This document shows, in pieces, positions 1 through 39,859 of a stretch of 39,859 bases of DNA (position 1 is its first letter; each line of letters opens with the position of its first letter). The notes below the pieces were generated by a model. It was not told where the DNA came from. It saw only the letters and a list, made by a program, of their open reading frames with translations, and ran no database searches. Position numbers and translations under genes: made by a program. The DNA is from Hyphomicrobiales bacterium. Its GTDB lineage: Bacteria > Pseudomonadota > Alphaproteobacteria > Rhizobiales > OSC116. Location: contig JABSRZ010000017.1 in the NCBI GenBank assembly GCA_013214705.1, forward strand, positions 1 to 39,859. Reading direction: 5' to 3'.

Positions 1-830
1 CTACCAGCAAGCCGGTCGGTTTCGTCTTTTTCTATACTGGCTGTCGTTATATACAATGTGCTCAGTTCTGGACCACCGAAACAACATGTCGTGATATTTT
101 TGACCGGCATTTCGATGATTCTATCCACCGCCCCATTAGGCGCTATTCGCACAATGCATCCACCAAAAAACCGGCAATTCCAGATATATCCATCTTTGTC
201 GATTGCCGAACCGTCTGGATATCCACGCTCAAACCCAGCAAAATGGAGCTCACTTGGCCCGATATCACCAGTGGTAGAATTATAGGGGTAAGCCCGAATT
301 TCATTGGCCAGCGTATCACCAAAATAAAAGGTTTTACCATCAGGTGCCCAACAAAGCGTGTTGGAAATATCAATATTGTTTTCAAATTCTTCCAACTCAC
401 CGCCAAAGCGATAGCGATACAGCTTGCCCTTTTTTTCGGCCACCTCCAACCCTTCGCCGTTAGGGCCAACATTATTGCCCATGGACCCAACCCAAAAGTT
501 ACCCAACGGGTCAGTTCGCCCATCATTAAAACGAGTGGCTAAAGCATCGGGGATGGTCACACCCAAATCTTCGCGTGCGTCTGTGGCAGGTGTGAAAAAT
601 ATCAACTTAGACCCGAGCACAACAAGCAGTTTGCCGTCAATATCAGTTAAAGAAAGAGCAACCACAGGTTCGCCAAATAAGTGGGTGATAACAGCGCCCG
701 TTACAATGTCCATCTGATGCAATAGAAAGCGATTTATGTCGACCCAGTAAATGCGATCTTCATCTGCCGACCATGTTGCAGCTTCACCACAAATGTCGCC
801 GGTTGGAGCAATGCATTTAATATTATCCAA
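1..830 (-). CDS. SMP-30/gluconolactonase family lactonase, 3' end cut by window edge
   Basis: About 276 codons are visible, running off the left edge without a stop; the family is usually near 290 residues, so only the last few are missing. It would be a cytoplasmic calcium-dependent six-bladed beta-propeller that opens a sugar lactone to the aldonic acid. Family motifs seen: GEAATWSADEDRIYWVDI near the N-terminus (GE is a metal-ligand position), FNDGRTDPLGNFWVGSM near residue 100, NGLCW-like SNTLCWAPDGKTFYFGDT in the middle and GYPDGSAIDKDGYIWNC later. I place the start at a TTG (830), because AGGAG lies about 8 nt upstream and no ATG is near; it begins 10 nt after the permease stop. It is the last visible gene of the leftward ABC operon. 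Its lactone substrate would be produced by an SDR such as the one at 8376-9152. The family call is firm; the substrate is unknown. Confidence 0.88.
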   Translation of the reverse strand, partial: MDNIKCIAPTGDICGEAATWSADEDRIYWVDINRFLLHQMDIVTGAVITHLFGEPVVALSLTDIDGKLLVVLGSKLIFFTPATDAREDLGVTIPDALATRFNDGRTDPLGNFWVGSMGNNVGPNGEGLEVAEKKGKLYRYRFGGELEEFENNIDISNTLCWAPDGKTFYFGDTLANEIRAYPYNSTTGDIGPSELHFAGFERGYPDGSAIDKDGYIWNCRFFGGCIVRIAPNGAVDRIIEMPVKNITTCCFGGPELSTLYITTASIEKDETDRLAG

Positions 831-840
831 TTGATTTCTC

Positions 841-1800
841 CTATGCTTTGACTTTTCTATCCAGTGCATGGTTCATCCAAACAGCTCCAATAATCAACCC
901 GCCTCGAACCACATATTGCCAGTATTCGCTGACATTCATCAGCGTCATTCCGTTGACGATCACACCAAGAAACAGGACCCCGATTAGAGTACCTCGAACC
1001 GTGCCTTTGCCGCCAAACAAACTGGTACCACCAATAATTACCGCACTAATGACATCCAGTTCCCACCCCCTCGCAGCGGAGGCACTGCCAGATAAAATCT
1101 GACTGGCAATTAAGACACCGGCAATTGCGGTGAAAACACCTGTAAGACCTAGTGCAAGCGTTTTGGTTTTCCAAACATCAATGCCAGATAGCCGCGCAGC
1201 TTCCAAATTGCCACCCACCGCATAAAGGGAACGACCAAAACTGGTATAATTCATCAAAAAATACACCAATGCAAATAAGGTGATGAATATATATACAGGG
1301 AACGGAATGCCAAAAAGATATCCAGAACCTAAAAAGTTAAACTCGTATGGGAAACTTGTGATCGGAAAACCATCGGTAATGAGATTCGCCGCGCCAGATA
1401 GGACAGTGAGCAACCCCAAAGTTGTGATGAAAGTTGGCATATTAAAATGTTGACGTAGCTTGCCAGTTAACACGCCAATTCCGAATAATATTGCCATTGC
1501 GGTTAATGCACCCATTGTTATGGCAAAAAACGGCCCGGTAACATCGACTAATTCACGTGTGATCCAAGCTGTAACACACCCGGAAAACGCGACACCAGAA
1601 CCGATAGACAGGTCAATCTCACCAGAGACAATAATCATTGTCATACCAAAGGCGATAATTCCCTGCATGGTAATGTTGCGTAAAACATTCAATTGGTTGT
1701 TTACGGTCGCAAATCCCGGGGCTGCAAACACCAGAAAAATAAACATGACGATGAGGATGATTTCCATCGGGTGGCGTCGGAAAAACTGGGTGATTTGCAT
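841..1800 (-). CDS. Sugar ABC transporter permease (RbsC type)
   Basis: A 319-residue hydrophobic protein of the BPD_transp_2 (RbsC/XylH/MglC) family, forming the inner-membrane channel of a monosaccharide importer. Many membrane helices are visible, starting with a segment at about residues 12-31. The family hallmarks are MIIVSGEIDLSIGSG at about 57-71 and the cytoplasmic ATPase-contact region GWELDVISAVIIGGTSLFGG near 240-260. The start ATG shares one base with the stop of the upstream ATPase gene (TAATG), so the two are translationally coupled. Length is normal for the family. Nothing in the sequence identifies the sugar; the neighbouring catabolic genes suggest a deoxy-sugar or aldonate-type substrate. 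Confidence 0.93.
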   Translation of the reverse strand: MQITQFFRRHPMEIILIVMFIFLVFAAPGFATVNNQLNVLRNITMQGIIAFGMTMIIVSGEIDLSIGSGVAFSGCVTAWITRELVDVTGPFFAITMGALTAMAILFGIGVLTGKLRQHFNMPTFITTLGLLTVLSGAANLITDGFPITSFPYEFNFLGSGYLFGIPFPVYIFITLFALVYFLMNYTSFGRSLYAVGGNLEAARLSGIDVWKTKTLALGLTGVFTAIAGVLIASQILSGSASAARGWELDVISAVIIGGTSLFGGKGTVRGTLIGVLFLGVIVNGMTLMNVSEYWQYVVRGGLIIGAVWMNHALDRKVKA

Positions 1801-3302
1801 TATAATCCCTCCATGCAGGCGGTGTAAAGTTCTGTTAATGTGGTTTGACTCGGGTCTAATTCGCCTATCATGCGGCCTTCTCTCATAATTAGGATGCGGT
1901 CACAAACCTCGAGCATTTCTTCTAATTCTGTCGAAACAAAAATTGATGAAAGGCCCTTTTCGGCTTGGTCCCATATAATTTTAAATATCTGTTGTTTAGC
2001 CTGAACATCAACACCACGGCTGGGTTCGTCAAAAAACATAATTTTTGGGTTGGTATTCATCCAATTGCCAAACACAACCTTCTGCTGATTGCCACCAGAC
2101 AAACTACTGACCGGATCTTCAGCGCTATCGATTTTGATATGAAGATTGTCGACTTGTTTTATAACCCCAGGCCTCTCTGCCGCCTTAGTAATGATGCCGA
2201 GCGGCGCATTTTGCCGCAAGCTGGCCATCGATAAATTGTTGTGAATTGAATGTGCCTGAACCAGACCGACCTCTTTGCGGTTTTCAGGCGTGTAGCCCAA
2301 GCCAATCTCGGTCATATATTGCGGATCAGGGTCTTTAATTTTCTGCCCATCGACGATTATTTCGCCGCTATCAAATGGATCGGCCCCAAAAATAGACCGT
2401 AAAACTTCTGTCCGCCCTGCGCCTAGCATGCCGGCGATGCCCAACACCTCACCTTTAAACAGCTCAAAACTGACGTCTTCATATGCAGGTTTACGGCTTA
2501 AGCCTTGTACTTTCAATATTGCATTATTCGGATCGGCTTGGCTTACTCGTTCGGCAGGGCGATTGTGGGCCACATTTCCGAACATCATATCGACAATGTC
2601 ACTATTTGTAGTTTCAGCCATTTCGACAGTGCCTATATGCTTACCATCTCGAAGCACCGTCACGGTGTCGGCAATTTCGGCCAATTCTGACATTCGGTGA
2701 GAAATATACATCATTGTTGTGCCTTGCTTGCGTAATCGACGTAGCAAACGAAATAACATTTCAACCTCTTTACTAGCAAGGGCACTGGTTGGCTCATCTA
2801 ACAATAACAAAGATGGGTTGAAGCTCATAGCCTTGGCAATTTCAACGGTTTGTTGCTGCCCAACACTTAGAGAGCTGATAATTGCATCTGGGCCGATTTC
2901 AAGTTTCATATCTTCTAATAATATTTTGGTTTTGGTCCTTGCCGATGTCCAATCAATTTTTGAAATACCCAAAAAATGTGATTTAGGCATGCGGCCCAAA
3001 TAAATATTTTCAGCCACCGAAAGTTCGGGAACAAGGCTCAATTCTTGATGAACAGTAACAACATTTGCATTAAGTGCATCAGCAGGAGATGAAAAATGCA
3101 TGTCTTTGCCATTCAAACTCATTTGACCACTGGTTGGCTGTACCACACCCGCGAGTACATTCACTAAAGTCGATTTGCCAGACCCATTTTTGCCCATCAA
3201 CGCATGTATGCGCGATTTTTCGAACCGATGGGTGAATTTATCAAGTGCAACAACGTTTCCATATACTTTGGTCAAACCTTGTGTTTCAACAATTGCGCTC
3301 AT
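1800..3302 (-). CDS. Sugar ABC transporter ATP-binding protein, double ABC domain (RbsA/MglA type)
   Basis: A 500-residue fused two-domain ATPase that powers the adjacent permease. Domain 1 has a canonical Walker A (GKNGSGKST, about 37-45), the signature LSVGQQQ and Walker B LLLLDEP. Domain 2 has the degenerate Walker A typical of this family (GMLGAGRTE), the signature LSGGNQQ and IMFFDEPSRGVDV. The unequal pair of sites is normal for RbsA, MglA and XylG, so one site is expected to do most of the hydrolysis. It follows the binding-protein gene after 62 nt that hold a strong hairpin and overlaps the permease by one base. The substrate cannot be read from the ATPase. Confidence 0.94.
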   Translation of the reverse strand: MSAIVETQGLTKVYGNVVALDKFTHRFEKSRIHALMGKNGSGKSTLVNVLAGVVQPTSGQMSLNGKDMHFSSPADALNANVVTVHQELSLVPELSVAENIYLGRMPKSHFLGISKIDWTSARTKTKILLEDMKLEIGPDAIISSLSVGQQQTVEIAKAMSFNPSLLLLDEPTSALASKEVEMLFRLLRRLRKQGTTMMYISHRMSELAEIADTVTVLRDGKHIGTVEMAETTNSDIVDMMFGNVAHNRPAERVSQADPNNAILKVQGLSRKPAYEDVSFELFKGEVLGIAGMLGAGRTEVLRSIFGADPFDSGEIIVDGQKIKDPDPQYMTEIGLGYTPENRKEVGLVQAHSIHNNLSMASLRQNAPLGIITKAAERPGVIKQVDNLHIKIDSAEDPVSSLSGGNQQKVVFGNWMNTNPKIMFFDEPSRGVDVQAKQQIFKIIWDQAEKGLSSIFVSTELEEMLEVCDRILIMREGRMIGELDPSQTTLTELYTACMEGL

Positions 3303-3323
3303 TAGGAATTCCTATGTAAAATT

Positions 3324-3351
3324 GTGCGGGGCGAAATAATCCGCCCCGCAC
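3324..3351 (-). terminator. Intercistronic hairpin between binding-protein and ATPase genes
   Basis: A perfect 10-bp stem (gtgcggggcg / cgccccgcac) with an 8-nt loop, nearly all G-C, sits in the 62-nt gap after the binding-protein stop. On the leftward transcript it is followed by AATTTT, a weak U-run. It probably acts as a partial terminator or mRNA-stabilising hairpin that keeps the binding protein more abundant than the membrane components, as in other periplasmic-binding-protein operons. Confidence 0.7.
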
Positions 3352-3364
3352 TTTACTAGTTTGG

Positions 3365-4330
3365 TTACAGTGACTTCAAGTATTCGAGGAAGTCCTGTGC
3401 AGCGGACTGATCATTTCGTGATATACCAAGCACAGGAACGATTACAGTTTTCTCAACTGTCTCACCCTTTGCTGCGGCAATCGCGGCTTGAACGGCCATT
3501 TGTCCCATAACGTATGGTTGCTGCGCAGTTATCGCCTGAAGAACATTGTCTCCATCTAGTATAAATCCGACTAATTGTTCGGTACCATCAATACCGAAAA
3601 CAAAAATCTCGCCGGCTTTACCTGCATTTCGCACCGCCTGGACGGCACCAACTGTACCACCTTCATTGGCAGCATAGATAATGTTGATATTTGGGTTAGC
3701 CGTGATGATGTCACCGGCAACCTGAATGGCTTTTTCAGCTAACCAAGCATCTTGCTGGCTAACGACTTCCAACGTACCACCTTTTTCGGCTTCTTCAAGG
3801 AAGCCATTGACGCGATCGCCCGAAATTTCTGGCAACAAGGCTTTGAACCCAAGCGTAGCCACAATAGCTTTACCACCCAGTTCATTTTTAATGAATTCGG
3901 CTGCTAGTTGGCCAGTTGAATTACCCAAATCACGTTGAGCTGAGTTCAAATAGCTTACTGGAATAGAAGCATCATCAATTGTTGAATTGTAAGTTACAAT
4001 TAGAATACCAGCATCGCTAGCACGTTTCAATGCAGGTATAGATGCTACTTTTGAAACCGGAGAAATTACAATCGCATCTACACCGCGTGCGATATAAGTG
4101 TCGATCAGGCTAATTTCTTTTTCTGGTTTACTTTCTGAGTTGCCCTCGAGTAAAGTAACACCGGCTTCATCAGCAGCGGAGTTCATGCCCATTTGAATGG
4201 TGCGGAAAAATTGATCTTGCTGGAACACAATACTCGCAATTGTCAGCTCTGCGGCCAATGCCGTAGTTGCAAAACAACCAGTAACCATTGCGGCCACTGC
4301 AATTCTCGAAATTTTTTTACTTAATTTCAT
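3365..4330 (-). CDS. Periplasmic sugar-binding protein of ABC transporter (RbsB type)
   Basis: A 321-residue Peripla_BP_4 (RbsB-like) protein. The first 26 residues form a signal peptide (lysine-rich start, hydrophobic core, ATTALA before the likely cut ahead of AELTIA). The mature part shows the family pattern: an ERTI-like opening strand, DTYIARGVDAIVISPVS near 75-90, and GEIFVFGIDGTEQL near 238-252, where the Asp usually binds sugar hydroxyls. It captures the sugar in the periplasm for the ATPase and permease downstream. The start is supported by AGAGGA about 9 nt upstream. It follows gntR after 104 nt, so it may be co-transcribed with the regulator or have its own promoter. The ligand is unknown. 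Confidence 0.92.
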   Translation of the reverse strand: MKLSKKISRIAVAAMVTGCFATTALAAELTIASIVFQQDQFFRTIQMGMNSAADEAGVTLLEGNSESKPEKEISLIDTYIARGVDAIVISPVSKVASIPALKRASDAGILIVTYNSTIDDASIPVSYLNSAQRDLGNSTGQLAAEFIKNELGGKAIVATLGFKALLPEISGDRVNGFLEEAEKGGTLEVVSQQDAWLAEKAIQVAGDIITANPNINIIYAANEGGTVGAVQAVRNAGKAGEIFVFGIDGTEQLVGFILDGDNVLQAITAQQPYVMGQMAVQAAIAAAKGETVEKTVIVPVLGISRNDQSAAQDFLEYLKSL

Positions 4331-4344
4331 TATTCAGTCCTCTT

Positions 4345-4355
4345 TTGTAAAACCT
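4345..4355 (-). promoter_or_regulatory. Weak candidate GntR/FCD operator in the binding-protein leader
   Basis: TTGTAAAACCT matches five of the six fixed positions of the FadR-subfamily pattern TNGTNNNACNA and lies 15 nt before the binding-protein start. It is much weaker than the three sites beyond gntR and could be chance. Confidence 0.25.
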
Positions 4356-4434
4356 GGCCTTTTACCAGTTTGTTTTAATGCCCGACAGGTTATTCCGCCG
4401 GTGTCACTTCCTCGAATTTTAACTGGGGTCACAA

Positions 4435-5145
4435 TTATTTTTCGCCACTTGCCCCATCGATATAGCGAAGTCCTTGATCCATATGTTCAGACACCTGATA
4501 TTGGAATGCCAAACGGTCGCGGCGATGCAATGCATCAAGTATGCGGCTGTGTTGTTCGTAAGTTTTTTCCAAGCCATCGGTATGCTTGCCTGTCTCCATC
4601 AGACGAGTGATGATCGGCATCATGGTGTTGTAGATGGACAAAACCGTTTCGTTGCCTGCTATACGTAACAAAGTGGAATGAAATTCAAAATCAAGTTTGC
4701 CAGCTTCTTCCGCAGATTTCGCGTGAAGAATTGCGCTGTTAATCCGTGTCAACTCGCCTAAATCTGTATCTGTAACTCGGGAAAACAACTGGTCTACGGA
4801 GCCAACTTCTATCAGCCGGCGAAACCCTTGTATGTCTTTGAAGGTTTCGGATGAAATAGTTAGTTGAAAGGAAAACAAGTCAAGAACCGCATCCATATGA
4901 CGATTAACAATAACCGCACCAACTTTTGGACGCACGTCAACAACCCCATATGCCTTTAATATACGAATTGCTTCGCGCACTGTATTTCGGGCAGAATCAT
5001 ACATTTCACCCAATTCACGTTCGCTTGGCAAACTGTCACCCAGCCCTAATTGATTTTCTTGAATATAAGATTTAATCTGCTGCACCAGCACATCGACAGC
5101 ACTGCCGTCGGTAGTTTTTTTTACTTTTGCATCACGTTTAATCAT
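4435..5145 (-). CDS. GntR-family transcriptional regulator, FadR/FCD subfamily
   Basis: 236 residues. Residues about 15-80 form a GntR winged helix-turn-helix (LPSERELGEMYDSARNTVREA is the recognition region), and about 95-225 form an all-helical FCD ligand-binding domain. The FCD metal-site pattern is visible as DFEFHSTLLRIAGN, a His in EQHSRILDAL and a His in VSEHMDQ. Regulators of this type bind small organic acids, often a sugar acid or its 2-keto-3-deoxy product, and repress the adjacent catabolic genes. It sits between the leftward transporter operon and the rightward catabolic operon. One matching operator lies 14 nt upstream of its own start and two more upstream of uxuA, so it probably represses both directions and itself. 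The inducer is unknown. Confidence 0.92.
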   Translation of the reverse strand: MIKRDAKVKKTTDGSAVDVLVQQIKSYIQENQLGLGDSLPSERELGEMYDSARNTVREAIRILKAYGVVDVRPKVGAVIVNRHMDAVLDLFSFQLTISSETFKDIQGFRRLIEVGSVDQLFSRVTDTDLGELTRINSAILHAKSAEEAGKLDFEFHSTLLRIAGNETVLSIYNTMMPIITRLMETGKHTDGLEKTYEQHSRILDALHRRDRLAFQYQVSEHMDQGLRYIDGASGEK

Positions 5146-5158
5146 CTAAACATCCTAT

Positions 5159-5169
5159 TTGTTGAACCA
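5159..5169 (-). promoter_or_regulatory. GntR/FCD operator at the gntR promoter
   Basis: TTGTTGAACCA fits the FadR-subfamily consensus TNGTNNNACNA at all six fixed positions. On the leftward strand a -10-like TACAAT lies just upstream (5177-5182), so the site would cover the start of the gntR transcript, fitting autorepression. The same 11-mer recurs exactly at 5321-5331. Confidence 0.65.
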
Positions 5170-5298
5170 GATAAGAATTGTATATAAATGACACATAAGC
5201 AAGAAATATTTTTACTAATTTATTTACTTTCTAATATCAATTAGTTACCTCTGAATATCTAATTTTTAACCGATAGTTAAACACAGTTATCCTTAATC

Positions 5299-5331
5299 TG
5301 GTACAACGAATAACTTGCTTTTGTTGAACCA
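5299..5331 (+). promoter_or_regulatory. Pair of GntR/FCD operators upstream of the catabolic operon
   Basis: Two 11-bp sites, TGGTACAACGA (5299-5309) and TTGTTGAACCA (5321-5331), both fit TNGTNNNACNA at every fixed position. Their centres are 22 bp apart, about two helical turns, so dimers would sit on the same face of the DNA. They lie 41-74 nt before the uxuA start, where binding would block transcription. The second is identical to the site at the gntR promoter. Confidence 0.7.
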
Positions 5332-5372
5332 GTGTGGCTAATCTATTGAAAATTAGCCGAGGAATTACAAAT

Positions 5373-6551
5373 ATGCTTCAATCTTGGAGATGGTATGGCC
5401 CAAATGATCCTGTATTGTTGGACCACATACGACAAGCAGGTGCTACTGATATTGTAACCGCCATGCACGAAAACTATGATGGACAAACTTGGAGCTATGA
5501 AAGCATTGTTGAGCGACGCGACCTCATCAAGGAAGCCGGTTTAAAATGGTCAACTGTTGAAAGCATTCCAGTAGCACAGGCTATTAAGCTTACAGGTAGT
5601 GGTGCTGTTGCCGAAATTAAAGCCTATAAGCAAACAATGCGTAACCTCGCGAAGGCAGGAATTTGGGTAATTTGTTATAATTTTATGCCGGTTGTTGATT
5701 GGACGCGCACAGACTTGCGTTTTGTTACCCCCACTGGCGGCTTAGCGCTACGTTTCGACGCGATAGACTTTGCGGCCTATGATATTTTCATATTGGAGCG
5801 TTTAGCTGCTAGCGATAGCTACACTGACGCTGTCGTTAAAGAGGCAAAAGCGCGTCACGGCTTGATGACGGATGCAGAAATTATTACCCTTGAATCCAAT
5901 ATTATTTCTGGATTACCCGGATCGGAACTCAACCACACTCGTGCCGGTGTCCGTGCGGCGATTTCAGAGTATGATGGCATTGGACATGCCGAGTTGCGAG
6001 ATAACCTGATCGCCTTTCAAAATGAAATTATACCGCTAGCAGAAGAACTGGGGTTGCGAATGTGCATCCACCCTGATGACCCGCCATTTTCGTTATTCGG
6101 CCTGCCGCGTGTTGTCAGCACAATTGATGATTACCGCGCCATGTTCAAGGCGGTGCCGTCGTTGGCAAATGGGGTGACGTTCTGTGTCGGTTCTTTGGGT
6201 TCACGCGCAGACAATGATCTTGCGGCAATGGTTAAAGAGTTAGCCCCCCGCATACATTTTGCTCATTTACGCAGCGTATTGCGTGATGCCATTGGCGGTT
6301 TTTATGAATCCGATCATTTAGAAGGTTCATCTAGTATGATCGAAATTGTTGATCTTCTCCAGACAGAAGAAAGACGACGTCAAGACCAAGGCCGGTCAGA
6401 CCGCGAAATCCCAATGCGCCCCGATCATGGTCATTTATTGCTAGATGATGTCGATAAGAAAACTAACACCGGATATTCTGCCATTGGTCGCTTAAAAGGT
6501 TTGGCCGAATTACGTGGCGTGATGGCCGCACTGGATTACAAACATGATTGA
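5373..6551 (+). CDS. uxuA: Mannonate dehydratase family protein (UxuA)
   Basis: Taken from the ATG at 5373 this is 392 residues, normal for UxuA. That start gives the family N-terminus (WRWYGPNDPV) and has GAGG 9 nt upstream; an in-frame GTG at 5334 falls against the operator and is unlikely. UxuA is a metal-dependent TIM-barrel enzyme that removes water from D-mannonate to give 2-keto-3-deoxygluconate. Motifs: CYNFMPVVDWTRTDL (about 101-115), HPDDPP (233-238), FCVGSLGSR (270-278), HFAHLR (295-300) and RPDHGH (349-354), which carry the metal and catalytic residues. Its usual partners (uxaC, uxuB, KDG kinase) are absent from the window; the downstream genes oxidise and split a diketo acid instead. 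The true substrate may therefore be a 6-deoxy or other aldonate. The stop overlaps the next start by 8 nt. Confidence 0.9.
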   Translation: MLQSWRWYGPNDPVLLDHIRQAGATDIVTAMHENYDGQTWSYESIVERRDLIKEAGLKWSTVESIPVAQAIKLTGSGAVAEIKAYKQTMRNLAKAGIWVICYNFMPVVDWTRTDLRFVTPTGGLALRFDAIDFAAYDIFILERLAASDSYTDAVVKEAKARHGLMTDAEIITLESNIISGLPGSELNHTRAGVRAAISEYDGIGHAELRDNLIAFQNEIIPLAEELGLRMCIHPDDPPFSLFGLPRVVSTIDDYRAMFKAVPSLANGVTFCVGSLGSRADNDLAAMVKELAPRIHFAHLRSVLRDAIGGFYESDHLEGSSSMIEIVDLLQTEERRRQDQGRSDREIPMRPDHGHLLLDDVDKKTNTGYSAIGRLKGLAELRGVMAALDYKHD

Positions 6552-7302
6552 TCTAAAAAACAAACAGATATTTGCAACCGCAGCCGCAGCGGGCATTGGC
6601 CGTGCTGTTGTTTGGCGACTATTAGAAGGTGGGGCGCGAGTGGTCGCGACCGATCTGGATGGTAAGGCGCTCGAACAATTGCAATATGATGTCGAAAAAG
6701 CTGGCTTCGGCCAATTGTTAAGCACACGTATAGTGGATGCGACCGATAGCAAAGCGTTAGATGGTTGCGCTGCTGATTTCCCAACATGTAACGGCCTCTA
6801 CAATGGCGTAGGTTGGGTTCATGAAGGCACCTTAGAAACAACCAACCGTGCCGATTGGGATCGTTCTTGGGCTATAAATGTCACCAGTATGATGGAATGT
6901 TGCCAAGCGTTTTTGCCCAATATGCTGGCCAATGGTTCTGGGTCGATTGTCAATGTCTCTTCTGTTGCGTCATCGCAAAAGGCCATACCAAACCGTCTGG
7001 CATATTCTGTCACCAAAGCCGCTGTTTTGGGCCTCACCAAATCGATCGCGGCCGATTATGTTGGGCAAGGAATTCGCGTGAACGCGATTTGCCCAGGCAC
7101 GGTTGAAAGCCCTAGCCTGCACCAACGAATTAGCGCAGCACCCGACCCAAAAGCTGCATTGCAAAATTTTATCGCTCGACAACCAATTGGTCGTTTAGGT
7201 CAACCCGAAGAGATGGCCGAAATAGTGGCTTTTCTACTCTCAGATTCAGCCGCTTATGTAACCGGAACAAATTTTGTTCTGGATGGCGGCATCACAATGT
7301 AA
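6544..7302 (+). CDS. SDR dehydrogenase, resembling 2-keto-3-deoxy-L-fuconate dehydrogenase (DHRS6-like)
   Basis: 252 residues, classical short-chain dehydrogenase. The nucleotide loop reads TAAAAGIG (12-19), with Ala in place of the usual first Gly, as in the DHRS6/2-keto-3-deoxyfuconate dehydrogenase branch. Asp37 at the end of the second strand suggests NAD+. The catalytic set is Asn112, Ser139 or Ser140, Tyr154 and Lys158. The block GIRVNAICPGTVESPSL and the ending AYVTGTNFVLDGG also follow that branch. The likely reaction is oxidation of a 2-keto-3-deoxy sugar acid at C4 to a 2,4-diketo acid, the substrate of the FAH-type hydrolase in the same operon. It overlaps uxuA by 8 nt. The branch assignment is by recall, not by a tree. 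Confidence 0.85.
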   Translation: MIDLKNKQIFATAAAAGIGRAVVWRLLEGGARVVATDLDGKALEQLQYDVEKAGFGQLLSTRIVDATDSKALDGCAADFPTCNGLYNGVGWVHEGTLETTNRADWDRSWAINVTSMMECCQAFLPNMLANGSGSIVNVSSVASSQKAIPNRLAYSVTKAAVLGLTKSIAADYVGQGIRVNAICPGTVESPSLHQRISAAPDPKAALQNFIARQPIGRLGQPEEMAEIVAFLLSDSAAYVTGTNFVLDGGITM

Positions 7303-7313
7303 GGAATAGTTTA

Positions 7314-8366
7314 ATGAAAATTGGTCTAGGTTTATACCGACAAATGTTGAATGATAGGCACTATCAATTTGCCCAACAATTGGGCGTCACCCATGTCGTT
7401 GCCCATTTGGAAGACTATTTTTCCGCAACCCCCCAATTGGCGGATACAAGCGACACCAGTTGGGGTGCGAGTGTTGGTGATGACTGGACTGAACAAACAT
7501 TTCGAAAATTGATCGACGATCTAGCCCGATTTGATCTGAAGTTGGCGGCAATTGAAAATTTTTCTGTTCGTCATTGGCATGATATCCTGCTTGATGGCCC
7601 AAAACGCGACGAGCAAATGGCGCATTTAAAACGCATCATACGTGCTGCTGGTGCTGCTGGTGTGCCTTGCATCGGCTACAACTTCTCAGTGGTCGGAGTA
7701 TTTGGTTGGAAGCGAGGGCCATTCGCACGAGGTGGGGCAATGTCGGTCGGTTTTGACATATCAAAAATCGACGCAAACGAACCGATTCCCAAAGGTATGG
7801 TGTGGAATATGACCTATGCCGACCAAGTCGGGCCAGATGTCGAAAAACCGATCAGCCATGATCAAATTTGGCAGCGGTACACAAAGTTTCTTGCCGAACT
7901 TATTCCCGTTGCCGAAGAAGCGGGCGTTATTTTGGCCGCACATCCCGATGATCCACCGGTAGATAGGTTGCGTAATAGCGCCAAACTAATTAACAGTCAT
8001 GATGCCTATCGCCGCGCATTTGAAATCAATCCATCACCAAACAACAAAGCCGAATTGTGCTTGGGTTGCCTTCAGGAAATGAAAGATGGCGACATTTACG
8101 ATACAGTGGCTGAATTCGCCCGTAAAGACAGAATAGGATATATTCATTTTCGCAATGTAACGGGTAAAGTGCCAAAATATCAGGAAGTCTTTATCGATGA
8201 AGGCGATATTGATATGGCACGGATTATTAAAATATTGAAAGATAATGATTATCAGGGTGTATTAATACCTGACCATACACCAGAATTGGAATGTGACGCG
8301 CCTTGGCATGCCGGGAAAAGCTTTGCAGTGGGTTATATGAAGGCGCTGATCGCACAAGTGAAATAG
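7314..8366 (+). CDS. Divergent UxuA-like TIM-barrel protein (mannonate dehydratase superfamily)
   Basis: 350 residues, about 40 shorter than the UxuA at 5373-6551, and clearly related but divergent. Shared landmarks occur in the same order: GYNF (121-124), AAHPDDPP (208-215), LCLGCLQEM (248-256), GYIHFRNV (275-282) and IPDHTPE (318-324), where UxuA has RPDHGH. The N-terminal RWYGP is replaced by GLGLYRQML, and the region around 125-175 differs. The metal-binding frame therefore looks intact while the substrate pocket has changed. It may dehydrate a second aldonate epimer, or act as an epimerase or isomerase. It starts 12 nt after the preceding SDR gene. Fold and superfamily are secure; the activity is not known. 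Confidence 0.75.
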   Translation: MKIGLGLYRQMLNDRHYQFAQQLGVTHVVAHLEDYFSATPQLADTSDTSWGASVGDDWTEQTFRKLIDDLARFDLKLAAIENFSVRHWHDILLDGPKRDEQMAHLKRIIRAAGAAGVPCIGYNFSVVGVFGWKRGPFARGGAMSVGFDISKIDANEPIPKGMVWNMTYADQVGPDVEKPISHDQIWQRYTKFLAELIPVAEEAGVILAAHPDDPPVDRLRNSAKLINSHDAYRRAFEINPSPNNKAELCLGCLQEMKDGDIYDTVAEFARKDRIGYIHFRNVTGKVPKYQEVFIDEGDIDMARIIKILKDNDYQGVLIPDHTPELECDAPWHAGKSFAVGYMKALIAQVK

Positions 8367-8375
8367 GAGAAAACA

Positions 8376-9152
8376 ATGACACAGTTTAAGGGTAAGGTCA
8401 CGGTGGTAACCGGCTCAAGCGGAATCGGTCTGGCGGCGGCGCTTCACTTTGCTCGCGAAGGGGCTAACGTTTATGTTTGCGGCATTGATGATGTTTTAAA
8501 TAGCAAGGCAATCCAGCAGGCCAAGGGACTAGACATAACCGTGTCCAAAGTAGATGTATCCGACGCTAACCAAGTTCAAGCTTGGATTGAAGGCATTGGA
8601 AAAGCTGAAGGTGGAATTGATTACTTGATAAACTCGGCCGCGGTTCAAACTTATGGGGACACGGTTTCAACCGATGTCGCTCATTGGAATCGGGTCATTT
8701 CAATAAATCTGTCGTCTTGTTTCTTGACATCACATTTCGCGTATCCGTTTATGAAAGCCCGCGGTGGCGGCTCGATTATCCATGTATCTTCGGTTCAAGG
8801 TCATGCTAATCAGAACAATGTTTTGGCATATGCAACCAGTAAAGGTGGAATTCATGCGTTGGTGCGAGCCCAAGCGGTGGATGCAGCTAAAGATAACATC
8901 CGGGTAAATTCTGTAAGCCCGGGTTCAGTGCGTACGCCACTACTTGAATTTGCAGCACAGCAAGTTGTTGGTGAAGGCAATTCAATTGAAGAAACCATTG
9001 CCGAATTTGGCAAAGCACACCCAATTGGCCGGGTGGGTAAAGTTGAGGAAGTAAGCGCTTTAATTGCGTTCCTTTGTAGCGATTCAGCTGGATTCTGCAC
9101 CGGTGCAGATTATTTAATCGATGGCGCTTTGACAGCCCATATAGGAGTATAG
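8376..9152 (+). CDS. SDR dehydrogenase, probable sugar (aldose) dehydrogenase
   Basis: 258 residues, classical SDR fold with Asn111, Ser138 or Ser139, Tyr152 and Lys156, an NSAA motif near 86 and the ending DYLIDGAL. In this operon the job not otherwise covered is oxidation of the free sugar to its lactone, the substrate of the SMP-30 lactonase; a dehydrogenase of a pathway side product is also possible. An oddity is the nucleotide loop, VTGSSGIG (11-18), with only two residues between TG and GIG where the family has three. That might alter cofactor binding. AGGAG lies 7-8 nt upstream of the ATG. The gene sits 9 nt after the UxuA-like gene and 4 nt before the hydrolase gene. Confidence 0.83.
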   Translation: MTQFKGKVTVVTGSSGIGLAAALHFAREGANVYVCGIDDVLNSKAIQQAKGLDITVSKVDVSDANQVQAWIEGIGKAEGGIDYLINSAAVQTYGDTVSTDVAHWNRVISINLSSCFLTSHFAYPFMKARGGGSIIHVSSVQGHANQNNVLAYATSKGGIHALVRAQAVDAAKDNIRVNSVSPGSVRTPLLEFAAQQVVGEGNSIEETIAEFGKAHPIGRVGKVEEVSALIAFLCSDSAGFCTGADYLIDGALTAHIGV

Positions 9153-9156
9153 ACGA

Positions 9157-9999
9157 ATGAAATTATTACGATTTGGTGAAGCGGGGCAAGAACGTCCTGG
9201 CATTTTGGATGCCGATGGGAATATTCGCGACCTTTCTGATCATATCAATGATGTTGCGGGTGATAACTTAAGCGATGCGGTGATTGCCAAGGTGGCGGCT
9301 ATCGACCCAACCACCTTACCAATTGCTGATAAAAACGTTAGGCTTGGGCCTTGTGTGGGTCAGGTTGGAAAATTCATTTGTATTGGATTAAACTATGCCG
9401 ACCACGCTGCCGAAGCTGGTATGAAACTGCCCAAAGAACCGATAATTTTTGCCAAAGCAACCTCGGCCATTTGCGGACCTAATGATAACGTGGAAATTCC
9501 ACGCGGATCGCTAAAAACCGATTGGGAAGTTGAATTGGGCGTGGTCATCGGAAAACATGCCAAATATGTAAGTGAAGTTGATGCGTTGGATTATGTGGCT
9601 GGCTATTGCGTGATAAATGACCTGTCAGAACGAGATTTCCAACTGCACCGCTCGGGTCAGTGGATCAAGGGTAAATCCTGTGATACATTCGGACCAATTG
9701 GCCCTTGGCTGGTGACACGCGACGAGGTTCAGGACCCGCAAAACCTATCGATGTATCTTGAGGTAAATGGCCACCGGTATCAGGATGGCTCGACCACAAC
9801 CATGCATTTTGACGTTGCAAAATTGATCAGCCATCTATCACAATTCATGAGCCTGCAGCCTGGTGATGTGATTTCCACGGGCACACCTCCGGGTGTTGGT
9901 ATGGGCCAAAAACCCGAAACCTACCTCAAGCCCGGTGATAAAATCGAATTGGGAATAGAGGGACTGGGGGCGCAAGTTCAAAACGTGGTGGCTGGATAG
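9157..9999 (+). CDS. Fumarylacetoacetate hydrolase family protein, probable 2,4-diketo-3-deoxy-sugar-acid hydrolase
   Basis: 280 residues, the full length of the FAH family branch that includes 2,4-diketo-3-deoxy-L-rhamnonate/fuconate hydrolases. The N-terminal domain is followed by KFICIGLNYADHAAEAG (72-88). The metal ligands are expected at Glu124, Glu126 (DWEVELG) and Asp155 (CVINDLSERD), and the family block STGTPPGVG is at 240-248. It would split the C3-C4 bond of a 2,4-diketo acid to give pyruvate and a hydroxy acid: lactate from a 6-deoxyhexose, glycolate from a pentose, glycerate from a hexose. It ends the rightward operon; the dld gene begins 130 nt later. Such genes are often mis-annotated as ureidoglycolate lyase or isomerase. 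Confidence 0.87.
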   Translation: MKLLRFGEAGQERPGILDADGNIRDLSDHINDVAGDNLSDAVIAKVAAIDPTTLPIADKNVRLGPCVGQVGKFICIGLNYADHAAEAGMKLPKEPIIFAKATSAICGPNDNVEIPRGSLKTDWEVELGVVIGKHAKYVSEVDALDYVAGYCVINDLSERDFQLHRSGQWIKGKSCDTFGPIGPWLVTRDEVQDPQNLSMYLEVNGHRYQDGSTTTMHFDVAKLISHLSQFMSLQPGDVISTGTPPGVGMGQKPETYLKPGDKIELGIEGLGAQVQNVVAG

Positions 10000-10059
10000 G
10001 AATATTTGCTTTGACTGCAGCAGCCCACTGACCGCCATCGAATGCTTTGGAGTAATTTG

Positions 10060-10071
10060 TTGTTCGAACAA
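10060..10071. promoter_or_regulatory. 12-bp perfect palindrome upstream of dld
   Basis: TTGTTCGAACAA is a perfect palindrome in the 130-nt gap between the hydrolase gene and dld, 58 nt before the dld start. It resembles the upstream operators in its TTGT/ACAA ends but has an even-numbered centre, so it does not fit the same consensus. It could be an operator for a separate lactate regulator. Confidence 0.35.
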
Positions 10072-10129
10072 AGCTAGAGCTTAAACCAACATTTAGCGGG
10101 TAAATTTTATAACGGATCGTGTTTACACA

Positions 10130-11827
10130 ATGGCGCATAAAAGCTTTATTGCTGACATAACCAACATTGTTGGTTCAAAAAACATTCTGACCAAAGCTCA
10201 TAAAACCAAACGCTATCGCACTGGGTTTCGGTCGGGCGAAGGGGAGGCGATTGCAGTTGTGTTTCCAACTTCCTTGCTTATGCAATGGCAAGTTTTACAA
10301 GCCTGTGTGAAGAATGACATTGTCATAATAATGCAAGCTGCCAACACTGGGTTAACCGAGGGCTCAACGCCTAATGGAAATGAATATGGCCGAGATGTGG
10401 TGATATTAAATACCACTCGTATGGATAAAATCCACGTTATTAACGATGGCAAACAGGTTGTCGCCCTGCCCGGCGCGACGCTTTATAATTTGGAAAAGCA
10501 ACTTTTGACTTATGACCGTTTGCCGCATTCAGAAATTGGCTCATCTTGCATAGGTGCGTCTATTGTCGGCGGTGTTTGCAACAATAGCGGTGGCGCGTTA
10601 ATTCACCGTGGCCCGGCTTATACCGAATTGGCACTGTTTGCTCAAATTCATGCAGATGGCCGAGTTGAATTAGTGAACCGTCTTGGGATTGATTTGGGGC
10701 AAGATGCCGAGAGTATGCTTAAAAAACTAGATGACGGCTTATTTGATCAAAATAATATTGAACAAACTGATAGATTGGCATCTGACCAAACTTATCAAGA
10801 CCGGGTTCGAAATATAAATGCCGATACACCGTCTAGATTTAACGCCGACAAGGATCATTTATTTGAAACCAGTGGATGTGCCGGAAAATTGGTGGTATTT
10901 GCTGTGCGGTTAGACACTTATGGAAAAAACCAGCGAGAACAATTATTTTATATTGGCACAAACAGCCCCAATGAGCTTTCAGACATTAGAAAACACATAT
11001 TGAGCGAAATGGATAATTTGCCAATATTGGCCGAATATATGCACAAGGACATTTATGAAATTGCCAAGAAATATGGCAAAGATGTATTTGTGATTATAAA
11101 CCTTTTGGGCACTAGCTATCTACCGATGTTTTTTACCTTAAAAGGCAATTTGGATGCTTGGTTCGAAAAATTAGGCTTTTTACCAAAACATTTTGCCGAT
11201 AAAATGATGCAATTTTTAAGCATATTTTTGCCCAATTTATTGCCCAAAAAAATTGAAAACTATCGGGAAAAATATAATCATTATCTGATGATTAAAATGG
11301 CCGATGATGGCATTGCGGAGTTAGATGGTTTTTTAAGCGAATATTTTGCCAAAAATCAACAGAATCAAGGCGAGTATTATATCTGCCCGCCTAAAGATAG
11401 TGCAAAGATTTTGCTGCATAGATTTGTGGCGGCTGGCAGCGCCGTGCGTTATCAGGCCGTTCATCATCAACAAGTTGAAGAGGTTATTGCGTTAGATGTT
11501 GCCCTTAAGCGCAATGAGGAAAATTGGTTTGAGACATTGCCAAAAGAGATTGAGCAACAACTGAGCCATAAACTCTATTATGGCCATTTTATGTGCCATG
11601 TTTTCCATCAAGACTATATTGTTAAAAAAGGCGCAGATACGGTAAAAATCAAAACTCAAATGTTAGAGATTTTTAACCAAAAAGGCGCTGAATATCCAGC
11701 CGAACACAATGTTGGGCATGTTTATAAAGCCAAACCAGATCTAGCTAATTTCTATCAACAACTCGACCCAACCAACAGCCTTAACCCTGGAATAGGAAAA
11801 GTGAGCAAACTAAAATTCTATAAATAG
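10130..11827 (+). CDS. dld: Quinone-dependent D-lactate dehydrogenase
   Basis: 565 residues against 571 in E. coli Dld, with close similarity along the N-terminal FAD-binding domain: YRTGFRSGEGEAIAVVFP (about 29-46), MQAANTGLTEGSTPNGNEYGRDVV (about 67-90) and SSCIGASIVGGVCNNSGGALI (about 140-160), which contact FAD. The C-terminal part corresponds to the Dld membrane-binding domain, with a basic, hydrophobic stretch near 345-385. It is a peripheral inner-membrane flavoprotein that oxidises D-lactate to pyruvate and passes electrons to quinone. The ribosome site is weak (GGAT about 13 nt upstream). Its placement directly after the diketo-acid hydrolase gene suggests that the pathway releases lactate and that this is the D form. 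An independent promoter in the 130-nt gap is equally possible. Confidence 0.93.
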   Translation: MAHKSFIADITNIVGSKNILTKAHKTKRYRTGFRSGEGEAIAVVFPTSLLMQWQVLQACVKNDIVIIMQAANTGLTEGSTPNGNEYGRDVVILNTTRMDKIHVINDGKQVVALPGATLYNLEKQLLTYDRLPHSEIGSSCIGASIVGGVCNNSGGALIHRGPAYTELALFAQIHADGRVELVNRLGIDLGQDAESMLKKLDDGLFDQNNIEQTDRLASDQTYQDRVRNINADTPSRFNADKDHLFETSGCAGKLVVFAVRLDTYGKNQREQLFYIGTNSPNELSDIRKHILSEMDNLPILAEYMHKDIYEIAKKYGKDVFVIINLLGTSYLPMFFTLKGNLDAWFEKLGFLPKHFADKMMQFLSIFLPNLLPKKIENYREKYNHYLMIKMADDGIAELDGFLSEYFAKNQQNQGEYYICPPKDSAKILLHRFVAAGSAVRYQAVHHQQVEEVIALDVALKRNEENWFETLPKEIEQQLSHKLYYGHFMCHVFHQDYIVKKGADTVKIKTQMLEIFNQKGAEYPAEHNVGHVYKAKPDLANFYQQLDPTNSLNPGIGKVSKLKFYK

Positions 11828-12045
11828 TTATATGGGGCATTGCCTTAAAAACCATAAAAGCAAAAAACATCAATTCAAAAAATTAAGCCTGGGCCCTTAT
11901 TTGCTAGGTCTTCCAAAAATTGACGCGGCAACACTGCAAAACCAAAAAATCGTTATAATTCAATACGTTATACAACAAATGGTGCCGCAGGAGAAAATAA
12001 GTGCGGCAACACATGGCTGCTCATAGATGAACTGAGTTTGAAATA

Positions 12046-13020
12046 TCATATTTTACCAATGTCGAAATCCGATTTTCCTGCTCTTTGCCAGCTAGAATTC
12101 AGAAATTCGGAATTTGGTTTAGGTGGTTTGAAACTTTCGTCAAATTCTTTAAAATACTGAAACAACATATAGGGGTTGCCTGTAGAAGACGATGTTGTCT
12201 CGATCAAATCCACCATTTTCTTAAGTTTTATCTTGTCAGAAAACACATTCAAAACTAACGATGGTGAGGTCAAATTGAGGTGCTGTTTATAGCGGTCATT
12301 GCCAATGTAATCTTCATATTGCAATAGATTTCTCAAATGACTTTTTCGATTGAAGTTTTTCGTTGTGGTTGGTTCTGTGCCTCGGTCGGCTTCTACCAAA
12401 AAGAATCGGAAATAATTTTGACCTGAATGCTTATATTCTAGTTCAAACAACGCATCAGGAATTATATCCTTGATTAGTGTCTTGCCGCCGTTTGGTTCAA
12501 CAAATTGAGTTGAATATTTTAACTCGGTATTTGCAAGAGCTAGGATTTGAGATTGCGGTATAAAATTAATATCCTCACGTTCCAAAGTAGCTAATTCAAT
12601 AGACGCTGTAACGCAACTGACCATATAGTTATGCAGCCATGGGCCAGATTGTTTTGCTGATTGTATATTCCAAAGTCCTGCTTTTTTTAGCACAGAAGTT
12701 GAAGCTGGTGTGATGTCATAAATAAGCTCATTATACCGACTGTCTATGGTTCTGAACTGTTGATGTGGCCGATTTAAAAATGTGCCATTCTGCGGGGTGT
12801 GATCTTCATTGAAAAAATCAGTGAGCCTCAGTTTGGTGCTTTTTTCACTGTTGTGCATGTGTTTTGAGAAACCATGCAAAAAAGATGTTGAAAGCGGACC
12901 GTGCTGATGAATTTTTTCAAACCATAAAATGTCTCGCGGTTGAGCGGTCACACGTTTATTGGTTGTGGTTGGCCTGGTTCTGCTACGGCGCTTTATAACA
13001 TTAAATTCATTTTCAGCCAT
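12046..13020 (-). CDS. Replication-relaxation family-like protein of a mobile element
   Basis: 324 residues. The N-terminus is basic (residues 8-30). The central part fits the replication-relaxation family: PDALFELEY near 191-199, FRFFLVEADRGTEPTT near 207-222 (the hallmark acidic/DRGTE motif) and a following K...LLQYEDYI stretch. Such proteins are found in plasmids and integrative conjugative elements, beside coupling ATPases; their exact role is poorly defined. The start lies only 3 nt after the stop of the truncated coupling-protein gene, so the two were one operon. No relaxase, integrase or pilus gene is nearby, so I read this as a surviving piece of a lost element. Family confidence is moderate. 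Confidence 0.62.
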   Translation of the reverse strand: MAENEFNVIKRRSRTRPTTTNKRVTAQPRDILWFEKIHQHGPLSTSFLHGFSKHMHNSEKSTKLRLTDFFNEDHTPQNGTFLNRPHQQFRTIDSRYNELIYDITPASTSVLKKAGLWNIQSAKQSGPWLHNYMVSCVTASIELATLEREDINFIPQSQILALANTELKYSTQFVEPNGGKTLIKDIIPDALFELEYKHSGQNYFRFFLVEADRGTEPTTTKNFNRKSHLRNLLQYEDYIGNDRYKQHLNLTSPSLVLNVFSDKIKLKKMVDLIETTSSSTGNPYMLFQYFKEFDESFKPPKPNSEFLNSSWQRAGKSDFDIGKI

Positions 13021-13023
13021 AGA

Positions 13024-13569
13024 TCACCAATTGGACCCTGCTTTTGTTGACCCGTCGTTTGGTTTTTTATCTGACTTTGAAGCAGTACGCTCTGAAGTCG
13101 CCTGTTCATTCGAACTTACATTCTCATCAGTATCAGCATCGTCTTCATCATCTGTTTTCAGCTCAGTATAGTGATTAGCGTAACGTGATCGCATAACTTG
13201 TTGCAACTCTTCTCGCTGCTCAACACTCATTGATGGTCGATTTTCTATATAACCAAATGGGAACGACAATGGCAATGCACTTTTGGTCACCCCACGAATA
13301 TATGTTGCAAAGCTACCTTTTGGCTGGCTATCGATTAAGTCCGGATCACAATAAAGCATTTGCGATAAGGTACGCGCGTTTTTTGCCGAAACACCACCAG
13401 CAAATTTAATCGAAGTATTGGCCGAAAACGCTTCTTGCAGCTTTACATCCAACTGACCCAAAAATTGATGGGCGAGTAGCCCCCTAATAGCCCACCTTTT
13501 GTGCAAAGATTGTATGTTCTGAAATGTTCCACCATGTGAGAAACAAAATTTTATTTCGTTTTGTTTCAA
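13024..13569 (-). pseudogene. C-terminal fragment of a conjugative coupling ATPase (TraG/TraD-like) fused to a repeat
   Basis: The open frame encodes 181 residues from a TTG at 13569. From about residue 30 (LLAHQFLGQLDVKLQEAF, ANTSIKFAGGVS) it matches the distal part of type IV coupling or DNA-transfer ATPases, where AHQ...L and the NT(S)IKF strand follow Walker B. Everything upstream, including both Walker motifs, is missing. The first 28 residues are encoded by a 105-bp repeat (13489-13593) present again at 39170-39275, so the N-terminus is a junction product. The C-terminal 50 residues are acidic and low-complexity (DDEDDADTDENVSS), ending in lysine/serine-rich sequence. It cannot be a working ATPase; some expression from the repeat is possible. 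Confidence 0.65.
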
Positions 13570-13593
13570 ATGGTATGTTCATGTATGAGCAAT
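13489..13593 (-). repeat. 105-bp repeat copy B, inverted relative to 39170-39275
   Basis: Read on the minus strand this runs from attgctcatac to aaaaggtgggct and aligns to 39170-39275 with about ten mismatches and one single-base gap (roughly 90% identity by eye). Both copies encode the peptide core GTFQNIQS followed by KRWA. Similarity stops abruptly at the ggtgggct end, where the two copies meet unrelated sequence. The other end also changes near the coordinates given. Confidence 0.8.
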
Positions 13594-13616
13594 TATCGTT
13601 TGCTCAGTCATGTGAT

Positions 13617-16235
13617 TTATTGGGTCAACCGCACCAACATCAAAGGAAGAGCATCCAGGGAGTAGTTTACCTGATGAGTGGCACGATTTTCTGCATGCGG
13701 AACCCATTGCTTATCGGCAAAATTATATTCTTCAACTTTCCTATACCACTTGTCCAGCGAAACCAAACCATTGATTTGACCGTTCTGCGGCTTCTTCACT
13801 AACACTACATAACGAATTTGCGGATTGGCATCTTGATAGCTCCCGGCAATCACATCTGATGACGGAATCCAGTGTACGAACCCACCTCGCGGCAAATTAA
13901 AAATAGGCGCTGTTAGCCCAGCATAGGTCGCATTACCAAGTTCGTTTTGCACTATTCGAATGAAGTTATATGTTTCCCGTACCGGATCGAACACCTCTGG
14001 GTTGGGGATGTTCACCGCGTTCAATAGGCCATTGTAATTCTCTGTTACATCTTTCATTGGCCGCATATTATGGCTAAGGAAATATCCGAAACGCTTAATA
14101 CCATGCGCGAAAGACCATGCCGAGTACCATTTCATTTGTGGAGCAGACGGGACTAATCTATCAAAGCCTAGATTTGTAAAAGTTTGTAAAAAATTCAACG
14201 GTTCGGCACGCACCGCATCGGCATTATCTCTAATCATCGTCATAGTTAAATGCATCATATCGATTAAGGCTGGCAAGCAGTTTAGATAGCGACTGTCTTG
14301 CAAATAAAGATCAAAAGCCAGTTGATCGGGTTTGATAAGACCTGCTGCTTCATAAACATAATTATTTTCATAAAATGTCCTGTGCGCCAGATTAAACTGT
14401 TCACGCCCATTACAAGACGGGTAACCCATATCCTTTAGGCTCATAGTCGAATTCTCGTCTGATGGGCCGCCTTCTAAAGCATTATCGTTGGCGTTAATCG
14501 GATAAAGGTTCAAAAAGACGTCAAGGGAGGCTATTCTTTTATCTACATCTCCCTTGATGCAATCTCTTGCCCGTTTTTGGTTTGCGAATAATTCAGTTGA
14601 TGGCTCGTCTTTGAGAGAAATGCCTCTAAAGGCAGTGCCGTGTCGATCCACAAGTCTTTCAAAAACAGCTCGCCGCGATGTCATATATTTTTTGCAATTG
14701 AATATGCCGTCAACTTGTGCGACATAAATTTCCCAACGCTCCTGGGTGTAATACCTCGCTCCAGCACTCTTAACAGCATCACCAAAGAGTGTAATCAACG
14801 GTTCACCAGCAGATGGTAACATATAGTTTTTCACATTGAGTTTACTAAAATGCCCAACAACCTCCCGCGCGACGACGGTGTTGGACATATAACAATATTG
14901 CTGTCTATCAGGTTTGCATTCCTCAATACTGTCCATAAACAAATAAGCGGCATCGGCGGCCTGAGCTGGAACTGCCTTTAGGCTCCGGTTGGCAATGCGT
15001 GTGCCAGAATTGAAGCCGCTCCGCGTGTGAGCAGGCCAATCAATATGAGTTGTGAGCGCAAAAGATTGACCAGCGGCCTCCAGTCTTAAGATTGGATGGC
15101 TCCAATCGGCCACTGTCCCACCGACACAGGATAACACGGAGAATGTTGGCGCAAGGCGCCACAAACACGTATTCTTACCCGTGGTATTTTGAACATAAAG
15201 CAGTGACTCGCACTGTGTTAGACCATTTTCTAATTCACAATTACGGCCGTCTAAACCTTCAGAAAATGCTCGATCCTGCGTTGCCAACAATGTCAAAGAA
15301 GCTATTTTAGCACCTAAATTGTAGCCAGTTTTGGTAGGTTTGGGCCAACCAATATGGTTTGTCAGCACCAATTCTTGTTGCAGGGCGCCAATTGTAGTTG
15401 TGTAGTTCCAAGATTGCGACGTCCCACCATGACAGGTGAGAATTTTAAATGTAGGCTTTAGTTGCCATAAACAGGCATTCTTGCCAGTGGTGTTAAAAAC
15501 CGACACAATGGTGCTACATGTCGGTTTATCGGTAGCCAACCGACAGACTGGTGCGCTTAAAATTGGGGTTGACGAGCGTGCCCGTGCTTGTAGATTCAGC
15601 CCATCTGAGGGTGATATAGATGTCGGATTGAGGCTTGGAATTTCAACCCGCACATCATCAATTATCAGAGCATCATGCGAGCTTTTGCCACCAGAGCCTA
15701 GATTCTTAATCTCTATCGTGCTGGTTTCTGCCTGAGCCGTAAAGCTAAAGGTGAACTGTTTCCATTCACTAAACCCAACGGTGAAAACCTCATTCAAATC
15801 ATCACCTTGAGAACCAAAAATGCGCACTGACCCTTGGCCATCTTCAAAGCTAGCACTGTTAACTGCCCATAAGCTAACGCTATAGATCTGCCCAACTTGT
15901 GTTGTAAAAGACTGAACAGCTGTACCAGGATCAAATGAATTGCCTATTGTAAGCGCGTATTTACCGTCGGGAACTGGTCTAGAGGCCGTGCCTGTTGGCA
16001 AAGAATAACGTTGGCCTGGGCCACAACCCAAATGACAGGTAACATATTTCAGCTCCCACACGCCAACATTTGCTGGAGGTTCTCGCTTTATCAGCGCAGC
16101 AGCCTGTTCTGCAGTGGTTTCAAAACTACCATTTAGCAATAGGTTATCTGCTCGCGCCGGCGAAACCAACGCTGAGAGCATGATTGCCATCAAGAACAAA
16201 ATACGAAAATTTTGTTTGTCGTTATTTATGAGCAT
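13617..16235 (-). CDS. Large secreted protein with N-terminal beta-sandwich, two Cys-rich repeats and a possible glycoside-hydrolase-like domain
   Basis: 872 residues. Residues 1-29 form a signal peptide (cut after PARA). Residues about 30-200 look like a galactose-binding-type beta-sandwich (NLLLNGSFE, DALIIDDVRVE). Two tandem modules follow at about 228-320 and 330-420, each with four cysteines equally spaced (231/240/255/268 and 333/342/357/370) and shared NTTGKN.CLW and WP..T.(S/T)G(Y/F)N cores. Residues about 430-770 read like a TIM-barrel hydrolase, with a GISLKDEP motif (539-545) whose Asp-Glu is a candidate catalytic pair, and a tail of about 100 residues looks like a beta-domain. I infer an exported carbohydrate-active protein, not assigned to a known family. 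It stands alone; its upstream flank is 538 bp of non-coding DNA. Confidence 0.6.
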   Translation of the reverse strand: MLINNDKQNFRILFLMAIMLSALVSPARADNLLLNGSFETTAEQAAALIKREPPANVGVWELKYVTCHLGCGPGQRYSLPTGTASRPVPDGKYALTIGNSFDPGTAVQSFTTQVGQIYSVSLWAVNSASFEDGQGSVRIFGSQGDDLNEVFTVGFSEWKQFTFSFTAQAETSTIEIKNLGSGGKSSHDALIIDDVRVEIPSLNPTSISPSDGLNLQARARSSTPILSAPVCRLATDKPTCSTIVSVFNTTGKNACLWQLKPTFKILTCHGGTSQSWNYTTTIGALQQELVLTNHIGWPKPTKTGYNLGAKIASLTLLATQDRAFSEGLDGRNCELENGLTQCESLLYVQNTTGKNTCLWRLAPTFSVLSCVGGTVADWSHPILRLEAAGQSFALTTHIDWPAHTRSGFNSGTRIANRSLKAVPAQAADAAYLFMDSIEECKPDRQQYCYMSNTVVAREVVGHFSKLNVKNYMLPSAGEPLITLFGDAVKSAGARYYTQERWEIYVAQVDGIFNCKKYMTSRRAVFERLVDRHGTAFRGISLKDEPSTELFANQKRARDCIKGDVDKRIASLDVFLNLYPINANDNALEGGPSDENSTMSLKDMGYPSCNGREQFNLAHRTFYENNYVYEAAGLIKPDQLAFDLYLQDSRYLNCLPALIDMMHLTMTMIRDNADAVRAEPLNFLQTFTNLGFDRLVPSAPQMKWYSAWSFAHGIKRFGYFLSHNMRPMKDVTENYNGLLNAVNIPNPEVFDPVRETYNFIRIVQNELGNATYAGLTAPIFNLPRGGFVHWIPSSDVIAGSYQDANPQIRYVVLVKKPQNGQINGLVSLDKWYRKVEEYNFADKQWVPHAENRATHQVNYSLDALPLMLVRLTQ

Positions 16236-16773
16236 ATTTTAATCCTATTAAAAAAGTATATTTTTAGCTTATTGTCCGTCTTCGAATGTTCAATGCCCGT
16301 TTTAACCTATTCATGTTCGGTATGAATCAAACCTGCGAGAAAGATGTTGAGGCCGCAAAGTTAGAGCAAGAGATATGAAGAACCATTGGCGGAAAGTATA
16401 ATTCGCCAATGAAATTATCTTCATTTTTGTCACAGATTATGTATTTTTTGTATAATTCTAACTTTCAAAACAGGCCAATAAATTAAGTATAATTAAATAT
16501 ATATATGATTATTAATTTAAAATTATAGGGCAGGTTTTCGAAAAATTCAAGTATAAAAGTTAGTCTGGCCAGATAAAAACCAACATGACGTGAATTGGCT
16601 AAAGATATGTTGGTATTGGAAAAACAAGTTTATATCGATGGCCATCATATTGGCAAAGAAAAACCCAATTGACTGCCGTTGGTTTGCCAAAGAAAAAATT
16701 GTTGTTTTGAAATGCTGATGTTTACTCATTAAACTTGGCTGAAATGGTAACTTACTCAAGATAAAATAATCTG
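16236..16773. other. 538-bp A+T-rich intergenic region without a supported gene
   Basis: It holds the upstream region of the secreted protein and the downstream region of the histidine kinase. The only clear structure is an 8-bp inverted repeat cattggcg/cgccaatg (16384-16391 and 16404-16411, 12-nt loop), with no U-run on the minus strand, so it is not a good terminator for the kinase. A 70-codon frame at 16547-16759 has no recognisable content. Confidence 0.5.
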
Positions 16774-19320
16774 TTAAGAAAGGTCTTCGATATTTTTGAC
16801 GATTTTAAAGAGTTGTTGACGCGAATAGGGTTTTGGCAAAAAGATCATGTTTTTATATTGATCCAAGTATATATTATTAGCTTCTCTTTCATTACCAGAA
16901 GACACAATAACTGTTCTATTTGGGTTTTGTTCTAAAAATATTTTTGCTAAGTCCCAGCCATTCTTGTCTTGTTCTAAATGCACATCGGTAAATAATATGT
17001 CATATTCATTTTCTGCTTCAATTATGGCCTTCGCATCGATAAAATTGTTTACCGCTTTTACATTCAGTCCAGCGGAACGGAGTGATTTTGTGTTCGCATA
17101 AAGCAGTAGTTTATCATCTTCTACAAATAGAATTGAATGGTTAGCATTAAAGTCTATGATTTTAACTGGCGAGTCGCTGGATTCGTCAAAACTAGGTATA
17201 GATAAAGAAACCTCTGTGCCTTTGTCTAGCTCGCTCACTATGTTTATCTGGCCGCCAGACTGATTGATGAACCCAAACACCATGCTCAGGCCCAAACCAC
17301 TGCCTTCTTGTTCTGATTTGGTGGTGAAAAACGGTTCAAAAACCCGGTTTAAAACTTTTTGGTCCATACCCTTGCCCGTATCGGAAATATTAATTAACGC
17401 AGTTTTTTGCTCTATATGTTGGACCGTAATATTAATGACACCACTATTAACAATGGCGTGGTTTGCATTTAGGCATATATTTAGCAAAGCGTTTTCCATT
17501 TGCCCGGGGTCAATATTCACCCAAATTTCGTCGTCTGGTAAGTTTAATTGTAGGCTAACTTTGTCGCTCAAACTAAACTGAATTAATTCCTCAATACTCC
17601 GTATCAGGCCAACCAATTCAATTGATTCCGGCACTAAATGTTGTTTTCTTGCAAATGCCAATAGTCGGTGTGTAAGAGTGGCGCCAATTTCTATAGCGCT
17701 TGAAATTCTATCGGTTATTTTGACAATGTTTTTATTGGCTATTTCGCTAGTCTCGATGAGATGGAGATTTGTTTCGATGGTTGTGAGAATGTTATTAAAA
17801 TCATGTGCAACTTCGCCAGTTAGCAGACCTAAACTTTCAAGCCGTTGAAATTGAAAAAGCCTGTCCTCAATTTGTTTGCGCTCTGTAACATCTGTGAATA
17901 ACCAAATACAATTATTGTTTGGCAATTTACTGCTACGAATTTCTAGGGTATTTCCACCTTCATTTTTAAGCACGATATATTTATTCTTGCCGTTTTTTGT
18001 TGAATTGGAGTTGAAATCTTGCCCAAAGCCAGAATTTAAAATAACCTCGTTTATATTGTCCCCGGCTTGTATTTTGCCCAAATTATACTGAACCACGTTA
18101 TTCAAAATAGCGTTCCAATTGGTGATGTTATAATTTGCATCTGTAATGGCAATGCCATCGGTAATATTGTTAAACATACCTTCAAATAGCGCGGTTTTCT
18201 GACGCATTTGGGTGTTTAACCGTTTCAGACGTAATGCGTTTGCACTAAATATTTGGTAAGCTTGAATTAACTTTCCAATTTCATCTTGAGTGTTTTTATT
18301 TTCTAAAACCGGTATGTCGTTTTCACCCTTGGCCAAATTTATCATGGCGGTGGAAATGGTGTTGATGTTTTTAGCAATGTAATTTGAAATATAATAGGCA
18401 ACAATCAGCGCTAAAATCGAACATGCGATGACAATCGCGACCACAATTATTTGTGCAAAAACTATAAATTCAGAGGTTTTTTTTCTTAAAGCGGTGATGC
18501 TAGATTCAGAAACAGCAATATAATTGGCGATTAAATTATTGAGTTTACTAGAAGTGTTCTTAATTTCGATTAGATTTTTTTTGGCCTCCAAATTTGTAAC
18601 AAGCTGATTGTAACGAATGTTAAATAAGCCTACTGGCGGCTGTAATAGCGAGTCAATTTTATCCACGTGATCTGATGTTATGGTTTTTGAAAGTGCGAGA
18701 TATTTGCGCCGATATTCGCCTAAGTTTAGCAAACTCTCAGCTTGATTTGCAGCATAGAGAATATTAAACAAAGATTGGAGAGTTTGTCTTTTAATTTTTT
18801 CGTTCTGATCCAAATCCACGGAGTTTATTTTTGGTAATGAAATTTCCAAGTTACGCAATTTGAAGCCAATAAGGTTAAGCTGATCATTTATATCTGTTAG
18901 TTTTTGGGCTGTAGCGATTAGTTTTTTTACGCTTGTTTGCATCTTTGCCAATGATTGATTTACTTTTTGCCCGGCAATACTGAGCTCAGTATCTTCAACA
19001 TTGCCATTTATATTTTTTGCAATTTCTATTTGAGACATAATGTCTAATAAGGCCTCGCCTTCTTTCTCTATCAAATAATTGGATTTGAAATTCAACAAGT
19101 GTGGAACTGAGACAATTAATTCCGAAGAATGGCGAATGATATTTATAGAATGAAATATAGTATTAAGGGTATTTTGGTGTAATTGTTCAATCGATCTATT
19201 GGTTAAATTCAGCCAATAGTAAGAAAACGAACCTATGAGCAGCGTGGCTATCGCCAGGGTTGAAATAACCGATAATAAGGTTGTTCTTATGCTAAAATGA
19301 GGCAGTTTAAATTGGCTCAT
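16774..19320 (-). CDS. Hybrid sensor histidine kinase with periplasmic helical sensor, HAMP, PAS, kinase and receiver domains
   Basis: 848 residues. Membrane helix at about 13-37; a long all-helical periplasmic region at 38-284, TorS/HBM-like in size and predicted shape; second membrane helix at about 285-311; HAMP at 312-366; PAS at about 378-482 (DGIAITDANYNITNWN); HisKA with phospho-acceptor His506 in GEVAHDFNN; HATPase with ICLNANHA (about 615-622), DTGKGM and GSGLGLSM; C-terminal receiver at about 727-845 with Asp779 (FTDV), Ser-rich VSSG and Lys830 (LPKP). No Hpt domain is visible. The start ATG overlaps the response-regulator stop by 4 nt (ATGA), so they are co-translated partners. The adjacent divergent importer suggests that it senses the imported ligand, perhaps through the binding protein as TorS does with TorT. 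Confidence 0.9.
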   Translation of the reverse strand: MSQFKLPHFSIRTTLLSVISTLAIATLLIGSFSYYWLNLTNRSIEQLHQNTLNTIFHSINIIRHSSELIVSVPHLLNFKSNYLIEKEGEALLDIMSQIEIAKNINGNVEDTELSIAGQKVNQSLAKMQTSVKKLIATAQKLTDINDQLNLIGFKLRNLEISLPKINSVDLDQNEKIKRQTLQSLFNILYAANQAESLLNLGEYRRKYLALSKTITSDHVDKIDSLLQPPVGLFNIRYNQLVTNLEAKKNLIEIKNTSSKLNNLIANYIAVSESSITALRKKTSEFIVFAQIIVVAIVIACSILALIVAYYISNYIAKNINTISTAMINLAKGENDIPVLENKNTQDEIGKLIQAYQIFSANALRLKRLNTQMRQKTALFEGMFNNITDGIAITDANYNITNWNAILNNVVQYNLGKIQAGDNINEVILNSGFGQDFNSNSTKNGKNKYIVLKNEGGNTLEIRSSKLPNNNCIWLFTDVTERKQIEDRLFQFQRLESLGLLTGEVAHDFNNILTTIETNLHLIETSEIANKNIVKITDRISSAIEIGATLTHRLLAFARKQHLVPESIELVGLIRSIEELIQFSLSDKVSLQLNLPDDEIWVNIDPGQMENALLNICLNANHAIVNSGVINITVQHIEQKTALINISDTGKGMDQKVLNRVFEPFFTTKSEQEGSGLGLSMVFGFINQSGGQINIVSELDKGTEVSLSIPSFDESSDSPVKIIDFNANHSILFVEDDKLLLYANTKSLRSAGLNVKAVNNFIDAKAIIEAENEYDILFTDVHLEQDKNGWDLAKIFLEQNPNRTVIVSSGNEREANNIYLDQYKNMIFLPKPYSRQQLFKIVKNIEDLS

Positions 19321-20081
19321 TTGACGTTGTCATTTATAAAAATATAGCCCTTGCCGCGCCTTGTATGTAAATGAATTGGTTTTGTAGGCTCTGGCTCAAT
19401 TTTTCGTCTTAAACGTAAAATATGTACGTCAATTGTTCTGTCGACATATTCAGATGTATCGCAGCCCAGATGTTCAAGCAAAACCTCTCGCTTGATTATA
19501 ATGTTGGGGTGCAACACAAAATATTCTAACAATTTAAATTCTGAATTGGTTAAAGTGATCTCTGCGCCATTATTTTTAACTAGGCGTCTTTTTTTGAGAT
19601 CTATGGAATATTCGTTAAAGTGAATAATGTCAGCACTACCTGATAAGCTCTGGGTTTCAGTAAAGCTCCCTTGGCCAGAAGTATTATACCTTCTTAGCAC
19701 CGCTCTAACCCGAGCGACTAACTCTCTTGGGTTGAAGGGCTTCATAATATAATCGTCGGCTCCAGTTTCTAGCGAAACGATTTTATCAATATCATCGCCA
19801 GTGCCCGAAACCATGATGATAGGCGTGCCAAAATTTTCGGTAATTTTTTGAGATAACTCTTGTCCGCTTTCGCCAATGAGACGTAAATCGATTAACGCCA
19901 AATCTATTTTTGTTGTGGTGAATGTTTCCTCGAATTTGATACCGCTGCTCAACTCAATCGTATTAAACCCATTTTCAAACAGAAGTTCAGCAATGCTGGT
20001 GCGAATTAGCTCATCGTCATCTATAATGACAATTGTTTGCTTATTCAATTTTTCGAACTTTGGTGGTTGTAAATTCGACAT
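19317..20081 (-). CDS. OmpR-family response regulator
   Basis: 254 residues: receiver domain at about 15-130 with acidic pocket DDDE (21-24), phospho-acceptor Asp65 (ALIDLRL), VSGTGDD and Lys114 (MKPFNPRE), then a winged helix at about 150-250 (LTNSEFKLLEYF, REVLLEHL, VDRTIDVHILRLRRKIE, RRGKGYIF). It is co-translated with the hybrid kinase downstream and divergent from the importer operon at 20359. A 24-bp palindrome lies in the shared promoter region. It most likely activates the importer genes; that is inference from position. Confidence 0.92.
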   Translation of the reverse strand: MSNLQPPKFEKLNKQTIVIIDDDELIRTSIAELLFENGFNTIELSSGIKFEETFTTTKIDLALIDLRLIGESGQELSQKITENFGTPIIMVSGTGDDIDKIVSLETGADDYIMKPFNPRELVARVRAVLRRYNTSGQGSFTETQSLSGSADIIHFNEYSIDLKKRRLVKNNGAEITLTNSEFKLLEYFVLHPNIIIKREVLLEHLGCDTSEYVDRTIDVHILRLRRKIEPEPTKPIHLHTRRGKGYIFINDNVK

Positions 20082-20176
20082 TGGTTCTCAATAGTGGTTG
20101 AATTAATTTCCTTCAAATCAAGCTGAATATAAATTAGTCTAGTTATATATACGAAGGACAGTGATAATATATTTCG

Positions 20177-20200
20177 ATTGTTACAAAATGTTGTAACAAT
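20177..20200. promoter_or_regulatory. 24-bp interrupted palindrome in the divergent regulator/importer promoter region
   Basis: attgttaca and tgtaacaat form perfect 9-bp arms around a 6-bp spacer. The same stretch can also be read as loose 10-bp direct repeats (TGTTACAAAA, TGTTGTAACA), the usual layout of OmpR-family sites. It is 96 nt from the regulator start and 159 nt from the binding-protein start, so it could serve both. Confidence 0.5.
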
Positions 20201-20358
20201 TTTAACATTCATAATAATCTTTAAAATAAAATTTCCTAGTGATATTTTCTTAACAGGTACGGCGGTTCATAAAAGCAAAAATCCATTTATACAAAAGGTG
20301 CGAGAAAAACAAAATTAAACTCGCGATGACAAATAAATGAATTTGAAAAGAGGAAATT

Positions 20359-21378
20359 ATGAATAAATTTAAATATGGTGTTGCCGTTGCATGCTTACTC
20401 GTAAGTTCAAGCGTTGCACTCGCCGACGGAAAATTGAATGTAGTTTGTAGCACGGAACAATCCTGGTGTGATTTAATTACCAGTGAATTTGAAAAAGAAA
20501 CTGGTGTTGACGTTTCGATGATACGTAAAAGTACTGGCGAAACTTTGGCGCAAATACGTGCCGAAGCCAAAAACCCAAAAATTGATATTTGGTGGGGTGG
20601 CACTGGTGACCCGCATTTGGTAGCCGCTGAAGAAGATTTAACCCAACCATCCGGCTACGACACTTCAAAATTGATGGGCTGGGCTCGAGGTATGGCAAAT
20701 ATTTCTGGTGGTAAAACCATCGGCATCTATGCTGGTGCTTTGGGTATTGGTTATAATGCCGATCTAATTGCAGAAAAAAATATACCAGCTCCAAAATGCT
20801 GGAAAGATCTTGCCGACCCCGTCTATCATGGCGAAGTGCAGGTGGCTAGCCCGAATAGTTCTGGCACAGCATATACCGAATTAGCAACATTTGTTCAACT
20901 ATTTGGCGAAGATAAAGCCTTCGAGCTTTTGGGCCAAATTGGTAAAAATGTAAACCAATATACCAAATCAGGTTCTGCACCGAGCAAAGCGACTGCACGC
21001 GGCGAAAATACAATTTCGATTGGTTTTATGCATGACATGGTGAAGCTTGCGACATCTGGTTTTCCAATGAAAATTGTGTCTCCATGTGAAGGCACTGGCT
21101 ATGAAGTTGGCGCAGTGAGCATTATCAAGGGCGCCAGAAATCTCGAGAATGCTAAGAAATGGGTAGAATTTGGCTTAAGGCCAAAAACACAGGCGCTTGC
21201 AGCCACTGTAAACTCGTTCCAAGTCCCATCGCATTCAGAATCAACCGTGCCACCAGAATCTCCAGATTTGGCATCTATCAAATTGATAGATTATGATTTT
21301 GCAACTTACGGCTCGAGCGAAACCCGTAAACGGCTAATCGATCGTTGGAATAAAGAAATCAAAAATATAGCAAAATAG
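20359..21378 (+). CDS. ABC transporter substrate-binding protein, AfuA-like (probable sugar phosphate; usually annotated iron)
   Basis: 339 residues with a 22-residue signal peptide (VALA before DGKLN). It belongs to the SBP family that holds FbpA/AfuA iron and phospho-ligand binders (NVVCSTEQSWCDLITSEFEKETG, DIWWGGTGDPH at 76-86). It lacks the adjacent Tyr-Tyr pair that binds iron in FbpA. It does have His225-Asp226 and Glu249, in the spacing I recall for hexose-phosphate ligands in AfuA (numbering not verified). The context agrees: one fused permease of AfuB size, an AfuC-like ATPase, a HAD phosphatase and a divergent two-component system. GAGGAAA 4-8 nt upstream supports the start. A strong hairpin follows the stop. 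The family is secure; the ligand is inferred. Confidence 0.85.
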   Translation: MNKFKYGVAVACLLVSSSVALADGKLNVVCSTEQSWCDLITSEFEKETGVDVSMIRKSTGETLAQIRAEAKNPKIDIWWGGTGDPHLVAAEEDLTQPSGYDTSKLMGWARGMANISGGKTIGIYAGALGIGYNADLIAEKNIPAPKCWKDLADPVYHGEVQVASPNSSGTAYTELATFVQLFGEDKAFELLGQIGKNVNQYTKSGSAPSKATARGENTISIGFMHDMVKLATSGFPMKIVSPCEGTGYEVGAVSIIKGARNLENAKKWVEFGLRPKTQALAATVNSFQVPSHSESTVPPESPDLASIKLIDYDFATYGSSETRKRLIDRWNKEIKNIAK

Positions 21379-21413
21379 TTAAAAAGCCAAGTTTCCTGAA
21401 CATTGTGGAGGCT

Positions 21414-21450
21414 GCTGCGGGTAATTCTTTTTTAGTGGGTTACCCGCAGC
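21414..21450 (+). terminator. Hairpin with U-run between binding-protein and permease genes
   Basis: An 11-bp perfect stem (gctgcgggtaa / ttacccgcagc) with a 15-nt loop is followed by CACTTTTCTAATTTTTTTTA. It looks like a rho-independent terminator placed inside the operon, so most transcripts would stop after the binding protein and the rest read into the permease. Confidence 0.75.
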
Positions 21451-21482
21451 CACTTTTCTAATTTTTTTTACGGAGTTTCTAC

Positions 21483-23636
21483 ATGAGACGCACTGGGTAT
21501 TTCTGGTTGCTAATAGGTATGGTGGCGCTTTTTTTGCTACCATGGTATGCAATCGAAACTAGTTTTTGGAATTTCAGTTGGTTATTTGGATCTAAATCAA
21601 GCTTTCAAAATAAATCGACTTTCCTGCATATTTATAACAATTCGAGTGTGATTTACGCGCCATTAATTGCTGCGTTGCTGATCGCTACATTTTTCACTTG
21701 GCGGCTTAAAAATGATGTTTCACTCGCCAAATTATATGTTGGCATATCAATATTTTCCATTGGTTATATAATCATCCAAGCCTTTTTTCTCGATGGCTTT
21801 ATTCACCTTGCTATTGACCAGAATTCTGATGGTTTTAAATATCCGTTAGGTCTGGGAATAGGTGGGTTTTTAACCTGCGTTAGTTTTTTGTTTTTATTGA
21901 CAACCGGCGTTTCCGGCCTTGGCAAAGGCCGAGGTGATGCGTTTATAATCGGCATTATTGGCGCAATACTGGCTTTGGTTCTGGTGTTTGTGTTTTACCC
22001 TGTGTCACAAATTTTGGTGCAAGCCTTTACAGGCGAAGAGCAGCGCCTTGATATTGGTCATTTTTTCAATAATTTTTTAGGCAAAGATATTTGGTCGCTG
22101 GCATGTTTGACGAGCTCAAATTATTGCGGCGTGGCATTTAATTCATTGTTTTTGGCGGTAATGACTGGTTTAGGCACGACCATATTGGGTTTGGCATTTG
22201 CACTGGTTATAACCAGAACCAATTTTCGGGGCAAAAAAATTCTCCACATCTTGACTGTGGTTCCCATTATCACACCACCATTTGTAATCGGTCTAGCTTT
22301 AATATTGCTGTTTGGCCGGACCGGCATCATAACCGATTTTGTGGCAGATACTTTAGATATATCAAAAACAAGATGGGTATATGGTTTTACCGGCGTGTAT
22401 ATTGCACAGCTATTGTCATTCACTCCCATAGCTTTTCTGGTCTTAGTTGGTGTTGTCGAAGGCATCAGCCCCTCGATGGAGGAAGCTTCTCAGACACTTA
22501 ACGCAAACGCATGGACAACCTTTAAGAAAGTGTCTTTACCACTAATGCGCCCTGGTTTAGCCAACGCTTTTTTAATCGGCTTTATCGAAAGTATTGCAGA
22601 TTTTGGCAATCCATTAATATTAGGTGGAAATTTCAGCGTTCTTTCTACCGATATTTATTATTCAATTATCGGGTCTTCAACCTCAACTTCAAAGGCTGGT
22701 ACGTTAGCAATTGTACTGTTATGCCTAACGCTTTCAGCGTTCGTAATTCAACGAGCTTGGCTTGGCAAAAAATCATATTCGACAATTACCGGAAAAGGCG
22801 ATTCAGGCAAAAACATAGAATTAAGCCCCAAATTTAGCATCGCCTGCCAGAGCATTACCGTTATATGGGCGACATTTACCTTTGTTGTATATTCAATGAT
22901 ATTGTTTGGTAGTTTTGTTAAATTGTGGGGTTATGACAATAGCTTCACCATGGACCATTATACGCGAAGTTTTGCGATTAGCTTTGAAAATGGCATCAAT
23001 TTTGTTGGTGTGGCGTGGGATAGTTATTTCACAACTTTGATTATATCTGGCATTGCCGCACCATTAACTGCAATTGTCGGTTTGGCGACCGCCTATATAT
23101 TAGTGCGGCAACGGTTTGCATTTAAAAATAGTTTTGAATTTATGACCATGCTTAGTTTTGCCATTCCTGGCACCGTTATCGGTGTGAGCTATATTATGGC
23201 ATTTAACACCCCGCCAATTGAACTAACGGGTACGGCAATTATCCTAATTGTTGTCTTTATATTTAGAAACATGCCTGTCGGCGTGCGTGGTGGCATTGCT
23301 GCCATGTCACAATTGGATAAGAGTTTAGACGAGGCCTCTATTACATTAGGTGCAAACAGTTTTACCACCGTTAGAAGAGTGATATTGCCATTGTTGAAAC
23401 CTGCGATATTGGCGGCTTTGGTTTATAGTTTTGTGCGGGCGATAACCTCTGTAAGTGCTGTCATCTTTTTGGTAAGCGCAGAACATAACATGGCGACATC
23501 ATTTATTGTGGGACGTGTTGAAAATGGCGAATTTGGCATTGGGATTGCCTATTCAACTGTGCTCATTTTTACCATGCTTGCGGTTATCTTACTCATGCAA
23601 CTTTTGATCGGCAAAAGGCGCTTGCGTTCAAAATAG
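21483..23636 (+). CDS. ABC transporter permease, two permease domains fused in one chain (AfuB-like)
   Basis: 717 residues, strongly hydrophobic. An N-terminal block of about 170 residues carries extra membrane helices. Two BPD_transp_1 permease domains follow, each with its ATPase-contact EAA loop: EEASQTLNANAW near residue 333 and DEASITLGANSF near residue 616. The chain thus replaces the usual permease dimer. Large fused permeases of this kind are known in the AfuABC and related Fe(III)-like families. It lies downstream of the binding protein behind a hairpin, and a GGAG about 8 nt before the ATG supports the start. Its partners are the ATPase at 23678 and the binding protein at 20359. Confidence 0.9.
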   Translation: MRRTGYFWLLIGMVALFLLPWYAIETSFWNFSWLFGSKSSFQNKSTFLHIYNNSSVIYAPLIAALLIATFFTWRLKNDVSLAKLYVGISIFSIGYIIIQAFFLDGFIHLAIDQNSDGFKYPLGLGIGGFLTCVSFLFLLTTGVSGLGKGRGDAFIIGIIGAILALVLVFVFYPVSQILVQAFTGEEQRLDIGHFFNNFLGKDIWSLACLTSSNYCGVAFNSLFLAVMTGLGTTILGLAFALVITRTNFRGKKILHILTVVPIITPPFVIGLALILLFGRTGIITDFVADTLDISKTRWVYGFTGVYIAQLLSFTPIAFLVLVGVVEGISPSMEEASQTLNANAWTTFKKVSLPLMRPGLANAFLIGFIESIADFGNPLILGGNFSVLSTDIYYSIIGSSTSTSKAGTLAIVLLCLTLSAFVIQRAWLGKKSYSTITGKGDSGKNIELSPKFSIACQSITVIWATFTFVVYSMILFGSFVKLWGYDNSFTMDHYTRSFAISFENGINFVGVAWDSYFTTLIISGIAAPLTAIVGLATAYILVRQRFAFKNSFEFMTMLSFAIPGTVIGVSYIMAFNTPPIELTGTAIILIVVFIFRNMPVGVRGGIAAMSQLDKSLDEASITLGANSFTTVRRVILPLLKPAILAALVYSFVRAITSVSAVIFLVSAEHNMATSFIVGRVENGEFGIGIAYSTVLIFTMLAVILLMQLLIGKRRLRSK

Positions 23637-23677
23637 TAATTGATGCTCTAGACAAGAATAATTTTAAGGAAATGCAA

Positions 23678-24751
23678 ATGTATGTGAAAAAATTAAATGG
23701 GACGGTTCGGTTTGAAAATGTGGTTAAAAAATTTGGTAATTTTACCGCATTAAAACAAATGTCACTAACCATTAACCCCGGTGAGCTTGTTACATTATTG
23801 GGCCCAAGTGGTTGCGGCAAAACCACGACTTTAAGGTTGGTTGCTGGTCTGGAAGCTCCAACCCAAGGCAAAATATTTATAGGCGATAAAGAAGTGACCC
23901 ATCTTTCGGCAACACATCGCAATGTCTCGATGGTGTTTCAATCATATGCATTATTTCCGCATATGACAATTCTAGAAAACGTATCTTATGGATTAGACGT
24001 TGCAGGCGTTGCAAAAGTCGAAGCTATAGAAAAAGCCCGTGAAGGACTTGCTCTTGTGGGTTTAATCGGCATGGAAAAACGCCTACCGAGTGAATTGTCT
24101 GGTGGGCAGCAACAACGGGTCGCGGTCGCAAGAGCCATTGTCTTGGAGCCGGAGGTATTATTGCTGGATGAGCCCTTGTCTAATTTGGATGCAAAATTAC
24201 GCAGGGTGGTTAGAGAAGAAATTAGACAAATTCAACAAAAACTCGGTTTTACAGCTTTATACGTAACCCATGACCAAGAAGAGGCCATGGCAGTGTCAGA
24301 CCAAATTATTGTCATGAAAGATACAGAAATTGTACAACAAGGTACACCGCGCGACTTATACGACCACCCCAACTCTGAATTTATTGCCAATTTTATTGGC
24401 GATGCAAATGTAATTGACTGTGAAATTGTAAAGGGAGAACAACAATATACCAGCGTTATGATTAATAAAATCAAGTTAGAAATTGACCCAAAATACAAGA
24501 ATATTGCCAATCCAAAATTGGTTATTCGACCACAAGATGTGGCATTATCAAATAAGCCTAATGACAAAAACCTTCACATTCAAGGTGTTGTGCAATATGT
24601 GGCCTATTTGGGAAGTCATCTTGAATATTCTATTGATACAGAAATGGGAGAAATATTTGTAATTGATAGAGAGATGAAAACGTTTTTTAAGCGCAGTTCT
24701 CACGTGTTTTTAGATTTTAATTTAAAAAACTTGGCCTTAGTAAATCACTAA
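23678..24751 (+). CDS. ABC transporter ATP-binding protein (AfuC/FbpC-like)
   Basis: 357 residues. Walker A GPSGCGKTTT at about 42-51, Q-loop VFQSYALFPHMT, signature LSGGQQQRVAVARAI near 139, Walker B VLLLDEPLSNLD, H-loop LYVTHDQEEAM, then a C-terminal TOBE-type domain (VIRPQDVALS, VAYLGSHLEY). I chose the ATG at 23678: AGGA is 7 nt upstream, whereas the ATG at 23672 is only 1 nt from it. It powers the fused permease. It is annotated as iron or spermidine type by similarity; the context favours a phosphorylated sugar. The HAD gene begins 20 nt later. Confidence 0.92.
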   Translation: MYVKKLNGTVRFENVVKKFGNFTALKQMSLTINPGELVTLLGPSGCGKTTTLRLVAGLEAPTQGKIFIGDKEVTHLSATHRNVSMVFQSYALFPHMTILENVSYGLDVAGVAKVEAIEKAREGLALVGLIGMEKRLPSELSGGQQQRVAVARAIVLEPEVLLLDEPLSNLDAKLRRVVREEIRQIQQKLGFTALYVTHDQEEAMAVSDQIIVMKDTEIVQQGTPRDLYDHPNSEFIANFIGDANVIDCEIVKGEQQYTSVMINKIKLEIDPKYKNIANPKLVIRPQDVALSNKPNDKNLHIQGVVQYVAYLGSHLEYSIDTEMGEIFVIDREMKTFFKRSSHVFLDFNLKNLALVNH

Positions 24752-24771
24752 TTTAATGGACTTAGACATAA

Positions 24772-25431
24772 ATGATAAAGTTAATAATATTCGATTTCGA
24801 TGGTGTGCTTGTGGACACCGAATTCCCCATAGCCAAAATTCGAACAGAATTACTATCGCAATATGGGATGGAAATATCATTAGATCAGTGCTTGAAATTC
24901 TTTACAGGGTTGCATAACGACACCGCAAATAAAATAATTGCAGACGAAATTGGTCAAGACAAGTTGGCGGCCTTTATAGATGAATTTAATAAAAGGGTAG
25001 AAGTTTGTTTTCAACAAAATGTAGCACAGATTGCCTATGTGGATGACATGCTAGCAAAAATAACTCTGCCAATATCCATCGCTTCAAATAGCGACTATGA
25101 CTCTTTGCAACTTAAATTGAAAGTCTCGAAATTAGACAAATATTTCCCTCCAGAAAGCATTTTTGTTGCCTCAATGGTAAGTGAGCCAAAGCCAGCACCA
25201 GATGTCTATTTGCTCGCTGCCGAAACTTACAAAGTGGCGCCAGAGGCGTGTTTGGTTATCGAAGATAGTGGCGTCGGCATCACCGCTGCATTAAGTGCAA
25301 ATATGCAGGTAATAGGGTTTTTTGGGGCTTCACATTGCTATGAAGGTTATGAGGATAAGCTATCTGTAGCAGGTGCAGAGTTATTGTTTGATGATATGCG
25401 GGAAGTTGAAAAACTGTTGCTTAGTCAATAA
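24772..25431 (+). CDS. HAD-superfamily sugar phosphatase/phosphoglucomutase-like hydrolase
   Basis: 219 residues, HAD subclass I with an alpha-helical cap. Motif I is [11 protein letters not shown] (8-18) with nucleophile Asp9 and acid/base Asp11, motif II ISIASNS, motif [14 protein letters not shown] with the Lys, and motif [14 protein letters not shown]. This is the pattern of sugar-phosphate phosphatases and beta-phosphoglucomutases. Sitting 20 nt after the importer ATPase, it would dephosphorylate or isomerise the imported compound in the cytoplasm. This is the main support in the context for a phosphosugar ligand. No strong ribosome site is visible; translation may depend on read-through from the ATPase gene. 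Confidence 0.88.
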
Positions 25432-25480
25432 TAGAAGCGACTTGTTGTTGCTACAAACTAATCAAAAAAGGGGAATTGGG

Positions 25481-27520
25481 ATGGGTGTAAGTAAAGTTGT
25501 TATGTCGATAAATTCCTACGGTATTTCTGCGGCTATTAATCGATTTTCAGTGAAATCCCAGGTGATAATAATCACCTTTTTAAGTTTAACAGGCATAATA
25601 TCCATTTCTGCCAATGCATATTATGTGTCTAGCAATGTCGCAAATGTTACCGAAAAAGCCATTGCTGCTTCTGATATTTCAAATCTATTTGGCGAGTTAA
25701 GCAAACATGGTTTAGAAATTCGGGTGCGAGAAAGAGATTATATTGCACTGCCAACCAAAAGTAACGTCATTGCGTTTGTCGAAGCCAAATTGGAAGCTGA
25801 CAAAATAGTTGGTTTGTTAGAGAAAAAGCTGGTTGAAGATGATGGCAAAAAAACACTTTTTGGCATCAAAACTGGTTTAAATAAACTTCTCAATAAATTT
25901 GGCGAAATTGTTGATTTGCGAGACAATCTAGGCGTGGATGCTGGTTCAGGGTTTTTGGGTGAATTGAATAAATCAATAATTGATTTTGACGAAGCCATTG
26001 AAGATATGAAACAGAAAATGTTCGATAAAACGGCATTGAGCGGGATTATTGTGCAGATGTATGCACTTCGGTTACACCAAAAAGATTTTATGTTGAATGG
26101 CGAACTGAGTTTCTTGGAAAAGTTTGACTTAGGGATTAGCAATTTATCTAGATCTGTCAAAGTTTCTTTTTTAAATATCAAACAAAAACAGATAATTACG
26201 AAATTCATAGAGTCCTATAAAACTAAATTTTTAGCTTGGAGTGAAGCACGAGAAGTTTTCAACATCGAGATTATGAAGCTGAATCAAGCCTACAATCATT
26301 TTATCCCAAAAATTGAGGATATGATAAATGTGTACAGCCTAAAAAGCGCTGCAACGACATCTATACGTGAAAATTCTCAAGCGGAAACAAATGTCTTTCT
26401 ACTCACTTATGTCCTTATTATTGGGATCTTAATCACACTTATAAGTTGGTTTATCGCCAATAATATAGCCAAAAAGATAAAACAATTAAGCCAACGGATG
26501 AAAAGCCTGGCAGGTGGCGATGCCAATGGAGATATTCCACATATAGGGCTAAAAAATGAACTTGGTGATATGGCAAGTTCACTTATGGTTTTTAAAAATA
26601 CTGCACTTGCGCGCATGAATGCCGAAGATGAAAAAAAGAAATTAAACCAAGAAGTGCTTCGCAAGGCGCATTATATAGAGGATTTAATCCAGAAGTTTCA
26701 TCAAATAAGTTCAGATAGTATAGGGCAGGTGAACATAGCGTCCAGTCGGCTAGAAGACGTGTCAAATAAATTGAGTCATTCGGCAACAGATATGCAAGCC
26801 CAAAGCCAAATTGTTGCAGGAAATGTACAAGAAACATCGGTTAATGTAACGAGTGCGGCAGGTGCTACGGTGCAAATGGTGGCCTCGATTAGTGAAATCG
26901 CCGAACAAGCCGCTAATTCAACCGCAATAGCGGAAATGGCAAGCGATAAAACCAGCGAAGCCGTGGAGGTTATAAATGATCTGACATCCAGTGCAAAACA
27001 TATTGAACAAGTGGTGAAATTGATTGAAGAAATTGCAGAACAAACCAATTTGTTAGCCTTAAACGCAACTATTGAAGCCGCGAGGGCCGGTGAAGCGGGC
27101 AAAGGTTTTGCCGTGGTGGCCAATGAGGTTAAAAGTCTTGCAAGTCAAACATCCAACGCAACAGAAGAGATTGCAGAGCGGGTGGGCGCTATCCAAGCGG
27201 ATTCAACTAAAGCCAATCAAGCTATCGCAGAGGTGGAAAAGATTATTGCGAAATTGTCGAAGAGTTCAATGGGGGTTGCGTCTGCCGTAGAAGAGCAAAG
27301 CGCCGTCATCAATGAAATTTCATCCAACGTGAATGTGGCATCCAAGTTGTCCAATATTAGCGCAAATTCAATGAATAAAGTTGACGAATCAATCTGTGAA
27401 ACAAAAACAATTTCTAATGATGTAAATGGATTAGCCAGTGATTTGAATGTTCAGGTGTCAAACCTTGACAGTGAAATATCAATATTTTTGAAACGTGTAA
27501 ATTCTGTGCAGACGACTTGA
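25481..27520 (+). CDS. Methyl-accepting chemotaxis protein with a long helical periplasmic sensor
   Basis: 679 residues from the ATG at 25481, which has AAGGGGAA upstream; the frame stays open back to 25373 but that would overlap the HAD gene. Membrane helix at about 27-48, a helical periplasmic domain at 49-304 of the size of HBM (helical bimodular) domains, second membrane helix at about 305-326, HAMP at about 326-380, and the cytoplasmic signalling domain with the invariant hairpin tip [32 protein letters not shown]. It reports ligand binding to CheA/CheW. It lies 49 nt after the HAD gene, so it may direct swimming toward the compound that the importer takes up. The similar architecture of the kinase sensor suggests both may read the same binding protein. 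Confidence 0.92.
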
Positions 27521-28122
27521 ACAATTTGACCCATTTTCACGCAAATAATTATGCACTCTTTGGCCAGACGAATTGTAGTTGCAAAGATATGGGCTCCCTA
27601 CCGCTTCCTCCCGCGGTGTAGAATATTCAGGTTTTTCCTTACAACAAATATAGTTACACTTTTTGAGCGGCTCTTTATATGCCGGTTAAATGCCTGCAGT
27701 CGGGCTCTTGTGGTTGACACATGTGCTTCTATTTTGGGCTAATATTGGATGGACGTAGAAAGTGGCCTGCCACCTGCAAACCGATCCAAATTAAGTCAAG
27801 AGCTTGTTTGTGTTTCAAATTGTGGGTAAATCAGTGCGTATCCAAATTTTATGAATAAAAACAAAGGAATATAGTAGCGGAAGATCCACTACAAACACCC
27901 CGCGTTGACCTCTGGTGAATGACTTCCACTATCTACGGTCATAATACCCATCATCACAATCCAATTTGATAAAAGAGTTTACGGGAAAAAGACAACTGAC
28001 GACGAGTCGATGGCATTAATAAAATTCATATACCCCTAGCTTAAGTTGCTGGTGCTAGTTGTGGGTAGTTTTGTGGGTAGAGTATGTTTAAACGGTATTT
28101 TACCAGTAAAAACAATGGTATT
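27521..28122. other. About 600 bp without a supported gene, next to an integration scar
   Basis: No open frame in this stretch looks coding, although it spans the end of the MCP operon and the tRNA fragment. The last 60 bp hold tandem TGTGGGTAG repeats, and a related TGTGGGTAA lies near 27824. The stretch is probably decayed mobile-element DNA; I could not recognise an integrase remnant. Confidence 0.45.
28060..28080 (+). repeat. Tandem TGTGGGTAG repeats, possible integrase arm sites
   Basis: Two copies of TGTGGGTAG start at 28060 and 28072, 12 bp apart. Short repeats in this arrangement beside a tRNA 3' end resemble integrase arm-binding sites. Confidence 0.45.
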
Positions 28123-28169
28123 TGGTTGCGGGGGTCGGATTTGAACCTACGACCTTCAGGTTATGAGCC
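28123..28169 (-). other. 3' fragment of tRNA-Met (CAT anticodon), probable attachment-site scar
   Basis: Read on the minus strand, 47 nt run from ggctcataacc (anticodon loop ctcataa) through the T-arm with ttcaaat to cccccgcaacca with an encoded CCA. The 5' half of the tRNA, including D-arm and 5' acceptor strand, is absent, and the bases just 5' of ggctcat cannot pair with cctga, so homology starts in the anticodon stem. The T-stem has one A-G mismatch. It cannot be a working tRNA. Fragments from the anticodon loop to CCA are what tyrosine integrases leave at tRNA attachment sites. Confidence 0.75.
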
Positions 28170-28228
28170 GTCAGCGCCATATGTTAACTAATTGATTTTA
28201 TAACATATATTTCTACTTTAAATCAAAA

Positions 28229-28247
28229 TGTGCCACAGAATGTGCCA
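28229..28247 (+). repeat. Tandem TGTGCCA repeats, possible integrase arm sites
   Basis: Two TGTGCCA copies start at 28229 and 28241, 12 bp apart, on the opposite side of the tRNA fragment from the TGTGGGTAG pair. Equal spacing but a different word suggests arm sites of a second integrase. Confidence 0.4.
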
Positions 28248-28416
28248 ATTTCGGATATTTTATTCGGTTTCAAAAAATTAGCAATTTGGTAATTTTAGCG
28301 TCCTGGCGTTATTTTCAACATATACATAGCAATTGGTCAAAAATGAATTTTCGGGTCAGACCGGAGATATTCTACATTTGCTCGAAATCGCCCCTGGCTT
28401 TTAAACATATTATTGC

Positions 28417-28677
28417 TTAAATGAATACACGGAGCGGCATCAAACCGTTACACGACCAGTCACTAATGGCTTCCATTGCCTTAAGCCAATTAGCATCTTG
28501 AATATCAACCTTGCGCAAACCCAATATTTTGGCCGTGTTGAGTTCGCCTTTGCTATCAACATCAAATGCACCGGTAATCAATGCTTTAATATTGTCACTG
28601 GCATCAGCGCTCCAATCACGCAAACACTTATCAACAAGTGCTTTGGCAACAAGCAGTCTAAGAGAATTTAGCCGCAT
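28417..28677 (-). pseudogene. Fragment of a Mu-like phage DUF3164 protein
   Basis: The frame encodes 86 residues that match the C-terminal part of DUF3164 proteins found in Mu-like prophages: a helix ending in DKCLRDWS, ALITGAFDVDSKGELNTAKILGLRKVDI, then WLKAMEAISD. After that the expected ending (a Tyr/Arg-rich strand) is lost, and a frameshift near 28450 would partly restore it. The N-terminal half is also missing. It overlaps the 3' end of the siroheme synthase remnant by 10 nt, which marks the junction. Not expected to be functional. Confidence 0.6.
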
Positions 28678-29587
28678 TGCATCGATATTATATCGTTTTG
28701 ATTTGCAAGGAAATTTACATTTATAGGTTTTAAATACACCACAAATTCGCCATTGTCTAAATGAGGCTGTATTAAAGTTTCGACATTCAACTCATTGATT
28801 AAATGTATGCACTTCGCATCGCGGCGAGCATAACCCAATATATCTTGCATATCATTGCCATAAATAATGACATCGGCAATGTTGATGAGCCGATGTGCTT
28901 TCAGCGTCAAATCTTCGGCATGGCGCGAAGTTAATTTAATTTCAATCAATTTGCCGGTGCTGGTTGTTTGCTCACCAATTATGCCAAGCAGATATTCTTG
29001 CTTTTGGGTGGCATTTTTTGCCAAAAAAATGTCTATATTTTGCTGTGTGAATACTTCATTCCAAAACCCAAATAATTGTTTAGATTTGGTCATTACGCGT
29101 TTGGCAATCGGCCTAAAATTATAGTGAAACTCCACCAATTCGTCCAAATTGTGCAGCAATAATTGGTTTATTTTTAGGCGTAAATTCCGTGCCAAAACCG
29201 GTGCTTTGCCCGATGTCGAAATGGCAACCATAACATCGCCACGCTTTACCACTGCCGGGGTTATAAAATGCGATATTTCTGGCATATCAACAAAATTACA
29301 AATGATGTTTTGTTTTTGCGCCGCCGCCATAATATTTGCAATCAGCTTTTCATCATTGGTCGCCACAAATACCAGTGATATATCTGCAAGATATTTATCA
29401 GAATATTTACTAACGATTATATCTACACTTTTTGCATATTTTTGAGTTATTTGTTGGCCCAATGTTAGCCATTTAACCTTTGCCCCATCTGGGTTAGCAG
29501 GTTAATTTTGGCTTCAGCCATTTGGCCATTGCCTATTACCAATATGGGTTTTTGATCTAACTTTAAAAATATCGGCATTACATTCAT
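28668..29587 (-). pseudogene. cysG: Siroheme synthase (CysG/Met8-type) broken by a frameshift, with a degenerate methyltransferase domain
   Basis: The start at 29587 (MNVMPIFLKLDQKPILVIGNG, with GGAG 7 nt upstream) opens the NAD-binding domain of precorrin-2 dehydrogenase/ferrochelatase. The frame then shifts at the C-run 29483-29486 (GGGG in the gene); one more G would give LLTQMGAKVKWLTLGQQ and restore the family sequence. The second frame continues with FVATNDE, NFVDMPE and ISTSGKAPVLARNLR, completing the Met8 part. A C-terminal region similar to uroporphyrinogen methyltransferase (LTLKAHRLINIADVIIYG) follows, but GAGPGDP and the RLKGGDPF block are lost, and it stops after about 100 residues beside a phage fragment. 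Siroheme is the cofactor of the NirB in this cluster. It is third in the narK operon, 2 nt after the kinase gene. Confidence 0.75.
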
Positions 29588-29589
29588 CG

Positions 29590-31290
29590 TTAATCTCCAA
29601 CGGCTAATATGGTCACAATAATCATCGCCAAAATGGCCGAAATTGATTGCCAAAATAATATCGGGTTGCGCGCCAATAGCGGCTCTTGGGTTTTGGTATA
29701 AACCTCGTGTTTAGGCTTGCTCAATTCATGTTCTAATTCCGAAAATCGCTCATATCTATCGTTCACATCTTTGGCAACCGATTTTTGCAATATGGCCTCT
29801 ATCCACTCCGGCAAATTGTCATTAATCGAAAGAGCCGAAATATATTTGAGCCGTTTCACATCATATGAATTTTTAAACCCCCGCCCATAAGGCAGTTTAT
29901 GTGTGAGCATTTCATATAATATCACCCCTAATGAATAAAGGTCTGAAGCTCTATCGGCTCTGCCATATAGCAAATATTCTGGCGCGGTATAATCGACGCT
30001 GCCTAAAAGCTGGTTATCTGCGGTGTTTTGTTGTTCATCTAGGCTTGCCACTTGCACAGAGCCTAAATCTATCAGCTTCACCATGCCGCTGCGGTCAATC
30101 ATCACATTGTCAGGTTTCAAATCTCTATGCACCATATCCATACGGTGCAAGCTGCGGATGGCGGCAATGATTTGCAATATTATGGCTTTAACTTCCGATA
30201 GGTCGGGGTTGGGGTGGTTGCCCATCCATTCGCGCAGGCTTTGGCCCTCAATATAATCGGTTACCATATATAGAAATTGCTTAGTTGGCTTGGCAGCATG
30301 ATATTTCACCAGATTCGGCAAGTTTATTTGAGCGCCAATCCATGCCTCTCGCTTAAAGGCATTGATATAAGTTTGGTCATCATCAAAATTAACCGATGGT
30401 GTTTTAATGGCGACATAGTTGTCTTGGCCTTGTGGTTGCGCCAAATACACTTGGCTGCGGCTATTGGTGTGTATTTCTCGTATTATTTTATAACCATCTA
30501 ATATTTGCCCATTTTCTAACAACGGAGGGAATGGCAGGTTTGCTCCGCCGGGCATATTGTCAGGATTAGAAATAGTGGTTAAATCGTCTATTTTTACAAT
30601 TTGGCAAGTCACATCGTCTGGGCTACCGGCGCTTAGTGCCCTGCCGACAATTTGCTTTGCCGCGCCGGGCAAGTTATCGATATTTGCCAATGCGAGTTGT
30701 TTGATATTGGTTGGGCTTACATATTCATGCACACCATCGGTGGTAAAAATCAAGACATCATCTTGGCGCAACGGCACAGTTTTATAGTCCATATCCAGAT
30801 GAATGCCCGTGCCCATAGCGCGGTTTAAAAAACTATGGCCGGTGAAATCCTTTAATATATGATCTTGGGTCAATGGTTCTATTTTGCCATCGCGCACCAG
30901 GCTGATACGGCTATCGCCAACATGAAATATATGCGCTTTGCCGGCTTTTATCACCATCGCGCTTAACGTGCTCACCATGCCAAACTCAGCCGCTTGCCCA
31001 TTTTGTGTTTGGCTGAACATCCAACTATTGGTGGCGTTTAATATTTTGCCAACCGATTTCTTAACCCCCCAACTATTGGGTGTCGAGAAATAATCCTGCA
31101 AGAAACATTTTACACAAGTTTCAGAAGCTTCTTTGGCTTTTGGGCAGGTGCTCATGCCATCGGCAATGGCAATGGCAATGCCTTTGGTAAAGCTTTGCAC
31201 CGGCTCAGGCAGCATGATTCCATAGCTATCCTCATTGCAGGGTTTCAACCCAGCATTCGAATAAGCCCCTATGGAAATTTGCTCCGTCAT
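29590..31290 (-). CDS. Bifunctional PP2C-type phosphatase / Ser-Thr protein kinase of the nitrate cluster
   Basis: 566 residues with two opposing activities in one chain. Residues about 5-235 form a PP2C domain with metal-site aspartates at Asp44 (ADGM), Asp126 (VGDSR), Asp185 (TTDGV) and Asp225/226 (PDDVT). Residues about 262-525 form a protein kinase: Lys296 (VAIK), catalytic HRDLKPDN (388-395), DLG in place of DFG (408-410) and APEYL. The glycine loop is degenerate (REIHTNSRSQVYLA, no GxGxxG). A single membrane helix closes the protein (about 545-562). This fusion is a regular companion of NarK-type nitrate transporters in proteobacterial assimilation clusters; its target is not established to my knowledge. 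It lies 9 nt after narK and 2 nt before cysG. Confidence 0.9.
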   Translation of the reverse strand: MTEQISIGAYSNAGLKPCNEDSYGIMLPEPVQSFTKGIAIAIADGMSTCPKAKEASETCVKCFLQDYFSTPNSWGVKKSVGKILNATNSWMFSQTQNGQAAEFGMVSTLSAMVIKAGKAHIFHVGDSRISLVRDGKIEPLTQDHILKDFTGHSFLNRAMGTGIHLDMDYKTVPLRQDDVLIFTTDGVHEYVSPTNIKQLALANIDNLPGAAKQIVGRALSAGSPDDVTCQIVKIDDLTTISNPDNMPGGANLPFPPLLENGQILDGYKIIREIHTNSRSQVYLAQPQGQDNYVAIKTPSVNFDDDQTYINAFKREAWIGAQINLPNLVKYHAAKPTKQFLYMVTDYIEGQSLREWMGNHPNPDLSEVKAIILQIIAAIRSLHRMDMVHRDLKPDNVMIDRSGMVKLIDLGSVQVASLDEQQNTADNQLLGSVDYTAPEYLLYGRADRASDLYSLGVILYEMLTHKLPYGRGFKNSYDVKRLKYISALSINDNLPEWIEAILQKSVAKDVNDRYERFSELEHELSKPKHEVYTKTQEPLLARNPILFWQSISAILAMIIVTILAVGD

Positions 31291-31299
31291 GTCTATTTA

Positions 31300-32775
31300 T
31301 TACCCAACTTTAATTAGTTCAACACTACCATCTTCTAACACTTCAGCCATATGGCCTACTGGTTCGTTCATAAATATCAATATTAAAACCATTAATATGA
31401 GTGACGATGCACCAATGAATAAAAAGAATGTTGCGGCGCTTACAAATGAATACAGAGTGAGTAAGCATACGCCGCCAACATTGCCATAAGCCCCCACCAT
31501 GCCAGATATTTGGCCCGTCATGCGGCGTTTAATAAGTGGTACATGGGCAAACACTGCGCCACAACCTGCCTGTACAAAAAACGCGCAAAAAACCGTTGCC
31601 AATAATACCAAGACTATATTCCATTGGCTGGTCATTAACGACATAATATAATAGCCAATCGCCAGACCGAATAGAAAAATAATCAAGGTTTTTTTGCGGC
31701 CAAACCGATCACTGACCAAACCACCCACTGGCCGTGCAATTAAATTCATAATGGCAAATGAGGCTGCGATCAGGCCTGCCACAATGGCCGAAAGGCCAAA
31801 CAAATCCATATAATAAAGTGGCAACATAGACACCACAGCCAGCTCAGAGCCAAAAGTCACCATATAAGCTAGGCTCAACAGAGCCACTTGCTTAAATGAA
31901 TATCGTTGAATGTCTGCCACACCTTGGCCAAATACAATTTTGTTAACTTCATATATATGGTAGACCTGATATAGAAATGCCGCCAATAAGCCTATATATA
32001 TGCCGGTGCAAACGCCGCCACTGAGCATATTTAAATTTAGTGGGCTTAGCTTCCAAGTTAGCAACGCCAAGGCCAAAAAAAGTGGCAATTTCATCACCAC
32101 ATATAGATATAAATCGGCTTTGGATGAAATTTCCATCGCGCCGGATTTTTTGGGTTTAAAATAGGTGGCGCCTCTGGGTGTATTGCGCGCCACCCGATAA
32201 AAATATAGTGAATAAACCAGAGCCAAAACACCGGTCATGGCAACGGCATAGCGCCAGCCGTTATCACCTCCAATATACAAAGCTACAAAGGGTAATATCA
32301 TCGCGGCGGCGGCGCTGCCAAAATTGCCCCAACCGCCATATATGCCTTCGGCCAAACCAACCGTTTTGGCCGGGAACCATTCAGAAATCAAGCGAATGCC
32401 AATCACAAAACCCGCGCCCGAAAAACCCAATAAGAAACGAAACAAAGCCAAGGTCTCAAAACTGTTGGCCAGCGCAAAACCAAAACATAAGAAAGCCGAA
32501 ATAAATAACAATAGGGCATAAACCAGACGTGGGCCGAAACGGTCTACAAACATGCCAATGACCACCCGCGCCGGAATGGTAAGCGCTACATTTAAAATAA
32601 GTATGGTGGCCACTTCTTGATGAGATAGGCCCAATTGTTCGCGGATGATGGCCATTAAAGGTGCGTGGTTAAACCACACTAAAAAGCTGATGAAAAATGC
32701 CATCCATGACAGGTGCAACATTTTGGATTGTTTAGAGAATGAGAACAGGTTGATGGTCGATTTTTGGTTATTCAT
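31300..32775 (-). CDS. narK: NarK-type nitrate/nitrite MFS transporter
   Basis: 491 residues with about twelve membrane helices. Nitrate-porter signatures: FLVWFNHAPLM near the N-terminus, IPARVVIGMFVDRFGPR (loop 2-3 motif), GAGFVIGIRLISEWFP and AEGIYGGWGNFGSAAA (the glycine-rich nitrate signature near 140-157), and GMVGAYGNVGGV in the second half. An insertion of about 80 residues between helices 6 and 7 (about 205-285) holds extra hydrophobic stretches. It imports nitrate and perhaps exchanges nitrite for the NasA/NirBD enzymes encoded divergently. It is first in the leftward operon, downstream of a near-consensus sigma-54 promoter at 32841-32856. Confidence in class is high; nitrate versus nitrite preference is not readable. 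Confidence 0.93.
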   Translation of the reverse strand: MNNQKSTINLFSFSKQSKMLHLSWMAFFISFLVWFNHAPLMAIIREQLGLSHQEVATILILNVALTIPARVVIGMFVDRFGPRLVYALLLFISAFLCFGFALANSFETLALFRFLLGFSGAGFVIGIRLISEWFPAKTVGLAEGIYGGWGNFGSAAAAMILPFVALYIGGDNGWRYAVAMTGVLALVYSLYFYRVARNTPRGATYFKPKKSGAMEISSKADLYLYVVMKLPLFLALALLTWKLSPLNLNMLSGGVCTGIYIGLLAAFLYQVYHIYEVNKIVFGQGVADIQRYSFKQVALLSLAYMVTFGSELAVVSMLPLYYMDLFGLSAIVAGLIAASFAIMNLIARPVGGLVSDRFGRKKTLIIFLFGLAIGYYIMSLMTSQWNIVLVLLATVFCAFFVQAGCGAVFAHVPLIKRRMTGQISGMVGAYGNVGGVCLLTLYSFVSAATFFLFIGASSLILMVLILIFMNEPVGHMAEVLEDGSVELIKVG

Positions 32776-32840
32776 TATTTCACTTTGTTATAACTAAATA
32801 GAGCTGAAATGCGTTACATGGCGTTAGATATACCTGCCAT

Positions 32841-32856
32841 TGCAATATCGATGCCA
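32841..32856 (-). promoter_or_regulatory. Sigma-54 promoter for the narK operon
   Basis: On the minus strand TGGCATCGATATTGCA matches the -24/-12 pattern TGGCAC-N5-TTGCW with one mismatch and exact spacing. It lies about 66 nt before the narK start. Confidence 0.65.
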
Positions 32857-32877
32857 CTTTCAAAAGGCGGCTTTTTG

Positions 32878-32897
32878 GCCATATACGTAAATATGGC
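32878..32897. promoter_or_regulatory. 20-bp palindrome between the two sigma-54 promoters
   Basis: gccatat and atatggc make perfect 7-bp arms around acgtaa, about 22 bp beyond the narK -24 box and 117 bp upstream of the nirB -24 box. Position suits an activator site, although it does not match the usual NtrC sequence. Confidence 0.4.
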
Positions 32898-33013
32898 TCA
32901 CCTAATTTGCTTAATTTTTAGTCACATATTTTTTGACGGCTAAATTTTAGGCATCATATTTTTCGCCAGCATAGAGCGCCACGCATTTGTGGGCTTTGCG
33001 GGCATTTTAAAAC

Positions 33014-33029
33014 TGGCACGGTGTTTGCT
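33014..33029 (+). promoter_or_regulatory. Sigma-54 promoter for nirB-nirD-nasA
   Basis: TGGCACGGTGTTTGCT fits TGGCAC-N5-TTGCW at every position. A start near 33040 gives a leader of about 95 nt before the chosen nirB ATG. It implies RpoN-dependent, nitrogen-limited expression. Confidence 0.8.
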
Positions 33030-33135
33030 TTGTATTGAACGGACATAAGATTCATCAGACATGAAATGGTCAAACCAAAAACTCAGATTAACTCTCCCTC
33101 GAATTATTCTGAACCTGTTAAAAAAGGTCAATCGA

Positions 33136-35592
33136 ATGAAGCAGAAACTGGTCATCATAGGCAATGGAATGGCCCCGGGCCGGGCGCTAGAAAAATTGTT
33201 AACCCTCGCGCCCGACTTATATGAAGTCACAATTTTTAACGCCGAGAACCGGGTGAATTATAACCGCATCATGTTGTCACCGGTATTGTCTGGCGAAAAA
33301 AAATTCGAAGAGATTATCATTCATGGTGATGGTTGGTACATTAAAAATAATGTGACATTATATAAAGGTCACAAAATTACCAATATAGACCGTGCCAAAA
33401 AACAAGTGACATCTGAACATGGCATCGTGGCCGATTATGACAAATTAATCATCGCCACAGGTTCAACACCGTTTATCATTCCTGTGCCGGGCCACAAATT
33501 ACCCGGGGTTTTAAGTTATCGCGATTTAGATGACGTGACCGCCATGATGTTAGCGGCTAAAAGCCGTGGTTCTGCTGTGGTCATTGGCGGTGGCTTACTT
33601 GGGCTTGAAGCCGCAGCGGGTTTAAAAGAACAAGGCATGGATGTTACGGTTATTCATTTAATGCCGACGCTAATGGAGCGCCAATTAGACCCGGCTGCAG
33701 GCTATTTGCTGCAACAAGAATTGGAACAACGTGGCATTAAGGTGTTATGCGGTGCAAATACCAAAGAAATCACCAGCGATACCGATGGCAAAGTAGGTGC
33801 CGTGCATTTAGAAGATGGCACAGTGATTCCGGCTTCACTTATTGTTATGGCCGTAGGCATTCGCCCCAATAGCAAGTTAGCGGAACAATCTGGGTTAGAC
33901 GTTAACCGTGGCATCGTGGTCAGCGACAATATGCAAACTTCCGACCCCGATATTTATTCGCTTGGTGAATGCGCCGAGGTTGGCGGCATGTGCTATGGCT
34001 TGGTGGCTCCTCTCTACCAAATGGCCAACATACTTGCAGCGCAGTTAACTGGCGATGAAACCGCTAAATTTGTTGCACAATATACCCCGACCCGCTTAAA
34101 AGTAACTGGCATAGACCTTTATTCGGCTGGCGATTTTGCCGAAGGCGATGACCGCGAAGAAATTGTATTTAGAGATGCCGCGTCTGGGGTTTATAAGCGG
34201 CTCATTCTGAAAGATAATAAAGTTATTGGCGTGGTGCTATATGGCGAAGCATCCGATGGTCCATGGTTTTTTGAAAAATTAAAGAGTGGCGAAAATATCC
34301 GCGAAATACGCGATATGTTGATATTTGGGCAAAATGCCGTATTGGGGAGCACCAACGCGGACCCGCTCGCCGCCGTTACAGCCTTGCCAGATGAGGCAGA
34401 AATTTGTGGTTGTAATGGCATTTCCAAAGGTGACATTGTCACCACAATAACCAAAAAAGGCCTTACAGATTTGGCCGCCGTAAGATCCCATACAAAAGCC
34501 TCGGCCTCTTGTGGCAGCTGCACTGGTTTGGTTGAGCAATTAATGACCCTCACCCTAGGCGACAGTTTTAATGCCAATGCGGTGCAAAGCCTATGCAGCT
34601 GCACCGAGCTTGGCCATAGCGATGTGAGGCGCTTAATCAAAGCTAAACAGTTAAAAACCATTCCGCAAGTGATGCAGGAGCTAGAATGGCAAACATCATG
34701 CGGGTGTGTGAAATGTCGCCCTGCGCTGAATTATTATTTGGTGGCCGATTGGCCAAATGAATATGCCGATGATTACCAGTCGCGGTTTATCAACGAGCGG
34801 GTGCATGCCAACATTCAAAAAGATGGTACATATTCGGTTGTGCCGCGCATGTGGGGCGGCGTTACTTCTGCTAAAGAGTTACGCGCCATTGCCGATGTGG
34901 TCGATAAGTTCGATATTCCGACAGTTAAATGCACAGGCGGTCAACGCATCGATATGCTGGGCATAAAAAAACAAGATCTACCCGCAGTGTGGAAAGATTT
35001 GGGTGAAGCCGGCTTTGTGTCTGGCCACGCCTATGCCAAAGGGTTACGGACAGTTAAAACCTGCGTGGGTACCGATTGGTGCCGTTTCGGCACGCAAGAT
35101 AGCACCGGCCTAGGCATAAAGTTAGAAAAATTTATGTGGGGCAGTTGGACACCTGCCAAATTAAAATTAGCCGTTTCAGGTTGCCCGCGTAATTGTTCAG
35201 AGGCCACCTGTAAAGACATCGGCGTAGTATGTATCGACTCGGGTTATGAAATTCACATTGGCGGCGCCGCTGGGTTACACATTCGAGGCACGAAAATATT
35301 AGGCAATGTAAGCACCGAAAAAGAAGTTATGGAAGTTATTGTTGCCGTTACCCAAATGTATCGTGAACAAGGCCATTATCTAGAACGCATTTACAAATGG
35401 ATGGATAGAGTCGGGCTAGAGGAAATACAAAAGCAAATCATGGACGATTTAGACACCCGCGTCGCCTACTATAATGGCTTTGTTTATAGCCAAAAATTTG
35501 CCCAAGTCGACCCGTGGAGTGAGAGAGTATCGGGTGTCGATAAACATGAGTTTAACCCACTCGCCACCCTAGCCTTGGAGCCAGCAGAATGA
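33136..35592 (+). CDS. nirB: Assimilatory nitrite reductase [NAD(P)H], large subunit
   Basis: 818 residues from the ATG at 33136, giving the family start (KLVIIGNGMAPGRALEKLL) with AAAGG 9 nt upstream; an in-frame ATG at 33061 would add 25 unrelated residues and has no ribosome site. Order of domains: FAD/NAD(P)-dependent reductase (about 1-300; VVIGGGLLGLEAA), two BFD-type [2Fe-2S] cysteine regions (about 424-470 and 485-540; CGCNG...CGSC and CSC...CGCVKC), then the siroheme/[4Fe-4S] reductase half with ligands in TCVGTDWC (about 641) and GCPRNC (about 684). It reduces nitrite to ammonium in the cytoplasm. It overlaps nirD by 4 nt (ATGA). It needs siroheme, while the local cysG copy is frameshifted. 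Confidence 0.95.
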   Translation: MKQKLVIIGNGMAPGRALEKLLTLAPDLYEVTIFNAENRVNYNRIMLSPVLSGEKKFEEIIIHGDGWYIKNNVTLYKGHKITNIDRAKKQVTSEHGIVADYDKLIIATGSTPFIIPVPGHKLPGVLSYRDLDDVTAMMLAAKSRGSAVVIGGGLLGLEAAAGLKEQGMDVTVIHLMPTLMERQLDPAAGYLLQQELEQRGIKVLCGANTKEITSDTDGKVGAVHLEDGTVIPASLIVMAVGIRPNSKLAEQSGLDVNRGIVVSDNMQTSDPDIYSLGECAEVGGMCYGLVAPLYQMANILAAQLTGDETAKFVAQYTPTRLKVTGIDLYSAGDFAEGDDREEIVFRDAASGVYKRLILKDNKVIGVVLYGEASDGPWFFEKLKSGENIREIRDMLIFGQNAVLGSTNADPLAAVTALPDEAEICGCNGISKGDIVTTITKKGLTDLAAVRSHTKASASCGSCTGLVEQLMTLTLGDSFNANAVQSLCSCTELGHSDVRRLIKAKQLKTIPQVMQELEWQTSCGCVKCRPALNYYLVADWPNEYADDYQSRFINERVHANIQKDGTYSVVPRMWGGVTSAKELRAIADVVDKFDIPTVKCTGGQRIDMLGIKKQDLPAVWKDLGEAGFVSGHAYAKGLRTVKTCVGTDWCRFGTQDSTGLGIKLEKFMWGSWTPAKLKLAVSGCPRNCSEATCKDIGVVCIDSGYEIHIGGAAGLHIRGTKILGNVSTEKEVMEVIVAVTQMYREQGHYLERIYKWMDRVGLEEIQKQIMDDLDTRVAYYNGFVYSQKFAQVDPWSERVSGVDKHEFNPLATLALEPAE

Positions 35593-35921
35593 ACGCCATG
35601 ACAGAAAATTGGGTCGAAATCGGTAGCATAAATGATATACCTTTACGCGGTGCACGTTGTGTTGAGCATGGCGATATGACCATTGCCATTTTCCGCACCA
35701 GTGATGACAAAATTTTTGCGCTCGAAGATAAATGCCCGCATAAAAACGGCCCGTTGAGCGATGGCATTGTGCATGATGGCTGTGTCACATGCCCCTTACA
35801 TAACTGGGTTATTTCGCTGGAAACTGGCCAAGCTCAGGGCGCAGATAAAGGCCAGAGCCTGTCATTTCCCGTGCAAATGAATGGCAATAAAATATTGTTA
35901 TCACTTAGAGCTAAATCATAG
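35589..35921 (+). CDS. nirD: Nitrite reductase small subunit, Rieske-like
   Basis: 110 residues, typical for NirD. It keeps a full Rieske ligand set, CPHKNG (C-x-H) near 49-54 and CPLHNW (C-x2-H) near 65-70; some NirD proteins have lost these, so this one could bind a [2Fe-2S] cluster. It pairs with NirB in NAD(P)H-dependent nitrite reduction. Translation is coupled to nirB through an ATGA overlap, and nasA follows. Confidence 0.92.
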   Translation: MNAMTENWVEIGSINDIPLRGARCVEHGDMTIAIFRTSDDKIFALEDKCPHKNGPLSDGIVHDGCVTCPLHNWVISLETGQAQGADKGQSLSFPVQMNGNKILLSLRAKS

Positions 35922-35934
35922 ATCGGCATATTCA

Positions 35935-38613
35935 GTGACCTCGCTAGCTTCAAACATCAAAACCACCTGCCCCTATTGTGGTGTCGGTTGTGGCATAACG
36001 GCCAGCGTCAGCGACGAGTTGGTCAGCATTACAGGCGATGCAGATCACCCGGCCAATAATGGTATTTTATGTTCCAAAGGCATGGCCTTGGCCGAAACGC
36101 TCGACCATACAGATAGATTGCTCAGCCCCATTGTGAATGGCCAACAAACCAATTGGGAATTTGCGCTCAAAAAAGTGGCCCAAGGTTTTAAACAATGCAT
36201 CGATAAATATGGGCCTGATAGCGTGGCTTTTTATGTATCAGGCCAATTGCTGACTGAAGATTATTATGTCGCCAATAAGCTGATGAAAGGCTATATTGGT
36301 AGCGGCAATATCGACACCAATTCGAGGCTCTGCATGTCATCGAGTGTTGCTGGACATAAACGGGCTTTCGGTGCCGACATTGTACCGGGGAATTATGAAG
36401 ATTGGGATGAAACGGACCTAGCCGTTCTGGTCGGCAGCAACGCCGCGTGGTGTCACCCAATATTGTTTAGCCGTTTGCTCAAAGCTCAAAAAACCCGTGG
36501 CGCAAAAATTGTCATTATCGACCCACGCCATACCGCTTCGTGCGACATGGCCGATCTGCATCTGCCGCTTCTGCCCGGGACAGATGTGGTGTTATTTAAC
36601 GGCCTGCTAAGTTATTTGGCGCAGCATAACGCTATAGATGCACATTATGTGGCCACCCATACAAATGGCATGAGCAAGGCACTTAAGCTGGCAAACCAAG
36701 ACGCGCCAGACATTGCCACAGTGGCACAAAAATGTGGCTTAGATGCCGCAAAAGTCTCAGAATTTTACCAGTTATTTGTTGATAACGAACGGGCGTTGTC
36801 AATATACTCGCAAGGGGTAAATCAATCTTCATCTGGCACAGATAAAGTCAACTCCATTATAAATTGCCACCTTTATACAGGCCGCATCGGCAAGCCGGGC
36901 ATGGGTCCATTTTCGGTAACCGGCCAGCCCAATGCCATGGGCGGGCGCGAGGTTGGCGGCTTGGCCAATGTGCTGGCTGCGCATATGGATTTCACACCCA
37001 AAAATGTCGATTTGGTTTCAAGATTTTGGGATGCGCCTAACATTGCCACTCAAGGCGGCGCTAAGGCGGTCGACTTATTCGATAAAATTGCGGATGGAAA
37101 AATAAAAGCCGTATGGATTATGGCCACCAACCCGGCGGTTTCAATGCCCAATGCCAATAAAGTGCGTGACGCGTTGGCAAAATGCCCGTTGGTTGTGGTT
37201 TCAGATTGTATGAATAATACCGACAGTATGCAATATGCCGATGTTAAATTGCCGGCGATGACTTGGGGCGAAAAAGACGGCACTGTCACCAATTCTGAAC
37301 GTCGTATATCGCGCCAACGCAGGTTTTTAGACCCCGCTGGCATGTCAAAACCCGATTGGTGGATTATTTGCCAAGTTGCAAAATATATGGGTTTCGAAAA
37401 ATCCTTCGCCTATCAAAATGTATCGGAAATATACCAAGAACATAGCCAACTATCGGCGTTTGAAAATGACGGCGAAAATTTGCGGGCGTTCAACATCGGC
37501 CTACATGCCGACATATCTGAAAAAGACTATAATGAAATGGCGCCCACACAATGGCCAATTACCGAGGCTACGCCCTATGGCACTGAACGTATGTTGCAAG
37601 ATGGCGAGTTTTTCAACCAAACCCGCAAAGCCAACTTTGTGGCCATCAAACACCAAGCGCCCGTGCATGAAACCAACCAAGATTACCCGCTTATTCTAAA
37701 TTCTGGCCGTATACGAGACCAGTGGCATACCATGAGCCGCACCGGAAAATCGGCCAAACTCAACAACCAATTTTCCGAACCATTTGTATACATTTCCGCC
37801 CAAGATGCCCAAAGATTTGGCGTTAAAGATAATGATTTTGTGCAAATTTTTAGCTGGTGGGGCAAGGCATTGGTGCGCGCCTATATCGATGAAAAACAAC
37901 CAGACGGTCAAATATTCATGCCGATGCATTGGACTGAGATATATTCATCAGCGGCGGTCATTGGCCGTTTGGTAAACCCAGCTACTGACAGCGTTTCTGG
38001 CCAACCAGAGCTAAAACATACGCCGGTTAGCCTTAAAGTTTGGCGGCCAGCGTGGCATGGGTTCTATATCAGCCACCAAAAGCTCGCCCCGGCGGAGTTA
38101 ACGGCCGATAAACAAATAAAATATTGGGCATATAATTGCCAAAATGGTTGCCACATATTAAATTTGGCAGGAGTTGGCGAAGTTGCAGATGTGGGCATTA
38201 TTGATCAGTTAAAAACTTTCGCTAAGAGCAAGTTATTAAGTTATGAAGACAGTGTAGGCGGCCATTACCGATATGCCAATGTGGAAAATAATCGACTAAA
38301 AAGTTGTTTTGTGGCAACAAATCAAGGTGAATTACCGCCACTCGAATGGCTACAAAACCAAATGAGCCGTAAGCTCGATATAGCAGATAAATTGAGTTAT
38401 TTATTGTCGGGTATAAGTCAAGATAAGGTACCAAATTTAGGGCCGATCGTTTGTTCATGCCTTGGTATCTACCAACAACAGATAAAAGATAGCATCAAAG
38501 CCAACGGCCTAACCAGTGTTGATCAAGTTGTAGATTTGTTAAAAGCCGGTAGCAATTGCGGCTCGTGCCTTAGCGAAATTAACCAATTATTGCCGCAACG
38601 ATCTGCGGTATAA
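35935..38613 (+). CDS. nasA: Assimilatory nitrate reductase, molybdopterin catalytic subunit with C-terminal BFD domain
   Basis: 892 residues from the GTG at 35935, 13 nt after nirD. The open frame reaches back to an ATG at 35881, but that would overlap nirD by 41 nt and add residues outside the family; neither start has a strong ribosome site. [4Fe-4S] ligands are CPYCGVGC (from about residue 12) and GILCSKG. The molybdopterin-binding body shows SRLCMSSSVAGHKRAFG, SNAAWCHPILF, GPFSVTGQPNAMGGREVGG and, near 590, SGRIRDQWHTMSRTGKS. The last 55 residues form a BFD-type [2Fe-2S] domain (CSCLG...GSNCGSC). It reduces nitrate to nitrite in the cytoplasm for NirBD. No separate NasB/NasC electron-transfer subunit lies in the window. 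Confidence 0.94.
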   Translation: MTSLASNIKTTCPYCGVGCGITASVSDELVSITGDADHPANNGILCSKGMALAETLDHTDRLLSPIVNGQQTNWEFALKKVAQGFKQCIDKYGPDSVAFYVSGQLLTEDYYVANKLMKGYIGSGNIDTNSRLCMSSSVAGHKRAFGADIVPGNYEDWDETDLAVLVGSNAAWCHPILFSRLLKAQKTRGAKIVIIDPRHTASCDMADLHLPLLPGTDVVLFNGLLSYLAQHNAIDAHYVATHTNGMSKALKLANQDAPDIATVAQKCGLDAAKVSEFYQLFVDNERALSIYSQGVNQSSSGTDKVNSIINCHLYTGRIGKPGMGPFSVTGQPNAMGGREVGGLANVLAAHMDFTPKNVDLVSRFWDAPNIATQGGAKAVDLFDKIADGKIKAVWIMATNPAVSMPNANKVRDALAKCPLVVVSDCMNNTDSMQYADVKLPAMTWGEKDGTVTNSERRISRQRRFLDPAGMSKPDWWIICQVAKYMGFEKSFAYQNVSEIYQEHSQLSAFENDGENLRAFNIGLHADISEKDYNEMAPTQWPITEATPYGTERMLQDGEFFNQTRKANFVAIKHQAPVHETNQDYPLILNSGRIRDQWHTMSRTGKSAKLNNQFSEPFVYISAQDAQRFGVKDNDFVQIFSWWGKALVRAYIDEKQPDGQIFMPMHWTEIYSSAAVIGRLVNPATDSVSGQPELKHTPVSLKVWRPAWHGFYISHQKLAPAELTADKQIKYWAYNCQNGCHILNLAGVGEVADVGIIDQLKTFAKSKLLSYEDSVGGHYRYANVENNRLKSCFVATNQGELPPLEWLQNQMSRKLDIADKLSYLLSGISQDKVPNLGPIVCSCLGIYQQQIKDSIKANGLTSVDQVVDLLKAGSNCGSCLSEINQLLPQRSAV

Positions 38614-39169
38614 TTTTCATTTTTTGGGTGGTTTGCGTAAATCTATTTCAAATATATAACATGAGCGGTTTGCAAGAATAAAATGCCATCTTTAGTCGGT
38701 TTGTTGACCAAATATTCTATCGCCAGTCGGGTCATTTTTAGGGTCAAAACACCATCAATAAGGTGGGCGCTATTTTGTTCGGTTTCAATAACTTCGATTC
38801 GATAGACAAAAGAGCTGCTATCCGGCAAAGCGACTATCAGCCATTTGTAGACTGGACGACCTAGCAAAACACTTTCAAATTGATTATAGTCTATCTCTCA
38901 ACGCTTCATAAGGCGATTCCGTTTTAGCTACCTACATATGAGGGCGAAAAAAAGGAAATTATGGTTTGGCCGCTTTTTTTGTGTCCAAAATATGAACATG
39001 TGAAAAACACGACTGCCACCAAACGGCCCCAACTGGCAGTGCATGTTTACGACCTGTTCACGCTATATTCTGCATTTCGAGATTTTTGTAAGGCACCATT
39101 GATCTGTTAACATATTGTTTTTATTAGTAAAACTGCTTCCGCAGGAGAGAATTACTCTGACTGGACATC
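38614..39169. other. About 550 bp downstream of nasA with no convincing gene
   Basis: No clear terminator follows nasA. The only frame of note is a 74-codon one on the minus strand (next entry). Past 38900 the sequence is A+T-rich and has stops in all frames, leading into the repeat at 39170. Confidence 0.45.
38643..38867 (-). CDS. Possible small protein or gene remnant, unrecognised
   Basis: A frame of 74 codons starting at a TTG, extendable by several sense codons upstream (toward 38886) but with no ATG and no clear ribosome site. The translated sequence has protein-like composition (GRPVYKWLIVALPD, YRIEVIE, HLIDGVLTLKMTRLAIEYL), but I recognise no family. It is convergent with nasA, ending 30 nt from its stop. 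It may be the tail of a gene that lost its 5' end, as neighbouring fragments suggest. Confidence 0.25.
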   Translation of the reverse strand: MLGRPVYKWLIVALPDSSSFVYRIEVIETEQNSAHLIDGVLTLKMTRLAIEYLVNKPTKDGILFLQTAHVIYLK

Positions 39170-39275
39170 ATTGCTCATACCTGAACATAACCATTTGAAA
39201 CCAAACGAAATAAAAATTTCTTTTTCACATAGCGGAACATTTCAGAACATACAATCTCAGCCCAAAAGGTGGGCT
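39170..39275 (+). repeat. 106-bp repeat copy A, inverted relative to 13489-13593
   Basis: Roughly 90% identical by eye to the copy inside the coupling-protein remnant. It again encodes SFSHSGTFQNIQS followed by KRWAVR, here in a 60-codon frame starting at a TTG (39171-39353), and then runs into unrelated sequence after ggtgggct. Confidence 0.8.
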
Positions 39276-39431
39276 GTGAGGTGGGTCAATTTAAGTGAAC
39301 AAGTGATTTTTATACAGTTCAATAAACTCATGGTTGACCATATTTGGGCTTGAAATACGCTGAAGCAATTGGCGCAGATATTCAACTGGCCATCAGAGTG
39401 CTAGCATGAGTTTAACAAGCATGTTATGCCA

Positions 39432-39707
39432 TCAGATGGTTATACCGCCATCAATACAAATTGCTTGCCCATTGACAAAGGCACCATCGTCAGATGCCAA
39501 AAAGGCACACAGGCCAGCAATCTCTTCGGGTTGCCCAAAACGTCCTGCTGGCTGACGATCAATAAAATATTGAACCGCTTCGTCACGGCTACTCATTGTC
39601 TTGGCCAGTTCGCCGGTTAATTGTTGTACAGAAACAACGTCATCTGCTGTGCCAACGCCAAGCTCAACCACCAACTTCTTGCAAGTTTCTTCAAAAGCGA
39701 TTGCCAT
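39432..39707 (-). pseudogene. Chimeric remnant: SDR C-terminus joined to a foreign N-terminus
   Basis: The frame encodes 91 residues. From about residue 33 onward it is the C-terminal end of a short-chain dehydrogenase (RQPAGRFGQPEEIAGLCAFLASDDGAFVNGQAICIDGGITI), but the Rossmann loop and Ser-Tyr-Lys catalytic set are absent. The first 32 residues (MAIAFEETCKKLVV, VVSVQQLTG) do not belong to an SDR; they resemble the start of a choline/aminoglycoside-type kinase, where LTGG usually follows. A deletion seems to have joined two genes in frame. Its ATG shares a base with the stop of the upstream gene (TAATG), so it inherited that gene's coupling. Probably non-functional. Confidence 0.6.
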
Positions 39708-39859
39708 TATCTAACCCCCACAAACCAATTTTCATCTTGTCCGCTGCCGTTAGCCATTGCAAGTGTATCAGGGCTCAACATCCCGCCTGGGACAGCCATT
39801 TCGCTACGTCTAAAACCCCAATTAAAAGACCAAGTTTGAGTGTCGATATTTTTAGAATT
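39707..39859 (-). CDS. C-terminal end of an unrecognised protein, cut by the right window edge
   Basis: 50 codons plus a TAA stop run in from the right edge in one open frame. The visible tail includes WSFNWGFRRSEMAVPGG and NGSGQDENWFVGVR. I do not recognise the family. The stop overlaps the next ATG (TAATG), which suggests an operon with whatever gene originally followed, now replaced by the chimeric SDR remnant. Confidence 0.5.
   Translation of the reverse strand, partial: NSKNIDTQTWSFNWGFRRSEMAVPGGMLSPDTLAMANGSGQDENWFVGVR

Follow-up and report, generated by a model that had tools for sequence, protein, structure and literature searches.

The window analysed here spans 39,859 nucleotides and corresponds to contig C9 of G000, a genome of 3.5 Mb and 98.9% completeness. 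In this window a narK-type transporter gene and nirB are transcribed away from each other across a gap of 360 bp (32776-33135; Table 1). The nirB arm continues with nirD and a nasA-type reductase gene, and the narK arm with a gene fusing a PP2C phosphatase to a Ser/Thr kinase, followed by a cysG-like gene. The nasA-type gene was named from its context; the top models for its ORF were Fdh-alpha and NasC, each scoring under its own cut-off. The longest nirB ORF starts at 33061, but the start was best placed at 33136, because the match in the congeners G001 and G005 begins at query residue 1 and its open frame (816 aa) offers no longer start. The first ~37 residues of the cysG-like gene (28668-29590, minus strand) lie in another frame than the 264-aa ORF. 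By eye, the G001 homologue is unbroken and encodes 330 aa (L110, 7566-8558); the break in the window is either a frameshift or an assembly error.

Table 1 Genes and regulatory features around the narK-nirB gap (positions in the window; bit scores are given against model cut-offs for genes and for the glnB/glnK matrix for sites A and B)
Feature	Position	Strand	Remarks
cysG-N-terminal-type siroheme gene	28668..29462	-	TIGR01470, 106.2 against cut-off 62.3; frame broken near the start
PP2C phosphatase and Ser/Thr kinase fusion, narK arm	29590..31290	-	Pkinase and PP2C_2 above cut-offs
narK-type nitrate/nitrite MFS transporter	31300..32775	-	TIGR00886, 322.3 against cut-off 311.7
Sigma-54 box of the narK-kinase-cysG arm, TGGCATCGATATTGCA	32841..32856	-	1 mismatch to TGGCACN5TTGCW
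Palindrome GCCATAT-N6-ATATGGC, 7-bp arms around 6 nt	32878..32897		Probably not the enhancer
Predicted NtrC-type site A, GCTTAATTTTTAGTC	32909..32923		16.0 bits; counterparts in G001, G002, G005 and G004
Predicted NtrC-type site B, GGCTAAATTTTAGGC	32938..32952		18.9 bits; counterparts in G001, G002, G005 and G004
Sigma-54 (-24/-12) box of nirB-nirD-nasA, TGGCACGGTGTTTGCT	33014..33029	+	0 mismatches to TGGCACN5TTGCW
nirB, nitrite reductase large subunit	33136..35592	+	TIGR02374, 898.9 bits against cut-off 578.35
nirD, nitrite reductase small subunit	35589..35921	+	TIGR02378, 94.1 against cut-off 74.65
nasA-type assimilatory nitrate reductase	35881..38613	+	Named from context; true start may be internal to the ORF

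A sequence-only reading of this DNA had proposed a perfect -24/-12 box ahead of nirB and a second box with one mismatch ahead of narK. Both were found as described, with GG at -24, GC at -12 and the correct spacing. The exact pattern TGGCAYN5TTGCW occurred in the window at these two boxes only, against 0.21 matches expected, and just one of 100 shuffles reached two. When two mismatches were tolerated, 36 matches were found for 30.3 expected, which is chance level; the case therefore rests on the strict pattern. Across the whole genome, this pattern matched 18 times compared with once for a reversed control pattern, and on inspection roughly nine of its 18 matches were intergenic, the one at glnB-glnA among them. 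Four congeners kept both boxes, as seen in an alignment of G001, G002 and G005 and in a locus scan of G004. Judged by eye, the alignment shows retained boxes around an interval much of which has diverged. Neither nirB nor narK had a match in G003, the fifth congener. Rarity of the exact pattern and conservation at both genes thus supported a divergent pair of sigma-54 promoters.

The same reading had reported no standard NtrC site between the promoters. This was right for the enteric type, since TGCACYN5RGTGCA gave no match in 32776-33135 with up to three mismatches, and it accounts for the site having been missed; the enteric consensus is not defining for alphaproteobacterial NtrC. An alphaproteobacterial NtrC consensus from RegPrecise, YGCMN4TTN2TRGCA, is quoted in the accessible part of PMC5424462. 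It recovered site B at two mismatches and left site A out of its matches; with 115 matches in the window for 91 expected it was unspecific, and it was rejected as a direct test of the sites.

A repeat search of the gap returned, as the longest direct repeat listed there, a conserved element. Its two copies, sites A and B, are 15-bp Fis-like palindromes 29 bp apart. To describe this type of site, a palindromic motif search was run with the nitrate region held out, using the 220 bp that precede the sigma-54 box at glnB in five genomes and at glnK in four. The gln promoters of G000 itself are among these nine sequences, and the congeners are not independent. The best de novo 17-mer was TGnYTAAAnTTTARnCA (Y and R denoting mixed positions), with about 25 sites in the nine sequences. 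When the 15-bp matrix was run over the ~39,845 positions of the window, site B (32938) ranked first and site A (32909) second, followed by position 29165 with 13.7 bits. Of 2000 column-permuted matrices, none ranked the second gap site 2 or better, four ranked it 10 or better and 39 ranked it 50 or better. A scan of 153,707 positions of G000 DNA, partly overlapping one another, found nothing above 15.3 bits outside the gap and a single other pair of sites 27-33 bp apart with at least 12 bits each, in locus L138. Elsewhere in G000, six intergenic sigma-54 promoters gave best scores of 8.2, 3.9, 5.5, 5.0, 3.0 and 11.1 bits. A relaxed single motif, GNYTAWWWWWTARNC, showed no genome-wide enrichment: in G000 it matched 49 times and its reversed control 44 times, and in five other genomes its counts fell below those of the control. 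Judged from the sequence, the enhancer is more likely to be this pair of 15-bp sites than the palindrome next to it.

The position of the pair was then compared with that at the gln promoters, taking the first T of the box as -26 and measuring to site centres. The sites are centred at -95 and -124 relative to nirB and at -86 and -115 relative to narK, and their spacing is 29 bp in G000, G001, G002, G005 and G004 (in the last at 3121/3150). Pairs were also found at glnK, at -110/-139 in G000, G001 and G005 (29 bp) and at -108/-136 in G004 (28 bp), and at glnB, at -95/-115 in G000 and G005, -94/-114 in G001 and -63/-96 in G004; glnB of G003 had a single weak site of 11.2 bits. At glnB of G000, G001 and G005 (L142, L143 and L144) the two sites are ~20 bp apart, as against 28-29 bp at glnK and in the nitrate gap. 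Enteric glnA has an NtrC/sigma-54 promoter with paired sites at about -108 and -140, and NtrC enhancers usually consist of two sites at distances of this order. Like enteric glnA, the gap combines a -24/-12 box with a pair of sites spaced by almost three helical turns, some 85-140 bp upstream. Unlike it, the sites are AT-rich Fis-like palindromes rather than the TGCAC type, and one pair faces two promoters.

The genome encodes the proteins that such an enhancer would need. RpoN was found in four of the six genomes of the genus, G000 included; G002 and G005 gave no rpoN match although both carry sigma-54 boxes, probably through missing contigs, because both genomes are incomplete. The NtrC of G000 scored 653.9 against a curated cut-off of 558.6 and has the GAFTGA loop, which is absent from NtrX, and its gene adjoins ntrB and dusB (neighbours named by eye). 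The operons glnBA and glnK-amtB are usual NtrC targets; an element common to both therefore makes NtrC the best candidate, and on this evidence the activator is most likely NtrC. The suggestion of the sequence-only reading that the activator might differ from NtrC found no support, as two copies of the 15-bp palindrome found ahead of glnB-glnA and glnK-amtB in this genus lie between the boxes. Its view that the layout lets one activator serve both operons gained support. We consider it very probable that the gap contains a single NtrC enhancer between two sigma-54 promoters pointing away from each other, an arrangement that would switch both arms together under nitrogen limitation.

From these observed features we infer NtrC binding, looping, transcription starts and a nitrogen response along the following lines. 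Under nitrogen limitation, NtrB would phosphorylate NtrC, and NtrC dimers on sites A and B would assemble into an active oligomer. The oligomer would then loop to the sigma-54 polymerase waiting at either promoter and use ATP for opening. Nitrate uptake through the narK arm and nitrite and nitrate reduction through the nirBD-nasA arm would be expected to rise together.

Three other explanations were weighed. The sigma-54 promoters could be driven by another enhancer-binding protein, such as a LuxO-like protein of 482 aa, a regulator of 549 aa or proteins of the FlbD and DctD types. G000 has eight strong sigma-54 activator domains, and five of the eight proteins, NtrC being one, carry a GAFTGA or GSFTGA loop. 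However, none of these domains is encoded on the window's contig, the motif of sites A and B is common to glnBA and glnK-amtB, and no comparable pair precedes dctP or two flagellar-type promoters, so that we regard this explanation as very unlikely. Another possibility is that genuine NtrC sites act on main promoters of the sigma-70 type, the mode reported for the Rhodobacter and Caulobacter proteins; we consider this highly improbable. Sigma-70-type NtrC is known in other alphaproteobacteria (PMC10274813, accessible part), and three weak sigma-70-like sites were found in 32700-33200 for 1.4 expected, but the best of them is wrongly oriented and lies inside the nirB leader, the NtrC of G000 keeps GAFTGA, rpoN is present and both boxes are conserved. 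Finally, an unknown activator binding the 20-bp palindrome between the boxes is barely credible: the palindrome exists, with the arms described, but it is one of eight inverted-repeat pairs listed in the 360 bp, it is absent from the three aligned congeners (G001, G002 and G005) where the boxes and sites A and B remain, only ~22-41 bp separate it from the narK box, and no 15-mer starting at 32871-32900 exceeds 1.3 bits under the glnB/glnK matrix. With neither conservation nor a good fit to the regulator motif, it was rejected as the enhancer.

To see how far the divergent layout extends, narK-like proteins were sought at E <=1e-90 in 297 genomes of the order. They were found in 21, and in 11 of these the fetched locus had nirB divergent from narK; the 11 loci span five family labels (f1, f12, f23, f26 and f34). 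All 11 had a sigma-54 box on each side with up to two mismatches and at least one site of at least 12 bits in between, a count that leaves aside the narK loci of G005 and G130, which end before the gap, and that of G051, left unjudged. The two-mismatch scan ran past narK to the kinase gene in G000, G004 and G005, with the boxes nearest nirB unaffected. A stricter rule asked for both boxes with at most one mismatch, 100-350 bp apart, and a site of at least 12 bits between them; with bounds corrected in G000 and G004, 10 of the 11 loci complied, compared with 0 of 4400 dinucleotide shuffles. The exception was G027, in which the nirB box has two mismatches. In G016, whose NirB is 54% identical to that of the window, three sites 28 and 32 bp apart occupy the same place. 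Four further loci (G233, G038, G079 and G192) contained a narK-side box with one mismatch and NtrC-like sites, with no nirB in the locus, and the narK loci of G013, G281 and G136 had no box. At a contig end carrying nirB in G051, two divergent boxes with one mismatch each lie 266 bp apart, with no site of 13.5 bits or more.

Two further observations concern the congeners. In G004, the ends of contigs C153 and C119 encode an N-terminal part of NirB 60% identical and a C-terminal part 79% identical to the window's protein; there are either two nirB genes or a mosaic, though the boxes in the promoter gap are spaced as in the window. In G001 (L169, contig C46, 3178-3331), an ORF of 456 aa is preceded by an exact sigma-54 box together with two NtrC-type sites spaced 30 bp, and is a possible further NtrC target.

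Nitrate-responsive antitermination of the NasST or NasR type was considered as an additional layer of control. A search of G000 for an ANTAR regulator of the NasT type gave no match. The control genomes of the first search gave none either, and 61 genomes of relatives served as the positive control: an ANTAR match was found in 21 of them, and within 10 kb of a nirB match in 10 (in G024 this match covers the first half of NirB only). None of these ten was among the 21 narK genomes, five of the ten being listed as searched without a match. Nine of the 11 genomes with the divergent layout had no ANTAR match, the exceptions being G001 and G004 (weak). In G005, the ANTAR protein (L176) is 220 aa long and carries an AmiR_N domain, and is therefore not NasT; that of G004 is similar and also of 220 aa. 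The G001 match closes an ABC-transporter operon (NMT1_2-permease-ATPase-ANTAR; L168, contig C23, 4447-9582) that has an NtrC-type pair 28 bp apart and a one-mismatch box upstream and probably represents a second nitrogen operon, one encoding a NasT-like protein. The nirB leader of the window, taken from the expected start to nirB, folded no better than shuffled sequences (z -0.50) and contained neither a terminator nor an Rfam match, which makes antitermination at nirB unlikely. Without an ANTAR regulator, a terminator or an unusual leader fold, this candidate was rejected.

An early survey of 32 loci had shown few boxes within 600 bp of nirB, from which came the idea that sigma-54 is used only where NasT is missing. 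A survey of rhizobial nirB loci covered the 6 kb upstream of nirB in the 68 of 80 loci longer than 14 kb, which are partly close relatives of one another. A sigma-54 box on the nirB strand with at most one mismatch lay in non-ORF DNA in 62 of the 68 (36 exact), compared with 3 for the other strand and 0 for the reversed pattern. Because the boxes lie further upstream in these 62 loci, the idea was dropped: the lack of NasT is no sign that sigma-54 took its place. The window resembles the sigma-54-controlled nrt/nas operons of rhizobia such as Rhizobium and Mesorhizobium in having a sigma-54 box upstream on the nirB strand. The rhizobial loci differ in that the box precedes a transporter gene upstream of nirB (in the six loci opened, the next large ORF encoded an NMT1_2 protein in four and an MFS_1 protein in two) and no divergent narK arm was seen.

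Experimental work on related systems points in the same direction, as far as the accessible parts of the papers go. In Paracoccus denitrificans, altering the NtrC site before nasT in the nasTSABGHC cluster abolished nearly all induction (PMC5424462). NtrC control of nitrate assimilation, predicted here for G000, is thus alike in the two; P. denitrificans has the extra layer of nitrate-responsive NasST antitermination (PMC5424462), whereas G000 is without an ANTAR match. Caulobacter NtrC gave ChIP peaks at glnBA, glnK, nasT and narK, and its motif resembles both the Fis motif and the E. coli NtrC motif (PMC10274813), in agreement with the Fis-like sites described here. Unlike the NtrC of G000, Caulobacter NtrC has no GAFTGA and is reported to work at sigma-70 promoters (PMC10274813). 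Published predictions already place nitrite and nitrate reductase genes under sigma-54 control across Pseudomonadota (PMC12316311). Control of nitrate assimilation by sigma-54 and NtrC is known from the literature; what differs is the single predicted enhancer shared by two arms, together with the lack of a NasT-type match in G000. Titles and abstract openings, with most subscription journals outside reach, held no description of the divergent layout.

The PP2C/Ser-Thr kinase fusion behind narK was also present in G016 and G027 (L170, 2791-4503; L171, 3287-4990), and its position alone makes it a candidate for an alternative nitrate-sensing route; titles and abstract openings on kinases in nas clusters contained nothing to the point. 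A widespread NasT-free form in the order, in which one NtrC enhancer serves divergent arms, antitermination was dropped and control by nitrate or activity passed to the kinase fusion, is a speculative reading that we regard as rather unlikely.

Collectively, the gap is a real and conserved regulatory region that can be read in functional terms; its best explanation is ordinary NtrC/sigma-54 nitrogen control, acting through a lineage-type site. The promoters of the sequence-only reading were most likely right, and its palindrome and unknown activator most likely wrong. The unknown activator is replaced by a named, testable candidate, and the genus-specific NtrC motif offers a means of reading nitrogen regulons in OCS116-type bacteria. 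From the layout, these bacteria are predicted to switch on nitrate use in response to nitrogen shortage alone, while NasT-bearing relatives should respond to nitrate too. This predicted difference between NasT-free and NasT-bearing bacteria would affect the timing of their competition for nitrate.
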